Positions 1 to 64,000 of a DNA stretch of 64,000 nucleotides are shown here, in pieces. The DNA is from Legionella steelei. Lineage in GTDB: Bacteria > Pseudomonadota > Gammaproteobacteria > Legionellales > Legionellaceae. How positions within the stretch are numbered: the stretch's first letter is position 1; each line of letters opens with the position of its first letter. The stretch is taken from positions 963,688-1,027,687 of the forward strand of contig NZ_LNYY01000019.1 in NCBI RefSeq assembly GCF_001468005.1. The letters are read 5' to 3'. The translations under genes were made by a program, and so were the position numbers. The notes beneath the pieces were generated by a model. The model saw nothing but the letters and a program-made list of their open reading frames with translations. It did not search any database and was not told the DNA's origin.

Positions 1-1
1 A

Positions 2-724
2 CAGGCTGAATTGGATCTCGCTCGTACTAAATATAATTTTTCTCTACGCACTAAAAAGCGCCAGACGGATCTCGCAGCAAAACATTTCGCCTCCTTATCT
101 AGTTTAGATGAGGCGAATGAAGGCGCCGAACTTGCGGCGCAACAGATAGTTACTTCAGAGCATAATCTGCAGGGCCTGGCAGCATCTCTTGCGGGTAGTA
201 TTGATGAGCCTGTAGAGAACCATCCATCTTATTTAATAGCAAAAGCAGAATACGAGCAAGCCAAACTGGATTTGCAGCGTACTGAAATTAAAGCCCCGGT
301 CTCTGGAACCATTAGCACGCCTCCCAAACTAGGACAATTCGTCACTAAAGGTTCCATCAGTATGACTTTAGTCGCTAATGAACATCCTTGGATTGAAGCA
401 AACTTTACTGAAAAAGAGTTAACCTATGTGTATCCAGGGCAAAAAGTCATTACGACCATTGATATTTATCCTGGCAAAAAATGGAAAGGTACGGTCCAAA
501 GTTTAAGCCCAGCAACCGGTTCAGAGTTTTCAATTATCCCAGCTCAAAATGCGACAGGAAACTGGGTTAAAATTGCTCAGCGTATTGCAGTACGCATCCA
601 ATTGGAGGCAGATCCTAACAGTCCGCCACTTCGTTCTGGACTGAGCTCCTGGGTGGAAATTGATACAGGACATAAAAGATATTCGTTTAAAAACGCTCCT
701 CTTCCTAAAGTAGGGCAAGGTTAG
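2..724 (+). CDS. HlyD/EmrA-type membrane fusion protein, C-terminal part (5' truncated)
   Basis: The reading frame is open from the left edge, so the true start lies outside the window. The visible 241 residues start in an alpha-helical hairpin, followed by a lipoyl/barrel-sandwich half containing LQRTEIKAPVSGTI, then a beta-barrel region ending in WVEIDTGHK. This is the periplasmic adaptor of tripartite efflux pumps: it sits on the inner membrane and links an exporter to an outer-membrane channel. The next gene on the same strand is a 14-helix MFS exporter, so the pair looks like EmrA-EmrB. The N-terminal membrane anchor is not visible. The substrate is unknown, although Emr systems usually handle hydrophobic drugs. 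Confidence 0.9.
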   Translation, partial: QAELDLARTKYNFSLRTKKRQTDLAAKHFASLSSLDEANEGAELAAQQIVTSEHNLQGLAASLAGSIDEPVENHPSYLIAKAEYEQAKLDLQRTEIKAPVSGTISTPPKLGQFVTKGSISMTLVANEHPWIEANFTEKELTYVYPGQKVITTIDIYPGKKWKGTVQSLSPATGSEFSIIPAQNATGNWVKIAQRIAVRIQLEADPNSPPLRSGLSSWVEIDTGHKRYSFKNAPLPKVGQG

Positions 725-730
725 AACCTT

Positions 731-821
731 TGTAGCCTGGGTGTAGCGCAGCGTAACCCGGGATTATGAAACTCATTTACATGTAGAAACCCGAGTTACG
801 CTGCGCTACACCCAAGCTACA
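731..821. repeat. dispersed palindromic element, copy 1
   Basis: The element starts TGTAGCCTGGGTGTAGCGCA and ends in its imperfect reverse complement, TGCGCTACACCCAAGCTACA. The two arms flank a short spacer, so a transcript would fold into a long hairpin. It fills almost the whole gap between the fusion protein and the MFS exporter, so it would lie inside their probable mRNA. Related copies occur throughout the window. Confidence 0.85.
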
Positions 822-837
822 TTTTATCGATAAACTG

Positions 838-2388
838 ATGAGCTCTATGGCAGAAACATATCAAGCGCCCCCAGGGTCACAAAGAGTATTTATTACATTA
901 TCCGTCATGCTTGCAACCGTAATGCAATCATTGGATACAACCATTGCTAATGTGGCCTTACCTCATATGCAAGGTGGGATGGGAGCAACTCAAGAGCAAA
1001 TTTCTTGGGTTCTTACCTCGTACATTGTTGCAGCAGCCATCTTCACCCCTTTAACTGGTTTTTTGGGAGACCGCTTTGGAAGAAAACGAATTTTTATTTG
1101 GTCAGTAATTGGCTTTACTATTGCTTCCATGCTTTGTGGCGCTGCTCAAAATTTGTCGGAAATTGTATTATTTCGCCTACTCCAAGGCATTTGTGGTGCC
1201 AGTCTGGTTCCCATATCCCAATCCATACTTTTAGACTCTAACCCTCCAGAAAAGCAAGGCTCGGCTATGGCGATTTGGGGTATGGGGGTCATGGTTGGCC
1301 CAATTCTTGGTCCGTCTCTTGGTGGATGGCTTACTGAATATTACAACTGGCGTTGGGTTTTTTATATTAACCTACCCTTTGGAATACTTGCCTGGATCGG
1401 TTTAACCATGTTTCTTCAGGAAAATAAATTAAAAACCGAAAAACATTTTGACTTAATGGGATTTGCATTTTTAAGTATCGCAATAGGTTCATTACAGCTT
1501 TTTCTTGACCGAGGAGAGTCACTGGATTGGCTTAATAGCAATGAAATCATCATTGAAGGATTCGTTGCGCTTATCTGCTTGTATTTGTTTATTGTTCATA
1601 TCCTCACTTCCAAGACCCCTTTTATCGATCCAATTATGTTTAAAGATCGTAATTTTAGTGTCGGGCTTACATTTATTTTTATTATTGGGATTATTTTGCT
1701 GGCAACGATGGCGCTACTCCCGCCATACATGCAAGGTTTAATGAATTATCCAGTCATTGACGTTGGACTACTCTTAGCTCCTAGAGGAGTAGGCACTATG
1801 ACTGCGATGATGATTGTGGGCCGATTATCAGGAAAAATTGATGCACGTTATCAAATTGGTTTGGGATTAATTTTAACTGATTACTCCCTATGGCTAATGA
1901 CCTTATTCAATACGGACATCAGCAGCAGCGACATCATTTCCTCAGGAATCATTCAAGGACTAGGTTTGGGCTTCATTTTTGTTCCCTTATCTACACTCTC
2001 CTTTGCCTCGCTGCCATCACAGTATCGTAACGACGGTACTTCTTTATTTAGCCTACTCAGAAATATCGGGAGCAGTATTGGTATTTCCATTGTCATGACC
2101 AAGTTAGCGCAAAATACACAAGCAAATCATTCAGCGTTTTCCCATTTTATTACTCCATTTAACATCAGCTTAAATCATGCAAATGAATCAGGAGTTTTTA
2201 ATCTACAATCAACACAGGGGCTCGCTATTCTTGATGCAACAGTGAACAAGCAAGCTGTGTTACTGGCTTACTTACAAGATTTTCGCTTCATGATGTGGTT
2301 GGTATTATGTGCGTTCCCTCTTTTGTTTTTACTTAAACCCCCATCCAAAAAAGCTACTACTTCTCAATTATCTGAATTTGAAATATGA
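838..2388 (+). CDS. EmrB/QacA-type MFS multidrug exporter (DHA2 family)
   Basis: This is a 516-residue polytopic inner-membrane protein with about 14 hydrophobic segments, typical of DHA2 drug:proton antiporters. Visible signatures are LDTTIANVALP in the first helix (motif D1), LGDRFGRKRIF after helix 2 (motif A), and a glycine/proline-rich helix 5 around GVMVGPILGPSLGGWL (motif C, antiporter). It follows the EmrA-like adaptor and would export substrates through the adaptor and a TolC-type channel encoded elsewhere. There is no clear ribosome binding site before the ATG at 838, and ATG at 847 is an alternative start. The palindromic element ends only 16 bases upstream. Confidence 0.92.
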   Translation: MSSMAETYQAPPGSQRVFITLSVMLATVMQSLDTTIANVALPHMQGGMGATQEQISWVLTSYIVAAAIFTPLTGFLGDRFGRKRIFIWSVIGFTIASMLCGAAQNLSEIVLFRLLQGICGASLVPISQSILLDSNPPEKQGSAMAIWGMGVMVGPILGPSLGGWLTEYYNWRWVFYINLPFGILAWIGLTMFLQENKLKTEKHFDLMGFAFLSIAIGSLQLFLDRGESLDWLNSNEIIIEGFVALICLYLFIVHILTSKTPFIDPIMFKDRNFSVGLTFIFIIGIILLATMALLPPYMQGLMNYPVIDVGLLLAPRGVGTMTAMMIVGRLSGKIDARYQIGLGLILTDYSLWLMTLFNTDISSSDIISSGIIQGLGLGFIFVPLSTLSFASLPSQYRNDGTSLFSLLRNIGSSIGISIVMTKLAQNTQANHSAFSHFITPFNISLNHANESGVFNLQSTQGLAILDATVNKQAVLLAYLQDFRFMMWLVLCAFPLLFLLKPPSKKATTSQLSEFEI

Positions 2389-2621
2389 TAACCCATGTGA
2401 GCCAGTATAATGGCTGCACATAACGACCTCCTTCCTAACTCGCTGAGGAGAGTGAAGTGCAAGAAGCCGCGAAGCATAGAGCTGAAGTGTACATAAGTAC
2501 ATGAAGATTCGAGCACCGCATCAACGAAGCAATTCATCTCATCAGAAGCTTTAGAATAAGGTCAAATGCATTGACCCACGTTGGCAGTGACTTTTTTAAC
2601 TTTTTTTGGAGGACTTGATCC
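2389..2621. other. intergenic stretch between the exporter and the pan genes
   Basis: No gene is seen here other than the leader ORF that follows. The stretch contains the short palindrome TGTACATAAGTACA at 2488-2501 and a T-rich tract at 2590-2607 just before the leader's Shine-Dalgarno sequence. No convincing terminator for the exporter or promoter for panB was identified. Confidence 0.4.
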
Positions 2622-2699
2622 ATGCGACAGGTACCTAGAGTAGTGTTTCTCGCTGTTCATAATGCTTGCTTCATTTTATTAAGGGGTAAGGCAATATGA
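2622..2699 (+). CDS. 25-residue leader ORF overlapping the panB start
   Basis: The ATG at 2622 is preceded by a near-perfect Shine-Dalgarno GGAGGA (2608-2613) with 8 bases of spacing. The frame encodes MRQVPRVVFLAVHNACFILL followed by RGKAI and stops at TGA 2697-2699. That stop overlaps the panB ATG (2696-2698) in an ATGA arrangement, the classic geometry of translational coupling. The peptide is rich in Val, Leu and Ile, which is notable because PanB consumes the valine precursor 2-oxoisovalerate. It is a candidate regulatory leader peptide; no family is recognised. The strong SD and overlap favour translation, but conservation was not tested. Confidence 0.6.
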   Translation: MRQVPRVVFLAVHNACFILLRGKAI

Positions 2700-3484
2700 A
2701 AATCCATGATTTCAAACGTAAAAAAGAAGAACAACAAAAAATTTCCATGATTACCTGCTACGATTATCCATCTGCCTGCATTGTAGCTGAATCGAACATT
2801 GATTGTGTTCTGGTGGGTGATTCTGTAGCTATGGCTGTCCACGGCCATGAAACAACAGTTACGGCAACTATGGAGATGATGATACTTCATACACAGGCCG
2901 TAGCACGTGGGATAAAACAGCAATTTTTAATCAGTGACCTCCCTTTTTTAGGTCATAAGACCTCATTACCCCAAACTGTAGAACATGTAAAAAGTCTTTT
3001 GCAGGCAGGTGCACATGCAGTGAAAATTGAAGGAGGTGATACCGATACGTGTCACACTATTTCTTATTTAGTCAATGCAGGAGTTCCCGTTATTGGTCAT
3101 ATTGGTTTAACACCGCAATCCATTCATCAATTAGGTGGCTATAAAGTCCAAGGGAAAAATCAAGAACAAGCAGAAAAACTAATACAGCAAGCACTTGATT
3201 TAGAGGCGGCGGGTTGTTTTGCTCTTGTCATCGAATGTGTCCCCCAACAATTGGCACAAGCAATCACCCAGTCTTTGGATATACCTACTATTGGAATTGG
3301 AGCAGGATCTAATACTGATGGTCAAGTACTTGTTTGGCATGACATGTTAGGTTTACAAACTGATTTTAATCCAAAGTTTGTTAAACGCTACATTCAAGGT
3401 AAAGACATTCTGCTGAATGCGTTAAATACTTATGTGCAACAAGTTCAACAACTGAGCTTCCCAACAGCCGAGCATTCATTTTAA
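2696..3484 (+). CDS. panB: 3-methyl-2-oxobutanoate hydroxymethyltransferase
   Basis: PanB transfers a hydroxymethyl group from methylenetetrahydrofolate to 2-oxoisovalerate, giving ketopantoate, the first committed step of pantothenate (coenzyme A) synthesis in the cytosol. At 262 residues it has the normal family length. Visible signatures are MITCYDYPSA near the N-terminus, CVLVGDSVAM with the Mg-binding Asp, AVKIEGG, VIGHIGLTPQS, and TIGIGAGSNTDGQVLVWHDM near the C-terminus. It has its own ribosome site (AAGGGG at about 2681-2686) and also overlaps an upstream leader ORF. panC follows about 160 bases downstream after a palindromic element. No panD is present in the window. Confidence 0.97.
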   Translation: MKIHDFKRKKEEQQKISMITCYDYPSACIVAESNIDCVLVGDSVAMAVHGHETTVTATMEMMILHTQAVARGIKQQFLISDLPFLGHKTSLPQTVEHVKSLLQAGAHAVKIEGGDTDTCHTISYLVNAGVPVIGHIGLTPQSIHQLGGYKVQGKNQEQAEKLIQQALDLEAAGCFALVIECVPQQLAQAITQSLDIPTIGIGAGSNTDGQVLVWHDMLGLQTDFNPKFVKRYIQGKDILLNALNTYVQQVQQLSFPTAEHSF

Positions 3485-3521
3485 TTAGAAATTGTAACTA
3501 TTCACATAAAAGTGTCTTAAT

Positions 3522-3586
3522 TGTAGCGTAACCCGGGTTTAGTCCTGACTTCTCGGGTTACAGCAGACGCCTTCACCCAGGCTACA
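3522..3586. repeat. dispersed palindromic element, copy 2
   Basis: This shorter variant begins TGTAGCGTAACCCGGG and ends CTTCACCCAGGCTACA, with an internal CCCGGGTTT/TCTCGGGTTA inverted pair. It lies between panB and panC. Confidence 0.75.
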
Positions 3587-3640
3587 ATGCCGATGACAAC
3601 TCTATTGTGTGAATGCGTCCATAATTTCATAGGAGTTACC

Positions 3641-4405
3641 ATGCAAATTTTCCACAATCTTGACGAATGGATAAGCTTTCGTAAAACTTTATCTCCCCAA
3701 TTAACACTTGGCTTTGCACCAACAATGGGTAATTTACACGCAGGACATGCGTCATTGTTTTTAACCAGCAGCAAAGAAAACAACCATACTGTTTCAAGCT
3801 TATTTGTCAATCCAACGCAATTTAATCAAGCTGACGACTTTAATAATTATCCTCGCACTTTAGAAGCCGATCTTAAGATTATGGAAGATTCTGGCGTTGA
3901 TTTTTGCATCCTTCCTAATGAACAATCAATGTATGCTGATAAATACAATTACCAGATTCAGGAAAAGCAACTTTGCCAACTGATGGAGGGGACGCATAGA
4001 CCAGGACACTTTAATGGAGTATTAACTGTAGTAATGAAATTGCTCAACTTGGTCAAACCGCATCGAGCTTATTTTGGGGAAAAGGATTATCAGCAATACC
4101 TCTTAATTCAAGGCATGGTTAAGGCCTTGTTTATGGACATCGAAATTAAGGCCTGCCCAACCATTCGTGAATCAAGTGGCTTGGCTTACAGCTCACGCAA
4201 CAACCGCCTTGATGGCGCGCAAAAAGCGTTAGCTGAAGAGTTTGCCGCCTTATTTCAACAAAAAGAACTAACATGTGCGCAAATCATCAACCAATTAACA
4301 GCAAGAGAGATTGTTGTAGAATATGTTGAAGAGCACCTAAATCGCCGTTTTGCGGCAATACGAATTGGCAACATAAGACTTATTGATAATTACTTATTAG
4401 GGTAA
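3641..4405 (+). CDS. panC: pantothenate synthetase (pantoate-beta-alanine ligase)
   Basis: PanC joins pantoate and beta-alanine with ATP to make pantothenate, the step after ketopantoate reduction. The 254-residue protein shows the nucleotidyltransferase HIGH-like motif ([15 protein letters not shown]), then [19 protein letters not shown], and [10 protein letters not shown] with ligand-binding residues. The start is placed at 3641 because AGGAG (3631-3635) precedes it at the right distance and the protein then begins [10 protein letters not shown], as in PanC. An in-frame ATG at 3587 would add 18 unlikely residues. The C-terminus is somewhat shorter than in the E. coli enzyme. Confidence 0.96.
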
Positions 4406-4436
4406 GGGATTAGCTGAAAATTGAACTTATCTTAAT

Positions 4437-4517
4437 GCAACGTATTCTGGCTGTTTGCAGCCAGGATCCAATAAATGCATTTCTTGAAATCCTGGTTGCC
4501 TGCAATCAGGTTACAAC
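4437..4517. repeat. degenerate palindromic element between convergent genes
   Basis: The stretch has inverted blocks (TTCTGGCTG...CAGCCAGGATCC and ATCCTGGTTGCC...AATCAGGTTACAA). Its outer end, read on the minus strand as TTGTAACCTGATTGCAGG, resembles the TGTAGCCTGGGTGCAGC end of the dispersed family. It lies between the converging panC and NRPS-like genes and overlaps the last codons of the latter. It could instead act as a bidirectional terminator. Confidence 0.4.
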
Positions 4518-7500
4518 AACTCGGGAATTGCTTCGCCTGAAACGCCTTCAGTAACCGCAGGTTGTCGAGCAACTTGCTGATGTTGGGTTCCAAGAGCAGT
4601 CGATTGAGCGGGAATTCCCGACCAATGGGTATTTTCAGGTAAACGCTCACCTTTCATCAATAAAGAAAGGCTGCCGAGAGAAGAGTTTTCTTCCATTAGC
4701 GTATTGTAGAGAACAATTGAACCAACCCCTACATTACAACCCGAACCAATAGTCACATTAGAGACTTTAAATATTCTATCTTCATAAAGGTGAGTTTGAA
4801 TGATTGTCTCAGCGTTAATGCATACATCATTGCCTATCGTAATTAAATCAAACTCTGAAAACTCAGCACTGTCTGTGAAAATCCTTTTACCGGCTTTAGT
4901 TCCTAAACAACGATGTATCCAAAGTGCAAAAGGAGTTCCTAAAACTTTGTTCGTTAAATGCGGGTTCGTATAATAGTTATATGAATACTCAATAACATCA
5001 TTTTTCCAAATAAAAGGATCCCAAATAGCCTTGGTTAAAGGTTTTAATTTACCGAGCATAAGCCATTTAAGCGCGACCAATACACCAACAAGGCAGACTG
5101 TAAAGAACATTTCAGCTGGAGGTAAAACCAGAGCTGTAGTAAGCCAAGAGTATTCGCTTAACATATAATCTAAAACATAAAGCATATTGAATAACGCAAT
5201 CAATGAGAATGTTGATGGTAAAATAATTCGTATAAACTCAATAGCTAGACGCATACGATAGAGTTTTTTAGAGGGATAAAACGTATCCTTATCAGAAAAA
5301 CCAACAAATAACTCTCGCTTTGGCAGAAAGACTGCCGGCGAACCCAACCAAGCAGAATGAGGCTCCTTTGCTTTGTCTCCTGGTGGCGTCACAGATAAAC
5401 ATCCTAATAAGGCACCTTCTCCCATCGACTTACCTGAAGACAATAAACTTACATTACCTACGAAAGCTCTTCGTCCAACAGTTACTGGAGCAAAAGAAAT
5501 AAAACCATTGCAAACGCTAGGCCAAGCTAAAGCGACGGAACTGGCGGTAAATCCACCTTCTTCAATAGTTACTAGGTCAGGAATAATATGGGGGGTTTCT
5601 CCCATCTCGACCCCTTTGCCTAGCTTTGCACCAAGTAAGCGTAAGAACATAGGTAAATACAAGGTGTCCGCCATTACTGAAATTTCATCACCATCCAATA
5701 ATTTCACCATGATCCAGTGGCGGAAATAATAAAAGCTCTTTAAGGGATATTCGCCAGGTTTTATCTTATCCATAATGATCTTTTTACAGATCACTATGCA
5801 TAAATAGTATAGTACTAAGAAGAGTATTGCCCCTAAAGGTATTGCAAAAAACATCGTAGTAAAATAATGGCTTTGATCGTAGTAATAACTGATCAAAGAG
5901 ATGGAAGGAATTAAGCATAGGTAATACACTACCATCACAAAAACGACGCCTAAATAATGCAAAATACCGAAAAGAGTATTTTCCAACATAGTAGACTCTT
6001 CTACCGCAATCTTTTTCCGGGTTATGTGGTCAACCGGAGCCATACCAGGCAATGCAGGAGAACCAGAAAAATAAGCCCCTTGAGGAATTAAACCTTGATC
6101 GTGAAGCATGGACATGTCATCCAAAATCCCATTATCTTCGATCTGTGTATTTAAACCCACAACCGCACGTGAGCCTACAAAACAATTATTGCCTATGTTG
6201 ATAGTACCTATTTTTAACCAGCCATCTTCAACTATATAGCCGTTAAGTCTACAGTCGGCCCCTATAGAAGTATTATCTCCTATAGTTAACAAATCATGAG
6301 CAGAAACCTGCATAGAGCCCAAATGGCAGTTCTTCCCTATTTTGGCTCCTAATAATCGATAATATATAGCTGCTAATGGGGAACCAACCAAAAATTTACC
6401 TAAAAACAAATTCTTAAGCAGCCTTTGTACTAGCCACCAGCGAAAATAAAACCACCCCCAAAGCGGGTATTCACCTGGTTTCACTCGCCCAAGTAATATC
6501 CACTTCAAACAGATCGTAATAAATAACGAAATGATGGGCATAGATAAAAACAAGGCTAAAAATGCAAGCTGTGACTCTCTGGAAATAATTGAATACTCAG
6601 AGCTCACCCAGCTATAACACAAAATAACGGCCAATAGTTGTAAGGTACCTACTGCATATTGCAACAAGCATCCAAAAAATTGACCAACACCACACAAATA
6701 ATACTTCCACTGCGGTGCTCTATATTTTTTCTTGGCCGCTTGTTCTTCGCTTACTTGTGGATTGGCATTAGGGTCATTAAATTTCTGCTCTAACTGGCCA
6801 ATTGTTGGATTTTTATACAAATCAAGAATTGAGATATTCTTTAACGCAGGTATTTTGCGTAAGTTAGAAATCACTTTAGCCGCATGTAACGAGTGCCCAC
6901 CTAAATCATAAAAAAAGTCTGCAGTTACAGAAATATTGATACAATCAAACACCTTTTCCCAGACATGAGCAATTTCTCGAGCAAGTTCAGACTCAGGTGC
7001 TTTATAAATACTGTCTATCTTTTGCTGTGCCGGTTTGGGCAACTTTTTTCGGTTTACTTTGCCGCTCGCTAACACAGGAAAATTGTCTATAATTTCAATT
7101 AATGCAGGTAGCATATAATCAGGTAGGCGCGCTCTTAAAAAGATTTTAAGTTCATTTGCATCCAGCACATGATTGTTATCAAGGAGCACATAAGCAACAA
7201 GGGTAGGTTGTTCCAATTCTTGTAAAGAAACTACCGCTTGCTTAATTCCAGCATATTGCATGATCACGGTTTCAATTTCGTTTAGTTCAATACGAAATCC
7301 ACGTAATTTTATTTGATCATCCACTCGCCCTGCAAAACGCAGGTTCCCATTAGGCGCTTTGGAAACCAAATCACCTGTGCGATATAAACGTTGATTGTTG
7401 TTTGCTGGATTGAGGACAAATTTTTCCGCCGTACTCTCGGGACGATTGACGTAACCACGCGCCAAAGCAATCCCTGCAATACACAACTCACCCTCCTCAC

Positions 7501-8512
7501 CATCCGCCACTTCTCGCAATTGTTCATCCACAATCAGTACTTCATAACCTGGTAAAGGTTGTCCAATAGTGATTTCTTTGTCGGAATGACATTCTGCATA
7601 AGTCGCGATGATCGTTGCTTCAGTAGGACCATACGTGTTGACTATCCTTAGACCGTCTCTACTCCAACGTGCGACTAACGTAGCCGGGCAGGTTTCTCCG
7701 CCCAAAATTAAAAGACGCAAATCAGGCAATTGTCCCTCTAACGTAGACAATAGAGTAGGCACTGTTGAAAAAACACTAACACGGTGTTGTTGTAAAAAAG
7801 AAATTAAACCTAAGCCTGAACGGATTTCTTTTGTCGTACACGCAATAAGAGCAGCACCATTAGCAAAAGCCATCCAAAACTCTTCTAAAGAAGCATCAAA
7901 TGCTAAAGAAAATCCTTGATATACTCTATCATTACTGGTTATATCGTAAAGTGTGCTCGCAACGTCTACATAGTGACAAATGCTACGATGCGTAATTTCC
8001 ACTCCCTTAGGTTTTCCTGTTGAACCTGAAGTGTAGATGATGTAACACAAATCATCGGGATTCAAATCATCTTGAATCAACCTTTGTGCAGGGCGTTTAG
8101 AAATTTCGTCAGCAAGCGCATCAACTCTATAAGTAGTAGGCCATGTCAGATTTTTTTGGGCTTGCACGGAAGACGTTAAAACTGCATTGAAAGGCAAATC
8201 AGAAAAAATGTGGTTAATACGCTCATCAGGATAATCCACTTCAATAGGTACATAAGCAGCACCTGTTTTCAAAGTAGCGAGTATTGCAACATAGCATTCT
8301 ACAGAGCGTTCTAATAGAATACCAACAATACTTCCTTTGGATATTTTGTTCTCGGAAAGGAAATGAGCTAATTGATTTGCGCGATGTTCTAATTCTTGAT
8401 AAGAAATAAAAGCGTTATCACAAATCAATGCGATGTTGCTTGAGTAATTATCAACTGTTTTTTCAAAAAAATGATGCAATTGCATAGTGTTATAACCGGG
8501 TGAAAAACTCAA
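4511..8512 (-). CDS. NRPS-like membrane synthetase of Pls/PosA type (A-T-six TM-three LbH domains)
   Basis: The protein has 1,333 residues in order: an adenylation domain (about 1-500; YTSGSTGKPKG 160-170, NTYGPTEAT 292-300, YRTGD 377-381, GKVNRKKLP with K485); a carrier domain with phosphopantetheine Ser541 in DLGGHSL; then three repeats of two membrane segments plus a left-handed beta-helix (hexapeptide) domain (membrane pairs near 605-675, 850-920 and 1095-1165). There is no condensation or thioesterase domain. This matches the layout and size of streptomycete epsilon-poly-L-lysine synthetase. Hand alignment to GrsA gives specificity residues D206 A207 E210 S249 I269 G271 T293 I301 I302 K485, close to lysine-type codes. 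The TTG start at 8512 is supported by GGAG nine bases upstream; ATG at 8485 is an alternative without a good site. The product is unproven. Confidence 0.85.
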   Translation of the reverse strand: MSFSPGYNTMQLHHFFEKTVDNYSSNIALICDNAFISYQELEHRANQLAHFLSENKISKGSIVGILLERSVECYVAILATLKTGAAYVPIEVDYPDERINHIFSDLPFNAVLTSSVQAQKNLTWPTTYRVDALADEISKRPAQRLIQDDLNPDDLCYIIYTSGSTGKPKGVEITHRSICHYVDVASTLYDITSNDRVYQGFSLAFDASLEEFWMAFANGAALIACTTKEIRSGLGLISFLQQHRVSVFSTVPTLLSTLEGQLPDLRLLILGGETCPATLVARWSRDGLRIVNTYGPTEATIIATYAECHSDKEITIGQPLPGYEVLIVDEQLREVADGEEGELCIAGIALARGYVNRPESTAEKFVLNPANNNQRLYRTGDLVSKAPNGNLRFAGRVDDQIKLRGFRIELNEIETVIMQYAGIKQAVVSLQELEQPTLVAYVLLDNNHVLDANELKIFLRARLPDYMLPALIEIIDNFPVLASGKVNRKKLPKPAQQKIDSIYKAPESELAREIAHVWEKVFDCINISVTADFFYDLGGHSLHAAKVISNLRKIPALKNISILDLYKNPTIGQLEQKFNDPNANPQVSEEQAAKKKYRAPQWKYYLCGVGQFFGCLLQYAVGTLQLLAVILCYSWVSSEYSIISRESQLAFLALFLSMPIISLFITICLKWILLGRVKPGEYPLWGWFYFRWWLVQRLLKNLFLGKFLVGSPLAAIYYRLLGAKIGKNCHLGSMQVSAHDLLTIGDNTSIGADCRLNGYIVEDGWLKIGTINIGNNCFVGSRAVVGLNTQIEDNGILDDMSMLHDQGLIPQGAYFSGSPALPGMAPVDHITRKKIAVEESTMLENTLFGILHYLGVVFVMVVYYLCLIPSISLISYYYDQSHYFTTMFFAIPLGAILFLVLYYLCIVICKKIIMDKIKPGEYPLKSFYYFRHWIMVKLLDGDEISVMADTLYLPMFLRLLGAKLGKGVEMGETPHIIPDLVTIEEGGFTASSVALAWPSVCNGFISFAPVTVGRRAFVGNVSLLSSGKSMGEGALLGCLSVTPPGDKAKEPHSAWLGSPAVFLPKRELFVGFSDKDTFYPSKKLYRMRLAIEFIRIILPSTFSLIALFNMLYVLDYMLSEYSWLTTALVLPPAEMFFTVCLVGVLVALKWLMLGKLKPLTKAIWDPFIWKNDVIEYSYNYYTNPHLTNKVLGTPFALWIHRCLGTKAGKRIFTDSAEFSEFDLITIGNDVCINAETIIQTHLYEDRIFKVSNVTIGSGCNVGVGSIVLYNTLMEENSSLGSLSLLMKGERLPENTHWSGIPAQSTALGTQHQQVARQPAVTEGVSGEAIPELL

Positions 8513-8809
8513 ATTGGTTGACTCCTACTAATTGCGCTATTTTTCCACAGTTTAATTGATTTAATTGCTTATTTTTAACAAAAAAAGCGAGCAAGAGCGT
8601 TTATTCTCAATATATTATATTTAGCATCAATAGTAAAAGGCTTATGGAAAAAAACACAGAAGTAAGACTATAATTTTGGGGATTATAATTGTTTGTCGAA
8701 TTACAATCGAGCCTATTGAAATAATTTTTTTCAATATTTATTTTCAATGCTACTAGGGCCTGTTTACAGACCCTAATCTAGTCCTCTCTCGACTAAGAAG
8801 AACAACTCA
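8513..8809. other. AT-rich intergenic region upstream of the NRPS-like gene
   Basis: Nothing coding is recognised in about 297 bases. Inverted repeats are visible: TATAAT...ATTATA near 8671-8689, ATTGAAA...TTTTTCAAT near 8716-8738, and TAGGG-CTGTTTACAG-CCCTA near 8756-8776. The last has a partial relative at about 52826-52839. This region must contain the promoter of the NRPS-like gene and the 3' end of the hydrolase transcript, but no -35/-10 pair stands out. Confidence 0.4.
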
Positions 8810-9523
8810 TTACCTAAAAATTTCCTGCAGAAAATGGGTCATGGCTTGCCAAGAACGGTGTGCAGCAACCTCATTATAAATGGTGCCCAATTGCATATCA
8901 TGCGCCAGCGGATTCGAAAAAGCATGTTGTACATGCCCATACATATGCATTTGCCAATCCACATTGGCATCAGTCATCTCTTTACAAAATGCGTGCACTG
9001 TTTCAGGCGGAACCATAGGATCGTCGTAGCCATGCAGAGCTAAAATTTTGGCTTTAATGGGTTCAGACTTTAGACTACCAGGTTTATGCAACAAACCATG
9101 AAAACTTACCACTCCCTTAAGATCAGCACCAGAACGTGCTAACTCAAGAGCGCACAAGCCACCAAAACAAAATCCAATAATTGCAACTCGCTTACTATCC
9201 ACTTCAGGCATAGAACATGCAGCGGTTAATCCCGCTTGAATACGACGACGTAATAAATTTTGCTCAGAAACTAATGGATTCATGAGTGCTTGTTTTTCCT
9301 CAGTAGTGGAACCAAGTTGACCATGACCATACAAATCTATCGCAAAGCCAACATACCCCATCTGAGCGAGTAATTTGGCTTTCTCACATGCAAACTCATT
9401 ACGACCAGACCAGTCATGAGCGACCAATACCGTAGGGCGAGGACCAGAAAAAGCCTTATCATAAGCTGCAAAACCATGACATTCCAACCCATGATCATGA
9501 TAAATATAATTTGAAGTGTGCAT
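8810..9523 (-). CDS. dienelactone hydrolase family protein
   Basis: A 237-residue cytosolic alpha/beta hydrolase of the dienelactone hydrolase family. The catalytic triad is readable: Cys in IGFCFGG (nucleophile), Asp in HGYDDPMVPP, and His in GHVQHAFSNP. An early VLVAHDWSGRNEFA motif fits the oxyanion region. The Cys nucleophile separates it from serine esterases. Family members open lactone rings or cleave activated esters, but the substrate here is unknown; no aromatic-degradation genes are nearby. The start is set at ATG 9523, which has a GGGAG site about 8 bases upstream, rather than at TTG 9547. Confidence 0.88.
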   Translation of the reverse strand: MHTSNYIYHDHGLECHGFAAYDKAFSGPRPTVLVAHDWSGRNEFACEKAKLLAQMGYVGFAIDLYGHGQLGSTTEEKQALMNPLVSEQNLLRRRIQAGLTAACSMPEVDSKRVAIIGFCFGGLCALELARSGADLKGVVSFHGLLHKPGSLKSEPIKAKILALHGYDDPMVPPETVHAFCKEMTDANVDWQMHMYGHVQHAFSNPLAHDMQLGTIYNEVAAHRSWQAMTHFLQEIFR

Positions 9524-9804
9524 TCCAAGCTCCCTAAAATAAACCAAAATTAAACGCTTAATGTGCCCTAGTTTATTAAATTGAGCCCAAGAGATAAAGT
9601 TATGAAATACATTAATTATTATTTAGGCAGATTATTTTATATCTGCTGATTACAGATTCTCTTGATTTATTTTTTTGAGAAAAAACATCATCTTCTGTGT
9701 ATCTTGCTTGGTATGAACTCATCGTGGACAATGCATAGAAAAAACAAAGATAATTTATTCTTTTTTGGACTAAACTTAAAGTAAACTCTGAAGGGAATAT
9801 AATC

Positions 9805-10668
9805 ATGATAACTTCATCATTACTTCATGTACGCGATATTTTACATGCACAGTTGTGTTATCAGGCTTTTATTACACCTATTTTTTTCCCGGTGGAAAAA
9901 CAATATAGAGATTTTGCAAAATTGGCTTGTGAGTTTGTGGAGGGAAGACGTACCGAGGTAATACATAATGAATTTCCACGCCATCATGTATTGCATCGTT
10001 TTGCGGCACAAAAAAATGCAAAAGGGAAAAAAATACTGATTACCCATGGATGGATATCTCGCGCAGCTTATATGGCACGCTTAATCCATACGCTACATCA
10101 ACAAGGCTATGAAGTATATGCTCTTGATTTTCCAGCACATGGCGAAGCCAAAGGACTTCAACTACCATGGACTGATGCGGTTGCGATTTTAAAGAATACA
10201 ATCAATCAATATGGTCCTTTCTATGCAGTTATCGGGCATTCTTTTGGCGGCTCTATGTTACTCAATACCTTGAATGTCGCTGGCCAACTTCCCGAATGGC
10301 AGCTAAAGCATAAGCCCGAACGGGCGATTTTAATTGCATCACCAACTCAAATGCGTAGCCCCGTTAACCAAATTGCCAAAAAATTTAAATTAAGTGGACA
10401 TGGATATCTGCATCTACGCCAGGTAATGAAGCAGCAAGCACGCTTTGACATTACGCTGGTGCGCTTACACAATTTCATCTCTCAATACCCCCATATCCCT
10501 TTTTTATGCATCCATGGGGAGCTTGATGAAACGATAAGTACTAAAGAATCGATAGAATTCTGTAAAAAATACCCTGACTCCAAACTGTGTCTGCTTCCTG
10601 ATGCAAATCATGTGAGCGTCTTATTGGACGAACGAGTAGAACGGTTGGTTTGTGATTTTCTGGAATGA
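9805..10668 (+). CDS. alpha/beta hydrolase
   Basis: A 287-residue alpha/beta-hydrolase fold protein. The nucleophile elbow GHSFGGS follows a HGW oxyanion motif (ITHGWISRAAYMARL). The acid is likely Asp in HGELDETIS and the base His in DANHVSVLL. No signal peptide is obvious, so it is probably cytosolic. A GAAGGG ribosome site precedes the ATG at 9805. It is divergent from the dienelactone hydrolase gene and converges on rpoH, from which it is separated by a strong palindrome. The substrate cannot be inferred. Confidence 0.88.
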   Translation: MITSSLLHVRDILHAQLCYQAFITPIFFPVEKQYRDFAKLACEFVEGRRTEVIHNEFPRHHVLHRFAAQKNAKGKKILITHGWISRAAYMARLIHTLHQQGYEVYALDFPAHGEAKGLQLPWTDAVAILKNTINQYGPFYAVIGHSFGGSMLLNTLNVAGQLPEWQLKHKPERAILIASPTQMRSPVNQIAKKFKLSGHGYLHLRQVMKQQARFDITLVRLHNFISQYPHIPFLCIHGELDETISTKESIEFCKKYPDSKLCLLPDANHVSVLLDERVERLVCDFLE

Positions 10669-10671
10669 CTC

Positions 10672-10699
10672 TGTGGTGTTGGGCCAACACCACATGATT
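10672..10699 (+). terminator. palindrome/terminator between the hydrolase gene and rpoH
   Basis: A perfect 11-base inverted repeat with a one-base centre, TGTGGTGTTGG-g-CCAACACCACA (10672-10694), is followed on the plus strand by TGATTTT. It sits exactly between converging genes. The T-run is better on the plus strand, but the stem may serve both directions. Confidence 0.7.
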
Positions 10700-11557
10700 T
10701 TAAACACTTTCTATATATTGTCGCAATTTTTTCATTGCATTTTTTTCAAGCTGTCGGACTCGCTCAGCAGATACGCCATATTTTTTAGCCAAATCATGTA
10801 ATGTCAGTTTTTCTTCAGCTAACCAGCGTTGTTGTAAAATATCCTGGCTACGCTCATCTAATTGCTCTAGAGCAAGCATTAACTTCTCACGGCCTTGTTC
10901 TCCCGCACTTTCTTTTTCCAACATGACTGAAGGATCATCATTCGCATTAAACAAATACCGCTCAGGTGCCGTATAGAATTCATCATGCTCATCAGCATCA
11001 GGAGCATCGTAAGGTGTATCCATCGCATTTAAACGTTGTTCCATGAGTAACACATCTTCACAGGTTACACCCAGATCTTGTGCTACAGCGGTCACTTCTT
11101 CGCGACTCATCCAGCCCAAACGATTTTTCATTTGGCGAAGATTAAAAAATAACTTGCGTTGTGCTTTGGTTGTCGCAATTTTAACAATACGCCAATTGCG
11201 TAAAACAAATTCATGAATTTCTGCTTTTATCCAGTGCACTGCAAAAGAGACGAGGCGTACGCCCATCTTAGGGTCAAAACGTTTTACTGCCTTCATCAAG
11301 CCAATATTACCTTCCTGAATTAAATCATTCAGAGGCAAACCATAGCCTAAATAACCACGGGCTACGCGAACAACATAACGCAAATGCGCAAGAACCAAAT
11401 GACGTGCGGCCTCAAGATCCCCTTCAGAATGAAAACGTTCGGCATAGGCAATCTCTTCCTCTAAAGTTAACATAGGAATTTGATTGACCCTGTGAATATA
11501 CGAATCAAGACTGCCCACAGGTAAATTCATTTCGGCAAGTTGCAAATATTGACTCAT
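10700..11557 (-). CDS. rpoH: RNA polymerase sigma-32 (heat-shock) factor
   Basis: RpoH directs RNA polymerase to heat-shock promoters. The 285-residue protein has region 2 ([33 protein letters not shown] around residues 60-95), the diagnostic RpoH box [10 protein letters not shown], and region 4 ending in the helix-turn-helix [20 protein letters not shown]. It lies directly downstream of ftsX on the same strand, as in E. coli, with a gap of about 50 bases. Temperature-dependent translation is known for E. coli rpoH mRNA; whether the leader here folds that way was not assessed. Confidence 0.97.
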
Positions 11558-11609
11558 GCTTCTTCCTCTAAAATTTCTCTGTACAAATTAGGTGAGAATA
11601 AGACAAAAC

Positions 11610-12539
11610 TCATAATTGAGGTTCTATGGAGGCTAATTGACGTTTTACAGATAAACGCGCTCCCATCCATCCTAGTATAATTGCAAATAAAACAAGTAGC
11701 AAGATCTGCCGCATTGACAATCCGGTTAACGGATAGTGCATTTGGTAGGCAACTGCTAGCTGGTTTACAGCCGCTCCCAGGCTGAAAATAAAAATATTAA
11801 CCATAAAAATAGCAAAAATAGCCCCTAACGCACCGTACCACACTCCTGAATACAAAAATGGTCTGAGAATAAAAGGATCTTTTGCTCCAATTAATTTTAA
11901 GACTTGAATTTCTTCTTGTCGGCTATGCAGTGCCAAACGCAAGGTAGTACCTACAATCATAATTACAGCCATTGCTAATAAAGCCAATAATGCATCTGCA
12001 AACTTAGCAGCAAACCCTAACAAAGCATGCAAGCGACTTATCCACTCCATATCGACTTTTGCATTTTCAACATGCGATACAGATTGTAATTGCCGCGCTA
12101 ACATATCCAGTTTTGCAGGTGAATCTATAATCAACGCCGGTACAACATCTATTAGCGCAGGCAAAGGATTCTCAGGAAGATAGCGCATAATATCCTGCAT
12201 GCCCTCTTGCTGAGTTAACTCCGACAAACCATCAGCGGATGATTTTAAGGTTACTTGAGCGACACCATCTGTTGCGCGCACTTTTTGAAGAACAAGCTGC
12301 TGCTCCGCTTCAGATAAACCAGGTTTTAAATAAAGAGATATATGTCCGCCGCGCTGCCAGTTTGCAGTTAATTTGGCTACATTATCAGAAAATACCCAAA
12401 AAAGAGCCGGCAATGCTAAGGCGATCGCGATCACTATAGAAGTCATCATCGTTGCCAAAGGTTTGCGGCATAATGAATTTAAACTTTGTATTGCCGCCTG
12501 CAGGTGATAAGAGAGGATTGCTTGTGCTCGCTTTAACAC
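11610..12539 (-). CDS. ftsX: cell division protein FtsX
   Basis: FtsX is the membrane subunit of the FtsEX complex, which recruits and activates peptidoglycan hydrolases at the septum. The 309-residue protein has a cytoplasmic N-terminal stretch, a first membrane segment near 33-52, a periplasmic domain (SLYLKPGLSEAEQQL...), and three further membrane segments in the C-terminal half (ABC2/MacB-like permease). Translation starts at GTG 12539, preceded by AAGGAGG with 8 bases of spacing. The start overlaps the ftsE stop by 7 bases, implying coupling. The window also encodes an AMIN-LysM amidase, the kind of enzyme FtsEX controls through EnvC-type activators. Confidence 0.95.
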   Translation of the reverse strand: MLKRAQAILSYHLQAAIQSLNSLCRKPLATMMTSIVIAIALALPALFWVFSDNVAKLTANWQRGGHISLYLKPGLSEAEQQLVLQKVRATDGVAQVTLKSSADGLSELTQQEGMQDIMRYLPENPLPALIDVVPALIIDSPAKLDMLARQLQSVSHVENAKVDMEWISRLHALLGFAAKFADALLALLAMAVIMIVGTTLRLALHSRQEEIQVLKLIGAKDPFILRPFLYSGVWYGALGAIFAIFMVNIFIFSLGAAVNQLAVAYQMHYPLTGLSMRQILLLVLFAIILGWMGARLSVKRQLASIEPQL

Positions 12540-13183
12540 ATTCGGCCTCCTTTTAACATGACAATACGGTGTTTCATTCCGGCAATCAATGCCAAATCAT
12601 GTGTGGCGATTAAGATACTTACGCCTACTTGATTAAACTGTTCAAAAATAGCCATGATTTCTGTAGAAAGTTTGGGGTCAAGATTTCCTGTTGGCTCATC
12701 TGCCAATAATAATGAAGGCTTATGCACAACTGCACGTGCAATGCCCACCCGTTGCTGCTCACCTCCTGATAAATGGGCGGGAAGCATTTTTTCCTTGCTT
12801 AGTAAACCCACCATATCCAAGGCTGCGTGCACTCTTTTGGCAATCATGGGATGTGCCATACCCTGAATTTGTAAAGGTAGGGCAACATTATCAAAAATGG
12901 TACGATCATTAAGTAAGTAAGGTGATTGAAAAGTAATACCCAGTTGGCTGCGATGCGCAGCAACATCACGTTTTTTTACTTGATTCAAACGTAAACCATT
13001 TACTGTGAGTTGGCCCGAAGTAGGCCATTCTAAAAGAGCAATCAATTTCAGTAAGGTGCTTTTCCCTGCTCCTGAATGTCCAGTAAGAAAAACCATTTCT
13101 CCCTTCTGCAAGGAAAAATTCACTTGACTTAATGCTTCAAAACCACCTGGATAACGTTTAGTTACTTGGTCAAATGTGATCAT
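12533..13183 (-). CDS. ftsE: cell division ATP-binding protein FtsE
   Basis: FtsE is the ATPase partner of FtsX. The 216-residue ABC domain shows Walker [10 protein letters not shown], signature [14 protein letters not shown], Walker [13 protein letters not shown] and the switch histidine in ATHDLAL. The start is placed at ATG 13183 ([14 protein letters not shown]), which matches the family N-terminus; an upstream in-frame start would add 11 residues inside ftsY. It overlaps the ftsY end by 14 bases and ftsX by 7, forming a tight ftsY-ftsE-ftsX unit followed by rpoH. Confidence 0.97.
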
Positions 13184-14222
13184 TGAATAGTGCACCAACA
13201 AATTGCGCTGCATCAAAGGGTCTTAAATCCTCAATCCCTTCACCAATCCCTATATAACGAAAGGGTATTCCTAGTTCATTCGCAATAGCAAACAAAATTC
13301 CACCTTTAGCTGTTCCATCCAATTTAGTCATGGTAATCCCAGTCAACCCAACTGCTTCATTAAATTGCCGCGCTTGAACTAGAGCATTTTGCCCTATGCT
13401 TGCATCCAATACCAACATTGTTTCATGAGGAGCCTCGGGACAAAGCTTCTGTAATACCCGTTTTACTTTCTTTAATTCGTCCATGAGATTACCTTGCGTA
13501 TGCAACCGACCAGCAGTATCAGCAATTAAGATATCTACTTTACGCGCTTTTGCTGCTTGCAACGCATCAAAAATCACTGAGGCACTATCTGCGCCTGTAT
13601 GCTGGGCAATCACGGGGATATCATTTCGCTCCCCCCAAACATGCAATTGCTCCACTGCAGCAGCTCTAAAAGTATCTCCCGCCGCTAACATGACTTTTTT
13701 ACCTTGGCGCTGAAATTGTTTCGCTAATTTCCCTATAGTCGTCGTTTTCCCAGCACCGTTCACGCCCACCATTAAGATAACAAATGGCGAATGGTCAGCA
13801 GTTTCTAAAGTTAGCGTTTGGTTGCTTTCACCTAGAATGGATTGTAAATGAGATTTCAACGCATCATAAACAGCATTGCCATCTGATAACTGCTTACGAG
13901 CCAAGCGTTCAGCCAATTGATTTAATACAGTTTGAGTAGTCTCCATACCCAAATCAGCACTGATTAAAAGCGTTTCTAGCTCATCCAACAAATCTTGGCT
14001 GATTTCCTTTTTACCTAACAACAATCGCCCAATTCCATCACCTAGCTGGTGACGTGTTTTACTTAATCCTTTTCTGAACCGTGCAAAAATCCCCTCTTTT
14101 ACAAGCTCTTGTTCCGGTTCCGTTACATCCACAGAAACTTGAGGCAACGAGTCAGCAGCACTTTGTGAATTATCGGGCTCTGCAGAGGTGGAATCATGAC
14201 TTCGCTTAAACCATTTAATCAT
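13170..14222 (-). CDS. ftsY: signal recognition particle receptor FtsY
   Basis: FtsY is the SRP receptor GTPase that docks ribosome-SRP complexes at the inner membrane for co-translational insertion. The 350-residue protein has a short acidic, charged N-terminal A domain (about 1-50), a helical N domain, and the G domain with GVNGAGKTTTIGKLA (G1), DTFRAAAVEQL, DTAGRLHTQ (G3) and TKLDGTAKGG (G4). The A domain is much shorter than in E. coli FtsY. It is the first gene of the ftsYEX unit and is divergent from the M16 protease pair. Confidence 0.97.
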   Translation of the reverse strand: MIKWFKRSHDSTSAEPDNSQSAADSLPQVSVDVTEPEQELVKEGIFARFRKGLSKTRHQLGDGIGRLLLGKKEISQDLLDELETLLISADLGMETTQTVLNQLAERLARKQLSDGNAVYDALKSHLQSILGESNQTLTLETADHSPFVILMVGVNGAGKTTTIGKLAKQFQRQGKKVMLAAGDTFRAAAVEQLHVWGERNDIPVIAQHTGADSASVIFDALQAAKARKVDILIADTAGRLHTQGNLMDELKKVKRVLQKLCPEAPHETMLVLDASIGQNALVQARQFNEAVGLTGITMTKLDGTAKGGILFAIANELGIPFRYIGIGEGIEDLRPFDAAQFVGALFNDHI

Positions 14223-14283
14223 ATAGTATACAAATCCTGAAAAATATGAAATTCTATCATCTTTTTTACTTTGAGGTTAAGTT

Positions 14284-15609
14284 GTGCGCAAAATACTGTT
14301 TACTTTACTCATGATACTATCTTGCCAGACCTTTAGCCAAGTTCAAGAGTTTATCTTGAATAATGGATTAAAAATATTAGTGAAAGAAGATCACCGTGCT
14401 CCTATTGCAGTATCAATGATTTGGTATAACGTAGGTTCCGCTGATGAGCCTGGTGGGATTACAGGCTTATCCCATGCAATGGAACATATGATGTTTAAAG
14501 GCACTGAAAAATTTCCTTTAGGTGTTTTTTCCAAAACCATAGCGGAAATTGGTGCTCAAGCTAATGCATTCACTAGTAATGATTATACCGCTTTTTTTGA
14601 AAAAACAGATGCATCAAAACTCGCTACCAGTTTTGAGCTAGAAGCAGATCGTATGAATCATTTGCTTCTTGATACTAATGAATTTGCTAAAGAAATTAAA
14701 GTAATCCAGGAAGAGCGGCGCCTGCGCACAGATGACAATCCACAAGCACTAGCCTTTGAGCGCTTTTTAGCTACTGCGCACTTAAGTGCTCCTTATCATC
14801 ATCCAGTGATTGGCTGGATGAGTGATTTGAGACAGATGAATGTTGAGGATCTAAGAGCGTGGTATAAAAAATATTATGCGCCGAATAATGCGACTTTAGT
14901 TGTTGTGGGAGACGTTAACCCAGAACAAGTTCGCACTTTAGCAGAACAGTATTTTGGGGCGTTGCCAAAACAACCTATTCCTGAAAGAAAATTAAAAAAA
15001 GAGCCACCTGAGTTAGGCCTGAAAATTGTTCATATTCAAACAACTGCAGCAAAATTACCGCTACTCATGATGGGCTACTCAGTTCCCAGTGTAAATACTG
15101 CAAAAAAAGCATATGAACCTTACGCTTTAGAAATTATCACGGGAATTTTAAACGCAGGTGAAAGCGCGCGTTTTTCTAAAAATTTAGTTCGCATCAAACA
15201 CATTGCTAATGATGCAAATAGCTATTATAACCCCTACACAAGATATCAAACTCAGTTTATCGTATATGGTTCTCCTAACCAAAATCATACGATTGGCGAT
15301 TTACAAAGCGGACTTCTTACTGAATTAGATGATTTGAAAAAAAATCTGGTTAGTGAAACTGAATTACAACGCATAAAAAATCAAATCATTGCACAAAAAA
15401 CTTTTGAAAAAGATTCCATTTACGGGCAAGCCTCAGAATTAGGTCTTTTAGAAACAATCGGAATTGGTTGGAAAAAAAGCGAGGAGTATACGCAAGCAAT
15501 CAATGCGATTACGCCACAGCAAATTCAACAAACCGCCCAACGTTATTTTCAAGAAAAGAATATGACTACTGCAATATTAGAACCTCAAACACAAAAGGTG
15601 GCACCATGA
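14284..15609 (+). CDS. M16 family zinc metalloprotease, catalytic subunit
   Basis: A 441-residue exported peptidase of the pitrilysin/processing-protease family. A signal peptide (MRKILFTLLMILSCQTFSQ) is followed by the inverted zinc motif H64-A-M-E67-H68 and a downstream ELEADRM segment carrying the third zinc ligand. Two M16 domains follow in order. It starts at GTG 14284 with GAGG 8 bases upstream. The next gene is a paired M16 protein without the zinc motif and overlaps it by four bases; such pairs usually form heterodimers in the periplasm. The substrate is unknown. Confidence 0.93.
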   Translation: MRKILFTLLMILSCQTFSQVQEFILNNGLKILVKEDHRAPIAVSMIWYNVGSADEPGGITGLSHAMEHMMFKGTEKFPLGVFSKTIAEIGAQANAFTSNDYTAFFEKTDASKLATSFELEADRMNHLLLDTNEFAKEIKVIQEERRLRTDDNPQALAFERFLATAHLSAPYHHPVIGWMSDLRQMNVEDLRAWYKKYYAPNNATLVVVGDVNPEQVRTLAEQYFGALPKQPIPERKLKKEPPELGLKIVHIQTTAAKLPLLMMGYSVPSVNTAKKAYEPYALEIITGILNAGESARFSKNLVRIKHIANDANSYYNPYTRYQTQFIVYGSPNQNHTIGDLQSGLLTELDDLKKNLVSETELQRIKNQIIAQKTFEKDSIYGQASELGLLETIGIGWKKSEEYTQAINAITPQQIQQTAQRYFQEKNMTTAILEPQTQKVAP

Positions 15610-16910
15610 GAATTTTTAGCGCATGTATTTTGGCAATAACGATTGGACTGTCACATTCAGTAGCTGCAAGTACATTTAAAACCGAAAAATGGTTAACTAA
15701 AAATGGCGTGCAAGTTGTTTTTTATCCGGCGATGGAAGTACCCATGCTGGATATATGCATCGCTTTTGCAGCAGGATCCGCCTATGACGAAAACCAATAT
15801 GGGCTCAGTGCCTTAACCAGCAGCATGATGAATCAGGGAAATGCTGGCCAAAATGCAACAGCCGTAGCTGAATCTCTAGCTGATGTAGGCGCTCAATATA
15901 AAGTCGAAATCAACAGAGATATGGTGGTATTTAGTCTTAGAACCTTAGTTACCCAAGAAGCTCTATCCAAAGCAGGTTATACCTTTACTCAAATTATTAA
16001 TCATCCCGACTTTCCTGACCCCGCATTTTCCAGAGAAAAAAAACAACAGCTTATGGCAATCGAACAGTCTCAAGATGCTCCCGATGACGTAGCACAGCTC
16101 AATTTTTTCCAGGCTTTATATCAACAGCATCCCTATGCACATCCAGTTCGTGGGACAGCTGCGACGGTCAATGCACTAAATAAAAGCCAAGTGATTGAAT
16201 TTAATAAACGTTATTACGTTGCAAAAAATGCCATTTTAGTTATGGTCGGAGCAATGAATAGCAAGACGGCACACCAACTTGCCGATCAATTGACTCAAGA
16301 ACTTCCAGAAGGACAAGCAGCCCCTGCTATCCCTAAAGCCCCCCAACTACCCCAAGCAAAAACAATAAACATTCCATTTCCATCATCACAAACGATGATA
16401 CGCCTTGGTCAGATCGGTATTGATCACCATAATCCCAACTATTTTCCTCTCCTAGTAGGAAATTATATTTTAGGAGGAGGAGCTTTAGTTTCCCGACTTG
16501 CAGTCGAAGTAAGGGAAAAACGTGGCTTAACGTATGGGATAGAAAGTCAGTTTGCTCCTATGTCGGGAAATGGCCCTTTCCTTATTAGCTTATCAACTAA
16601 AAATAAACAAACTAAAGAAGCCTTGAATGTGATTCAGAATGTTTTGCGAACCTACATTGATAAAGGTCCTACTGATGCAGAGATGAATGCTGCGAAGCAA
16701 TACCTTATTGGTAGTTTTCCACTTTCGTTATCCGGTAATCGCAGTATTGCAACGCTCTTATTGCGAATGACTTTTTATCATTTGCCGGAAGATTTCCTTG
16801 ACAGCTATACTGCTCGCATTAATGCAATAACCAGTGAACAAGTAAAACAAGCATTCCAACAACAAGTCAATCCCGATAAATTGTTACTCGTCACTGTGGG
16901 TAAATCGTGA
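15606..16910 (+). CDS. M16 family peptidase, non-catalytic partner
   Basis: A 434-residue secreted partner of the preceding protease. It begins with a signal peptide (MRIFSACILAITIGLSHSVA). At the position of the zinc motif it reads GLSALTSSMMNQGN, so the HxxEH residues are absent and it should be inactive alone. The conserved C-terminal substrate-binding R/Y region is present (VREKRGLTYGIES). The start is chosen at ATG 15606, which overlaps the previous stop (ATGA) and gives a normal signal peptide; the longer open frame is an overlap artefact. rsmD follows with a four-base overlap. Confidence 0.93.
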   Translation: MRIFSACILAITIGLSHSVAASTFKTEKWLTKNGVQVVFYPAMEVPMLDICIAFAAGSAYDENQYGLSALTSSMMNQGNAGQNATAVAESLADVGAQYKVEINRDMVVFSLRTLVTQEALSKAGYTFTQIINHPDFPDPAFSREKKQQLMAIEQSQDAPDDVAQLNFFQALYQQHPYAHPVRGTAATVNALNKSQVIEFNKRYYVAKNAILVMVGAMNSKTAHQLADQLTQELPEGQAAPAIPKAPQLPQAKTINIPFPSSQTMIRLGQIGIDHHNPNYFPLLVGNYILGGGALVSRLAVEVREKRGLTYGIESQFAPMSGNGPFLISLSTKNKQTKEALNVIQNVLRTYIDKGPTDAEMNAAKQYLIGSFPLSLSGNRSIATLLLRMTFYHLPEDFLDSYTARINAITSEQVKQAFQQQVNPDKLLLVTVGKS

Positions 16911-17455
16911 AACAAGTCATTCGCATTATTGGTGGGATGTATCGAGGGAAAAAACTACATTTTCCAGATGTAGAAGGCCTACGCCCTACCCCGGATCGTG
17001 TACGCGAGACGTTATTTAATTGGCTGATGCATGACATCAGAGAAGCCCACTGCCTAGACGCTTTTTCAGGGAGTGGTGCTTTAGGCCTGGAGGCATTCTC
17101 CCGAGGGGCTGCGCGCGTTGTTTTTCTTGAACAATCACCCAAAGCACATGCCAGCTTACAGAAGATAATCGCTGCATTTAACAGTCCAAAACTTAAACTA
17201 CTACAGACCGATGCGATACAGTATCTGCAGCGTGTTCAAGAAGAGTTTGATATTATTTTCTTGGACCCTCCTTTTGCGCAAACCTATCTTCCCCAATGTA
17301 TTGCTTATATAGCACAAAGCAATATTCTCAAACGTGGAGGCCTTGTTTATGTGGAGTCCCCTTCTATGCTGCATTTGGATGAAAAAATATGGAGACAAAT
17401 AAAACTCAAACAAGCAGGACAAGTTGTATATGCATTATTTGAGAAACTAATTTGA
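16907..17455 (+). CDS. rsmD: 16S rRNA (guanine-966-N2)-methyltransferase
   Basis: RsmD methylates G966 of 16S rRNA during small-subunit assembly, using S-adenosylmethionine. The 182-residue protein begins RIIGGMYRGKKLHFP and contains RPTPDRVRETLFNWL, the SAM-binding DAFSGSGALGLEA and the catalytic tetrad DPPF. It starts at GTG 16907, overlapping the stop of the M16 partner by four bases. It is the last gene before the dotDCB operon. Confidence 0.95.
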   Translation: MKQVIRIIGGMYRGKKLHFPDVEGLRPTPDRVRETLFNWLMHDIREAHCLDAFSGSGALGLEAFSRGAARVVFLEQSPKAHASLQKIIAAFNSPKLKLLQTDAIQYLQRVQEEFDIIFLDPPFAQTYLPQCIAYIAQSNILKRGGLVYVESPSMLHLDEKIWRQIKLKQAGQVVYALFEKLI

Positions 17456-17465
17456 GCGCTAAAGT

Positions 17466-17508
17466 TGCATGCGATACCCCTGGTTCACGTTCCTACAACC
17501 AGGCTACA
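17466..17508. repeat. degenerate half copy of the dispersed palindromic element
   Basis: Only one recognisable end is present, ACAACCAGGCTACA, preceded by a weakly related GCGATACCCCTGGTTC arm. It lies between rsmD and the dotD promoter, roughly 70 bases upstream of the -35 box. Confidence 0.5.
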
Positions 17509-17577
17509 AAACAATTAAAGTCAAAAATTTTCTGAACTTATTTTCATTTAAATTCATACAATTCCTTATTTATAGGC

Positions 17578-17606
17578 TTGACAAGCAGCCTAGCTCCTGT
17601 TTCAAT
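17578..17606 (+). promoter_or_regulatory. probable promoter of dotDCB
   Basis: A consensus -35 TTGACA (17578-17583) is separated by exactly 17 bases from TTCAAT (17601-17606; 4 of 6 to consensus), with an A/T-rich stretch upstream. Transcription would begin around 17613, giving a leader of about 28 bases before dotD. Confidence 0.6.
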
Positions 17607-17640
17607 CAAACGAATAATTCCAGACATTAAAGAACATTGA

Positions 17641-18132
17641 ATGAACAACAAGCTTGTCACGCTGTTTCTTGCCTCAATCCTGCTTGTAGGTTGTAAACAT
17701 GGTGCTGTGCTCTTTAAAAAACCACCAATGAACAATCCTAGTGATGATGCTACAATTAAACTAGCAGAAGCAGCAGTATCTGTAAGCGATTCCATGCATG
17801 AAATGGCACGAGTCCAAAAAGTCATTCAACCGCCGCCTGTAGACAACACACTGACCATACCTAATGCGTATAACTTACAAGCCAGAGCAAGTGTAGACTG
17901 GTCTGGTCCTATTGAAGAGTTAACTGCCCGCATTGCCAAGTCCGCACATTTCAGGCTTCGTGTTTTAGGAAAAGCCCCTTCAATTCCAATTTTAATTAGT
18001 CTTAATACTAAAGATGAAAGTTTAGCTGAACTCCTGCGTGATATTGATTACCAAGCTGGGTTGAAAGCCAGTATTCACGTATACCCTAACAGTCAAGTTG
18101 TTGAATTGCGCTATGCCAAAATTTATTCATAG
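17641..18132 (+). CDS. dotD: Dot/Icm secretion lipoprotein DotD
   Basis: DotD is an outer-membrane lipoprotein of the Dot/Icm type IVB core complex and helps place DotH in the outer membrane. The 163-residue protein has a lipoprotein signal with lipobox LLVGC and a C-terminal secretin-N0-like domain (SVDWSGPIEELTARIAKSAH...). The central segment (NPSDDATIKLAEAAVSVSDS) closely matches L. pneumophila DotD as I recall it, and the length is the same. It is the first gene of dotD-dotC-dotB and overlaps dotC by 20 bases. Confidence 0.97.
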   Translation: MNNKLVTLFLASILLVGCKHGAVLFKKPPMNNPSDDATIKLAEAAVSVSDSMHEMARVQKVIQPPPVDNTLTIPNAYNLQARASVDWSGPIEELTARIAKSAHFRLRVLGKAPSIPILISLNTKDESLAELLRDIDYQAGLKASIHVYPNSQVVELRYAKIYS

Positions 18133-19039
18133 TTTAATAGTTGTATTGTCTGCTTTATTAATTGCATGTCACTCATCAAAATATATGGGCGATACGAACT
18201 CATTAGCAGGGCTACAGGCTATGGCCAATGTAACCCAAAAGGAAAGAAATAAAAAACAAAACGGTAGAATACGCCAAACAGCACTACGAGAAACTGCTTT
18301 AAGTCTTGGCGCTCAAGCAGGTCTGGCAAATCGTGCCAAAGCTATTGATGAGCAACTTATCAAACAAACGCGCAGACTCGATGCCATTTATGATTTTAAT
18401 TCTTTGATTCTAGAACATAACATTTTGCCCCCAGTACTCTTAGAAGGCAGAAATACCCTTAATCTTGCCGATGCGCAAACCATCCGTATTTCTGATCGTA
18501 CTTATAGAGTAGCAAAGCAAGCTCATTTTGTTACCACGCCACCAACTTGGCGGCAATATTTATGGCTAGATTATGTAAAACCAGAATACCCTCACTATAC
18601 TCTGTTGCCTAAGAATAAGGTAGAGAAGAAGATATGGTGCCTGTACGTAGCAAGAGGCTGGAAAAACGGTATTGATCAAGCTAATACCATTCTTGAGGAA
18701 AACATAGCCCGTATCAAAGAAGATTTTAGTGGAATGATCCTTTACAGAAAATTATTAGCAATGAATATGGTCACCCCCCCTTATGTCTCTCATACAGACT
18801 TGGGAATCACCGGTGATGCGTCTGAAATTCATATTGACGATAGAGTTCTGAGAATTACGGCATTGCCAGCCTTGAATGTGAACAGCGACCAATGGCGAGC
18901 AGCAGTTTCTAAAGATGAAAATGCGCTAGAGCAGTTCAAAAACATGGAAAAATTAGCAAATCGTTCTAAAATTATAATAACAGATAAGTCCTGGCAGCCT
19001 ACAATTGCCCCGGTTAACGACAACAATAGTATTCACTGA
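18113..19039 (+). CDS. dotC: Dot/Icm secretion lipoprotein DotC
   Basis: DotC is the second outer-membrane lipoprotein of the Dot/Icm core and acts with DotD on DotH. The start is set at ATG 18113, giving MPKFIHSLIVVLSALLIAC with a lipobox ending at Cys19 and a mature protein of about 290 residues. Conserved stretches include AIYDFNSLILEHNILPPVLL and GWKNGIDQANTILEENIARI. An in-frame TTG at 18098 is less likely. The gene starts inside the dotD 3' end, and dotB follows 8 bases after its stop. Confidence 0.97.
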   Translation: MPKFIHSLIVVLSALLIACHSSKYMGDTNSLAGLQAMANVTQKERNKKQNGRIRQTALRETALSLGAQAGLANRAKAIDEQLIKQTRRLDAIYDFNSLILEHNILPPVLLEGRNTLNLADAQTIRISDRTYRVAKQAHFVTTPPTWRQYLWLDYVKPEYPHYTLLPKNKVEKKIWCLYVARGWKNGIDQANTILEENIARIKEDFSGMILYRKLLAMNMVTPPYVSHTDLGITGDASEIHIDDRVLRITALPALNVNSDQWRAAVSKDENALEQFKNMEKLANRSKIIITDKSWQPTIAPVNDNNSIH

Positions 19040-19047
19040 TAATAAGT

Positions 19048-20190
19048 ATGAATAATAAAACTTATTTAATGCCTGATGAGCCAACACGTTTTACTCCTTT
19101 ATTTATGGATAAAATGTTGGAACATACTGAGCGTTTAAACGCTTCTGATATTACAATTCAAACCGGCGAACCCATTTACGCTGAGGTTTATGGGAAGCTT
19201 TTACGCATCACAAATCGTCGTTTATCTAATACAGAGCTCGGTGATTTAATTAATGCGATATATGGCCCTAATGCCACAACCCAGCTCCTTTCAGGTAAGG
19301 ATATTGATACGCACTATGAGTTTCGTCCTAATCGTGGAGTCAGATACCGTTACCGTGTCAATGGTACTGCTTGTCTTGTCGAAGGTCATGATGCAATCCA
19401 GATTACTTTAAGAACGATTCCTACAACCCCCCCCAGACTGGCGACGATGAATCTACCCGATAACGTGCTGGAAGCTGTTGCCCCACAAGAAGGAATTGTA
19501 TTTATCACCGGGGCAACTGGTTCAGGTAAATCAACATTATTAGCGTCCATCATTCGAGACTTAATCGAAACAGAGGATTCAAACCGTAAAGTGTTGACCT
19601 ATGAATCTCCAATCGAATTTGTCTATGATGAAATTGAAACCATCTCTGCCGTCGTGAGCCAATCAGAAATTCCACGTCACTTACCAAGCTTTGCAGATGG
19701 AGTAAGAAACGCTTTACGGCGTAAACCACGTTTAATTATGGTGGGTGAGTGTCGAGATGCAGAAACAATCAGCGCGGCTTTAGAGGCAGCACTTACTGGA
19801 CACCCAGTATATACAACTTTACATACTTCCGGCGTGGCCGAAACCATGCGTCGTCTTGTCACTTCATTCTCTGGTGAAGAGCGTTTAGGACGAACTATTG
19901 ATATTTTGGAAACAATAAGATTATGTATTTGGCAAAAACTTGTGCCCACCGTAGACGACAAAAGGGTTGCATTAAGAGAGTATCTCGTATTTGATGAAGA
20001 AGTCCGAGATATTTTACTTGAAAGCGATCCTAATGACGTAACCTCTGCTACTCGTAAATTAGTACGCCAAAAAGGTCAGCTGATGACCTGGGATGCAAAA
20101 ATGAAATTTGAACAAGGCATTATCAGTGAGCGGGTATACAAATTAATTATTGCTGGCGCTAAAGATTATCAACAAACAGAGAATCTTTAG
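19048..20190 (+). CDS. dotB: Dot/Icm secretion ATPase DotB
   Basis: DotB is the cytoplasmic hexameric ATPase of the PilT/VirB11 class that powers Dot/Icm substrate translocation. The 380-residue protein has an N-terminal PAS-like region and a RecA-like domain with Walker A GATGSGKST (155-163), Walker B-like LIMVGECRD and a His box in TTLHTSG. It is the last gene of dotDCB. The next 234 bases (20191-20424) hold no recognised gene or clear terminator before the converging effector-like gene. Confidence 0.97.
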   Translation: MNNKTYLMPDEPTRFTPLFMDKMLEHTERLNASDITIQTGEPIYAEVYGKLLRITNRRLSNTELGDLINAIYGPNATTQLLSGKDIDTHYEFRPNRGVRYRYRVNGTACLVEGHDAIQITLRTIPTTPPRLATMNLPDNVLEAVAPQEGIVFITGATGSGKSTLLASIIRDLIETEDSNRKVLTYESPIEFVYDEIETISAVVSQSEIPRHLPSFADGVRNALRRKPRLIMVGECRDAETISAALEAALTGHPVYTTLHTSGVAETMRRLVTSFSGEERLGRTIDILETIRLCIWQKLVPTVDDKRVALREYLVFDEEVRDILLESDPNDVTSATRKLVRQKGQLMTWDAKMKFEQGIISERVYKLIIAGAKDYQQTENL

Positions 20191-20424
20191 TAAACTAGAC
20201 CTGGCTTTTAATATGACACCCACCGAGTCCCTTATCATTGAAAGGTGCAAGCGGCAACACTGAAGAGCAATACGCCTCAGAACAACAATACGTCATCCCG
20301 AAACCTCTAACTTAATAATAGACTGCTGCTAAGTCGAGCGCCTAACAAAACGCCAAGGTATTGCTTTCTTCAGAACGATAAGCACTTGTTCATTGAGCAG
20401 TGATAGCTTAATCAAATTGTCATC

Positions 20425-21771
20425 TTACATAGAGCGCATGGCAACTGGTTCTTGATGATCAGAAACCGCTGCTTGCAATATATCCGAATGCTTATGATTG
20501 GGTTTGTCCATAAACCCTTTAGCCAGACCTTTTAGATCTATATTTCCTGGATCGGCTTTTATCAATTTTTCCAATTTTTGGACGCACTTATCTTTCATAT
20601 CACTCGTAAATTCTTTATAGCGTCCTTTGACGTCATCTCTCACCTCTTGAGTCATATTCGCAAAGCCACCTCTGCGATTGGCCTCTTGGCATAGAAGAAC
20701 ACCATGAATATTAGAACGTGTATTTGCTATAGTACAATTATCAACTTTCTGTGCACGTTGCTCGATAGTAGATATTGGAGGTTGGCCTTTAGTAACCTGA
20801 TGAATTTTATCCATTACTTGTCCATGTGATAGCCCCTTATCGTGGCCGCTCATCACACCGTTTATAAAATCCGCGTTAACATCCTTTTTGTCTACCTCGT
20901 AAATTTGCGTCCCATACTTTCCCTTTGCTCCCTCACCTCGATTGGTGAATACTAAATAAACTTTGTCAGGGTTTCCTTCAACTGGCACAAAAGATAAACC
21001 CATAGCATGTCCCTTACAATTAATAGGTACCGAGGTGACCTTTCCTGCTTGTACTCGCTCAGAAAGCGCACGCCCTGCTTCAGGACTCCCTTCAGGAGTA
21101 CTGAATTGAAAGTCTGCTTTTTTATTTGCAAAATCGAACGCATCTGCAATTTGCGCGAAATCTTTTTTAGCCGGTTGTTTCGTACACTCCTGGTTATATC
21201 CCTTTACAGCATCAGTCATCAATTGATAAGTGGGGCCCACATGCGCACGTTGAGAGGATGTGTTATCGACACTTTGCATTACTATACCCAGTACAAGCCC
21301 AAATTCTTTAACTACATGCAATTTATCTGGGCGTGATGCAGCATAGTCCTCAGGAGGAGTTATGGTCTTTTGTTGAAGCGCCTGCTGTCCACGCTGGCTA
21401 TGAATTGCAAGATCATATTCATCCATGGATTGAACATCATATTTTGCGCCTGAATTAAGTAACGTTTGCGCCAGAGAGAAATCTTGCCCTTGCAGGGCTT
21501 GAGTTAATGGTGACTGTCCGCTTGAGTTTTTTGCAGAATTTAACGCAGTAGGCAGGTCTTGATAGCCACAATCTTTAGCAAGATCAGTTAATTCCGCTTT
21601 GGGATCCACTAAACCTTTGAGAATTGAAGCGAGCATCTTTTGGAAAAACAGAAATAATTCTTGAATGAAGCGATCTTCATCGATTTTTGCTTTTTGTAAG
21701 CCTTTAAGTTTATCTTGAGCCATATCTGTCTGGCTCATCGTAGTACTTTTAGGCGCAGATAAGTCTGTCAT
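20425..21771 (-). CDS. putative Dot/Icm effector with ankyrin-like N-terminus
   Basis: A 448-residue soluble protein of unknown function. There is no signal peptide or membrane segment. Residues about 75-115 (SSGQSPLTQALQGQDFSLAQ, then LLNSGA) read like one or two ankyrin repeats. The C-terminal part carries CKGHAMGLSF (H255), VFTNRG (N277) and DNCTIANTRSN (C346), spaced like a permuted papain-type triad. Its position between dotB and dotA, ankyrin-like repeat and lack of housekeeping homology suggest a secreted effector, but the last 20 residues lack an obvious glutamate-rich signal. ATG 21771 is preferred to GTG 21783; neither has a strong ribosome site. The dotA terminator hairpin lies about 20 bases upstream. 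Confidence 0.55.
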   Translation of the reverse strand: MTDLSAPKSTTMSQTDMAQDKLKGLQKAKIDEDRFIQELFLFFQKMLASILKGLVDPKAELTDLAKDCGYQDLPTALNSAKNSSGQSPLTQALQGQDFSLAQTLLNSGAKYDVQSMDEYDLAIHSQRGQQALQQKTITPPEDYAASRPDKLHVVKEFGLVLGIVMQSVDNTSSQRAHVGPTYQLMTDAVKGYNQECTKQPAKKDFAQIADAFDFANKKADFQFSTPEGSPEAGRALSERVQAGKVTSVPINCKGHAMGLSFVPVEGNPDKVYLVFTNRGEGAKGKYGTQIYEVDKKDVNADFINGVMSGHDKGLSHGQVMDKIHQVTKGQPPISTIEQRAQKVDNCTIANTRSNIHGVLLCQEANRRGGFANMTQEVRDDVKGRYKEFTSDMKDKCVQKLEKLIKADPGNIDLKGLAKGFMDKPNHKHSDILQAAVSDHQEPVAMRSM

Positions 21772-21790
21772 AATGAGAAGCACTTTTGTT

Positions 21791-21823
21791 TAAAAAAATA
21801 GGCATATCGAATCAAAATATGCC
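21791..21823 (-). terminator. terminator downstream of dotA
   Basis: Read on the minus strand, GGCATAT-N9-ATATGCC is followed by TATTTTTTT. It lies 70 bases past the dotA stop and just before the effector-like gene on the same strand, so it probably ends or attenuates the icmV-dotA transcript. Confidence 0.65.
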
Positions 21824-21893
21824 GCACCGAGTAAGAATGGTTCGTGAATTCTCCTACATTCAGCAGAAAAATGACCATCATTTTTATTAATTG

Positions 21894-24800
21894 TTACTTC
21901 CCTGCCCCTCCTAGATCACCACCACTCTTACCCTTTTTTTTACCGCCACCATCATCTTTATCGCTACTCGGAGTCGAATTACCTTGGGCAGAAACATCTC
22001 CACCGCCACCACCTTTGCCCATAAAACCTTTAACCGCACCAACAGCTTTCGTACCGTATCCACCCAAAGTTTTATCAATTTGTCCCTGTGCAGTTTGGGT
22101 TTCCTTACCGGCTTCCTGAGTCTTACCTTTTACTTCCTCACCCCATTGCGCAGTTTCTTGCCCCAAGCTTTCAGGAGAACCGCCAATCCATCGTAAGATT
22201 TTATCAGGTAAATAGGATATCAATGTAAATGATTTTTGGATTATCACTAAGTACATAGTGGTATAAGTTAATATTGAGAAGAAGAATGCATAGATTCCGG
22301 CCCAATCAGTATATCCACCTGTACCAGAAGGCGAGTCCGTACCACCTTGCGACCAGATACCCCTGGCGAGGTGAGCAGCATTAGTATTTTCCTGTTGGAT
22401 AAATGCGATAGCCTGATCATATCCGGCATTGAGAACCCATACCCCCACATAAGATAACGCGATGGCCGAAATGTATCCAATAATCATCATGGAAGGTCTT
22501 AGGAACACATTAACCAAGATCATGATCGCCGCTTCACCTTTACCAAAGGCGTCATGTCCCTCAGGATGTGTCACCCCTAATGCAACAATCGGTGCAGCAA
22601 CCATCGCTTCAATAACTGAGATTATCCAGCCCAAAGCCCCAAAGGTAAAAATCATATAAGGTAATATCGGGATGTAATACGCTGTGGTAAAGCCTACGCT
22701 GACCATGACGCCTACCCAAGCGATCACCAGTGGCATCGCTAAAGACATCATCGCAAAAATAAAGACCCCAAATACGGGAATTAACGCACTGGATATTGCC
22801 AAATTCAATAAGAGCATCCATAAGTTACCAGCGAAATTGATGTACTCATTTCCCATATTTGCTAATGCAATAACAGGGTTTACGCCTGGCTGCGAGATAA
22901 TCGCAAGTCCCTGTTGAAAGATTGCTGCCATCCCTTGTAAGGGGATCATCAAGAAGGCTAAAACCACGCTATTGATAATCTCGCCAAAGATATCAAGAAA
23001 CAGGTTATATACGGTAACTAAGATAATATTGTAAAATATATTTCCAAGTATTTGTCCTAAACAAATTGAGAAGAACGGCTTTACTTCACCGCAAGAAAAA
23101 TTTTGGGGCTGTAATCGATACAGCGATGTACTGACACTGAAATTAATGGTGTTCGCAAAGGTCATTGGTTGTACTCCAGGTTGCCCAGGAGTTTGCATCA
23201 TCAGTGCATTGTTAATAAAACCATATACGGTAGATGAGCTAGTACCACCCACCGCCGTCATGTTGGATTTCCATGAAGGTTTTACATTTTTAGAAGAATC
23301 TGAAGTAATTAAATTTCGTACTGCTTGTAATGGCGCAACATCTTGATTAAACCAAAGGCATAAATTCTTCAAACTTTTATTAGGAAGACTTCCATCAACA
23401 CAGGTAGTACTTTTACCATCATCACTTATTTTAAATGCACTCGTTATTGCATCAGGACTAAATTTGCTGTCTCCCAAGCCGGTGTTTGAATCGACTTGAC
23501 CTGCATTCTCTATGGTTCCAGATGTTCCCTGGATTCCTACCAAGTTAAAGAAATAGGCACCAGCCATAATCCATCCCTGCGTCTCAGCCTTATTGATAAA
23601 CTCAGTGGATTTATCACCATTCGATGCTGAATTAATCAGGCGGTTTAGATTAACTGTGGGCATCATAATGCCGTTATAATCATTAATCGCATTGAGTAAT
23701 TCGATACCAGTAAACAAAACTCCGCCAGCTGCAGAGCCTTGTGTAGGTCCCCAAATGACGCATCTGTCTTGCTGCGAAGTACCACTATCATAACTGGTAC
23801 AAACTGTTCCATTTTGTTTATATGGCACACCAAATTGCTGAGTCGCATTCGCAGTAAACGCGCTCGGGTTGGCTTTTTGAGTAAAAGGGATTCCTGGATC
23901 ATTAGTTATCATAGACCGAGCCACTGGCGCCAAATCCGAATACATTTGTTGGACTGCAATAGACCGTGACATTTGCGTTGCAGCAATTTCTGAAGGAGTT
24001 AACGTGTTATTGCCAACGGTTACGTTATTTCCTGCAGTATAATAGTTATAAACGATGTTACCATTTTTATCTTTCACAACGTTTCCGTTTTGATCGAGTT
24101 TAGGACTCTTACTTTTATCCAGTAAATCAGTAAAATTAGCGTTCCCGTTGCTAATGCTGTTCCATGTAATGGTGCCGCAAATCCCATTTAGAAATGCATA
24201 GTCGCTACCGGAATCAAAATTGGGCATGTCGACCTTCCAAGACTGATTGTTTGGCGCATTATTTTGCACAGCAACTGCATTGACCGAACCTAAAAAGTCA
24301 GGAACCGCAGTATTACAAAATTTATACATGGGGTCCTTAGAATCTTTGGCTGTATAGCACGATCCTTTTTGTTGCGATGCTGCATTGAGAAGATATTGTC
24401 TTTGAGCGGTCAATTGCGTCTGCAAGCCCAGCATGCACACTTGACCAGAAAGTATATTTACCACCCCGGTTGCAATGCTGCCAATCCCCGTACTTGAGCC
24501 AGTGACTTGCGATGTAAGATCGGAGGCCGGATTTATCTGTTGGGCCTGAATAATAACACCACCACGATTCAAATAACTTAAAGCAGCATTCCACACTTTA
24601 TCTGCTGCACCAACCCCTTGCACAACCACCCACATAACAAAAATTTGCATTAAGCAATAACCAGAGGCCTTAGGGATCAATAAAGCCAAACCTACAGTGG
24701 AGCGAATTGGAATCCAAATGGAAGACCATTTTTGTCCCAGCATCTGCCCTTCGTGAGCAGTGTTCATGGTAGCGACCAAAAGGGTATACATAATAATGAT

Positions 24801-25022
24801 ACCGCCTAATGCCAAAACTGCGGCATTAAATACCGCAAACATACTACCCATAATTTGGCTGCCGGTGCCACTTAAAACACCATCAACAACACCAAATAAA
24901 TTACTAAGAAAGACTACAGAGAAATCACTAGCAGGAGGTGCAAAACTCAACGATCCAGAACTATCGGCTAAAACTAAACCGGGACATAAAAGCAGGAGTA
25001 GAGTAACCAACAACTTATTCAT
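21894..25022 (-). CDS. dotA: Dot/Icm secretion inner-membrane protein DotA
   Basis: DotA is a polytopic inner-membrane protein essential for Dot/Icm function and early phagosome trafficking in Legionella. The 1,042-residue protein has a signal peptide (MNKLLVTLLLLLCPGLVLA), a large periplasmic region between about 230 and 640, and several membrane segments. The C-terminal cytosolic tail is rich in Gly, Lys and Ser (for example KGGGGGDVSAQG and KKKGKSGGDLGGAGK). Its start overlaps the icmV stop by four bases, so icmV-dotA form one unit. The length is close to that of L. pneumophila DotA. Confidence 0.97.
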   Translation of the reverse strand: MNKLLVTLLLLLCPGLVLADSSGSLSFAPPASDFSVVFLSNLFGVVDGVLSGTGSQIMGSMFAVFNAAVLALGGIIIMYTLLVATMNTAHEGQMLGQKWSSIWIPIRSTVGLALLIPKASGYCLMQIFVMWVVVQGVGAADKVWNAALSYLNRGGVIIQAQQINPASDLTSQVTGSSTGIGSIATGVVNILSGQVCMLGLQTQLTAQRQYLLNAASQQKGSCYTAKDSKDPMYKFCNTAVPDFLGSVNAVAVQNNAPNNQSWKVDMPNFDSGSDYAFLNGICGTITWNSISNGNANFTDLLDKSKSPKLDQNGNVVKDKNGNIVYNYYTAGNNVTVGNNTLTPSEIAATQMSRSIAVQQMYSDLAPVARSMITNDPGIPFTQKANPSAFTANATQQFGVPYKQNGTVCTSYDSGTSQQDRCVIWGPTQGSAAGGVLFTGIELLNAINDYNGIMMPTVNLNRLINSASNGDKSTEFINKAETQGWIMAGAYFFNLVGIQGTSGTIENAGQVDSNTGLGDSKFSPDAITSAFKISDDGKSTTCVDGSLPNKSLKNLCLWFNQDVAPLQAVRNLITSDSSKNVKPSWKSNMTAVGGTSSSTVYGFINNALMMQTPGQPGVQPMTFANTINFSVSTSLYRLQPQNFSCGEVKPFFSICLGQILGNIFYNIILVTVYNLFLDIFGEIINSVVLAFLMIPLQGMAAIFQQGLAIISQPGVNPVIALANMGNEYINFAGNLWMLLLNLAISSALIPVFGVFIFAMMSLAMPLVIAWVGVMVSVGFTTAYYIPILPYMIFTFGALGWIISVIEAMVAAPIVALGVTHPEGHDAFGKGEAAIMILVNVFLRPSMMIIGYISAIALSYVGVWVLNAGYDQAIAFIQQENTNAAHLARGIWSQGGTDSPSGTGGYTDWAGIYAFFFSILTYTTMYLVIIQKSFTLISYLPDKILRWIGGSPESLGQETAQWGEEVKGKTQEAGKETQTAQGQIDKTLGGYGTKAVGAVKGFMGKGGGGGDVSAQGNSTPSSDKDDGGGKKKGKSGGDLGGAGK

Positions 25023-25468
25023 TTCTTCTCTCCCAACAACCCCTGCCTATACCACTCATTAAAGGTACAACCAAGCTTACGATGCTTTATCTGAAAGTAC
25101 CAAAAGTGGTAACGGAAGGCTAAAACAAGCGCAATCATAGTAACAATAAGACTAATAAGAAACGCTTTGATTGAACCGTAAAAAAGCTGATAACCAGCAT
25201 ACCCCAAAATCAAAACAGCAGCGATGACCATAATAATGCTTAAACGAAACAATGATTTTTGTTTCGTAAGTATATTTTCATCGCTAAGATTAAGTAACTT
25301 CACCGCTTCTTTAAATGATTCACCATCCGTTTTTTTCTGTGGCACAAACAAGCGTTTACAGCCATTTCCTAAATATAAGGTAAATGCCCTCATTCGCTCC
25401 CAATCGAACCATCTACGAACATTAAGGATCGTTGAAATTAGCCTAATTATTCTTGACTTCTTTTTCAT
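25019..25468 (-). CDS. icmV: Dot/Icm secretion protein IcmV
   Basis: IcmV is a small inner-membrane component of the Dot/Icm system. The 149-residue protein has a basic N-terminus (MKKKSRIIRLISTIL), the RRWFDWERMRAFTLYLGNG segment, and two closely spaced membrane helices near residues 75-115. It is divergent from icmW across 95 bases and overlaps dotA by four. A purine-rich AGAAAGAAG stretch serves as the likely ribosome site. Confidence 0.95.
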   Translation of the reverse strand: MKKKSRIIRLISTILNVRRWFDWERMRAFTLYLGNGCKRLFVPQKKTDGESFKEAVKLLNLSDENILTKQKSLFRLSIIMVIAAVLILGYAGYQLFYGSIKAFLISLIVTMIALVLAFRYHFWYFQIKHRKLGCTFNEWYRQGLLGEKK

Positions 25469-25563
25469 ATATTTTACTTCTTTCTTTTACCTTTCATAAT
25501 ATACTATAGTAGTAAGTAATGGTTTCGTCCATCCGCTAATTATAAGTAAAGAAAGAGTAAAAA

Positions 25564-26019
25564 ATGCCAGATCTTAGTCATGAAGCATCCGCACAATACT
25601 GGTTTGAATATATTGATCCAATGATCTATAGAGTGATCACTTTTATGGAAAGTGTGGAAGATTGGACCCTTGATGGAAATCCAGAGTTTGAGCAGGCTAT
25701 GGAGCAGTTAGGTAGAGAACTTGACGACATAGAAAAAATAGATATGGGGCTCCTGGCCGAAGAGGAGAAATTTATTCGCATCGTAGGAAATATTAAATCA
25801 GGTCGCGGACTGCGTCTGCTGCAGGCAATTGATACAGTCCATCCAGGTAGTGCTTCTCGTGTTTTAATCCATGCAGAAGAAACAAGTACAGGAAGCCATG
25901 ATCCAGCGGGGGTTTTTCTCAAAAGAAACATTGTATTTGAACGTTTAAGATTGTTGTCGCGAGTTTTTTGTCAGTACCGTCTAAAACTTGTTTTACGTGC
26001 ACTTGAAGGGGAAGAATAA
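25564..26019 (+). CDS. icmW: Dot/Icm adaptor protein IcmW
   Basis: IcmW is a small acidic cytoplasmic chaperone that works with IcmS as an adaptor delivering effectors to the DotL coupling complex. The 151-residue protein (MPDLSHEASAQYWFEYIDPM...) has no signal or membrane segment, and its length equals that of L. pneumophila IcmW. icmX begins at the base after its stop, so the two are cotranscribed. Its partner icmS is not in this window. Confidence 0.97.
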   Translation: MPDLSHEASAQYWFEYIDPMIYRVITFMESVEDWTLDGNPEFEQAMEQLGRELDDIEKIDMGLLAEEEKFIRIVGNIKSGRGLRLLQAIDTVHPGSASRVLIHAEETSTGSHDPAGVFLKRNIVFERLRLLSRVFCQYRLKLVLRALEGEE

Positions 26020-27519
26020 ATGAAATTATCGTCGTCTAAATTTGTATTGCTTAATCTGCTTTGTTTTACTGTTTTTCCTGCTGGAGCAGATAATGCAACT
26101 ATGTTATATAGTCAACAGCAACAAATGTCTACTAATATGCAACAAATGGTCAAGTATTTCCAAAATTTTGGTAATTACTTGGGTTTTGATGTAACTAACC
26201 CTCCCCAAAAACCCCAGAACTTTGTGCTAAACTACACATTGATCAACACACCTGTAGCACAACTGGCTCAAACCTATGCGTTTTATACTTATTTAGGTTC
26301 GATCCCGGTAAACACTTATACAAGTGGTAGTACTGCGAATTCGAGTGGATCTACTGGAAATGCAGCAACTCCTTTCTCTGAATTAGTACCGAGTAACCTT
26401 AATAATATTCCTATAGCTCAAATAGCTAATAACCAAGTTAATAATACGTTTAATGGCTTTAATGGCTCGGGGTCTTCTAGCACCTTGTCAACAGTTACTG
26501 CGAACCCATTGTTCGATCAATCAGTGCAACAAAATCAATCATCAGGAGCTACTGGGGGAGCTGGCCAAGGAGCGTTTCAACAAGAGCCAGTAAGCCAAGC
26601 CATACTCAATATTTTAGGAACACCTGATGCCACTTACTGTATGGAAAATGGAAATCAACAAAATCCAACTATCTTTACAACAAACTGTAAGTATCTATAT
26701 GGAGGATTAGTCTCCCAAAATGTAATAGGAACCTCCATACCCACTGCAACAACATTTTTTACCGGCAGTTACATTTCACAATTTTTAAATCAGCTTAATA
26801 GCAACGCACTAACTGGGCCATTAATGTATTCAACTGATAGTCTTGATAATGCTGGCAGTACAAACGGCGGATTAAACGCACAAAATCAACAGCAACTTGC
26901 CAATAATTTTATTCGTTATGTTTCAGGCAGCCTTGTGCCTATAAAATTGCCCAAATGGTATGATTTCGACCAACTTTCTTTGGCGACTACGCCTAACACT
27001 GACGGTTCTGTCGGTACGAAACAAATTCAGGCGACACAATTAATTACCAAATACCTGACAAGCTTGCGTACCTATGCTGCCCAAAACTCAGTAGGAGTAA
27101 GTAACCTATACTATATTATGTCTAAAAGAATGCCTCAAACTCCAGCGCAGGGCGCAGGAACAACAGGAACGGGGGGGCAAAATCTAACACCAATGAGCCA
27201 AGCCCTAAGTGAATATAATATGGCAACTTGGCGATTATTTCCTAATGGTGCCACTGCTGCAGGTGCTACCAATACTCCGAGTACCGGAGGAGCTGGTGGT
27301 ACTGGTGGTCAACAAGAAAACACTCAGTGGATTACTCAACTTAACACTGCAGCACCAGCTACTGTAGAAAAAGAAATTGCCATCTTACTTGCAGAGATTA
27401 ATTATCAACTGTACTTAGATCGACAAATCCATGAACGTCTATTAATGACCAATAGCATCTTGTTATTACAAAGCGTTCGTAGTGGCGCACCAAATGCTGA
27501 TCTCACTACATCACAATAA
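26020..27519 (+). CDS. icmX: Dot/Icm secretion protein IcmX
   Basis: IcmX is an exported periplasmic component of the Dot/Icm apparatus. The 499-residue protein has a signal peptide (residues 1-24, ending PAGADN), a Gln/Asn-rich first half with low-complexity Ser/Thr/Gly stretches (TGGAGQGAFQQ, TPSTGGAGGTGGQQ), and a conserved C-terminal part with YDFDQLSLATTP and EIAILLAEINYQLYLDRQIH. It is slightly longer than I recall for L. pneumophila IcmX, consistent with expansion of the low-complexity segments. Confidence 0.93.
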   Translation: MKLSSSKFVLLNLLCFTVFPAGADNATMLYSQQQQMSTNMQQMVKYFQNFGNYLGFDVTNPPQKPQNFVLNYTLINTPVAQLAQTYAFYTYLGSIPVNTYTSGSTANSSGSTGNAATPFSELVPSNLNNIPIAQIANNQVNNTFNGFNGSGSSSTLSTVTANPLFDQSVQQNQSSGATGGAGQGAFQQEPVSQAILNILGTPDATYCMENGNQQNPTIFTTNCKYLYGGLVSQNVIGTSIPTATTFFTGSYISQFLNQLNSNALTGPLMYSTDSLDNAGSTNGGLNAQNQQQLANNFIRYVSGSLVPIKLPKWYDFDQLSLATTPNTDGSVGTKQIQATQLITKYLTSLRTYAAQNSVGVSNLYYIMSKRMPQTPAQGAGTTGTGGQNLTPMSQALSEYNMATWRLFPNGATAAGATNTPSTGGAGGTGGQQENTQWITQLNTAAPATVEKEIAILLAEINYQLYLDRQIHERLLMTNSILLLQSVRSGAPNADLTTSQ

Positions 27520-27546
27520 TAACCCTATTCATTCTGTATTCGTTTT

Positions 27547-27585
27547 AGTCTGGGTAATTTGCATATGCATGTTACTCAGACTTTT
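27547..27585 (+). terminator. terminator downstream of icmX
   Basis: AGTCTGGGTAA (27547-27557) pairs with TTACTCAGACT (27572-27582) at 10 of 11 positions and is followed by TTT. It lies 27 bases after the icmX stop. Confidence 0.7.
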
Positions 27586-27837
27586 ACACGCCGATATCAT
27601 TTTATATACGTCATTTACAAAGCGAAACAAGATACGCTTACAAAAGACTAAATGAATACACTGTGACAAACTGAGCACTATTATCCAGAAAGAACAAACA
27701 AGGCAAAGAACAAATGGTTAATAAGTAAACGATTACATCAATACTTCGTAATATCATTAAATAAACCCGCCCTTAATGTAGAAATTTAATACTTGGTATT
27801 TTAAAATTAGCCATCATTTTTCCATCCGTTGCTTGGT
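27586..27837. other. intergenic region before the metal ATPase gene
   Basis: This AT-rich stretch of about 250 bases contains no gene I can support. It should hold the ATPase promoter, but no clear -35/-10 pair or metal-regulator operator was recognised. Confidence 0.35.
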
Positions 27838-30735
27838 ATGAAAAACATCCTTTTTCAAGAGTCCCTTCTCGTTTCTGGCATCATGTGTTTTGATGGTTGC
27901 GGCAATGCAATCCAAAACTTACTGAGTTCATGTATTGATGATTGTATTAAAGACAAACTTCTTCCTGCAGATGCACACCCCATCATAGATGCGGAACCAA
28001 ATGGACTTGGTATTCATCGCTTAAATATCTCCATTGAAAGTGAAACGAGTGATTTTATTCCCGCGAAAAATTTTCATGCAACTCTTTTAGCTAAGATTAA
28101 AGAGGACATACCCTTCGAGTTCATAGACAACCCTGAGGAAGAGCAAGAGCATAAACACTCTAAAACCAATTGGATAAATATATTAATTAATCTCATTGCA
28201 ATGGGTTTAGTTACCACGTTAGCGCTCATATTTCCGCCCTCAATTTTGTTGACTGTGGGTTTGACTTCAATCTCTTTTCTCGCTACCGCTTTTACAGCTC
28301 GTGAATATTTGATTAATTTTTTCCGTAACTTGCGCACCGGCTCCCTGACCAACATGGCTACCACGATTAGTCTGGGTTGGTTTTTATCTCTAGCACACAC
28401 ACTTTTTCATACAATTACTATGCCGTTAGCCAGTAGTTTTTCCATGGCCTTTATGAATTTTATCATGCCAATTATGTTGATAACTTGTATCAACAGCATG
28501 GATGAAATTAAACGTCTTGTTTTAGACAAGTCAAAAAAAATGCAATTAAAGGGGATGAAAACTATATTCCCACAAATGTCTGAACAATACGATTGCTATC
28601 ATTTATCACAGGGCGAGTCAGAGGTTTTAATCAACAATATGACTATTTACCTCAAAAACAAAGTCCAGCCTCTTTCTGAAAGTCGTTCTTTAGCAAGCGA
28701 TGCAGAGGATAGTACTTTATTGTTAATTAAAGATTTAAAAAATAGAGAAATACGAGGGGTAAAGAAAGGTTTACTGAGAGAAGGTATGCTGATTAAGGTT
28801 AAACCTGGAGAATGTTTTCCCGTTGATTGCATTTTAGTTGAGGGTAATACCATTATCGATGCGTCACTTCTCACAGGGGAGTCGCAGCAAAGCAAACAAC
28901 TTTGGCAGCATATTCCTGCAGGAGCAATTAACCGTGGTCAATTGGTATCAGTTTATGCTACCAAAAACTCATACAATAGTACTGTCAATAGTCTGCTATT
29001 TCGTGCAAACCGTGCGCGAAAAACATCGACTCCTACCTCTGAGTCAATACCTCCATTTGCATACCTTTATACAGCCTTAGTTGTTATTGGCATCGCAGCG
29101 GCTATCATTGCTCCAATTGCCTTCGGGATCGCAACCTTTTCTTTGATCATGCAAAATATAATTGGCATCCTATTTTCAGTATGTCCTTGTACTATTGCCA
29201 TTGCCCACCAGCTACCCAGCTTAATCAGCATCCACCATCGGAATAAAAAAGGAATTCAATTACGCGATGAGACACTAATGGGCGGACAGGATGATGAAAT
29301 ACACACCATTGTCTTCGATAAAACAGGGACTCTGACTACAGGGAACTCTGAAGTAGAATCATCTGATATTAATATCAGTTCACCATTATGGCAAAGAATT
29401 TATTTATTAGAAAAAATTTACGGTGGAGAGCACCCCCTGGCTAAAGCAATCATGAAGCACTATGAAACGCGCAGAAACCCTCATATTCGTTTTGATGAGA
29501 TCAAGGATTGCAACATAGATCCGCAGAGCCGTGGGTTAGCTGCGATGATACAAGGAAAATTGATTCAAATAGGTAACGCTGAATATTTAAGAAGCAACAA
29601 AGTAATTCTCCCGCAAATCGATCAAGCAAAAATTGAACAAGGCTTCTCCGCTGTTTATGTTGCAGAAGACGGTATTTACCAAGGAGTTATCTATATTAAG
29701 CATGAGGCAAGAAAAGGTATTGTAGAGGCCCTTTCCCGCTTAAAGAAAGAAGGGAAGAAAATTATCATGCTCACTGGCGATAATCGTGCATCAGCTAAAG
29801 GATTTAATCATCAAATCGGTTCTATTTTTGCAGAGGAAGATATCCACACGGAACAAACACCACGAAATAAAGAAAGTTTTCTAACAACACTCATGGCTAC
29901 TTCGGGGATCAATCCTAAAGGAGTCTGGTTCGTGGGCGATGGTTTAAATGATGCTCCTTGCTGTCGCGTTGTTTCTGAAAGGGGAGGAGTCAGTTGTGCT
30001 ATGAATTCTAGTGATAAATCAGCATTTTTTACTGATATTTGTTTAAACGGCTCATTAGATTATTTATTTCAACACAACAAATTAAATCGTTTTGCACATC
30101 AAGACGTCACACAAAACAAGTTGATTTTAACCTATAGCACCATCGCTTTCTTAGCTTTTATTATCAGCTTCTGCATCGCCGGTATCCCAGTTTCACCGCT
30201 AATTCCTATGGCGATAATGCTGTCAACGACTCTTTTTGTTTTATTTAATTCTTATCGAGTACAGCTTTCTATTGATACTGCCCTTGAGAAGAGTACCCCC
30301 TGGCCTAAAGCTCTTTTGGCATCGAATCTATCCATCGGCTTATTATTGGGAGCAAGCGCCTTACTCATTTGCAGCGTGTTGATTGCAACAATTGCGACAG
30401 GCGGTCTCGCATTACCCGTCATCACTTTTACAGCAGGGGCTGCCGCAGCCTTTAGCAGTATTTGCTCCTTGTCCGCAATGGGCTTATTCAGTGCCTTTAC
30501 GACATTGCTAACGACCTCATTATTGTCCGAACGATTTACAACTTCACCAACTGATGAGGTGAATTTAAATGTGCATCAACAGCAATCTAGCACACATGAA
30601 CCGCCTACAACACCTGACGTTGATCGAGAGACAGAACACTTTGGTTTTTTTCTTGATAGATTTCCTAAAACGAGTGCCACCCCAAAACTGCGCCACCCAG
30701 AAGAAGGATTGTCAGAACATTACTCTATGATTTGA
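27838..30735 (+). CDS. P1B-type heavy-metal-transporting ATPase
   Basis: A 965-residue metal-pumping ATPase of the inner membrane. The N-terminal region resembles a heavy-metal-associated domain, but its metal site reads MCFDGC (C17, C21), C-x3-C instead of the usual CxxC. The core carries LLTGES (actuator), the membrane metal site C449-P-C451, DKTGTLT with phosphorylated D494, GEHPLAKA (HP locus), MLTGDN and GDGLND (700-705). After the usual last membrane helices there is an extra hydrophobic pair (about 820-895) and a 60-residue hydrophilic tail. CPC suggests Cu+ or Zn/Cd transport; the ion is not certain. ATG 27838 is preferred to TTG 27829. It follows icmX on the same strand beyond a terminator. 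Confidence 0.88.
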   Translation: MKNILFQESLLVSGIMCFDGCGNAIQNLLSSCIDDCIKDKLLPADAHPIIDAEPNGLGIHRLNISIESETSDFIPAKNFHATLLAKIKEDIPFEFIDNPEEEQEHKHSKTNWINILINLIAMGLVTTLALIFPPSILLTVGLTSISFLATAFTAREYLINFFRNLRTGSLTNMATTISLGWFLSLAHTLFHTITMPLASSFSMAFMNFIMPIMLITCINSMDEIKRLVLDKSKKMQLKGMKTIFPQMSEQYDCYHLSQGESEVLINNMTIYLKNKVQPLSESRSLASDAEDSTLLLIKDLKNREIRGVKKGLLREGMLIKVKPGECFPVDCILVEGNTIIDASLLTGESQQSKQLWQHIPAGAINRGQLVSVYATKNSYNSTVNSLLFRANRARKTSTPTSESIPPFAYLYTALVVIGIAAAIIAPIAFGIATFSLIMQNIIGILFSVCPCTIAIAHQLPSLISIHHRNKKGIQLRDETLMGGQDDEIHTIVFDKTGTLTTGNSEVESSDINISSPLWQRIYLLEKIYGGEHPLAKAIMKHYETRRNPHIRFDEIKDCNIDPQSRGLAAMIQGKLIQIGNAEYLRSNKVILPQIDQAKIEQGFSAVYVAEDGIYQGVIYIKHEARKGIVEALSRLKKEGKKIIMLTGDNRASAKGFNHQIGSIFAEEDIHTEQTPRNKESFLTTLMATSGINPKGVWFVGDGLNDAPCCRVVSERGGVSCAMNSSDKSAFFTDICLNGSLDYLFQHNKLNRFAHQDVTQNKLILTYSTIAFLAFIISFCIAGIPVSPLIPMAIMLSTTLFVLFNSYRVQLSIDTALEKSTPWPKALLASNLSIGLLLGASALLICSVLIATIATGGLALPVITFTAGAAAAFSSICSLSAMGLFSAFTTLLTTSLLSERFTTSPTDEVNLNVHQQQSSTHEPPTTPDVDRETEHFGFFLDRFPKTSATPKLRHPEEGLSEHYSMI

Positions 30736-30755
30736 TTCGAGCCTAATATTCTGTT

Positions 30756-30775
30756 TCTTATTGGAAACAATAAGA
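30756..30775. repeat. perfect hairpin downstream of the metal ATPase gene
   Basis: TCTTATTG-GAAA-CAATAAGA is an exact 8-base inverted repeat with a GAAA tetraloop, 20 bases after the stop. It has no following T-run, so it could stabilise the mRNA 3' end rather than terminate. The remaining gap to 31010 holds no recognised gene. Confidence 0.45.
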
Positions 30776-31010
30776 TCAACTTAGAAGCAACCTCAATAAA
30801 AACTCAAAAAGCCGCAACAGGTTTCACTTCATGTCACCCTGGCCACAAGTAAATTTATAAAAATATGGGATGTCCAAAAAATAATTTTTTTCTCGATAAA
30901 TTAACGTCATCTCTGTTTCAAGGATCGACAATTTGAGTTAAATTAATGTGAATATGGGAAACAAACGGATCATTCCCGCACTCACATGAATAAAAATGGA
31001 ATAAAAATAA

Positions 31011-32762
31011 ATGGACCTTTCCTCTAGAAAAAAAGCATTTCAATTATTTAGTGATTATTTTATTAATTCCGATCAGAAATTAACTGCATGGCTCTTACTT
31101 GGAGGGATTTTTTTAAGCATTATCGCCATTGTTGCGATAACGGCCTTTCTGCCTTGGGGGTTTTTAGGATTTTGGGCAGCACTTACAGCAAAAGAATTAA
31201 CGGGGTTTCTGTTTTATAGTGGCGCCATCGCCCTAACCAGTGCCGTCATTATTGGCATGAGTAGCTTAATGGATTATTTAACTGATACCTTATCCATCAA
31301 ATGGCGGTCATGGTTAACATCAAAATACATTAATAAATACCTCTTTGGGAAAAAAAACTATCTGGACTTAGCCCGTGTTGCACCACATATTGACAACCCG
31401 GAACAACGCATTCAAAAAAACATTAAAGGCTTTGTTGATCATACTCTGTCGTTAAGCACTGAATTTTTTAGATCCACATTAAGCTTAGCGATCTTTATTG
31501 GCACGCTTTGGGTTATTGGCGGCACGCTTACCATAGTAGTTTTCGGGGCTAATCTCGTTATTCCCGGGTATCTTGTGTGGGCTTCGTTAGGTGTTGCATT
31601 AATCAACAGTGTGATTACCCATATGTTAGGCAAATCATTAACCGCGATTAATCAAAAAGAAGATCTTTTGGAAGCAAAACTTAGGAAAGATTTGGAATTT
31701 ATTCATAACGAATCTGAAAATATTGCTCTTGAAGGTGGAGAGCATTACCACCAAAAAATACTAGAGAATGATATAGAGCAAGTATCACAAAATGCATTCC
31801 AGAAAATGTGGGTCAATTTAAAGGTATCTGCCTTTCAAATGTGCAACAGCTACCTTGCTGATATATTACCCTATCTTTTCGCAGCTCCTGCTTATTTCTC
31901 AGGATTAATCGATTTTGGACAGATAGCCCAAATCGGCATGTCGTTTAATGAGGTCAATAAAGCCTTTAATTGGTTTGTTGACTCCTATACTGAATTGCAG
32001 AAGTATCAATCGAGTATTGAGCGAATTGCCCAACTCGAAGAAGAGCTGGATAATGAACGACGTGAAATAAACCCCAAGAATATTCATATTCATGAATCGC
32101 AAACAACGACTTTAGCGGTAAAAAATTTAACACTTGCATATCCACGTGCTTCAAAGCCTGGCCACATGATGCGTAATTTAAATTTGGAATTTAAACCCGG
32201 AGAAAATACCTTAATCAAAGCACCTTCAGGTTTTGGTAAGAGCACCTTTTTCAAAGCAGCTCGCAGAACTTGGGGCTATGGAACTGGTGAAATTAGTATT
32301 CCCCAACATCAAAAAACTTATTTCTTACCTCAAAAACCATTAATTCCTCATGACACATTAAAAGCCATACTTGCCTACCCCGACCCAGTTAGCACCTATG
32401 TTGATGATCAATATAAAGCAGTATTGTGTGCTGTTGGTGGGAAAATGGAGCAATTTATTGCAGAGTTAGATCAAGAAGATGCCTGGTCAACAAGATTATC
32501 TCTTGGCCAGCAACAACGAATTTCTTTTGCTAGAGCCTTATTAAAGAAGCCCGATTGGCTCTTTTTAGACGAAGCCACTGCGTCACTGGATGAGGAAAGT
32601 GAGGCCCATCTCTATCGCCTTTTAAAAGAAAAACTACCCCACACAACTGTAATCAGTATTGCACATCGCTCTACGGTAATGAAATTCCATCAACGTGTTG
32701 TGTCATTTGAACCATCATCTGAGGAGATACAACAACAAAGTAGCTTAGGCCGTTCAATCTAG
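31011..32762 (+). CDS. ABC transporter, fused permease-ATPase (SbmA/BacA/YddA type)
   Basis: A 583-residue half-transporter. The N-terminal membrane domain (about 1-330) has five to six hydrophobic segments and the cytosolic FFRSTLSLAIF/EDLLEAKLRKDLEFIHNESE pattern of the BacA/YddA class. The C-terminal ATPase has Walker A APSGFGKST, signature LSLGQQQRISFARALL, Walker B WLFLDEATASLD and the switch His in SIAHRS. Such proteins work as homodimers in the inner membrane and move peptides, vitamin B12 or related substrates; the substrate here is unknown. Its stop codon lies inside the 3' end of the opposing glycosyltransferase gene (9-base overlap). Confidence 0.87.
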   Translation: MDLSSRKKAFQLFSDYFINSDQKLTAWLLLGGIFLSIIAIVAITAFLPWGFLGFWAALTAKELTGFLFYSGAIALTSAVIIGMSSLMDYLTDTLSIKWRSWLTSKYINKYLFGKKNYLDLARVAPHIDNPEQRIQKNIKGFVDHTLSLSTEFFRSTLSLAIFIGTLWVIGGTLTIVVFGANLVIPGYLVWASLGVALINSVITHMLGKSLTAINQKEDLLEAKLRKDLEFIHNESENIALEGGEHYHQKILENDIEQVSQNAFQKMWVNLKVSAFQMCNSYLADILPYLFAAPAYFSGLIDFGQIAQIGMSFNEVNKAFNWFVDSYTELQKYQSSIERIAQLEEELDNERREINPKNIHIHESQTTTLAVKNLTLAYPRASKPGHMMRNLNLEFKPGENTLIKAPSGFGKSTFFKAARRTWGYGTGEISIPQHQKTYFLPQKPLIPHDTLKAILAYPDPVSTYVDDQYKAVLCAVGGKMEQFIAELDQEDAWSTRLSLGQQQRISFARALLKKPDWLFLDEATASLDEESEAHLYRLLKEKLPHTTVISIAHRSTVMKFHQRVVSFEPSSEEIQQQSSLGRSI

Positions 32763-33788
32763 TGATTGATATCCTTCTAAAACGATCGAGAGCTTCTCCA
32801 TCACCTCATCAACAGAAATTAATTGCATGGGCTCTTCACCATGTACATGCTGGCCCCAGACATCTTCAATGCGCTTACTACCTAGAATTTTTTCTGCCGC
32901 TTCGGGATAACGATTTACAACTAAATGCTGAAAAAGATAAGGACCTGAAATAAGCGGGTTAGTCACCGCATGCAAGGCAATAACCGGAGTGTTTACCGCA
33001 GTAGACATATGCGAAGGACCTGTATCAGGACAAAGAACAACCGTCGCTTTACTGATAAGTGCCAATAATTGTTTGGGTTTGGTTTTGCCAACGAGATTGA
33101 CTGCAGGGATAACTTGGGTTATTTGTTCTGCCAAATGTTTATCAAAATCAATCGGCCCCCCAGTAATAAGCACTTGCACATTCCATTGTTCCTGCGCTCG
33201 TTGCAATACTTCGATATAACGCGCAACAGGCCAACTCCGTTCGGGCTTGCTTGCTGCGGGATTAATTACCAAAATTGGGCCCTGTTTTGGTAAATGCTGT
33301 TCTGCCCACTCATAATCCGCAGAAGAAATAGGTAAATCCCAGCGAATAACACGTTCCTTTATTCCTAAAGCCTGAGCAAATTTCAAAAAACCATCTAAAG
33401 TATGCTCCAAGCCTGGGGTAATGCGCTCATTAACAAATAAACCATGTGCATCGTTTGCTCGATGTTCATCATACCCTATTTTGCGTTTTGCTTTGATCAA
33501 AGGATAGAGGAAGTTGGTCCTGAGACTGGCTTGTGGCGCTAATAAAACATCAAAGGTACGCCCTTTCATTTGCTTTTTAAAGCGCCAATAGTCTACAACT
33601 GTGTTCGGTTTGTCAATTAGAATAAACTCAACACCGTCCATCCCTTCCACCAAATCAAAAGCAGGCTTGGAAATGATCCAAGTCAATTTGGCTTGGGGAA
33701 GACTGGCTTGTAAGGTTCTAATGAGCGGAACCGCCATTAAAACATCACCTAATGCAGATAAACGTACAATACAAATGGATTTAATCAT
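32754..33788 (-). CDS. glycosyltransferase family 9 (heptosyltransferase-like)
   Basis: A 344-residue cytosolic GT-B enzyme of the ADP-heptose:LPS heptosyltransferase family. The start at ATG 33788 gives IKSICIVRLSALGDVLMAVP, the family N-terminus with the glycine loop. The C-terminal nucleotide-sugar site includes LCPDTGPSHMSTAVNTPVIAL. Family members add heptose or related sugars to the LPS core. It begins within the zinc-finger gene end (8-base overlap) and converges on the ABC transporter gene. The acceptor and donor cannot be set from sequence alone. Confidence 0.87.
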   Translation of the reverse strand: MIKSICIVRLSALGDVLMAVPLIRTLQASLPQAKLTWIISKPAFDLVEGMDGVEFILIDKPNTVVDYWRFKKQMKGRTFDVLLAPQASLRTNFLYPLIKAKRKIGYDEHRANDAHGLFVNERITPGLEHTLDGFLKFAQALGIKERVIRWDLPISSADYEWAEQHLPKQGPILVINPAASKPERSWPVARYIEVLQRAQEQWNVQVLITGGPIDFDKHLAEQITQVIPAVNLVGKTKPKQLLALISKATVVLCPDTGPSHMSTAVNTPVIALHAVTNPLISGPYLFQHLVVNRYPEAAEKILGSKRIEDVWGQHVHGEEPMQLISVDEVMEKLSIVLEGYQSLD

Positions 33789-33975
33789 TCTGCAAAACAA
33801 ACCTCGAACCACAATAAGGACAAACTTCCACACCAGTTTTTTCAATAGGTAAATAAACCTTAGGATGGGCATTCCATAACACCATATCCTTTGTCGGGCA
33901 ACTCAAAGGTAATTCATTACGATGTACTACATAATTTTTTTTCGTACTCGCTGGTTCTTTTTTAGCGTCTTTCAT
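33781..33975 (-). CDS. small CHCC-type zinc-finger protein
   Basis: A 64-residue protein. The conserved block is LPLSCPTKDMVLWNAHPKVY, then LPIEKTGVEVCPYCGSRF, giving a C-H-C-C zinc site. This matches the short zf-CHCC domain proteins common in proteobacteria, related to the mitochondrial complex I subunit NDUFS6. Its exact function in bacteria is not established. It lies between miaA and the glycosyltransferase on the same strand, 15 bases downstream of miaA and overlapping the next gene by 8, so it belongs to the same operon. Confidence 0.88.
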   Translation of the reverse strand: MKDAKKEPASTKKNYVVHRNELPLSCPTKDMVLWNAHPKVYLPIEKTGVEVCPYCGSRFVLQND

Positions 33976-33990
33976 GATGTTCCTTTAAAC

Positions 33991-34929
33991 TTATTTGGTA
34001 GGATTATCTAATATTTCCCCAATTTTCGCTATAATCTCATCGCGAAAAGCCTCATTTTGTGGATCATAATAAAAAGCCTCCCCCCAACTCCTAAGCCAGG
34101 TTAACTGACGTTTCGCCAGTTGCCGGGTAGCAGCAATCCCTTTATCACGCATTAGAGAATAATCAAAATCATCCTGCAAATATTCAAGTGCTTGTCTATA
34201 CCCTACACAACGCATTGCAGGCAAATTCATGGTTAAACTCCATTTTTGCTGTAACTGTTTTACTTCCTCAAGAAAGCCTTCCGCGAGCATATGATCAAAA
34301 CGTTGTGCAATACGTTCGTGCAACCATGCTCTTTGCTCAGGAAAAAGAATAAAATTCACAAAATGATAATCCGGTTTCTCATTGTGCTGCGCAAGGAAAG
34401 AAGACAATGTTTTACCCGTCACATAATATACCTCTAATGCACGTTGAATTCGTTGTGTATCATGAGCATGAATACGTGCAGCAGCTTCAGGATCAATCTG
34501 TCTTAATTTTTGATGAAGTGCAGGCCATCCAGCTAAAGCAGCCTCATCCTCTAATTGCTGGCGCACAACAGGATCGGCTTCTGGTAAAGTAGATAAGCCT
34601 TTTTGTAATGCATTAAAATACATCATCGTCCCTCCCACGAGTAGAGGAATTTTGCCTTTCTTAATGATCGCGTCACATAAGGATAAAGCGTCAGTACAAA
34701 ATTGAGCAGCAGAATAAGACTCAATTGGATCTTTGATATCAATTAAATGATGTGGCGCAACGTGTAGTTCTTGAGGAGTTGGTTTAGCAGTTCCAATATT
34801 CATATCTCGATAAATCATTGCGGAATCAACACTAATCACTTCAAAAGGATAATGTGTTACTAACTCACACGCCAAAGCCGTTTTCCCTGAAGCAGTAGGT
34901 CCCATCAAACAAAAAACTAATTTAACCAT
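33991..34929 (-). CDS. miaA: tRNA dimethylallyltransferase
   Basis: MiaA attaches a dimethylallyl group to A37 of tRNAs reading UNN codons. The 312-residue protein has the P-loop GPTASGKTALACELV, DSAMIYRDMNIGTAKP, and the downstream HDTQRIQRALEVYY and VGYRQALEYL motifs. It follows mutL as in E. coli, but hfq, the usual next gene, is replaced here by a zinc-finger gene and a glycosyltransferase gene. A terminator-like hairpin separates it from mutL. Confidence 0.97.
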   Translation of the reverse strand: MVKLVFCLMGPTASGKTALACELVTHYPFEVISVDSAMIYRDMNIGTAKPTPQELHVAPHHLIDIKDPIESYSAAQFCTDALSLCDAIIKKGKIPLLVGGTMMYFNALQKGLSTLPEADPVVRQQLEDEAALAGWPALHQKLRQIDPEAAARIHAHDTQRIQRALEVYYVTGKTLSSFLAQHNEKPDYHFVNFILFPEQRAWLHERIAQRFDHMLAEGFLEEVKQLQQKWSLTMNLPAMRCVGYRQALEYLQDDFDYSLMRDKGIAATRQLAKRQLTWLRSWGEAFYYDPQNEAFRDEIIAKIGEILDNPTK

Positions 34930-34989
34930 TCATCATCTCAATCAAACACCGTAATCACACCCTCATCCGCCCTACGGGCACCTCCCTTG

Positions 34990-35031
34990 CAAGGAAAAGG
35001 GATTTTAACTTAAGTTAAGAAAAAATCCCTT
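34990..35031 (-). terminator. hairpin between mutL and miaA
   Basis: On the minus strand, AAGGGATTTT (complement of 35022-35031) pairs with AAAATCCCTT (complement of 34997-35006) and is followed by TTCCTTG. It starts on the mutL stop codon. The T-run is short, so it may only attenuate transcription into miaA. Confidence 0.5.
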
Positions 35032-36677
35032 CAAACATCTACTAATTTTCTACAATCTTCATGTGTTAATTCTTTAAATAATCCTGGCTGCTGATTTCCC
35101 TCTTTATAAATAGCCAACAGCAACTCATTTAATTCCATTTTTTCCTCGAAACTTAAAAGTCTGGGATCAAATTCTTGTGTGCGATTCATTAATTCCAACA
35201 ATGTACTTTGATGCATGACATCGCATTCAACAATAGAATCTAAAAACAAACGCAAATCCAAATAAGGCATACAAAGAGGAATACTACGGATAAACACCTC
35301 ATGTTCTCCCGCCCACTCAAGACTCATGCCTAACTGTTTGAGACACAGTTCCCACTCCACCGCGCTGCTCTGAAGTTTTGCTGGTAAGACATAACGAATC
35401 GGCACCAACAAAGGCCTGCTTGCTAAAGGAAAATTCAACTGGGAAATTTGCTGTTGCAACCTATATTGATGTAACGCCACGACATCAACAACATACGGTT
35501 GCTGCTGTATTACTGTTAAAATATATCTACTATTTAAAACAACCCAAGATAATTCAGTTTTCGAATGATAAATACTTCTGCTTAAACCCGTCAATTTGGG
35601 ATAGGGTTCATAAATCTCTGGCCTTTGCTCCTGACTCGGCTGTGTGTATAACGCATATGATACTTCTTCTTGAGGTGCATTTTGTGACATCAATGCTGCA
35701 AGCAGTTGTGAGGTAAAAAAATCAAATACCAAGCGCGGTTGCTGAAAGCGTACCTCATGCTTGGTAGGATGCACATTCACATCTACCTCTGCGTGGTTCA
35801 TTGTAAAGTACAGCACACATGCAGGAAACCGTCCAGGATGTAACAAACCATCATAAGCTTGCTTTAGCGCTTGATTAATCAACTTGTCTTTTACCATGCG
35901 CTGATTAATGTAAACCCACAAACGATCATTCTGGCTACGCTGAAAATTAGGGCCGCTTATCCAGCCACAAAGTTTCATTGCCCCATGTTCTACATCAAGA
36001 TAAATTGCTTCTTTAACAAAAGGACCTCCTAAAATACGAGTTATACGTGTTAGGCGAGTTCGTTCATTGGTGGCGGCAGGCAAAGATAAAATCTGTTTTC
36101 CATTATGTTTTAATGTGAGCGCAATTCCCGGCGCACTTAAAGCAAAACGCTTCACTACAGTTTCTATTGCTAAAAACTCCAGTTTTTCACTTTTTAAAAA
36201 TCGTTTTCGAACCGGTGCATTAAAAAATAAATCAACCACATCGACTGTAGTTCCTACACCACGAGCACAAGGAGAAAAAGAGCGTTCTGTGCCCTGTACG
36301 CGTAACATTGCCGCCGTTTCTTGATATTCCGGTTTAGAACTAATTGTAACTTTTGCAACCGAGGCAATGCTGGCCAAGGCCTCACCGCGAAAGCCCATGC
36401 TATCAATCGCATATAAGTCATCGAGTGAGTTGATTTTACTGGTCGCATGTGCAGCAATAGCTAAAGGTAAATCCTCAGCAACGATTCCTATGCCATTATC
36501 ACTGATTTTGATTTGATTCAGACCACCGTAACCTATTTCAATGCTAATCGCATCAGCCCCTGCATCCAAAGAATTTTCCAATAATTCTTTTACTACTGAT
36601 GCCGGTCGCTCTATTACTTCACCCGCAGCAATTTGATTTGCTATAAGTGGCGGTAATTGCTGAATTCTTATGCCCAT
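35031..36677 (-). CDS. mutL: DNA mismatch repair protein MutL
   Basis: MutL couples MutS mismatch recognition to downstream repair enzymes. The 548-residue protein has the GHKL ATPase: VVKELLENSLDAGAD (motif I), ISDNGIGI (II), ATSKINSLDDL and GFRGEALASIASV (III), followed by the transducer domain around DVNVHPTKHEVRF. The C-terminal dimerisation domain is present; there is no DQHAxxE-type endonuclease motif, as in MutH-dependent systems. It overlaps the upstream amidase gene by 10 bases. Confidence 0.96.
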   Translation of the reverse strand: MGIRIQQLPPLIANQIAAGEVIERPASVVKELLENSLDAGADAISIEIGYGGLNQIKISDNGIGIVAEDLPLAIAAHATSKINSLDDLYAIDSMGFRGEALASIASVAKVTISSKPEYQETAAMLRVQGTERSFSPCARGVGTTVDVVDLFFNAPVRKRFLKSEKLEFLAIETVVKRFALSAPGIALTLKHNGKQILSLPAATNERTRLTRITRILGGPFVKEAIYLDVEHGAMKLCGWISGPNFQRSQNDRLWVYINQRMVKDKLINQALKQAYDGLLHPGRFPACVLYFTMNHAEVDVNVHPTKHEVRFQQPRLVFDFFTSQLLAALMSQNAPQEEVSYALYTQPSQEQRPEIYEPYPKLTGLSRSIYHSKTELSWVVLNSRYILTVIQQQPYVVDVVALHQYRLQQQISQLNFPLASRPLLVPIRYVLPAKLQSSAVEWELCLKQLGMSLEWAGEHEVFIRSIPLCMPYLDLRLFLDSIVECDVMHQSTLLELMNRTQEFDPRLLSFEEKMELNELLLAIYKEGNQQPGLFKELTHEDCRKLVDV

Positions 36678-38116
36678 GCTGGAGGAATCACCAATTTCTG
36701 CCCTGGCTTAAGTCGAGTAATACCACGTAAATGATTTGTGGATTGGAGGGCAGCAACCGAGACACGATAACGAGCAGCGATAGCAGGTAAAGTTTCGCCT
36801 GCACGTACTAAATGCACATTGTTCGTTGTCATGGCTTCAAGGCGCGATCCATGCGGAGGATTTTCCCAGAAATAACCTTTAATACCTTGAAAAATTGCCT
36901 GACTCAAACGTGCTTGATAACGAGGGTTTGTTAAATTACGTTCTTCTACGGGATTTGAAATAAATCCTGTTTCCACCAAAATTGAAGGGATGTCAGCAGA
37001 CTTCAACACCATAAATCCGGCTTGTTCCACTTTATTATTATGTAAATTAGTAAAGTTGCCCAGTTGATTTAAAACCCGTCCCCCCATTTGCAACCCAGAG
37101 TTAATCGTAGCAGTTTGTGATAAATCAATAAGAACCGAACGTACTACACCATTCTGGTCGTCTAAATCACCTAAATTCACACCACCCAATTCAGAATAGT
37201 TTTCTTTTTCTGCAAGCCAGCGAGCCGCTTCACTCGTTGCACCTCGTTGTGATAAAGCAAATACAGAGGCCCCATTTGAATGAGGGTTATTAAATGCATC
37301 CGCATGAATGGCTACAAAAATATCACCATTATATTTTCTGGCAATATCCAAGCGTTGTCGCAAACCGACATAATAATCTCCAGAACGCGTTAATACTGCA
37401 CGCATTCCTGGTTGCTTATCAATTAATTGTTTTAACTTTAATGTAATCGCCAATACAACGTCTTTTTCCCGGCTGTGATGAGGGCCGCGAGCGCCAGGAT
37501 CTTTGCCTCCATGACCTGCATCTAAAACAACAATCACATCACGCAAATTAGAAGGCCTACCACTTACCTTAATCGGCTGTTGATTGGCTAAAATCGGATG
37601 AGCTGGCTGTTTCGGCTCAATTGGCGCAGGCAATTTTGTCTGTTGTGCCGTCTTTATCTTGATAGGGAATTTTTGAGGCACTGCAGGAGCAATTTTTGAG
37701 GGAATATGTGCCACAATTGGACTCACAGGACGACCACTATGTACTAAATCAACCCGCACGCCCCCAAAAGCGCCATTAGGTTTCCAAGGAGACGATCTGA
37801 GCTGTACTTTTTGATTGAGGTCGAACACTAATCTTAAGGTTCGTGGATCAGAATGTCCACTACGAACTTGTCTTACCAACCCATTGATTAGACCCAGCTG
37901 GTTTAAATTCACAGCCAATTGCGTTTCCTTTAAATCCACTACAACACGCTCAGGATTACTTAAAAAAAACACTTTATGGGTGAACGGCCCATTGATTGTT
38001 AGAAAAAGAGAGGTTTGATTCCCTTGTTGTTTTAGTGCCACAGATTTAAGTTGCGCACTAAATGTTGCAATGGAGCAAAGACACATTACAATAAAACACC
38101 ATGAGCGAAATATCAT
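36668..38116 (-). CDS. N-acetylmuramoyl-L-alanine amidase (AmiB/AmiC type) with AMIN and LysM domains
   Basis: A 482-residue exported cell-wall hydrolase that splits the septal peptidoglycan peptide stem from MurNAc. In order: a signal peptide (residues 1-21), an AMIN targeting domain (about 25-130), a proline/lysine-rich linker, the Amidase_3 domain (zinc motifs LDAGHGGKDPGARG, HADAF and VETGFISN) and a C-terminal LysM domain (VRAGETLPAIAARYRVS). It lies in the conserved nnr-tsaE-amiB-mutL-miaA order and overlaps tsaE by 4 bases. The LysM module matches AmiB rather than AmiA/AmiC. Confidence 0.94.
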   Translation of the reverse strand: MIFRSWCFIVMCLCSIATFSAQLKSVALKQQGNQTSLFLTINGPFTHKVFFLSNPERVVVDLKETQLAVNLNQLGLINGLVRQVRSGHSDPRTLRLVFDLNQKVQLRSSPWKPNGAFGGVRVDLVHSGRPVSPIVAHIPSKIAPAVPQKFPIKIKTAQQTKLPAPIEPKQPAHPILANQQPIKVSGRPSNLRDVIVVLDAGHGGKDPGARGPHHSREKDVVLAITLKLKQLIDKQPGMRAVLTRSGDYYVGLRQRLDIARKYNGDIFVAIHADAFNNPHSNGASVFALSQRGATSEAARWLAEKENYSELGGVNLGDLDDQNGVVRSVLIDLSQTATINSGLQMGGRVLNQLGNFTNLHNNKVEQAGFMVLKSADIPSILVETGFISNPVEERNLTNPRYQARLSQAIFQGIKGYFWENPPHGSRLEAMTTNNVHLVRAGETLPAIAARYRVSVAALQSTNHLRGITRLKPGQKLVIPPAWA

Positions 38117-38601
38117 CTTTCACCTACCAGGCGAGCCAAAATTCTTTTACCCACTGTGCTCAATGCCATTATTTGCATTTCACGTCCAGCCCCTTTAATA
38201 CTTAACTTAAAACGAATATCTACATTAGGCAATGTTTTTCCGGCATTTTCAGCCCATTCAATACAACATATACTCTCTGGCGTAAAATAATCTCTGAATC
38301 CCAAATATTCCAGCTCGTCTTCATGATGTATTCGATAAAGATCAAAATGATGAACAGTTAAATGCTTGCATGTATAGCTTTCTACTAGTGAAAAAGTAGG
38401 GCTTTTAATCGCCGATTCGACTCCCAGATGTCGCAACATGGCACGAATAATGGTGGTTTTACCTGCCCCCAACTCCCCACTAAAGGTCATAATTAGCGAG
38501 GGACAAAGACAAGCTGCCAATTGAGCGGCGAAACGCTCACTTGCCGTTTCATCAGGCAAATCTAATATGCTTACTGTATCCGATTCACTGTTTATCATCA
38601 T
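38113..38601 (-). CDS. tsaE: tRNA threonylcarbamoyladenosine biosynthesis ATPase TsaE
   Basis: TsaE is the ATPase that cycles the TsaB-TsaD-TsaE complex forming t6A37 in ANN-reading tRNAs. The 162-residue protein has Walker A GELGAGKTT, the SPTFSLVESY motif and HHFDLYRI. It overlaps both nnr upstream and the amidase downstream through ATGA junctions, indicating coupled translation. Confidence 0.96.
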   Translation of the reverse strand: MMINSESDTVSILDLPDETASERFAAQLAACLCPSLIMTFSGELGAGKTTIIRAMLRHLGVESAIKSPTFSLVESYTCKHLTVHHFDLYRIHHEDELEYLGFRDYFTPESICCIEWAENAGKTLPNVDIRFKLSIKGAGREMQIMALSTVGKRILARLVGER

Positions 38602-40082
38602 TCAGTGTAATTCAATATATGAGGTAAAACATCAAATAAATCACTGGCTAATAAGCCAGTTCCCCCCAGTTTTTTGGCTACCTGGTCTCCAGCAACCGCA
38701 TGCGCCCAAACACCGCATTGTGCTGCATCAGCTAAAGAAAACCCTTGCGCACAGAGGCCGGCAATAATACCGCTTAATACATCACCCATGCCAGCACTTG
38801 CCATAGCAGGATTACCCCGAGGACAAACAAAAGTATCTTTTTCTGCAGTTTGAATCACAGTACCAGCACCTTTCAACACCACCACCCCACCATATTGCTG
38901 TTGAATGTTTGCCGCGGCTTGGTACCTATCTTTCTGAATCAAATCGGTAGAAGAGGATAACAGACAGGCCGCCTCACCAGGATGTGGGGTCAAAATCCAA
39001 TTATCATCCAGTTGAGCATACTCGGATAACAATCTTAATGCAGATGCATCAATCACCATAGGTAATTGTGACGTAATAGCAGTCAAAAAGAGGTTAAGCG
39101 CCCATTCACTTTCCCCTAAGCCGGGACCAATCACACAGACTGTAGCGCGAGCTAAGAGTGGCATTAAATCGTTAGCTGTTTTTACTGCGCTTATCATAGC
39201 CTCTGGAATTAATGGTAACGCACTCTTTGCATGTTCAGGCCAAGTTGCAACAGTTACAGCACCTGCGCCCGTGCGCATTGCAGCTTTCGCAGCCAAGCTA
39301 ATAGCTCCCGGCATGCCTGGCCCACCGCCAATTATTAACACATGACCATAACTTCCCTTATGCGAATTTTTTTTACGCTCAGCAAGCGGCAACGGTAAAG
39401 TCGCTGAATTTAAAAGATGTGCAGCAGGGGCTAGTTTTGAAACACATGCATCAAGCTGTAACGAACAGCAATGAATCGCCCCACAATAATCGGGACCATC
39501 TGCTGTATACATACCCGCTTTCGGCGCTATGAACGTTAGCGTCGTATTGGCTTTGACACAAAAATTTTCAACCTTTCCTGTATCTGTATTAAGGCCAGAG
39601 GGAATATCTAAAGCCACAACCGGCAGACCGCTGGCATTGATCTGATGAATTGCCGAAGCAATAACTCCATGCACAGGCCCTTTCAAGCCAATCCCTAAAA
39701 GCGCATCAATAATTAACTCAGCGTCACTATCTATAGGCTCATCCGCTGCTTGGCAGTCAACCCCAGCATTTATCGCCGTTAACGCTGCATGCTGTGCTGC
39801 AAAAGGAAGATCGGCTACAGCCTTGCACTGGTAAATCGTGACGAATAATCCGTGTTCATGTGCTAAACGTGCAACAACATACCCATCGCCGGCATTATTT
39901 CCTGCACCACAATATACTGCAAGATGCCGAACCTGTGGGTATAGTTTTGTTATAAGAAAAAATGCTTCGCTTCCTGCTCGTGACATTAATTCATTTTCGT
40001 CTAATTGATACAAAGATATTGCTTGTTGTTCACAAGCCCTAATTTGTTCACAACGATAAAGGGAGTTTGCTGGGATGCTCAC
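38598..40082 (-). CDS. nnr: bifunctional NAD(P)H-hydrate epimerase / dehydratase
   Basis: This enzyme repairs hydrated NADH/NADPH: the N-terminal YjeF_N half (about 1-210; CGAGNNAGDGYVVARL) epimerises NAD(P)HX and the C-terminal carbohydrate-kinase-like half (GPGLGESEW, GNPAMASAGMGDVLSGIIAG) dehydrates it using ADP. The start is placed at GTG 40082, which has GGAG six bases upstream; TTG at 40094 is in frame but contains that site. The protein is then 494 residues. It is the first gene of the nnr-tsaE-amidase-mutL-miaA unit. Confidence 0.95.
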   Translation of the reverse strand: MSIPANSLYRCEQIRACEQQAISLYQLDENELMSRAGSEAFFLITKLYPQVRHLAVYCGAGNNAGDGYVVARLAHEHGLFVTIYQCKAVADLPFAAQHAALTAINAGVDCQAADEPIDSDAELIIDALLGIGLKGPVHGVIASAIHQINASGLPVVALDIPSGLNTDTGKVENFCVKANTTLTFIAPKAGMYTADGPDYCGAIHCCSLQLDACVSKLAPAAHLLNSATLPLPLAERKKNSHKGSYGHVLIIGGGPGMPGAISLAAKAAMRTGAGAVTVATWPEHAKSALPLIPEAMISAVKTANDLMPLLARATVCVIGPGLGESEWALNLFLTAITSQLPMVIDASALRLLSEYAQLDDNWILTPHPGEAACLLSSSTDLIQKDRYQAAANIQQQYGGVVVLKGAGTVIQTAEKDTFVCPRGNPAMASAGMGDVLSGIIAGLCAQGFSLADAAQCGVWAHAVAGDQVAKKLGGTGLLASDLFDVLPHILNYTE

Positions 40083-40101
40083 CTTGTGCTCCAAATCTAT
40101 T

Positions 40102-40121
40102 AAGGCCTGTTTTCAGGCCTT
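40102..40121 (-). terminator. hairpin downstream of sspB
   Basis: AAGGCCTG-TTTT-CAGGCCTT is a perfect 8-base inverted repeat just before the nnr start. It follows sspB on the minus strand but has only a weak T-run, so termination is uncertain. Confidence 0.4.
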
Positions 40122-40140
40122 AGTTCGAACACGTTTCTTA

Positions 40141-40217
40141 TGTAGTCTAGGATGCAATGAATCAAAACCCTGACTTCAGAACGTCCAGGTTTTGGGTTCG
40201 CCTTCACCCAGGCTACT
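40141..40217. repeat. dispersed palindromic element, copy between sspB and nnr
   Basis: It starts TGTAGTCTAGGATGCAATGA and ends TTCGCCTTCACCCAGGCTAC, with an inner AAAACCCTGA/TCCAGGTTTTGGG inverted pair. It is a diverged member of the same family. Confidence 0.65.
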
Positions 40218-40222
40218 TCCTT

Positions 40223-40636
40223 TTACTTGACTAATTTTAATGAAGGCTTACTTTTAGAAGCTGATGCGCCCTCAGATTCTGCACCAGAGGTTCCAGAAGA
40301 TGCTGGTGGCGGTTCTTCTTCATCTTCTATGGCAAAAGCGATGCCTCTGCCATTTTCCTTAGCGTAAATTTCCAACACAGCTGCAGGCGGAACAAAAATT
40401 TGTTCTGTCTTTCCTGAAAATCGTGCAGTAAAAATAATTCGATCGTTTTCTAATAAAAGACCACGAGTTGCTGCAGGAGAAATATTTAACACAATACGAT
40501 CATTGTTCACATGCTCTTTAGGCACTTGCACCCCTGTATATGCAGCATTAACCATGATATAAGGTGTTAACTCGTTATCCACGATCCAATCGTAGGCAGC
40601 ACGAATTAAATAAGGTTTATTTGATGTCATTGTCAT
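40223..40636 (-). CDS. sspB: ClpXP protease specificity-enhancing factor
   Basis: SspB tethers ssrA-tagged proteins to ClpXP. The 137-residue protein has the compact substrate-binding domain (PYLIRAAYDWIVDNELTPYI, VPPAAVLEIYAKENG) and an acidic linker rich in Glu/Ser, ending in the basic-hydrophobic ClpX-binding tail PSLKLVK. It follows sspA by four bases. ATG at 40630 is an equally possible start. Confidence 0.95.
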   Translation of the reverse strand: MTMTSNKPYLIRAAYDWIVDNELTPYIMVNAAYTGVQVPKEHVNNDRIVLNISPAATRGLLLENDRIIFTARFSGKTEQIFVPPAAVLEIYAKENGRGIAFAIEDEEEPPPASSGTSGAESEGASASKSKPSLKLVK

Positions 40637-40640
40637 AGAT

Positions 40641-41261
40641 TTATGCCGCTCTTAGTTGCCGCTCAGCATCAGTCAAGCTTGCTTGAAACGATTCCCGTTT
40701 GAACAAGCGCTGCATGTAAGCAATTATTCCTTTAAACTCCGGTGTAATCTCTATCCCCAATCGAGGCAAACGCCACAATAAAGGTGCTAATGCACAATCC
40801 AACAGGGAAAATTCATCACTTAAAAAATAGGGCTTATCTGCAAATACAGGATCAAGAGCAGTTAAACTTTCAAATAAGTTTGCCCTAGCCTGCTCCACAT
40901 TATCATCCCTTAAAATACGATTCATTAAATAATACCAATCATGTTCTATTCTGTGCATCATTTTTCGAGTTTCAGCACGAGCAACTGGGTATACTGGTAA
41001 TAAAGGTGGATGAGGAAAACGCTCATCTAAATATTCCATAATAATACGTGGCTCATAAAGTACAAGTTCTCTATCAATTAAAGTAGGAACAGTTCCATAT
41101 GGATTAACTGATAAAAGATCAGCGCTGGGATCCGACTGTCTCGCAACAAGAATTTCTACATTCACCCCTTTTTCAGCCAACACAATCCGCACCTGATGAC
41201 TGTAAACATCATCTGTATCGGAAAATAAAGACATTATAGTGCGCTTCGCAACAATTGCCAT
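40641..41261 (-). CDS. sspA: stringent starvation protein A
   Basis: SspA is a glutathione-S-transferase-fold protein that binds RNA polymerase and affects stationary-phase and acid-stress transcription. The 206-residue protein has a thioredoxin-like N-terminal domain (MSLFSDTDDVYSHQVRIVLA, VPTLIDRELVLYEPRIIMEYL) and a helical C-terminal domain. ATG 41261 has AGGAG at the correct spacing and is preferred to the upstream 41267. It sits between petC and sspB, a common gammaproteobacterial arrangement. Confidence 0.95.
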   Translation of the reverse strand: MAIVAKRTIMSLFSDTDDVYSHQVRIVLAEKGVNVEILVARQSDPSADLLSVNPYGTVPTLIDRELVLYEPRIIMEYLDERFPHPPLLPVYPVARAETRKMMHRIEHDWYYLMNRILRDDNVEQARANLFESLTALDPVFADKPYFLSDEFSLLDCALAPLLWRLPRLGIEITPEFKGIIAYMQRLFKRESFQASLTDAERQLRAA

Positions 41262-41349
41262 GAGCAACTCCTATTTAATTCATTAAACCTATATAAAGGT
41301 AAAGTTCACACACAAAACCCGCACTTTACCACATTTTTGCCTTTTTGGG

Positions 41350-42024
41350 TTACTTTATGCCGATTTTTCGCCAATAAACTGTTTTTAAACCCACTACAAC
41401 AAGGAATAAAACAAATAAAAAGCCAACAACAAAGAATCCCATGCGATAACGCAGCGGTTGTATTGGCTCCCCCACATATGCAAGAAAAGTAACCAAATCT
41501 TGTAAATTCATATTAAATTGCCCAGAAGGCAATTCATGATTTAATGTGTCTAGAATATTTGGCATAGCAACGTCAGGAACAAGTCGGTTATTGGTTCCAA
41601 AAGGTCGTGCTTCATCCTTATAAAAACCATTGAGATAGCTATAGAGCCATCGCGTACCTTTTTCTCGAGCAACTAAAGATAAATCCGGAGGTACAACTCC
41701 AAACCATTGTTTTGCATCCTCTGGAGGCAAAGCAATACGAATAGGATCATTAATTGTTGCTTGAGTAAAAATTAGATTATTCTTTAATAAATCTTCATTT
41801 ATTTGGCCATCAAACCGAGTTAAGCCCAATCCTTTGGCCATATGATTATAACGTAAATACTTCAAAGAGTGACAGCCAGAACAATAATTCATAAATAGCC
41901 GAGCACCTCTTTGCAAACTTGCCTTGTCTTGTACATTAAACTCAACTGGATCTGCGTATACAACTGGATTCACAAATAAACCTGAACATGCCAACAAGTA
42001 AAAAACGCCTGCTGTCTTATGCAT
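41350..42024 (-). CDS. petC: ubiquinol-cytochrome c reductase, cytochrome c1 subunit
   Basis: Cytochrome c1 passes electrons from the Rieske centre to soluble cytochrome c. The 224-residue protein has a signal peptide, haem-binding CSGCH at about residue 50 and a C-terminal membrane anchor (FFVVGFLFVLFLVVVGL). Its ATG overlaps the last base of the petB stop. It is the last gene of petABC. Confidence 0.96.
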   Translation of the reverse strand: MHKTAGVFYLLACSGLFVNPVVYADPVEFNVQDKASLQRGARLFMNYCSGCHSLKYLRYNHMAKGLGLTRFDGQINEDLLKNNLIFTQATINDPIRIALPPEDAKQWFGVVPPDLSLVAREKGTRWLYSYLNGFYKDEARPFGTNNRLVPDVAMPNILDTLNHELPSGQFNMNLQDLVTFLAYVGEPIQPLRYRMGFFVVGFLFVLFLVVVGLKTVYWRKIGIK

Positions 42025-43238
42025 TATCGCCCTCCTATGCGAGCAGGCAATGGACGCGTTGCTTCTAAACGAGTATAAAAAGGCATTAATAAAAAATAAG
42101 CGAAGTATAATCCAGTACTGACACGAGCCAAAAATAAGCGCACCGGTGTGACTGAGGTTGTTCCTAAATAACCCAATAACACAAAAGCAATGACACCAAG
42201 AAACAACATAATTCGTGAGTAGTTTCCTTTATAACGCATTGAACGTACTGAGCTGCGATCAAGCCAGGGTAACAAAAAAAGAAATAATAAAGCGAATCCC
42301 ATACACATTACACCCAATAACTTATCTGGGATAGCCCGTAGCATGGCATAAAATGGTGACATATACCACATTGGTGCAATGTGATCTGGCGTAACTAAAG
42401 GATTAGCCGGGGTAAAATTATTATGCTCTAAAAAATAGCCGCCCATTTCGGGAGTGAAAAACACTACCGCAAAAAACAGAATGAGAAAAGCAAGTGTCAT
42501 CACTAAATCTTTAATCACGTAATAAGGATGAAAAGGGATTTTATCTAAAGGCTCACCTTGTGCATCCCGCTGTTTTTTGATGTCGATCCCATCTGGATTA
42601 TTAGAACCTACCTTATGTAATGCAACAACATGCAAGAACACCAGCATAAAGAGTAGCAGAGGAATAGCGATAACATGTAAAGCAAAAAAACGTTGTAATG
42701 TCGCGTTACCAACCGTGTAATCACCTCTTAACCACACCACGAGGCTTTTACCGATATAAGGTATTGCACTTAACAAGGAAGTGATTACCTCAGCCCCCCA
42801 ATAGGACATTTGCCCCCAAGGCAATAAATAACCAAAAAAGGCACCGGCTAAAAGCAAGAGATATAAAAACATCCCTAAGAGCCAAACCAACTCCCTTGGT
42901 CTTTGGTACGAGCCATACAATAAACCACGAAACATATGTAAATAGATAACAATAAAAAATGCTGAGGCGCCAGTAGAATGCATGTAACGCAATAACCAAC
43001 CAAAATTAACATCGCGCATTATATATTCTACAGAAGAAAAGGCCTGTTCCGCACTTGGAGTATAAAACATGGTAAGCCACAAACCAGTAATAAATTGGTT
43101 GGCCAAAACCACAAGTGCTAAAGAACCAAAAAAGTAAAAAAAATTTAAATTTTTAGGAAGATAATAAGCACTAAAATAATTTTTCCACGTGCTCATCAGC
43201 GGAAAACGCTCATCGATCCAATTAAGGAATCTATTCAT
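42024..43238 (-). CDS. petB: ubiquinol-cytochrome c reductase, cytochrome b subunit
   Basis: Cytochrome b is the central membrane subunit of the bc1 complex and carries both b haems and the two quinone sites. The 404-residue protein has about eight membrane helices, haem-ligand His pairs (LLRYMHSTGASAFF, YLHMFRG; RFFALHVIAIP, FLHVVALHKVG), and a PEWY-like motif variant near HIAPMWYMSPFYAMLRAIP. A palindromic element of about 80 bases separates it from petA. Confidence 0.96.
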   Translation of the reverse strand: MNRFLNWIDERFPLMSTWKNYFSAYYLPKNLNFFYFFGSLALVVLANQFITGLWLTMFYTPSAEQAFSSVEYIMRDVNFGWLLRYMHSTGASAFFIVIYLHMFRGLLYGSYQRPRELVWLLGMFLYLLLLAGAFFGYLLPWGQMSYWGAEVITSLLSAIPYIGKSLVVWLRGDYTVGNATLQRFFALHVIAIPLLLFMLVFLHVVALHKVGSNNPDGIDIKKQRDAQGEPLDKIPFHPYYVIKDLVMTLAFLILFFAVVFFTPEMGGYFLEHNNFTPANPLVTPDHIAPMWYMSPFYAMLRAIPDKLLGVMCMGFALLFLFLLPWLDRSSVRSMRYKGNYSRIMLFLGVIAFVLLGYLGTTSVTPVRLFLARVSTGLYFAYFLLMPFYTRLEATRPLPARIGGR

Positions 43239-43274
43239 TTAATCTAGCCTTGTTTTATTACTCATTGTATTTGT

Positions 43275-43354
43275 TGTAGCCTAGGTGCAGCGAAGGAGAA
43301 CCCGGGACTGTAAACATAGTTTTCCCGGGTTTTGCTTCGCTGCACCCAAGCTAC
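43275..43354. repeat. dispersed palindromic element inside the pet operon
   Basis: It starts TGTAGCCTAGGTGCAGCGAA and ends TTCGCTGCACCCAAGCTAC, with inner AACCCGGGA/TCCCGGGTT arms. It occupies the gap between petA and petB, so the petABC mRNA should contain a large hairpin. Confidence 0.85.
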
Positions 43355-43374
43355 TAATTATATAGGCATAAAAT

Positions 43375-43986
43375 TTATGCCTTATCCTCGCCAATAACAA
43401 GAGTATGCTTATCAATAAAATAATAGGGAGGAACCTCTAGATTAATTGGCGCAGGAACATCTTTAAAAACTCTGCCAGAAAGATCAAAAGTGGAACCATG
43501 ACAGGGACAGAAAAAACCACCTGGCCACTCGGGGCCTAAATCACCAAGATTAGGTTTGTATTTAGGAGAGCAACCTAGATGCGTACAAATTCCTATAAGT
43601 ACTAAATATTCTGGGTTAATGGATCGATGTTCATTTTTTGCATAGGAGGGTTGCTGTTGGGTTAAAGAATGGGGGTCACGTAATTTTGAAGAATATGTGG
43701 ATAACCGTTGCAGCATTTCTTGAGTTCGTCTGATTATCCATACGGGCCTACCACGCCATTCAACAACGGCCTGCTCGCCTGGTTCCAGTTTACTTAAATC
43801 CACCTGCACTGGAGCACCTTCTGCTTGCGCTTTGGCACTTGGTAACCAAGAAGCAACAAAGGGTGTTAAAGCACATAAAGCCCCTATACCTCCGAGCACA
43901 CAGCCTGTAGTTAACAAAAATCGGCGACGATCTTCATCTACAAGATCGTTTTTCTCCTGCTCAGGATCAGCAATTTTATTCACCAT
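43375..43986 (-). CDS. petA: ubiquinol-cytochrome c reductase, Rieske iron-sulfur subunit
   Basis: The Rieske protein takes the first electron from ubiquinol in the bc1 complex. The 203-residue protein has a twin-arginine-like N-terminus (DRRRFLLTTGCVLGGIGALC), an anchor helix, and the 2Fe-2S ligands in CTHLGC and CPCHGSTFD. It is the first gene of petABC and follows rpsI, separated by another palindromic element. Confidence 0.96.
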   Translation of the reverse strand: MVNKIADPEQEKNDLVDEDRRRFLLTTGCVLGGIGALCALTPFVASWLPSAKAQAEGAPVQVDLSKLEPGEQAVVEWRGRPVWIIRRTQEMLQRLSTYSSKLRDPHSLTQQQPSYAKNEHRSINPEYLVLIGICTHLGCSPKYKPNLGDLGPEWPGGFFCPCHGSTFDLSGRVFKDVPAPINLEVPPYYFIDKHTLVIGEDKA

Positions 43987-44004
43987 AGCATTTGTTTGTA
44001 TGTA

Positions 44005-44086
44005 GTAGCCTGGGGGCAGCGAAGCAGAACCCGGGGATTACGATTTATAAAGCCTGCTGGATCCCGCTTCGCTGCATCCAGGCTAC
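44005..44086. repeat. dispersed palindromic element between rpsI and petA
   Basis: It starts GTAGCCTGGGGGCAGCGAAG and ends CTTCGCTGCATCCAGGCTAC, with inner AACCCGGGG and GGATCCCGC arms. It lies just upstream of petA and immediately downstream of the rpsI terminator. Confidence 0.85.
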
Positions 44087-44092
44087 GTAAAC

Positions 44093-44114
44093 AAAAAACC
44101 CCGCAAATGCGGGG
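44093..44114 (-). terminator. terminator of the rplM-rpsI operon
   Basis: On the minus strand, CCCCGC-ATTT-GCGGGG is followed by six T residues. It is 20 bases past the rpsI stop and is a textbook intrinsic terminator. Confidence 0.85.
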
Positions 44115-44133
44115 CCTTTGAACCAAAAAACGA

Positions 44134-44565
44134 TTAACGTTTTGAGTATTGAGTTGCACGACGTGCTTTGTGCAAACCCACTTTCTTTCTTTCAACACGA
44201 CGTGAATCACGAGTTAACAAACCACGTGCACGAAGCTTTCTGCGAACAGAATTTGGATTTGGCTCAGCATCTTCTGCTAATCCTTTTTCATCATAAGCAA
44301 CTAAGGCTCTTGCGATACCTAAGCGTACAGCACCTGCTTGACCAGAAATTCCACCACCAGCTACTGTGATGTAAATATCAAACTTATTAACAAGGTCAAC
44401 TGTTTCTAATGGCTGCATAACAACCATGCAAGAGGTTTCACGACAGAAATATTCTTGTAAAGTACGACCGTTTACTTTGATGTCGCCTTTGCCTGGACGC
44501 AAAAACACACGAGCTGTTGAACTTTTTCTACGGCCGGTACCGTAGTATTGCTTCATTTCAGCCAT
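44134..44565 (-). CDS. rpsI: 30S ribosomal protein S9
   Basis: S9 sits in the 30S head with its C-terminal tail reaching the P-site tRNA. The 143-residue protein begins with [17 protein letters not shown] and ends in the basic tail [17 protein letters not shown]. Its ribosome site GAGGAA overlaps the last codons of rplM, five bases upstream, so the pair is coupled. Confidence 0.97.
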
Positions 44566-44570
44566 AATAC

Positions 44571-45005
44571 TTATTCCTCAATATCAAGTTGCTTGGGTTG
44601 CTGTGCAGTATGTGGATGCTCGCTACCAACATATACTTTTAGCTTACGATACATCTCTCTACCTAAAGGATTTTTAGGTAACATGCCTTTAACAGCAAGT
44701 TCGATAATTCTAACAGGATTTCTAGCCTGTAATTTTTCAAAACTATCTGATTTTATTCCACCTGGATATCCAGTGTGACGATAGTACATCTTATTAGTAA
44801 ACTTACGGCCGGTCACAATAACCTTTTCCGCATTTGTAACAACGATGTAATCGCCTGTATCAACATGGGGGGTATACTCAGCTTTATGTTTGCCACGTAA
44901 ACGACGGGCAATCTCAGTTGCTAAGCGACCCAAAACTTTATCGCTGGCATCAACCACTAACCAGTCACGTTTGACTTCATGGCTTTTGGCACTAAATGTC
45001 TTCAT
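44571..45005 (-). CDS. rplM: 50S ribosomal protein L13
   Basis: L13 is an early assembly protein of the 50S subunit. The start at ATG 45005 gives [20 protein letters not shown], the normal L13 N-terminus, and 144 residues; the open frame to 45047 is not supported. Conserved stretches are [16 protein letters not shown] and [18 protein letters not shown]. It is the first gene of rplM-rpsI. The 314-base region upstream to the ferredoxin gene contains its promoter and a palindromic element. Confidence 0.97.
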
Positions 45006-45176
45006 TAAATGAACTCCGAACCGCCTAAATTGGTAATCTTCTATCATGGACGGGCGATTTTAACCAAAACAGAAACATCCTACAAGTAAAAAAGGATAAA
45101 AATTTATAAGCAATTAATTAAATCCGTGTAAATATAACAAATTTCATACAAGAATCATAATGATTTTTGTTCTAAT

Positions 45177-45318
45177 TGTAGCCTGGGTAATCGTACGAGG
45201 GATACTACGTTGTATCAGCATGTCTAGAAAATAATCTAAACTCATCCGTATTAGACGTTTTCCCTCATTGATATGCTTTGCTCAATTTGATACAGGTGGG
45301 GCCTAGGTCCAACCTACA
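45177..45318. repeat. longer (about 140 bp) variant of the dispersed element
   Basis: The left end reads TGTAGCCTGGGTAATCGTAC and the right end GGGGCCTAGGTCCAACCTACA, an imperfect inverted repeat enclosing about 100 bases, much longer than in other copies. It fills most of the gap between rplM and the ferredoxin gene. The rest of that gap (45006-45176) is AT-rich with no gene recognised. Confidence 0.55.
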
Positions 45319-45319
45319 C

Positions 45320-45634
45320 TCATTCTTGATCAATTAATAACTGGTCAACAACACCACCAGCAATTAAATGTTTTTCTATAATTTCGTCAATATCAGAAAA
45401 AGAGGAATAAGAGTACCATACCCCTTCAGGATAAATCACAATACAAGGACCTGAACTACAACGTCCAAGACAGCCTGATTTACTGACGCGCACTTTACCT
45501 GGACCATGCATCTCTAATTCCAGAAGCCGTGTCTTCATATAATCAAAAAAAGCTTCACCACCAGTATTGGCGCAGCATTGCTTGCCTGCAGCCTTTTGGT
45601 TGGTGCATAAAAGAACATGTTTGTTGTAATACAT
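45320..45634 (-). CDS. thioredoxin-like 2Fe-2S ferredoxin
   Basis: A 104-residue protein of the (2Fe-2S) thioredoxin-like ferredoxin family. The cluster ligands are likely C10 (LLCTN), the Cys pair in AGKQCCANTGG, and C-x3-C in SGCLGRCSSGPC. It begins 7 bases after the ihfA stop and so belongs to the end of the pheST-ihfA transcript. The electron partner is unknown. ATG 45634 is preferred over TTG 45637. Confidence 0.88.
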   Translation of the reverse strand: MYYNKHVLLCTNQKAAGKQCCANTGGEAFFDYMKTRLLELEMHGPGKVRVSKSGCLGRCSSGPCIVIYPEGVWYSYSSFSDIDEIIEKHLIAGGVVDQLLIDQE

Positions 45635-45641
45635 CAATGAC

Positions 45642-45935
45642 TTACTTTCCTATAGACTCAATTTTTGTTTTTAACTTTAAACCTGGTTTAAAGGTTACCA
45701 CTCTTCTAGCTACTACAGGAATTTCTTCTCCTGTTTTAGGATTTCTTCCTGGTCGTTGCGGCTTATCTCTTAAGGTGAAATTACCAAAACCAGATAATTT
45801 TACATGATGACCATGTTCAAGTGCATGCCGCAATTCTTCAAAAAAATTCTCGACCATTTCTTTTGATGCGGGTTTGGACAGTTTTAATTCATCACTCAAG
45901 GTTTCTGCCATTATTGCTTTGCTTAGTGCATTCAC
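45642..45935 (-). CDS. ihfA: integration host factor alpha subunit
   Basis: IhfA pairs with IhfB to form a sequence-specific DNA-bending protein. The 97-residue protein aligns from the first residue ([20 protein letters not shown]), which supports the GTG start at 45935 with AGGGAA just upstream, and contains the DNA-arm motif [12 protein letters not shown]. It follows pheT by two bases, as in E. coli. In L. pneumophila IHF has roles in growth-phase switching. Confidence 0.97.
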
Positions 45936-45937
45936 GA

Positions 45938-48319
45938 TTATTCCCTCAATATGATTGAAAATTCATTTTCTAACGTATTGATTATAGCACTAATTAAAGA
46001 ATTAATCTCGGCATCAACCAAAGTCCGACTTTCGTCCTGTAAGGTCATAGCAACCGCGAGACTTTTCTTTCCCTTAGGCACACCTTCACCAGTATAGACA
46101 TCAAATATATCAAAGGATTTTAGCCAATTTTCATTAATCGTTCTACGGACAACTGATTCAATCTGCATGACACTAATATCGGTATCAACCAAAAATGACA
46201 AATCTCGGCGAATTTGTGGATATTTGGAAATTGTTTTGTAGCGTGGGGCCTCATGCCCTATTAATGCCGCTAAATTGATTTCAAAAAGCAAGACATCATG
46301 TTGTAAATCCAAGGCATCCGCTAAACGTGGATGTAACATACCTATCCATCCTGCAGGAGCTCCATTAATATTTATCTGGGCTGATTGGCCAGGATGTAAT
46401 GCATCATGTGTGGCTGCAATAAATTCGACCTGCTTTAATTTGAGTGTGGCGAACAAAGATTGCAGATCGCCTTTCAGATCAAAGAAGTCAAAACAACGCG
46501 TAGACTCACTCCAATTAACTCCGCCATGTTCGCCCATCAACAAGCCTGCAACACAAGGTCGCTCAATGAGTTGCTCTTTATTCACATCAAAGACTACACC
46601 AATTTCAAAAAATTTAACCGCATTTTGTTGACGATGTACATTATAAATCATTGATGCAATTAAGCCTGGCCACATTCCTGCACGCATTTGCGATAATTCA
46701 GAAGAAATGGGATTCAGTAACTGCATAAATTCTTTATGTGGATAAAGTTCATGCTGAAGCTCAGGGTCAACAAAGCTATAGCTAATCGTCTCGTGATACC
46801 CTCTACCGCTAAACCATCGTGCAAGCTTGGTCGCTATTTCTTCATTCCCGCACGTTTTCCCTGCTTGCACAAATGTATAGGCAGGTTGCGCATGCAAATT
46901 ATCATAGCCATACAGGCGAATGATTTCTTCAACTAAATCTACATCCTGTTGAATATCAAAACGATGCGAAGGAATAGTCACATCAAAAAAATTAGCCCGT
47001 TCTTTTGCAACTGTAATGCCCAGGCCTTCTAATAAACTTTTCATTTTGTTTTGTGAAATACTTAGCCCAGTTAATTTTTTAACCTTATCGGTATCAAAAG
47101 CAAAGCTTCTTATTTCGGGTAAATATTTTTTATCATGCGCTTCAATAACCGGTCCAACTTCGCCACCTGCTATTTCTAAGATTAATGCAGTAGCTCGCTC
47201 AAGCGCTTTCATCTGCAACCCAGGATCGACTCCACGCTCAAAACGTTGTGACGAATCACTGAATAAACCGAACTTTCTTGCAACGCCCGCGATAACGATA
47301 GGATTAAAGTAGGCGCTTTCCAAAAATACATTTTGTGTATGTGCTTGTACGGCACTTGCCTCTCCCCCCATAATGCCGGCCATTGCCAAAGGTGTTTCTT
47401 CGTCAGCAATAACCAATACTTTTTCATTGAGGGTTAATTTTTGCCCATCAAGCAATTCTAATTGTTCATCTGCTCTGCTAAATCGTACGTTAATTTCGCC
47501 TTTGACTGTTTCTAAGTCAAAAGCATGCATGGGTTGACCCAGTTCGAGCATCACGTAATTCATGATATCTACAATAGGATGCAAAGAACGAATACCACCA
47601 CGACGTAAGCGTTCGCTCATCCATAAAGGAGTTGTTGCTTTAGGATTGATATTACGAATCACTCGCCCACAATAACGCGAGCAGGCCTCAGGATCCTGTA
47701 GTTGTATTGACAATACATCATCAATACTGGGGGTTATCTCAGGAATAGGTCGTGTCAATAAAGGTAATTTGTTCAACACTGCGACTTCGCGAGCAATCCC
47801 TAACACACTAAAACAATCGGCACGATTAGGTGTTAAATCAATATCGAAGACATGATCATCAAGCATTAGATATTCACGTAAACTCATCCCTACTGGGGCA
47901 TCACTTTCTAATTCCATAATCCCTTCAGATTGCTCTGCCATGCCCAGTTCACTCACCGAACAAAGCATTCCTTGTGACAGCTCACCCCGTAGTTTAGATT
48001 CTTTAATATTAAAACCACCTGGCAAACGCGCTCCAACCATAGCTAATGCCACTTTTAATCCTGCTCTAACGTTAGAAGCACCACAAACGATTTGTAAAGG
48101 TTTGTCTGTATTTGCATTCACTTCACACACAGTCAACTTATCCGCATTAGGATGAGGCTTGGTACTAAGAACTTCGGCTACAATCACCTGGGTAAACTCT
48201 CCTGCTACGGGACTCACTGCATCCACTTCTAGACCCGCCATAGTCAGTTGATGTGCTAATTCTTGTTCAGTTAATGAGAAATTCACCCATTCACGTAACC
48301 ATAATTTACTTAATTTCAT
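45938..48319 (-). CDS. pheT: phenylalanyl-tRNA synthetase beta subunit
   Basis: The large subunit of the alpha2-beta2 enzyme charging tRNA-Phe. The 793-residue protein has, in order, the EMAP-II-like tRNA-binding domain (about 40-150; [20 protein letters not shown]), the B3/B4 editing domain, the B5 domain ([20 protein letters not shown]), a catalytic-like core, and the C-terminal ferredoxin-fold anticodon-binding domain ([13 protein letters not shown]). It follows pheS with an 89-base gap. Confidence 0.97.
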
Positions 48320-48408
48320 TTATAGTCCTTACCACCTGATTAAACTTTGTAGTACCCAATAGGCATATTGATTACTGTCTCTTTATTGGGCTTCAATTGT
48401 GCGCGTTC

Positions 48409-49470
<1,062 letters not shown>

Positions 49471-49501
49471 TCATCTTTATTTTAATGTTCTTGATCACTT
49501 G

Positions 49502-49580
49502 CAGTCTGGATTAAGCATCACGAAGCCCGAGAATTTCTGACAATGCTGCGGATTACAACGATACTTTCACTCAGACTACA
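49502..49580. repeat. degenerate dispersed element between rplT and pheS
   Basis: The minus strand reads TGTAGTCTGAGTGAAAGTAT at one end and CGTGATGCTTAATCCAGACTGC at the other, with CTCGGGCTTCG in the middle. The arms still pair but have diverged from the family pattern. Confidence 0.5.
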
Positions 49581-49599
49581 ATAAAAACACTCACAAAGA

Positions 49600-49959
49600 T
49601 TATTTTGCCAATGCAGCCTTAGCTTGTTCAGCAATTGCAGCAAAGGCTACTTTGTCATGAACAGCCATATCAGCCAATACCTTTCTATCCAATTCGATTG
49701 CTGCTTTTTTCAATCCATCAATCAAACGGCTATATGATAAACCGCACTCGCGGGCTTGTGCATTAATACGTGTAATCCACAATGCACGGAACTGACGTTT
49801 TTTCTGACGTCTGTCACGATATGCGTATTGGCCAGCTTTAATTACTGCTTGTTTCGCCATGCGATAGGTTCGACTACGGGCGCCGTAATAACCTTTTGCT
49901 TGGTCTAAAACTTTCTTGTGACGTGCTTTCGCAGTCACCCCACGTTTAACTCTTGGCAT
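49600..49959 (-). CDS. rplT: 50S ribosomal protein L20
   Basis: L20 is an early 50S assembly protein that binds 23S rRNA. The 119-residue protein begins [17 protein letters not shown] and contains [20 protein letters not shown]. It lies in the conserved thrS-infC-rpmI-rplT-pheST order, 14 bases after rpmI. In E. coli L20 represses this operon by binding its mRNA. Confidence 0.97.
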
Positions 49960-49973
49960 TTCTCATTCTCCCC

Positions 49974-50174
49974 TTAACTACCGTGCAACATGCGTGCTGC
50001 TAAACGTGCATCGCATGGCTTCAAAGTACCAGCTTCCACGCGCAAATGACGCTTCGCCTTGGTAGACTTTTTAGTGAGGATATGATTTCTATAAGCACCG
50101 CGACGTTTAATCGCGCCACTTGCTGTCTTACGGAAACGTTTAGACGCTCCGCGATGTGACTTCAACTTCGGCAT
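49974..50174 (-). CDS. rpmI: 50S ribosomal protein L35
   Basis: A small, very basic 66-residue ribosomal protein. It shows the family pattern [19 protein letters not shown] and [15 protein letters not shown]. It lies between infC and rplT, 25 bases after infC. Confidence 0.97.
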
Positions 50175-50199
50175 AACAATATACTCCGCATTTATTCAG

Positions 50200-50736
50200 C
50201 TACTTAGTTTTTTTAGGTGCCAAGACCATCAGTAATTGTCTTCCTTCGCGTTTCGCATGCTGTTCAACAACTGCAAATTCAGCTGTATCTTGCTGCAACC
50301 GCTCAAGAATCTTCATACCGAGCTCTTGATGAGCCATCTCACGACCACGAAAACGTAGCGTAATTTTGACCTTATCACCGTGATTTAGGAAACGGATCAG
50401 GTTGCGTAGCTTGACCTGATAATCTCCATCTTCCGTCGTAGGACGGAATTTCAATTCTTTGACTTGAATTTGCTTCTGCTTTTTCTTCGCTTCAGCTTGT
50501 TTTTTACTCAATTCAAAGAGAAACTTGCCGTAATCCATGATACGGCATACAGGAGGTTTGGCTGATGGAGATATTTCCACGAGATCCAATCCACCTTCTT
50601 CCGCTGCACGCAGGGCTTCACGTGTTGAGACTATTCCTGCCTGATTACCATCGACATCAATTAAGCGTACCTCAGGTACATTGATCTGTTCATTAATTCG
50701 TGCGCGATCGCTTTCACGCTTAGTTGGTGCACTAAT
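50200..50736 (-). CDS. infC: translation initiation factor IF-3 (ATT start codon)
   Basis: IF-3 binds the 30S subunit, prevents subunit joining and checks start-codon/initiator-tRNA pairing. The frame must begin far upstream of any ATG: conserved N-terminal sequence [20 protein letters not shown] lies before the first usual start codon. The only well-placed start is ATT at 50736-50734, preceded by AGGGGAG with 8 bases of spacing, giving 178 residues. This is the same rare AUU start as E. coli infC, through which IF-3 represses its own synthesis. The C-terminal domain [19 protein letters not shown] is intact. It starts 20 bases after thrS. Confidence 0.96.
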
Positions 50737-50756
50737 GGTTTAATCTCCCCTGCTTG

Positions 50757-52676
50757 TTAATTAACAATTGAACCTTTACGAGCAATTTCTTGCATCAAGG
50801 TATCACAAATTGTATCTATTGTCATCACACCTAAGTCAGCGCCTTCACGCGAACGCACAGCAACTTGGTTTGATTCCACTTCCTTATCTCCTATTACTAA
50901 AAGATAAGGTACTTTTTGTAAAGTATGTTCGCGAATTTTAAAACCAATTTTCTCATTTCTCAAGTCATAGTTAGCGCGAACACCTCTTTTTTGCAAAATT
51001 TGTGTTATTTTCTTCGCATACTCATTTTGTTTTTCACTAATTGTCAGGATCATTGCTTGCACTGGAGATAGCCATAAAGGCAGTTTCCCTGCATAGTGCT
51101 CTATCAAAATACCCATAAAACGCTCAAAAGATCCCAAAATTGCACGATGCAGCATCACTGGAACTTGCTTACTGCCATCTTCAGCAACATACGCAGCATC
51201 CAAACGTCCTGGCATCGAAAAATCAACTTGTATCGTCCCGCATTGCCAAATCCGTCCCAAGCAATCAGCTAATGAACATTCGATTTTGGGTCCGTAAAAA
51301 GCACCCTCACCTGGCGCATCAACCCATTCAATATGTCTATCTTTCATTGCTTGTTTTAAAGCATCCTCAGCCTTATCCCATACCTCATCGCTACCAACGC
51401 GCTTTTCAGGACGTAATGCCAAACGGTATTTAATCTGATTAAAACCAAAATCAGTATATACTGACTGCACCAGCTCCAGCATCATCGCTACTTCAGACTG
51501 AATTTGATCCTCTGTACAAAAGATGTGTGCATCGTCTTGGACCATGTTACGAACACGCATCAAACCATGTAACGCACCAGAGGGTTCACAGCGATGGCAA
51601 TTACCAAACTCAGAAAATCTCAATGGCAAATCTCTGTAGCTTTTTAACCCTTGATTGAATACTTGCACATGGCATGGGCAATTCATGGGTTTCACTGCAT
51701 AGTGACGATTTTCTGTTTCAGTAACAAACATCTCATCTCTAAAATTAGCCCAGTGTCCTGATTTTTCCCACAATACTTTATCAACCAATTGTGGTGTTCT
51801 AATTTCTTGATAACCAAAATCAACCAATCGATTGCGCATGTAACGCTCAAGCTCTTGATAAATTGTCCAGCCTTTGGGATGCCAAAATACCATCCCAGGT
51901 GCAATATCTTGAAAATGGAATAGCTCTAAGCTTTTACCTAATTTACGATGATCACGTTTTTCAGCTTCTTCAATACGGAATAAATACTCTGCTAAAGATT
52001 TTTTATCAGCCCAGGCAGTACCATAAACACGTTGCAGCATTTCGTTATTGGAATCACCACGCCAATAGGCTCCAGCTAATTTGGTCAGTTTGAATGCCTT
52101 CAAAAATCCTGTGGAAGGAACATGAGGACCACGACAAAGATCTTCAAAATCGCCTTGCTTATATAAAGACAACACTTCATTTTCGGGAATATCAGCAATA
52201 ATCTTCGCTTTATATTCCTCACCAATACTCTTGAAATACGCGATTGCCTCATCACGAGGAAGCTCTCTGCGCGCGACAGGGTAGTTCGCCTTGGCCAGTT
52301 CCACCATTTTTGCTTCTATTGACTCCAGATCTTCAGGAGTAAAAGCCCGTTGGAAGGCAAAGTCATAATAAAAGCCATCTTCAATAACTGGACCTATAGT
52401 CACTTGAGCTGTTGGGAAAAGACTTTTCACTGCTTGCGCTAATAAGTGCGCTGTAGAATGACGGATCACCTCAAGGCTTTCTTCTTGTTTTTCAGTCAGA
52501 ATAACCAAAGCACAATCGTGTTCAATCAGAAAAGAAGTATCGACCAGGCGATCATTAACACGACCTGCCAAAGCGGCTTTGGCTAGGCCAGGACTTATGC
52601 TATGAGCAACATCATAAACCGTTAAGGACGCTTCAAAATGTTTTATACTTCCATCAGGCAATTTAATGTTTGGCAT
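50757..52676 (-). CDS. thrS: threonyl-tRNA synthetase
   Basis: ThrRS charges tRNA-Thr and edits mischarged Ser. The start at ATG 52676 gives [20 protein letters not shown] and 639 residues; the open frame 30 codons further up is not supported. In order: the TGS domain (1-60), the editing domain with [11 protein letters not shown], the class II core ([12 protein letters not shown] zinc ligand region, [17 protein letters not shown]) and the C-terminal anticodon-binding domain. It is the first gene of thrS-infC-rpmI-rplT-pheS-pheT-ihfA. In E. coli ThrRS represses its own mRNA. Confidence 0.97.
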
Positions 52677-52848
52677 AATTTTATCCGTAAGCACTAGGAT
52701 CCGTTTACAATTCGCTCGTTTGAGCCTCAATACTGTTATTTTAAAGCACCGAAACACAACACACACAGAGTGTACGCGTATTGGAGCACATATAATCGCA
52801 GCATTTTGGCCATGATATTAGAATTGTAAACAGACCCTACTTCTTTTC

Positions 52849-52872
52849 AAAAAAAAACCCTGCAAGGCAGGG
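52849..52872 (-). terminator. terminator of tRNA-Val
   Basis: On the minus strand CCCTGC-CTT-GCAGGG is followed by nine T residues. It lies about 80 bases downstream of the tRNA and upstream of thrS. The gap 52677-52950 otherwise holds no recognised gene. Confidence 0.85.
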
Positions 52873-52950
52873 CTTAAACCTTAAAAAAGGAGTCAATCTC
52901 AAGCATTCCCCAAACGAATGTGGGTGCTCCTGGAATACGATTTAGTTGCA

Positions 52951-53025
52951 TGGTAGGCACGAGTGGGATCGAACCACCGACCACCACCATGTCAAGGTGG
53001 TGCTCTACCACTGAGCTACGTGCCT
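52951..53025 (-). tRNA. tRNA-Val(GAC)
   Basis: On the minus strand the 75-base gene folds as a full cloverleaf: acceptor AGGCACG/CGTGCCT, D-stem GCTC/GAGC, anticodon stem CCACC/GGTGG with loop TTGACAT (anticodon GAC), T-stem GGTGG/CCACT with TTCGATC loop, discriminator A and an encoded CCA end. GAC reads valine codons GUC/GUU. Confidence 0.96.
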
Positions 53026-53057
53026 ATAAAACGACCTGCATACACATTGGTGTGAAG

Positions 53058-53085
53058 TATATAATAAGGTGATATTACAAAGCAA
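53058..53085 (-). promoter_or_regulatory. probable promoter of tRNA-Val
   Basis: On the minus strand TTGCTT (complement of 53080-53085) and TATATA (complement of 53058-53063) are separated by 16 bases, placing a start about 25 bases before the tRNA. Confidence 0.45.
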
Positions 53086-53120
53086 TCATTTAGATTGTTT
53101 TGTATTAATAAATAGTCTAT

Positions 53121-53149
53121 TTGCGGCTGTACTTATCTTAATTTATAGA
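53121..53149 (+). promoter_or_regulatory. candidate sigma-70 promoter before the structured intergenic region
   Basis: TTGCGG (53121-53126) and TATAGA (53144-53149) are spaced by exactly 17 bases. The expected start, near 53156, coincides with the first base of a series of hairpins. The downstream regulator gene begins 330 bases further on. Confidence 0.45.
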
Positions 53150-53155
53150 AATACG

Positions 53156-53342
53156 CCCCTAAGACCTAAGCCAGATCTTAGGAAGGCTTAAATGGAGGGG
53201 AACCATTCAAGCCATGATATTGCGAGGTTAACTACTATGAGTTATCCACTTTTTCTTCTATTGGACGGTAATTGTGATATGTGCTCCATCTTATATCACG
53301 TGCTTCCTTGTTGGGACTATTCAAAACCATTTCCATAGGTTT
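53156..53342 (+). ncRNA. candidate structured RNA or long 5' leader
   Basis: Four hairpins follow one another: CCTAAGA...TCTTAGG (53158-53182; a second CCTAAG at 53165-53170 competes for the same partner), GGCTTaAATGG-AGGGGAA-CCATTcAAGCC (53185-53213), GTGATAT...ATATCAC (53274-53299) and AAACC...GGTTT (53324-53342). GGA triplets occur in loops and linkers, as in CsrA-binding RNAs, but no LetA-type upstream box was seen. No family is recognised. It could be a free small RNA or the leader of the downstream regulator. Confidence 0.35.
53237..53338 (+). CDS. possible 33-residue small ORF
   Basis: The ATG at 53237 is preceded by GAGG (53224-53227) with 9 bases of spacing. The frame encodes MSYPLFLLLDGNCDMCSILY and 13 more residues ending SKPFP. 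It contains C-x2-C and a later Cys. It lies inside the hairpin-rich stretch, so the coding and RNA-structure readings compete. No family is known to me. Confidence 0.25.
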   Translation: MSYPLFLLLDGNCDMCSILYHVLPCWDYSKPFP

Positions 53343-53392
53343 CGGATACATTATACTTTTTCACCCCAAAGTGTCAACCGTTGATTTCCAAT

Positions 53393-53409
53393 GGAAACTT
53401 AAAGTTTCC
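53393..53409. promoter_or_regulatory. perfect palindrome, candidate operator 1
   Basis: GGAAACTT-A-AAGTTTCC is an exact inverted repeat with a one-base centre, about 75 bases upstream of the regulator gene. Its GTTTC core recurs in the second palindrome. Confidence 0.55.
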
Positions 53410-53434
53410 AAAATTTGTATATTTTGAATTTAAT

Positions 53435-53473
53435 GTTTCGTTTGATATACTATGTTTCACATCAAATTGAAAC
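53435..53473. promoter_or_regulatory. inverted repeat at the regulator start, candidate operator 2
   Basis: GTTTCGTTTGAT (53435-53446) faces ATCAAATTGAAAC (53461-53473) across 14 bases. Both arms contain the GTTTC/GAAAC core seen in operator 1. The repeat covers the first in-frame ATG (53452), which argues that translation really starts downstream of it. Confidence 0.5.
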
Positions 53474-53484
53474 GCCGAATAACT

Positions 53485-53973
53485 ATGATGGACAAAATTC
53501 ATCTGACAAAACAATTTGCAGATCGTTTACGAGATGCCATGATCGCGGCAGGATTTAATTCACAACGCTCTACTTCAGGGGTATGTATCCATAAGCTGTC
53601 TGCAATTACTGGGTATTCAGTACAAATATGCCGTAAATATCTTCGTGGTGAAGCCATCCCAGAACCAGTTAAATTGGTGGAAATCGCAATGAAGCTTCAT
53701 GTGTCGCCCGGCTGGCTATTATTTGGGAGCGCGCAAAACGATGAGGGAGTTGTTCGAGAAAAAATAACCGTTAATAAAAATTTACTTCATTATCTACTCA
53801 CCAAGGCCTCATGTCTTTATCACAGTACGCTTTTAGAACATGAGATACCTAATTTTTTAATAGAATTAATCAACGATGTTAGTCTAATTAATGCGGATGA
53901 AGAGCAGTCTAAAAAAATTATTGATTTGGCTTTAGCGTCAGTGAAACACTTTAGCCATTCTCATGGAACATAA
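53485..53973 (+). CDS. XRE/CI-like helix-turn-helix transcriptional regulator
   Basis: A 162-residue protein. The N-terminal half (MMDKIHLTKQFADRLRDAMI...) contains an XRE-type helix-turn-helix: HKLSAITGYSVQICRKYLRG followed by PEPVKLVEIAMKLHVSPGWL, as in CI/C2-type repressors. The C-terminal half is helical with no protease active site, so it is not a LexA-like self-cleaving repressor. The start at 53485 is chosen because the upstream ATG lies within an inverted repeat; 53488 is equally possible. Two GTTTC/GAAAC palindromes upstream suggest autoregulation. No phage genes are adjacent. Confidence 0.75.
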   Translation: MMDKIHLTKQFADRLRDAMIAAGFNSQRSTSGVCIHKLSAITGYSVQICRKYLRGEAIPEPVKLVEIAMKLHVSPGWLLFGSAQNDEGVVREKITVNKNLLHYLLTKASCLYHSTLLEHEIPNFLIELINDVSLINADEEQSKKIIDLALASVKHFSHSHGT

Positions 53974-54068
53974 AAACAAATGACATTTGCTCCTTACCCC
54001 TTCTATATAGTTCTCCATTTGACTCAATAGTGGTATCATTGCATTTTAAAAAAACACCCTGAGTTTAT

Positions 54069-54704
54069 ATGTTACTCCATTATCTGTTCGTCATAGGTAT
54101 TTGTGTTGAGGCGATCACTGGCGCATTAGCAGCTGGCCGCAAAAAAATGGACTTCTTTGGCGTCATGCTCATTGCAAGTATTACTGCATTAGGCGGTGGG
54201 ACAGTAAGAGATGCTCTATTTAATACTTATCCATTAACTTGGGTCATTCATCCTGAATATCTGTTGTATACCTCACTAGCTGCATTCTTAACTATATTTA
54301 TTGCTCATTCCTTGATTCGAATTATGAAAATATTTTTAATCCTCGACGCTCTTGGATTATCTACTTTTGTGATTATTGGCACTCAAAAAGCATTACATCA
54401 TGGTTTATCCCCCAGCATCGCCATTATTAGTGGAATGATCACGGGCATTTGTGGTGGCATGTTACGGGATATTTTATGTAACGATATCCCTCTGGTATTG
54501 AGAAAAGAACTGTATGCAGTGATTGCTCTTGCCGGTGCATTACTCTTTATTACCTTAGATTATTTTCATACCCCAGAAAACATCAATATAATAATTACCT
54601 TAATTAGTATTTTTAGCGCTCGTCTATTGGCTATTTTCTTTCATATTGAAATACCTATCTTTGACTATTCAGAAAGTATTAAAAAGCGGGGACGAAAATC
54701 GTAA
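54069..54704 (+). CDS. TRIC/UPF0126 family membrane protein
   Basis: A 211-residue inner-membrane protein with seven hydrophobic segments arranged as an internal duplication. Each half carries a glycine-rich motif: ITALGGGTVRDAL and GMITGICGGMLRDIL. This is the YadS/UPF0126 family, whose members are bacterial relatives of TRIC cation channels. A physiological role in Legionella is not known to me. A palindromic element begins ten bases after its stop. Confidence 0.9.
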   Translation: MLLHYLFVIGICVEAITGALAAGRKKMDFFGVMLIASITALGGGTVRDALFNTYPLTWVIHPEYLLYTSLAAFLTIFIAHSLIRIMKIFLILDALGLSTFVIIGTQKALHHGLSPSIAIISGMITGICGGMLRDILCNDIPLVLRKELYAVIALAGALLFITLDYFHTPENINIIITLISIFSARLLAIFFHIEIPIFDYSESIKKRGRKS

Positions 54705-54713
54705 GGGGAGAAT

Positions 54714-54770
54714 TGTCGCCTGGGTAAAGCGCAGCGGAACCCGGGTTTCGCTGCGCTTCACCCAGGCTAC
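54714..54770. repeat. dispersed palindromic element, compact 57-base copy
   Basis: It starts TGTCGCCTGGGTAAAGCGCAG and ends CTGCGCTTCACCCAGGCTAC around GGAACCCGGGTTTCG. The arms pair almost completely, making this the clearest minimal copy. It lies between converging genes and may act as a bidirectional terminator. Confidence 0.85.
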
Positions 54771-54783
54771 CCTAAAATTACAC

Positions 54784-55275
54784 TTAAACTTCTTTAACTT
54801 CGAGAATGCTCACTTCCTCTACAGGTACATCAGCATGCCCCATTTGTTGTCCTGTTTTGACTTTGGCAATAGAATCCACAACATCCATACCGTCAACAAC
54901 TTCACCAAAGACACAATATCCATATCCTTGCATGTGCTCACCACTGTAGTTTAGAAACGCATTATCAGCAACGTTAATAAAAAATTGTGCCGTTGCAGAA
55001 TGAGGATCCATGGTTCGTGCCATTGCAATAGAACCACGTTTATTTGCCTTGGCATTTTTTGCTTCATTCTTAATGGGCTCATTAGTAGACTTCTGCTTCA
55101 TTTCTGAATCCAAACCACCACCTTGAATCATAAAACCGGCAATAACACGATGGAAAATTGTATTATTATAGAAACCACTGCGCACATAATTGAGAAAATT
55201 TTCTGCTGTAGCTGGCGTATTCTCTGTATCTAACTGTATATGAATATCACCTTTAGATGTGCTAATTACAACCAT
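54784..55275 (-). CDS. ppiB: cytosolic peptidyl-prolyl cis-trans isomerase (cyclophilin)
   Basis: A 163-residue cyclophilin that speeds proline isomerisation during folding. Catalytic and binding motifs are [14 protein letters not shown] (Arg of the active site), [20 protein letters not shown] and [12 protein letters not shown]. There is no signal peptide, so it is the cytoplasmic PpiB type. AGGAG precedes the ATG at 55275. Confidence 0.95.
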
Positions 55276-55381
55276 TTTATCTCCTGTTATTTTTTAGATT
55301 AATTGATGAATCCATATAAAAAGCATTGCTTCTTACAGGATAATATATTCGTTAATGACATAAACGAGCATAAGATCCCTT

Positions 55382-56542
55382 TTAGTTCGAACTCTCATTA
55401 ATTATCAACTCACGCATTTTATCACAAACATCGTGCATTACATGAACATTATGAATACTTGCCAACGCGGTAAATAAATTTGTTTTTTGCTTTGCTAGCT
55501 GATGCAAATAAGAACGTGAATAATTTTGGCAGGTATAACAAGAACACTGTGCCATGATCGGTGACATATCATCAGCAAAACATGATTTCTTTATTTGAAT
55601 ACGTTCATTTTCATACTCACTGGCAAAACGCAACCAATTGCCTTCGCGAATTAACTCACCGCAATATAAAGATCCATGGCGTGCATTACGTGTTGGCGCA
55701 ACACAATCAAACATATCAATTCCTTCGGCAACTACGTCCAAAAGATCTTGTGGGGACATGCCAACTCCCATGGTATAGCGCGGTTTATTTTCTGGTAAAT
55801 AATCACGCACCCAACGAATGACTTCAACCGTAGTTTTCATATCAAAACCAATTGTTTCACCACCAATTGCAATCCCATCCGTATTCATTGAGGTAATAAA
55901 ATCCGCACTTTCGCGACGTAAGTCTTTAAAAGTTCCTCCTTGAATAATTCCAAAAAGTGCTTGCTCGTAACCATATCGCGAATTGGGATGTTGTTGGTGG
56001 TAGTGCATAGATTGTTTTAACCAACGATGTGTGCGCTCCATGATGTGGCTGACTTCATCTTTAGTACAACTATCTGGCGTACATTGATCAAAAGCCATGA
56101 TAATATCCGCACCAATGATCTTTTGGGTTTCCAAAGACATTTCCGGAGTCATATGGATCAGTCGCTGACTGCCAGGTAATTTAAAATGAGCTCCTTCCTC
56201 ATCAATAGTGCAAATTTCTTCATTCTTGGAAAGGCTAAAAACCTGAAAACCACCGCTATCGGTTAACATTGGGCCGTGCCAACCCATGAAAGGATGCATT
56301 CCCCCTGCTTTTTCAATAACGTCCATGCCTGGGGCACACAACATATGATAAGTATTACCACCTAAGATAATTTGGCTGTGTGCATCTCGCAATTCGATGG
56401 GAGTCATATTATTTACACCCGCACGGGTACCAACAGGCATAAAAACAGGGGTAATAAACTCACCATGGGCGGTAGTAACCCGTGTCACTCGGGCTTGAGT
56501 GGCTGAGTGCTTATGCAACACATTGCAAGAAAAGGTTTTCAT
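55382..56542 (-). CDS. tgt: queuine/preQ1 tRNA-ribosyltransferase
   Basis: TGT exchanges guanine 34 for preQ1 in tRNAs with GUN anticodons. The 386-residue enzyme has VFMPVGTRAGV, the catalytic Asp in MLTDSGGFQVFS, GIIQGGTFKDLR and YTMGVGMSPQDLLD, plus the zinc site (CSCYTCQNYSRSYLHQL). ATG 56542 (MKTFSCNVLH) is chosen over TTG 56560. The usual gammaproteobacterial neighbours yajC-secD-secF are not downstream; ppiB is. Confidence 0.96.
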   Translation of the reverse strand: MKTFSCNVLHKHSATQARVTRVTTAHGEFITPVFMPVGTRAGVNNMTPIELRDAHSQIILGGNTYHMLCAPGMDVIEKAGGMHPFMGWHGPMLTDSGGFQVFSLSKNEEICTIDEEGAHFKLPGSQRLIHMTPEMSLETQKIIGADIIMAFDQCTPDSCTKDEVSHIMERTHRWLKQSMHYHQQHPNSRYGYEQALFGIIQGGTFKDLRRESADFITSMNTDGIAIGGETIGFDMKTTVEVIRWVRDYLPENKPRYTMGVGMSPQDLLDVVAEGIDMFDCVAPTRNARHGSLYCGELIREGNWLRFASEYENERIQIKKSCFADDMSPIMAQCSCYTCQNYSRSYLHQLAKQKTNLFTALASIHNVHVMHDVCDKMRELIINESSN

Positions 56543-56698
56543 TTGCTTAAAATAATTCAAAAAAACCGATGATAGCTAAGTCAAACGCGGATTACCAGCA
56601 TTAGCCATGTTAATCATGAATCAATCTATGATATCATGCGCAAAAACCGATGGAAGCACGGCCTTATTCATCCCCATTCTAAAAAGGATATGAAAAAT

Positions 56699-57781
56699 AT
56701 GCCCAGTTCAAATTCTAATTTATTCATGATCGATATAGAAGGCATAGAACTTTCAGCTATGGAACGGGAAATTATAAAGCATCCCCATGTAGGCTCCGTC
56801 ATTCTTTTCACACGTAATTTTACAAGTCCTCAACAGTTAGAGCAGTTAATTCGCGAAATCCGTGACATCGACCCCAATATTTTTGTAGCAACCGATCACG
56901 AAGGTGGTTTTGTGCAACGCTTTTTACGCCAGGGGTTTCGTTCCTTACCTGCATCCCGCGTTTATGGCGATGTCTATGACCTAAACCCTGAAGTTGGTAT
57001 CCAGCTTGCAAAACAATATGGCGAAGTTATGGCCAAAGACCTGTTGGCATGTGGCGTTGATGTAAGTCTCGCACCAGTCCTGGATTTACATGGTCAAAGT
57101 CGTGTTATTGCGCATTTGGACCGTGCTTTTCATCATGAGCCGGAGGCAATTATTGCTTTGGCAAGCGCTTTTATTGAGGGCATGCATGCAGCAGGTATGC
57201 CTGCTGTTGCCAAACATTTTCCCGGCCATGGTTCGGTCAGTGCTGATTCACACAGTACAATGCCCATTTCTTTTGCATCAATGGACGAATTAAAATCTAA
57301 AGATTTGAAGCCTTTTATCGAACTGATTAAAAGAGGATTGCTCAATGCCATCATGCCGGCACATATAACTTATAAAGAAATCGACGCAAACAAACCTGCT
57401 GGCTTTTCAACAATCTGGTTGCAAGAGGTATTACGCCATGAATTGAAGTTTGACGGTTTGATTTTAAGCGATTGCTTGAGTATGACCGGTGCCGATATCG
57501 GCAATTTGATGACGCGTACAGAAGAAGCACTTAAAGCAGGCTGTGATATGTTGATTGTCTGCCACCAACCACGCCAAGTATTACTCGAGTTATTACAAAA
57601 AATCACATTATCACAAACATCAGCCTCAGCCGCACGCATCACTCATTTTAAAAATCAGATGCTTCGTTTTGTACATCCAGAGCAAAATCAGCTCAAACCT
57701 TATTTATCAACAATAGCTCAAGAAAAAGATTCTGCTGTTGTGAGCAAAAATCAGCAGTTCAACACCTCAGAAACGATTTAA
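56699..57781 (+). CDS. nagZ: beta-N-acetylhexosaminidase NagZ
   Basis: NagZ is a cytosolic family 3 glycosidase that removes GlcNAc from anhydromuropeptides in wall recycling. The protein has about 360 residues. It shows VATDHEGGFVQRF, the conserved KHFPGHGSVSADSHS loop with the His/Asp general acid-base, and the nucleophile Asp in LILSDCLSM. The start at ATG 56699 is supported by AAGGA ten bases upstream; starts at 56636 and 56690 are in frame but worse placed. It is divergent from tgt. Confidence 0.94.
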   Translation: MPSSNSNLFMIDIEGIELSAMEREIIKHPHVGSVILFTRNFTSPQQLEQLIREIRDIDPNIFVATDHEGGFVQRFLRQGFRSLPASRVYGDVYDLNPEVGIQLAKQYGEVMAKDLLACGVDVSLAPVLDLHGQSRVIAHLDRAFHHEPEAIIALASAFIEGMHAAGMPAVAKHFPGHGSVSADSHSTMPISFASMDELKSKDLKPFIELIKRGLLNAIMPAHITYKEIDANKPAGFSTIWLQEVLRHELKFDGLILSDCLSMTGADIGNLMTRTEEALKAGCDMLIVCHQPRQVLLELLQKITLSQTSASAARITHFKNQMLRFVHPEQNQLKPYLSTIAQEKDSAVVSKNQQFNTSETI

Positions 57782-57786
57782 GTTGT

Positions 57787-57873
57787 TGTAGCCTGGGTGC
57801 AGCGTCGCGAAACCGGTTTTTTTGTCTGGCATGTCCCGTTAAACCCATGTTTCGCGACGCTGCATCCAGGCTA
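57787..57873. repeat. dispersed palindromic element between nagZ and dsbB
   Basis: It starts TGTAGCCTGGGTGCAGCGTC and ends GACGCTGCATCCAGGCTA. An inner GCGAAACCGG/ATGTTTCGCGA pair extends the stem. It lies between converging genes, where it could terminate both. Confidence 0.85.
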
Positions 57874-57877
57874 AAAA

Positions 57878-58387
57878 CTAGAAATTATCTTCGCGAAGCT
57901 TGCTTAATCGCGTCTGCCAAAATAAGAGGCATCCCATTAGGGCCATGAATAAAAAATACATGGCACTCCATCCCGGCATCGAGATTCCGAATAAATGCCA
58001 ATTGGCTTCAGCACAATCTCCAGTTCCTAAAAATAAAGCTTTGACTACAGTTTGCCACGGTAGGTAACGCATTAAAATATCTAAGCTTGGCATACACGCA
58101 GGAGCTTGCCCCGCAGGTAAGGACTGTAACCACAATTGACGTAAAGAAAAGTATAGTCCCGCACATGCAATGAGAATTTGCAAGAAACTAATAAGACGCG
58201 CCTTTTTTAAGGTTCGAAAACTTAATCCCATAACTGCCAATAATAAAAGAACGCAAACGCGTTGCATGATGCATAAAGGACAAGGGACAAGGCCATCAAT
58301 ATATTGAAAATAAAAAGAAGCAAATAATACCAACACGGTTAGTATGGCATTAAACGTTTGCATTTTTTTAAAAGTAACTTTTGTCAT
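57878..58387 (-). CDS. dsbB: disulfide bond formation protein DsbB
   Basis: DsbB re-oxidises DsbA and passes electrons to quinones. The 169-residue protein has four membrane helices, the first Cys pair in PCPLCIMQR, and the second pair as C in GQAPACMPS and C in [14 protein letters not shown]. Its start overlaps the stop of the cytochrome gene by four bases. Confidence 0.95.
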
Positions 58388-58785
58388 GATTTTGGCAACA
58401 TATAGGATATCGCAGCACGAAGATCATCATCGCTGCATTTAATACACGTTCCTTTTGCAGGCATAGCATTCAATCCTTTTATTGAAGAGGCAAGTAAATC
58501 ATCTAATGTTTTCCCGGCCAAACGCGGTTTCCAATCTTGTTCATTTCTGAATTTTGGTGCTCCCGCAAGACCATCGCGATGGCAAACGATACAATATTGT
58601 TGGTACGTTTCTTCTCCGGGCTCTGTTTTTGTCGCTACATTATTAGTCATTTTATTATCGGCTTGGCCTTGTACCGAAACCTCCCCTACAGGTTGAATTC
58701 TTAATTGCATTTCCTGTTGTCGCAACTCACCACATGCATACAACGCAAATGAACAAAACCATAATATTAAAAACAGCAACCTCAT
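58384..58785 (-). CDS. cytochrome c5-like monohaem cytochrome
   Basis: A protein of about 133 residues. It has an export signal whose end (LYAC) may be a lipobox, a haem site C-x2-C-H in [12 protein letters not shown], the sixth-ligand Met likely in LNAMPAKG, and an extra CIKC pair near the C-terminus typical of cytochrome c5. The start at ATG 58785 has GAGGTG seven bases upstream; 58800 and 58791 are alternatives. It is cotranscribed with dsbB. Confidence 0.88.
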
Positions 58786-58942
58786 GCCCATACACCTCAT
58801 GATAATAATTTAGGATAATACCCAGAAGTAAGTTTTTTTTCCAGCGTGATTAAAAGCAAATAAGCGGAAAATCATTTTATTTCCTTGCAACAATCTTCAA
58901 ACTATAATGGATCTTTAAAACAGCAATTGATGGGGACAAAAC

Positions 58943-59419
58943 ATGGTACAAGCAATTCCACCAGGATTTCATACTGTAACGCCAACCCTTACTTTTAAAA
59001 ATTGTGCCAAAGCAATTGAGTTTTACCAAAAAGCATTTAATGCCAAACCGCTACATATTTTCCCATCGTTAAATGGAAAAGGTATTATGCACGCCCGCCT
59101 ACAAATTGGTAACTCCATCCTGATGATGAGTGACGAAATGGATGGTGAAAATTGCGCTCAAAGCGCGGAAACCCTTGGTAAATCTCCAATTGGATTCTTT
59201 GTATATGTTTCTGATGCAGATTCTATGCTACAACAAGCAGTATCTGCTGGTGGACAAATTACTATGCCCATAGCAGACATGTTTTGGGGGGATCGTGCAG
59301 GACAAATTAAAGACCCCTTTGGTTACTCTTGGATGATTGCCACACATACCCAAGATTTTACTGATGAAGAAATCAGAAAAAACGCAGCAGATTTCTTTGC
59401 CTCTTTAGCAACAAAATAA
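58943..59419 (+). CDS. VOC/glyoxalase superfamily protein (PhnB-like)
   Basis: A 158-residue cytosolic protein of the vicinal-oxygen-chelate fold: VTPTLTFKNCAKAIEFYQKA at the start and MFWGDRAGQIKDPFGYSWMI near the end are typical of PhnB-like members. GGGGA precedes the ATG. The dipeptidase gene begins 17 bases downstream, suggesting cotranscription. Its substrate is unknown. Confidence 0.88.
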   Translation: MVQAIPPGFHTVTPTLTFKNCAKAIEFYQKAFNAKPLHIFPSLNGKGIMHARLQIGNSILMMSDEMDGENCAQSAETLGKSPIGFFVYVSDADSMLQQAVSAGGQITMPIADMFWGDRAGQIKDPFGYSWMIATHTQDFTDEEIRKNAADFFASLATK

Positions 59420-59435
59420 GTGATAAGGATTCGAA

Positions 59436-60128
59436 ATGTTAGACCGTACTGAACTCGAGCCTATTTTACTCATTGCTGATCCTAAAATTGTCGCCATTCC
59501 GGTAATTGATAATCAAGATCCAATGATTGATCTCATAAATTATTCAGAAATTAGCTATGGTCCTTCTCCTGAAATACCGAATAATACCGATTACACAAAA
59601 ATGCGCAAAACAGTGTATGAAAAATTAAAGCAAGCCCAATCTTTATTGCCTGTAGGATTACGTTTTTGTTTGTATGAAAGTTATCGGAGTCTGACCCTAC
59701 AAAAGGCACTTTTTGATACACGTTATGAGAAAGTAAAAAATAAGCATCCCGAATGGTCATCGGAACAAATTTTCACGGAAACAACCCGTCTGGTTTCCCC
59801 AGTAATCAATCAAGATGGTTCACCCAATATTCCACCTCATTCAACGGGTGCGGCAATAGATGTTTATTTAATCAATGAGCAAGGAGAAACTATTGAAATG
59901 GGAATTCATCCTAAAGATTGGATGGAGGATATAGATGGCTCTCTTTCATTAACGGCGTCAAAAATTATTACCGAGGAAGCAAAAAAAAATCGAACACTCA
60001 TGAGCAATGTCTTAGAGAGCGTTGGTTTTGTTAACTATCTAAATGAATACTGGCATTGGTCTTATGGCGATCGTTATTGGGCTTATTATAAACAACAGCC
60101 TTTTGCTCTGTATGATACTTACAAGTAG
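59436..60128 (+). CDS. D-Ala-D-Ala dipeptidase, VanX/DdpX-like (M15D)
   Basis: A 230-residue zinc dipeptidase of the VanX family. The zinc ligands are readable: SxHxxGxAxD as HSTGAAIDVY, and ExWH as EYWHWSYGD; an upstream Arg in LYESYRSLTLQK matches the substrate-binding site. There is no signal peptide, so action is cytosolic, as for VanX and DdpX, which hydrolyse D-Ala-D-Ala. No van-type ligase or regulator is nearby, so recycling of D-alanine is more plausible than glycopeptide resistance. Confidence 0.88.
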   Translation: MLDRTELEPILLIADPKIVAIPVIDNQDPMIDLINYSEISYGPSPEIPNNTDYTKMRKTVYEKLKQAQSLLPVGLRFCLYESYRSLTLQKALFDTRYEKVKNKHPEWSSEQIFTETTRLVSPVINQDGSPNIPPHSTGAAIDVYLINEQGETIEMGIHPKDWMEDIDGSLSLTASKIITEEAKKNRTLMSNVLESVGFVNYLNEYWHWSYGDRYWAYYKQQPFALYDTYK

Positions 60129-60137
60129 CCATCTCTT

Positions 60138-60190
60138 TGTAGCATGTATGCTTTATTAAAACAGAAGGCTGGGCCAAAGCCCAACCTACA
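60138..60190. repeat. short palindromic element with the TGTAGGTTGGGC-type end
   Basis: It starts TGTAGCATGTATGC and ends GGCTGGGCCAAAGCCCAACCTACA, which contains its own GGGC/GCCC stem. The right end resembles that of the long copy at 45177-45318 more than the CCCAGGCTACA copies, suggesting a second subfamily. Confidence 0.55.
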
Positions 60191-60295
60191 TAAAACGCAA
60201 CAAAACACCATAGCTCCATTCGACAACTCTTTGAAAATTAGGTTATATTTCACCTGGCGTTATACGTTATGGATATATCACTATAAGGAAATCAT

Positions 60296-60850
60296 ATGAC
60301 AAACATTAATGAAATTTACCCTCCAAATGTTTTAAGACGTAATTGGGGTTGGCTTTTAGGATTAGGAATAGTACTTGTTTTTCTAGGTTGCATCGGCTTG
60401 GGCATGGTCATTGGCTTAACTCTCGTCAGCATGTATTTTTTTGCGGCTTTATTAATAATCTCTGCAATCTCTCATTTTATTGACATTTTTAAACATAGAG
60501 ACTGGCACGGCGTCTTCTGGCAAGCGCTCATTGCAATTTTATACCTGATTGGCGCTGCAGTTGTTTTGTATGATCCCTTTTTAGCATCCACTTTAATTAC
60601 TGCACTCTTGGCTGTAGTTCTAATCATTATTGGCATCACGCGAATCATTTTAGCCTTATCTTTAAAAAAAGCTAAGGGATGTGGCTGGCTCTTATTTGCA
60701 GGAATCATCTCCATAATTCTTGGCATATTAATCCTCATACAATGGCCAATTAGTGGTTTATGGGTTATTGGAATGTTCATTGCAATTGATATGATTGTTA
60801 ATGGCTGGTCTTACATTTTTATTGCGCTTTCGGTACGTGCATCGTTATAA
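60296..60850 (+). CDS. HdeD/DUF308 family membrane protein
   Basis: A 184-residue inner-membrane protein with six hydrophobic helices in three pairs and short loops (FKHRDWHGVFWQ, LKKAKGCGW), the pattern of the HdeD/DUF308 family linked to acid resistance in E. coli. AAGGA precedes the ATG. The role here is unknown; acid tolerance is only a family-based guess. Confidence 0.85.
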   Translation: MTNINEIYPPNVLRRNWGWLLGLGIVLVFLGCIGLGMVIGLTLVSMYFFAALLIISAISHFIDIFKHRDWHGVFWQALIAILYLIGAAVVLYDPFLASTLITALLAVVLIIIGITRIILALSLKKAKGCGWLLFAGIISIILGILILIQWPISGLWVIGMFIAIDMIVNGWSYIFIALSVRASL

Positions 60851-60893
60851 CGAACATAGTATGATACTGCATCCTTCCTAAATGCAGTATCAT

Positions 60894-61823
60894 ATGAGCT
60901 CGAGAACGCTACGTATCGCAACACGTCAAAGCCCATTAGCCTTATGGCAAGCCAATCATGTTCGTGACTTATTATTAAATAAATGGCCAAAGCTACAGAT
61001 TGAATTATTACCGATGAGCACATCGGGCGATAAGTTCCTCAAGGATAAACTTCTGGCTATTGGTGGAAAAGGTTTATTTGTAAAAGAATTAGAAGAGGCA
61101 TTGTTGGATAAGAGAGCAGATTTTGCGGTTCACTCTTCAAAAGATATGCCTGCAGAATTCCCTGAAGGCCTCGAACTCATTGCAATCTGCAAAAGAGATA
61201 ATCCGCTTGATGTCTTTGTCAGTTACAAACACACCAATCTGCAAACGCTACCGGCTCAATCCATTGTTGGCACTTCAAGTCTTAGACGGCAATCGCAATT
61301 ATTAGCGTACAGACCCGATTTAAGTATTAAATCCTTACGCGGAAATATCCATACTCGACTTGAGAAGCTTAAATCAGGAGAATACCAAGCAATCATTCTC
61401 GCTGCGGCAGGTCTTGAGCGCATGGGGTTCACTGACATCATCACCGAACAATTATCAACACAAATCATGCTCCCAGCTTGTGGTCAAGGCGCTTTAGCAA
61501 TCGAATGCAGAAGTGATGATTTAGAAATTCAGGATTTGCTTATCGAGCTCAACGATCCAATATCGTCTATTTGCGTGCATGCTGAGCGCAAGGTCAATGC
61601 ACTCTTAGGTGGTAATTGTCATGTCCCTTTAGCAGTTTTTTGCTCACCAATAGCAAACAATCAACTGTCGCTACACGCAAAAATTTTAACCCTTGATGGC
61701 TTGCAAAGTATTCAGAACATGCAAACAGGCTCATTAGAACAAGCAACAAGCATGGCTGTAAATTGCGCTCAATCTTTGCTGGCACAAGGTGCTGCAAATC
61801 TTCTTGCATCAGTGCCAAAATGA
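60894..61823 (+). CDS. hemC: hydroxymethylbilane synthase (porphobilinogen deaminase)
   Basis: HemC condenses four porphobilinogens into hydroxymethylbilane in haem synthesis. The protein has 309 residues from ATG 60894 (MSSRTLRIATRQSPLALWQA); ATG 60882 is in frame. Motifs: DKFLKDKLLAIGGKGLFVKE, VHSSKDMP, GTSSLRRQ and the dipyrromethane-cofactor Cys in LLGGNCHVPLA. It overlaps hemD through ATGA. Confidence 0.96.
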   Translation: MSSRTLRIATRQSPLALWQANHVRDLLLNKWPKLQIELLPMSTSGDKFLKDKLLAIGGKGLFVKELEEALLDKRADFAVHSSKDMPAEFPEGLELIAICKRDNPLDVFVSYKHTNLQTLPAQSIVGTSSLRRQSQLLAYRPDLSIKSLRGNIHTRLEKLKSGEYQAIILAAAGLERMGFTDIITEQLSTQIMLPACGQGALAIECRSDDLEIQDLLIELNDPISSICVHAERKVNALLGGNCHVPLAVFCSPIANNQLSLHAKILTLDGLQSIQNMQTGSLEQATSMAVNCAQSLLAQGAANLLASVPK

Positions 61824-62578
61824 GCAATTCACTTCATGGCTTACGCATTTTAAATACTCGCCCACGTGACCAAGCGAGTCAGCTAAGCCAAAGTATTCGT
61901 GACGCAGAAGGAAAAGTAATTGAACTTCCAACTTTAGAAATCGAAGCGACCAATACCCATTGGCTCAATTTATTGCCTGATTTAAAAACAGTTGACCATG
62001 CTATTTTTATTAGTGCTAATGCCGTTCGTTATTGTTTTAATCAATTAAACCAACAAAATATCGAATGGCCGCCATCGATTCAAGTCATTGCAATTGGCCA
62101 AGGAAGTGCTGCAGCAATTCAAGAATTCGGCATTCAAGTGAGTGCGATCCCCGTTGTACCTGACAGCGAACATTTATTGGCATTAGAAACGTTACAACAA
62201 CCAGAAAAACAAAACGTGCTACTATTTAAAGGAAAAGGCGGTAGACCTCTTATTGAGGAACAATTGATACAAAGAGAGGCTAATTTGGTCGTGCTCGAAG
62301 TGTATCAACGAGTTATTCCTCAAATTAGCAGGCAATTGATACAATCGATATGGCGCAATGATTTAGTGGACATTATACTGTTAACAAGTGAACAGTCTCT
62401 GCATAACCTTTTTAAACTGTTTGATAAAGAGGCTCATAATTGGCTACGTAATAAAAAATGGCTCATAATAAGCGAGCGACTGGCTCAAGTAGCCTCATCA
62501 TTGGGCATAAGAAATATTAAGATATGCCACCCTAGCCGGGTGATGGATACATTGTTTGACTACGTAAACAAGGATTAA
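61820..62578 (+). CDS. hemD: uroporphyrinogen-III synthase
   Basis: HemD closes and inverts ring D of hydroxymethylbilane to make uroporphyrinogen III. The 252-residue protein begins MSNSLHGLRILNTRPRDQAS and has AIFISANAVRYCF, VIAIGQGSAAAI and LFKGKGGRPLIEEQL. The start overlaps the hemC stop (ATGA); the longer open frame lies within hemC. HemD is poorly conserved, but its position between hemC and hemX settles the identity. Confidence 0.95.
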   Translation: MSNSLHGLRILNTRPRDQASQLSQSIRDAEGKVIELPTLEIEATNTHWLNLLPDLKTVDHAIFISANAVRYCFNQLNQQNIEWPPSIQVIAIGQGSAAAIQEFGIQVSAIPVVPDSEHLLALETLQQPEKQNVLLFKGKGGRPLIEEQLIQREANLVVLEVYQRVIPQISRQLIQSIWRNDLVDIILLTSEQSLHNLFKLFDKEAHNWLRNKKWLIISERLAQVASSLGIRNIKICHPSRVMDTLFDYVNKD

Positions 62579-62581
62579 CTT

Positions 62582-63712
62582 ATGGCAAACGGTAACGAAG
62601 AACAAGTACAAAAAACAAAAAAAGTAGCTCATCCCACGCAAGTTGAGAAAACAAAACCCCAAAATAATCCTACTGTTTCTAAAAATAAATGCCTGGTCAC
62701 TGCATTAGCTTTTATTATTGCCTTAGGTGCTCTAGGGGTGGCAGCCTATACCCTCTCTCTAAATAAACAATTGCGTGCACAATTAAACCAAGCACAAACT
62801 AATTTCTCTACGCAACTACAACAACTCGAACAAAAACAAGAGCAAGCTGAAGAACAAATCAGTGCAAAAACCAATAATGCTCAAGAAATACAAACACAAT
62901 TACAAAGTAAATTTGAGCAACTGAACAAGCAATTACAAAATGCAATGAACCAAAAGTTCTATCAAAATCAAGATTGGCTTCTTCTCAAAGCACGTTACTA
63001 TCTTGAGTTGGCACAAATCAATGCGCATTGGAGTAATGACATTGATTCAACAATAGCCCTGTTGCAACAAGCAGATCAGCTCTTAAAACAGTTAAACGAT
63101 CCTAAAATTTTTGATATACGACAAGCAATAGCTAAAGATGTAGCACAAATGCAAGCTTTACCATCAGTAGATGTTGCAGGTTTGTTAAGCCAATTGGATG
63201 CCGCTCAAAACAGTGTTAATAATTTAAGCATTCCTTTACCTATAAGCGAGAGCCTACCGACAACAGAGCATGTAACGACGCCAGCTAATAATTCTTCTTG
63301 GCGCTCCCGTTTACAAAATAGTATGAATGTATTAGAAAAACTTGTGGTCATTCGCCGTCATGATCAAGAAATAAAACCGCTCATGTCTCCCATATTTGAA
63401 GCCATACTCAAAGAAAAGCTCCATCTAAATCTCCAAGAAGCGCAATGGGCCGTTCTAAACAACAATCCCTCTGTTTATCAAATGCTTCTGAAGCAAGCGA
63501 TAAATAATCTGCAAATGAATTTTAATAAAAACTCACCAGATACAACCGCTTTAATCAAAAAACTCACTGAGTTACAACAAATGAATGTAACTCAAAAAAG
63601 GCCAGCGCTAGGTTCCGCTCTCCCCATGCTCAATGAATTGATTGACGCAAAGAAAACTCCAGAAAATCAATCCTTAAATAGCGAACATGGCGAACAAGGA
63701 GGAAATCAATAA
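62582..63712 (+). CDS. hemX: HemX family membrane protein
   Basis: A 376-residue protein annotated in other bacteria as a putative uroporphyrin-III C-methyltransferase, although it lacks a SAM-binding fold. It has a hydrophilic N-terminus, one membrane helix (about 37-58, CLVTALAFIIALGALGVAAY), a long Gln-rich coiled coil (about 65-125) and a helical domain with WLLLKARYYLELAQINAHWS. It follows hemD by three bases and overlaps hemY by one. Confidence 0.92.
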   Translation: MANGNEEQVQKTKKVAHPTQVEKTKPQNNPTVSKNKCLVTALAFIIALGALGVAAYTLSLNKQLRAQLNQAQTNFSTQLQQLEQKQEQAEEQISAKTNNAQEIQTQLQSKFEQLNKQLQNAMNQKFYQNQDWLLLKARYYLELAQINAHWSNDIDSTIALLQQADQLLKQLNDPKIFDIRQAIAKDVAQMQALPSVDVAGLLSQLDAAQNSVNNLSIPLPISESLPTTEHVTTPANNSSWRSRLQNSMNVLEKLVVIRRHDQEIKPLMSPIFEAILKEKLHLNLQEAQWAVLNNNPSVYQMLLKQAINNLQMNFNKNSPDTTALIKKLTELQQMNVTQKRPALGSALPMLNELIDAKKTPENQSLNSEHGEQGGNQ

Positions 63713-64000
63713 TGCTCCGTCTTCTTATTGCTTTTCTGATTTTACTGGGTGCTGTCGCGTTAGGAATTCAGCTAAATAAAGATCCAGGCTATGTATTAAT
63801 TGCGATCAACCACTGGACTATTGAAACTACGGCTTGGGTCGCTGTCTTTAGCATTATTATTTTGTTCATTATCGTGTATTTTATTCTGCGTTTATTCCAG
63901 AAAATTTCTCGAACCCCTCGCGCATTAACTAAATGGCACTCCAAGCGACTGTCTCAAAAAGCCCAAGCAATTACTCGTAAAGGACTCATTGAATACAGCG
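63712..64000 (+). CDS. hemY: HemY-like protein, 5' part (truncated by the window edge)
   Basis: The ATG at 63712 shares its first base with the hemX stop (TAATG). The visible 96 residues begin MLRLLIAFLILLGAVALGIQ, followed by NKDPGYVLIAINHWTIETTA and a second membrane helix, the usual N-terminus of the gammaproteobacterial HemY/TPR-type protein (not protoporphyrinogen oxidase). AAGGAGG (63697-63703) provides the ribosome site. The gene continues past the right edge. Confidence 0.88.
   Translation, partial: MLRLLIAFLILLGAVALGIQLNKDPGYVLIAINHWTIETTAWVAVFSIIILFIIVYFILRLFQKISRTPRALTKWHSKRLSQKAQAITRKGLIEYS

What the first reader, a model, noticed from the sequence alone, without database searches (positions are those of the whole stretch)
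4511..8512. Poly-lysine-synthetase-like NRPS in a Legionella, with a lysine-type specificity code
The protein has exactly the layout described for streptomycete epsilon-poly-L-lysine synthetase: adenylation domain, carrier domain, then six membrane segments interleaved with three related soluble (hexapeptide beta-helix) domains, in 1,333 residues and with no condensation or thioesterase domain. Hand alignment to GrsA gives the code D-A-E-S-I-G-T-I-I-K; the Lys code I remember is D-A-E-S-I-G-S-V-x-K. If right, this Legionella could make a cationic isopeptide homopolymer (poly-lysine or a related diamino-acid polymer), which to my knowledge is not described for the genus. The gene stands alone, without an adjacent degrading enzyme or exporter, so the membrane part may also release the product.
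Basis: partly seen in the sequence, partly recalled or inferred. Interest (0 to 1): 0.82.

Follow-up and report, generated by a model that had tools for sequence, protein, structure and literature searches.

The report
Lysine-polymer synthetase widespread in Legionella
This Legionella gene encodes a membrane-bound enzyme of the known poly-lysine/poly-ornithine synthetase family, with a pocket that looks built for lysine, and most sampled genomes of its genus carry it, although what it makes has not been shown here.

Summary
Window 8512-4511 (minus strand) encodes a 1,333-residue protein: adenylation domain, carrier domain, and a membrane domain that passes NCBIfam's Pls/PosA model (553 bits, cut-off 423). 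Three helix pairs, three related beta-helix domains and no condensation or thioesterase domain were confirmed, as was the code DAESIGTIIK, with controls. All 31 Legionellaceae rows read DAES[IV]GT[IV][IV]K; six actinobacterial homologues read DAESIGTVVK. The family is known, so this is a new member of a known kind. Found here: it is over cut-off in 32 of 45 genomes of the genus, under strong purifying selection, and near the same hydrolase gene in 19 of 27 named loci. Its polymerisation domain lies apart from the Pls-code and PosA groups. H1241, in the third beta-helix, is the domain's only invariant histidine in 25 chosen members. Best reading: a stand-alone maker of an isopeptide-linked cationic homopolymer, probably epsilon-poly-L-lysine. 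Substrate and product are predicted, not shown; both trees put it nearest Dab/Dap-coded relatives, which leaves another diamino acid possible.

The parts
4511..8512 (-). whole synthetase gene, 1,333 codons plus stop, TTG start
   Evidence: AGGAG nine bases before the TTG
8522..8526 (-). Shine-Dalgarno-like AGGAG before the TTG start
   Evidence: read from sequence
7031..8482 (-). adenylation domain, about res 11-494
   Evidence: TIGR01733 and PF00501/PF13193, ends from phmmer matches; motifs YTSGSTGKPKG 160, NTYGPTE 292, YRTGDL 377
7058..7897 (-). stretch holding the ten code residues (D206 to K485), DAESIGTIIK
6785..6970 (-). carrier (PCP) domain res 515-576; phosphopantetheine Ser541 in LGGHS
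   Evidence: PF00550; S541 invariant in 25 rows
4607..6664 (-). Pls/PosA terminal (polymerisation) domain, res 617-1302
   Evidence: TIGR02353, 553 bits, cut-off 423
6479..6679 (-). membrane helix pair 1 (res 612-678)
   Evidence: hydropathy, model
6020..6343 (-). beta-helix domain C1 (about res 724-831)
   Evidence: model secondary structure; Hexapep PF00132
5768..5986 (-). membrane helix pair 2 (res 843-915)
5312..5626 (-). beta-helix domain C2 (about res 963-1067)
5042..5248 (-). membrane helix pair 3 (res 1089-1157)
4580..4897 (-). beta-helix domain C3 (about res 1206-1311)
4790..4792 (-). His1241 in THLYED, candidate catalytic base
   Evidence: H in 25 of 25 chosen members, the only invariant His of the domain

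Best explanation
A self-contained synthetase of a cationic, isopeptide-linked homopolymer, most likely epsilon-poly-L-lysine. The A domain adenylates a basic diamino acid (probably L-lysine) and loads it on Ser541 of the carrier domain, once the genome's one detected PPTase has added the phosphopantetheine arm. The membrane-held C-terminal domain, three left-handed beta-helices fused in one chain, lets the side-chain amine of a free lysine or growing chain attack the lysyl thioester, again and again, without condensation or thioesterase domains. His1241 of the third beta-helix is the best candidate for the base, so there may be one working site with C1 and C2 as needed scaffold. Shown here: domains, code, conservation, predicted fold. 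Inferred: lysine, polymer, role of His1241 (about even odds), way of release.
For: Terminal domain and A domain over curated cut-offs. Code DAESIGTIIK: Asp at 1 and Glu at 3, which PMC10522769 finds conserved in these synthetases, and Ala at 2, which it ties to lysine. The pattern DAES[IV]GT[IV][IV]K holds in 31 of 31 Legionellaceae rows (at least one genome, L045 = L062, is in twice); 6 actinobacterial homologues read DAESIGTVVK, two beside an M1 metallopeptidase gene. The bacitracin lysine module reads DAESIGSV: 6 of 8 the same. K485 and S541 intact and invariant in 25 rows. dN/dS 0.064-0.098 for A+PCP in 8 pairs and 0.031-0.057 for the CTD in 7 of 8 (the eighth saturated). One PF01648 hit in the genome, as reported for the genus (PMC5126622, abstract). 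PMC4668381 (passages) describes the same order of steps for Pls. CTD model: partial matches to beta-helix acyltransferases and gamma-carbonic anhydrases (best E 9.2e-05).
Against: The lineage is not that of the actinobacterial DAES proteins: CTD joint clade rejected, p-AU 0.0032. Both trees put it nearest DFE-coded (Dab/Dap-type) rows: the A domain beside all seven (95/89), the CTD on the same side of a 100/99 branch as three of them, on a long branch. The A-domain joint clade with actinobacterial DAES is not rejected (p-AU 0.12). Positions 8-9 are mostly VI, II or IV, not VV. S. albulus Pls itself was not in the trees. [quoted passage not shown] the mutational paper itself is not held. Broken copies in two genomes and no copy in 12 of 45 show that it is dispensable.
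Confidence: 0.65

Rival explanations
1. Same kind of enzyme, other diamino acid: the polymer is of ornithine, 2,4-diaminobutyrate, 2,3-diaminopropionate or beta-lysine.
For: A-domain tree without code columns puts the Legionellaceae rows beside the DFE (Dab/Dap-type) group, 95/89; in the CTD tree three DFE-coded rows lie on their side of the 100/99 branch. Related A domains take several diamino acids (PMC10522769).
Against: Position 2 is Ala in 31 of 31 Legionellaceae rows, not Phe (Dab/Dap) or Met (Orn), and positions 4-6 are S-[IV]-G, as in the bacitracin lysine module. The two flanking genes are panC and a hydrolase, not diamino-acid biosynthesis; in L081, a DFE type, a diaminobutyrate transaminase gene follows.
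Confidence: 0.18
2. Not a homopolymer maker: the CTD hands one or a few lysyl groups to another acceptor (an envelope lipid, sugar or amine), as beta-helix acyltransferases hand on acyl groups.
For: The nearest solved folds are acyltransferases with other acceptors (CysE, maltose O-acetyltransferase, LpxD); the Legionellaceae CTD branches apart from the PosA and Pls-code groups (100/99).
Against: The CTD passes the Pls/PosA equivalog-domain cut-off by 130 bits and shares 17 residues, H1241 among them, that are invariant in 25 chosen rows. No constant partner gene was seen in the loci compared.
Confidence: 0.13
3. A decaying gene without function in this strain.
For: Broken copies exist in G021 and in L. 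longbeachae NCTC11477 (L056); 12 of 45 genomes of the genus show no copy (two of these under 90% complete).
Against: This copy is full length with the core motifs; dN/dS 0.03-0.10 against 8 relatives; 30 of the 32 over-cut-off genomes in the genus hold open frames of 1,322-1,371 codons.
Confidence: 0.04

Closest known systems
epsilon-poly-L-lysine synthetase Pls (Streptomyces albulus and kin)
   Same: A-PCP plus a six-helix, three-soluble-domain CTD; lysine-type code; no C or TE domain (layout from PMC10522769, introduction)
   Different: 29-31% identical to the six actinobacterial proteins with code DAESIGTVVK; CTD not in their group; no metallopeptidase gene beside it. S. albulus Pls itself was not compared.
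delta-poly-L-ornithine synthetase PosA (Acinetobacter baumannii)
   Same: gammaproteobacterial, same domains, single gene (PMC10522769); 33% identical; Asp 1 and Glu 3 of the code
   Different: code DMEHNGTVSK (Met at 2) against DAESIGTIIK; CTD groups with DLED and other DMEH types
Dab/Dap-type polymer synthetases (DFE codes)
   Same: same domains; nearest A domains in the tree without code columns
   Different: Phe at position 2; one of those fetched, L081, is followed by a diaminobutyrate transaminase gene
left-handed beta-helix acyltransferases (CysE, maltose O-acetyltransferase, LpxA/LpxD)
   Same: fold of the three soluble domains
   Different: those I know are homotrimers (recalled); here three unlike copies in one membrane chain, with the invariant His only in the third

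Membership tests
Pls/PosA family (cationic homopoly-amino-acid synthetases) | terminal domain over NCBIfam TIGR02353 cut-off | tested here: met
   553.4 bits, cut-off 423.1, res 617-1302
Pls/PosA family (cationic homopoly-amino-acid synthetases) | N-terminal A domain plus carrier domain with phosphopantetheine serine | tested here: met
   S541 and K485 invariant in 25 rows
Pls/PosA family (cationic homopoly-amino-acid synthetases) | six membrane helices in three pairs with three related soluble domains | tested here: met
   hydropathy and shuffles, model pLDDT 85.5
Pls/PosA family (cationic homopoly-amino-acid synthetases) | no condensation or thioesterase domain | tested here: met
   5 Pfam families at E up to 0.001, none of these; no HHxxxDG
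Pls/PosA family (cationic homopoly-amino-acid synthetases) | Asp at code position 1 and Glu at position 3 | tested here: met
   D206, E210; invariant in 25 chosen rows
Pls/PosA family (cationic homopoly-amino-acid synthetases) | makes an isopeptide homopolymer | not testable with these tools
   needs the enzyme
epsilon-poly-L-lysine synthetase (Pls) | lysine-type pocket with Ala at position 2 | tested here: met
   DAESIGTIIK; rule from PMC10522769
epsilon-poly-L-lysine synthetase (Pls) | same clade as actinobacterial Pls-code proteins | tested here: not met
   CTD joint clade rejected, p-AU 0.0032; A domain not rejected, p-AU 0.12. S. albulus Pls itself was not in the tree.
epsilon-poly-L-lysine synthetase (Pls) | activates L-lysine and makes epsilon-poly-L-lysine | not testable with these tools
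   needs the enzyme

The most novel reading that the evidence does not exclude
Legionellaceae hold a separate, deep lineage of isopeptide-polymer synthetase that reached lysine specificity independently of the actinobacterial enzymes (same pocket letters on a different A domain and polymerisation domain), and use a lysine polymer as a conserved tool in their life inside or against amoebae and other microbes.
Probability: 0.3. Interest if true: 0.65.

Novelty: new member of a known kind. Interest (0 to 1): 0.45.

Why it matters
By the abstract of PMC10522769, bacterial isopeptide cationic polymers were known only from actinomycetes before Acinetobacter PosA. A conserved, lysine-coded synthetase in most sampled genomes of Legionella would add a large group of likely producers. 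The separate lineage of its polymerisation domain and the single invariant histidine give a testable idea of how these condensation-free enzymes make bonds.

Tried and rejected
Considered and rejected: (a) an ordinary NRPS module or DltA-like ligase: of the 25 families shown (114 in all), only the general A-domain model and the Pls/PosA model are passed; DltA, EntF and the rest fall under their cut-offs. (b) A chance code match: 4 other A-domain-like ORFs of the genome give unrelated codes. (c) A unit with the EmrAB-type pump or panBC: panC lies near the gene in 15 of 27 named loci, the pump in 6; in L. santicrucis, L. gratiana and L. longbeachae neither is seen within the fetched flank. Pantothenate genes beside a carrier-protein enzyme are suggestive but not constant. 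(d) Recent import: GC 0.393 against 0.403 for the window, conserved flanks.

Led nowhere: getting the S. albulus Pls (7wew) letters from the structure search (it did not reach the rows shown as alignments); a family search for OpuAC in the own genome was a wrong accession and says nothing; promoter-like and terminator-like counts equal shuffles (13 against 13.5 and 4 against 3.6).

[quoted passage not shown] two rows of the code count (L045, L062) proved to be one genome (contig lengths).

Rows dropped before counts: of 53 aligned rows, 14 Legionellaceae rows (near-copies, one of a doubled genome, and the broken L056) were left out of the trees, giving 39; L093 (long branch) was then left out. 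Broken or partial loci L067, L068, L070, L076, L086, L087 are in the code table only (L067 and L086 are one place). The 25 rows for invariant residues were chosen by me for diversity (7 Legionellaceae, 18 others). C1, C2 and C3 positions were matched to each other by eye.
Full report
What is there. The open frame at 4511-8512 runs on the minus strand from a TTG at 8512, with AGGAG nine bases before it. It encodes 1,333 residues: an adenylation domain (TIGR01733, res 37-428), a carrier domain (PF00550, res 515-576) and a terminal domain that scores 553.4 bits against NCBIfam TIGR02353, 'Pls/PosA family non-ribosomal peptide synthetase', cut-off 423.1. Hydropathy finds six membrane segments in three pairs. 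The three soluble stretches are related (alignment scores 109, 189 and 75, none reached in 500 shuffles each; my cuts of C1 and C2 hold some membrane residues). HHxxxDG is absent, and one GxSxG-like string lies in the second beta-helix region. An AlphaFold model of residues 596-1333, from 24 aligned sequences, has pLDDT 85.5 and pTM 0.85 (the five models: 85.5, 85.4, 74.8, 62.2, 59.6) and shows three long helix pairs, each followed by a beta-helix. No solved structure was found that matches the domain as a whole: sequence search gives weak hits, best E 2e-05, mostly to hexapeptide-repeat proteins, and Foldseek gives partial matches to beta-helix acyltransferases and gamma-carbonic anhydrases (best E 9.2e-05; TM-score on the query at most 0.17 in the 50 rows shown).

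The code. By motif, the ten pocket residues are D206 A207 E210 S249 I269 G271 T293 I301 I302 K485, and their spacing equals that of the published PosA residues. The extraction returns the published DMEHNGTVSK for an A. baumannii PosA, and unrelated codes for 4 of the 19 other matching places of the same genome. The 31 Legionellaceae rows (30 genomes at most, since L045 and L062 are one) all read DAES[IV]GT[IV][IV]K. Of 8 further plasmid records fetched, 6 actinobacterial ones read DAESIGTVVK, one reads DSECYGGVTK and one DFEALGTVTK. The bacitracin lysine module is printed as DAESIGSV in PMC3207962 (passage seen), 6 of 8 the same as ours. PMC7179176 (passages seen) says that the pocket is conserved between bacterial Pls, a fungal epsilon-poly-lysine synthetase and that bacitracin module. 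PMC10522769 (abstract, passages, sections 4, 6, 8, 10, 12, 13, 14 read) ties Ala at position 2 to lysine, Met to ornithine and Phe to Dap/Dab, and finds Asp at 1 and Glu at 3 conserved. Lysine is therefore the best prediction, not a result.

Distribution and constraint. TIGR02353 is over its cut-off in 32 of 45 genomes of the genus (30 with open frames of 1,322-1,371 codons, one partial at a contig edge, one with a broken A domain); one more genome holds a broken copy. It is over cut-off in 45 of 143 genomes of the order and 8 of 369 of the class sample, three of them Legionellaceae. Of 14 control genomes only Corynebacterium glutamicum is over cut-off, though weak hits occur in 13, so only over-cut-off matches were counted. 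Named carriers include L. steigerwaltii (93% identical), L. anisa, L. bozemanae, L. gormanii, L. parisiensis, L. tucsonensis, L. wadsworthii and L. santicrucis. The same dienelactone-hydrolase-like gene lies within 4 kb in 19 of the 27 named loci and panC in 15; the 8 loci without either are from outside the genus or on short contigs. Of the 12 genomes of the genus without a copy, 11 had the hydrolase and panC on one contig and were fetched: in 3 they are about 50-160 bases apart, in the others there are further ORFs between them, the one scanned being a biotin carboxylase. Ten neighbours of five loci outside the genus show no common pathway, which fits a self-sufficient enzyme. dN/dS against 8 relatives is 0.064-0.098 for A+PCP; for the CTD it is 0.031-0.057 in 7 of 8 pairs, the eighth being saturated; dS is above 1 in most pairs, so the values are rough.

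Phylogeny. With 38 rows, the CTD tree has the Legionellaceae proteins as one clade (99/99). A 100/99 branch parts them from a group of 18 that holds the PosA-type, DLED-type, four DFE-type and the actinobacterial DAES-type proteins; three other DFE-coded rows, on a long branch, lie on the Legionellaceae side. Holding Legionellaceae and actinobacterial DAES rows together costs 36.6 log units, p-AU 0.0032. In the A-domain tree without the ten code columns, Legionellaceae falls beside the seven DFE rows (95/89), but the joint clade with actinobacterial DAES is not rejected (p-AU 0.12). So either the lysine pocket arose twice or an old pocket was kept in two distant lines; the data lean to the first for the CTD lineage and do not settle it for the A domain. 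The nearness of DFE rows in both trees is the main point against lysine. Caveats: the actinobacterial proteins are taken for Pls by code and, in two cases, by an M1 metallopeptidase neighbour (that Pls genes have a degrading peptidase nearby is recalled). S. albulus Pls was not available. Letter make-up differs between high- and low-GC rows.

Mechanism. In 25 chosen members the terminal domain keeps 17 invariant residues; the only histidine among them is H1241, in THLYED of the third beta-helix. At the places that match it by eye, C1 and C2 have no conserved histidine (only scattered single H letters in nearby columns). Beta-helix acyltransferases of the matched kinds commonly use a histidine base (recalled). 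I infer that the chain forms a pseudo-trimer whose working site is at H1241, where the side-chain amine of lysine or of the chain attacks the lysyl thioester on Ser541. [quoted passage not shown] C1 and C2 may be needed as scaffold, or as sites. The mutational paper it cites is not held, so I cannot say whether this residue is already named. The carrier arm would come from the genome's single PF01648 hit; PMC5126622 (abstract, section 17 and passages read) reports one Sfp-type PPTase in each Legionella genome that it analysed.

Literature. Searches for Legionella with poly-lysine synthetase (0 papers), poly-L-lysine and NRPS (0), epsilon-poly-L-lysine (13, none about such a synthetase by title and abstract start), 'PosA family' (0) and Legionella NRPS genome mining (37, 20 listed) showed no description of this enzyme in the genus. 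PMC5126622 has no word that begins with 'lysine' in its main text. Its cluster tables were not readable and may list the gene; its 'cluster F' (A, T and C domain, most prevalent) could be this gene or another, I cannot tell. PMC10522769 does not name Legionella in its main text, but its Supplementary Table 2 may.

Verdict. It is a new member of a known family, widespread and conserved in Legionella, with a lysine-type pocket on a separate lineage of the polymerisation domain. The product is a prediction.

Noticed in passing
L. longbeachae NCTC11477 (L056 7986-12006); G021 (L108): Copies of the synthetase gene whose reading frame is broken, in the A domain in the first; in the second the match falls in several frames. 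Intact copies exist in many relatives.
   Followed up: partly
window 11-2388: EmrA/EmrB-type efflux pair (TIGR00711, 450 bits for the permease) before panBC; seen beside panBC in 6 of 27 named loci.
   Followed up: partly
L099, L101-L105; L051 6292-7716: In six genomes without the synthetase an ORF of 479-509 codons lies between the hydrolase and panC; the one scanned (L103) is a biotin carboxylase subunit, and L. maioricensis (L051) has such a gene beside the synthetase.
   Followed up: partly
L102 2277-2375 (G024): A 36-residue match (50%, E 4e-04) to the last residues of the synthetase in a genome without the gene, in the gap where it would lie: perhaps a relic, perhaps chance.
   Followed up: no
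own genome, C19 227276-229006, 736201-737796; C16 57295-58794: Other A-domain ORFs of the genome with codes DMTKIGEVAK, DLTKVGEVGK and DIWHFSLIDK.
   Followed up: no
L067 7980-11930 (Coxiellaceae MAG SSA3), same place as L086: A homologue about 44% identical in its first piece, with code DAESIGTVVK, split by a stop into two open pieces.
   Followed up: no
L074: A Sphingomonas plasmid carries a Pls/PosA gene with code DMEHNGTVTK next to a phosphopantetheinyl transferase gene.
   Followed up: no
L093: A Streptomyces plasmid homologue has the code DSECYGGVTK, the same as the Bdellovibrionales A domain that showed modest activity with arginine in PMC10522769.
   Followed up: no
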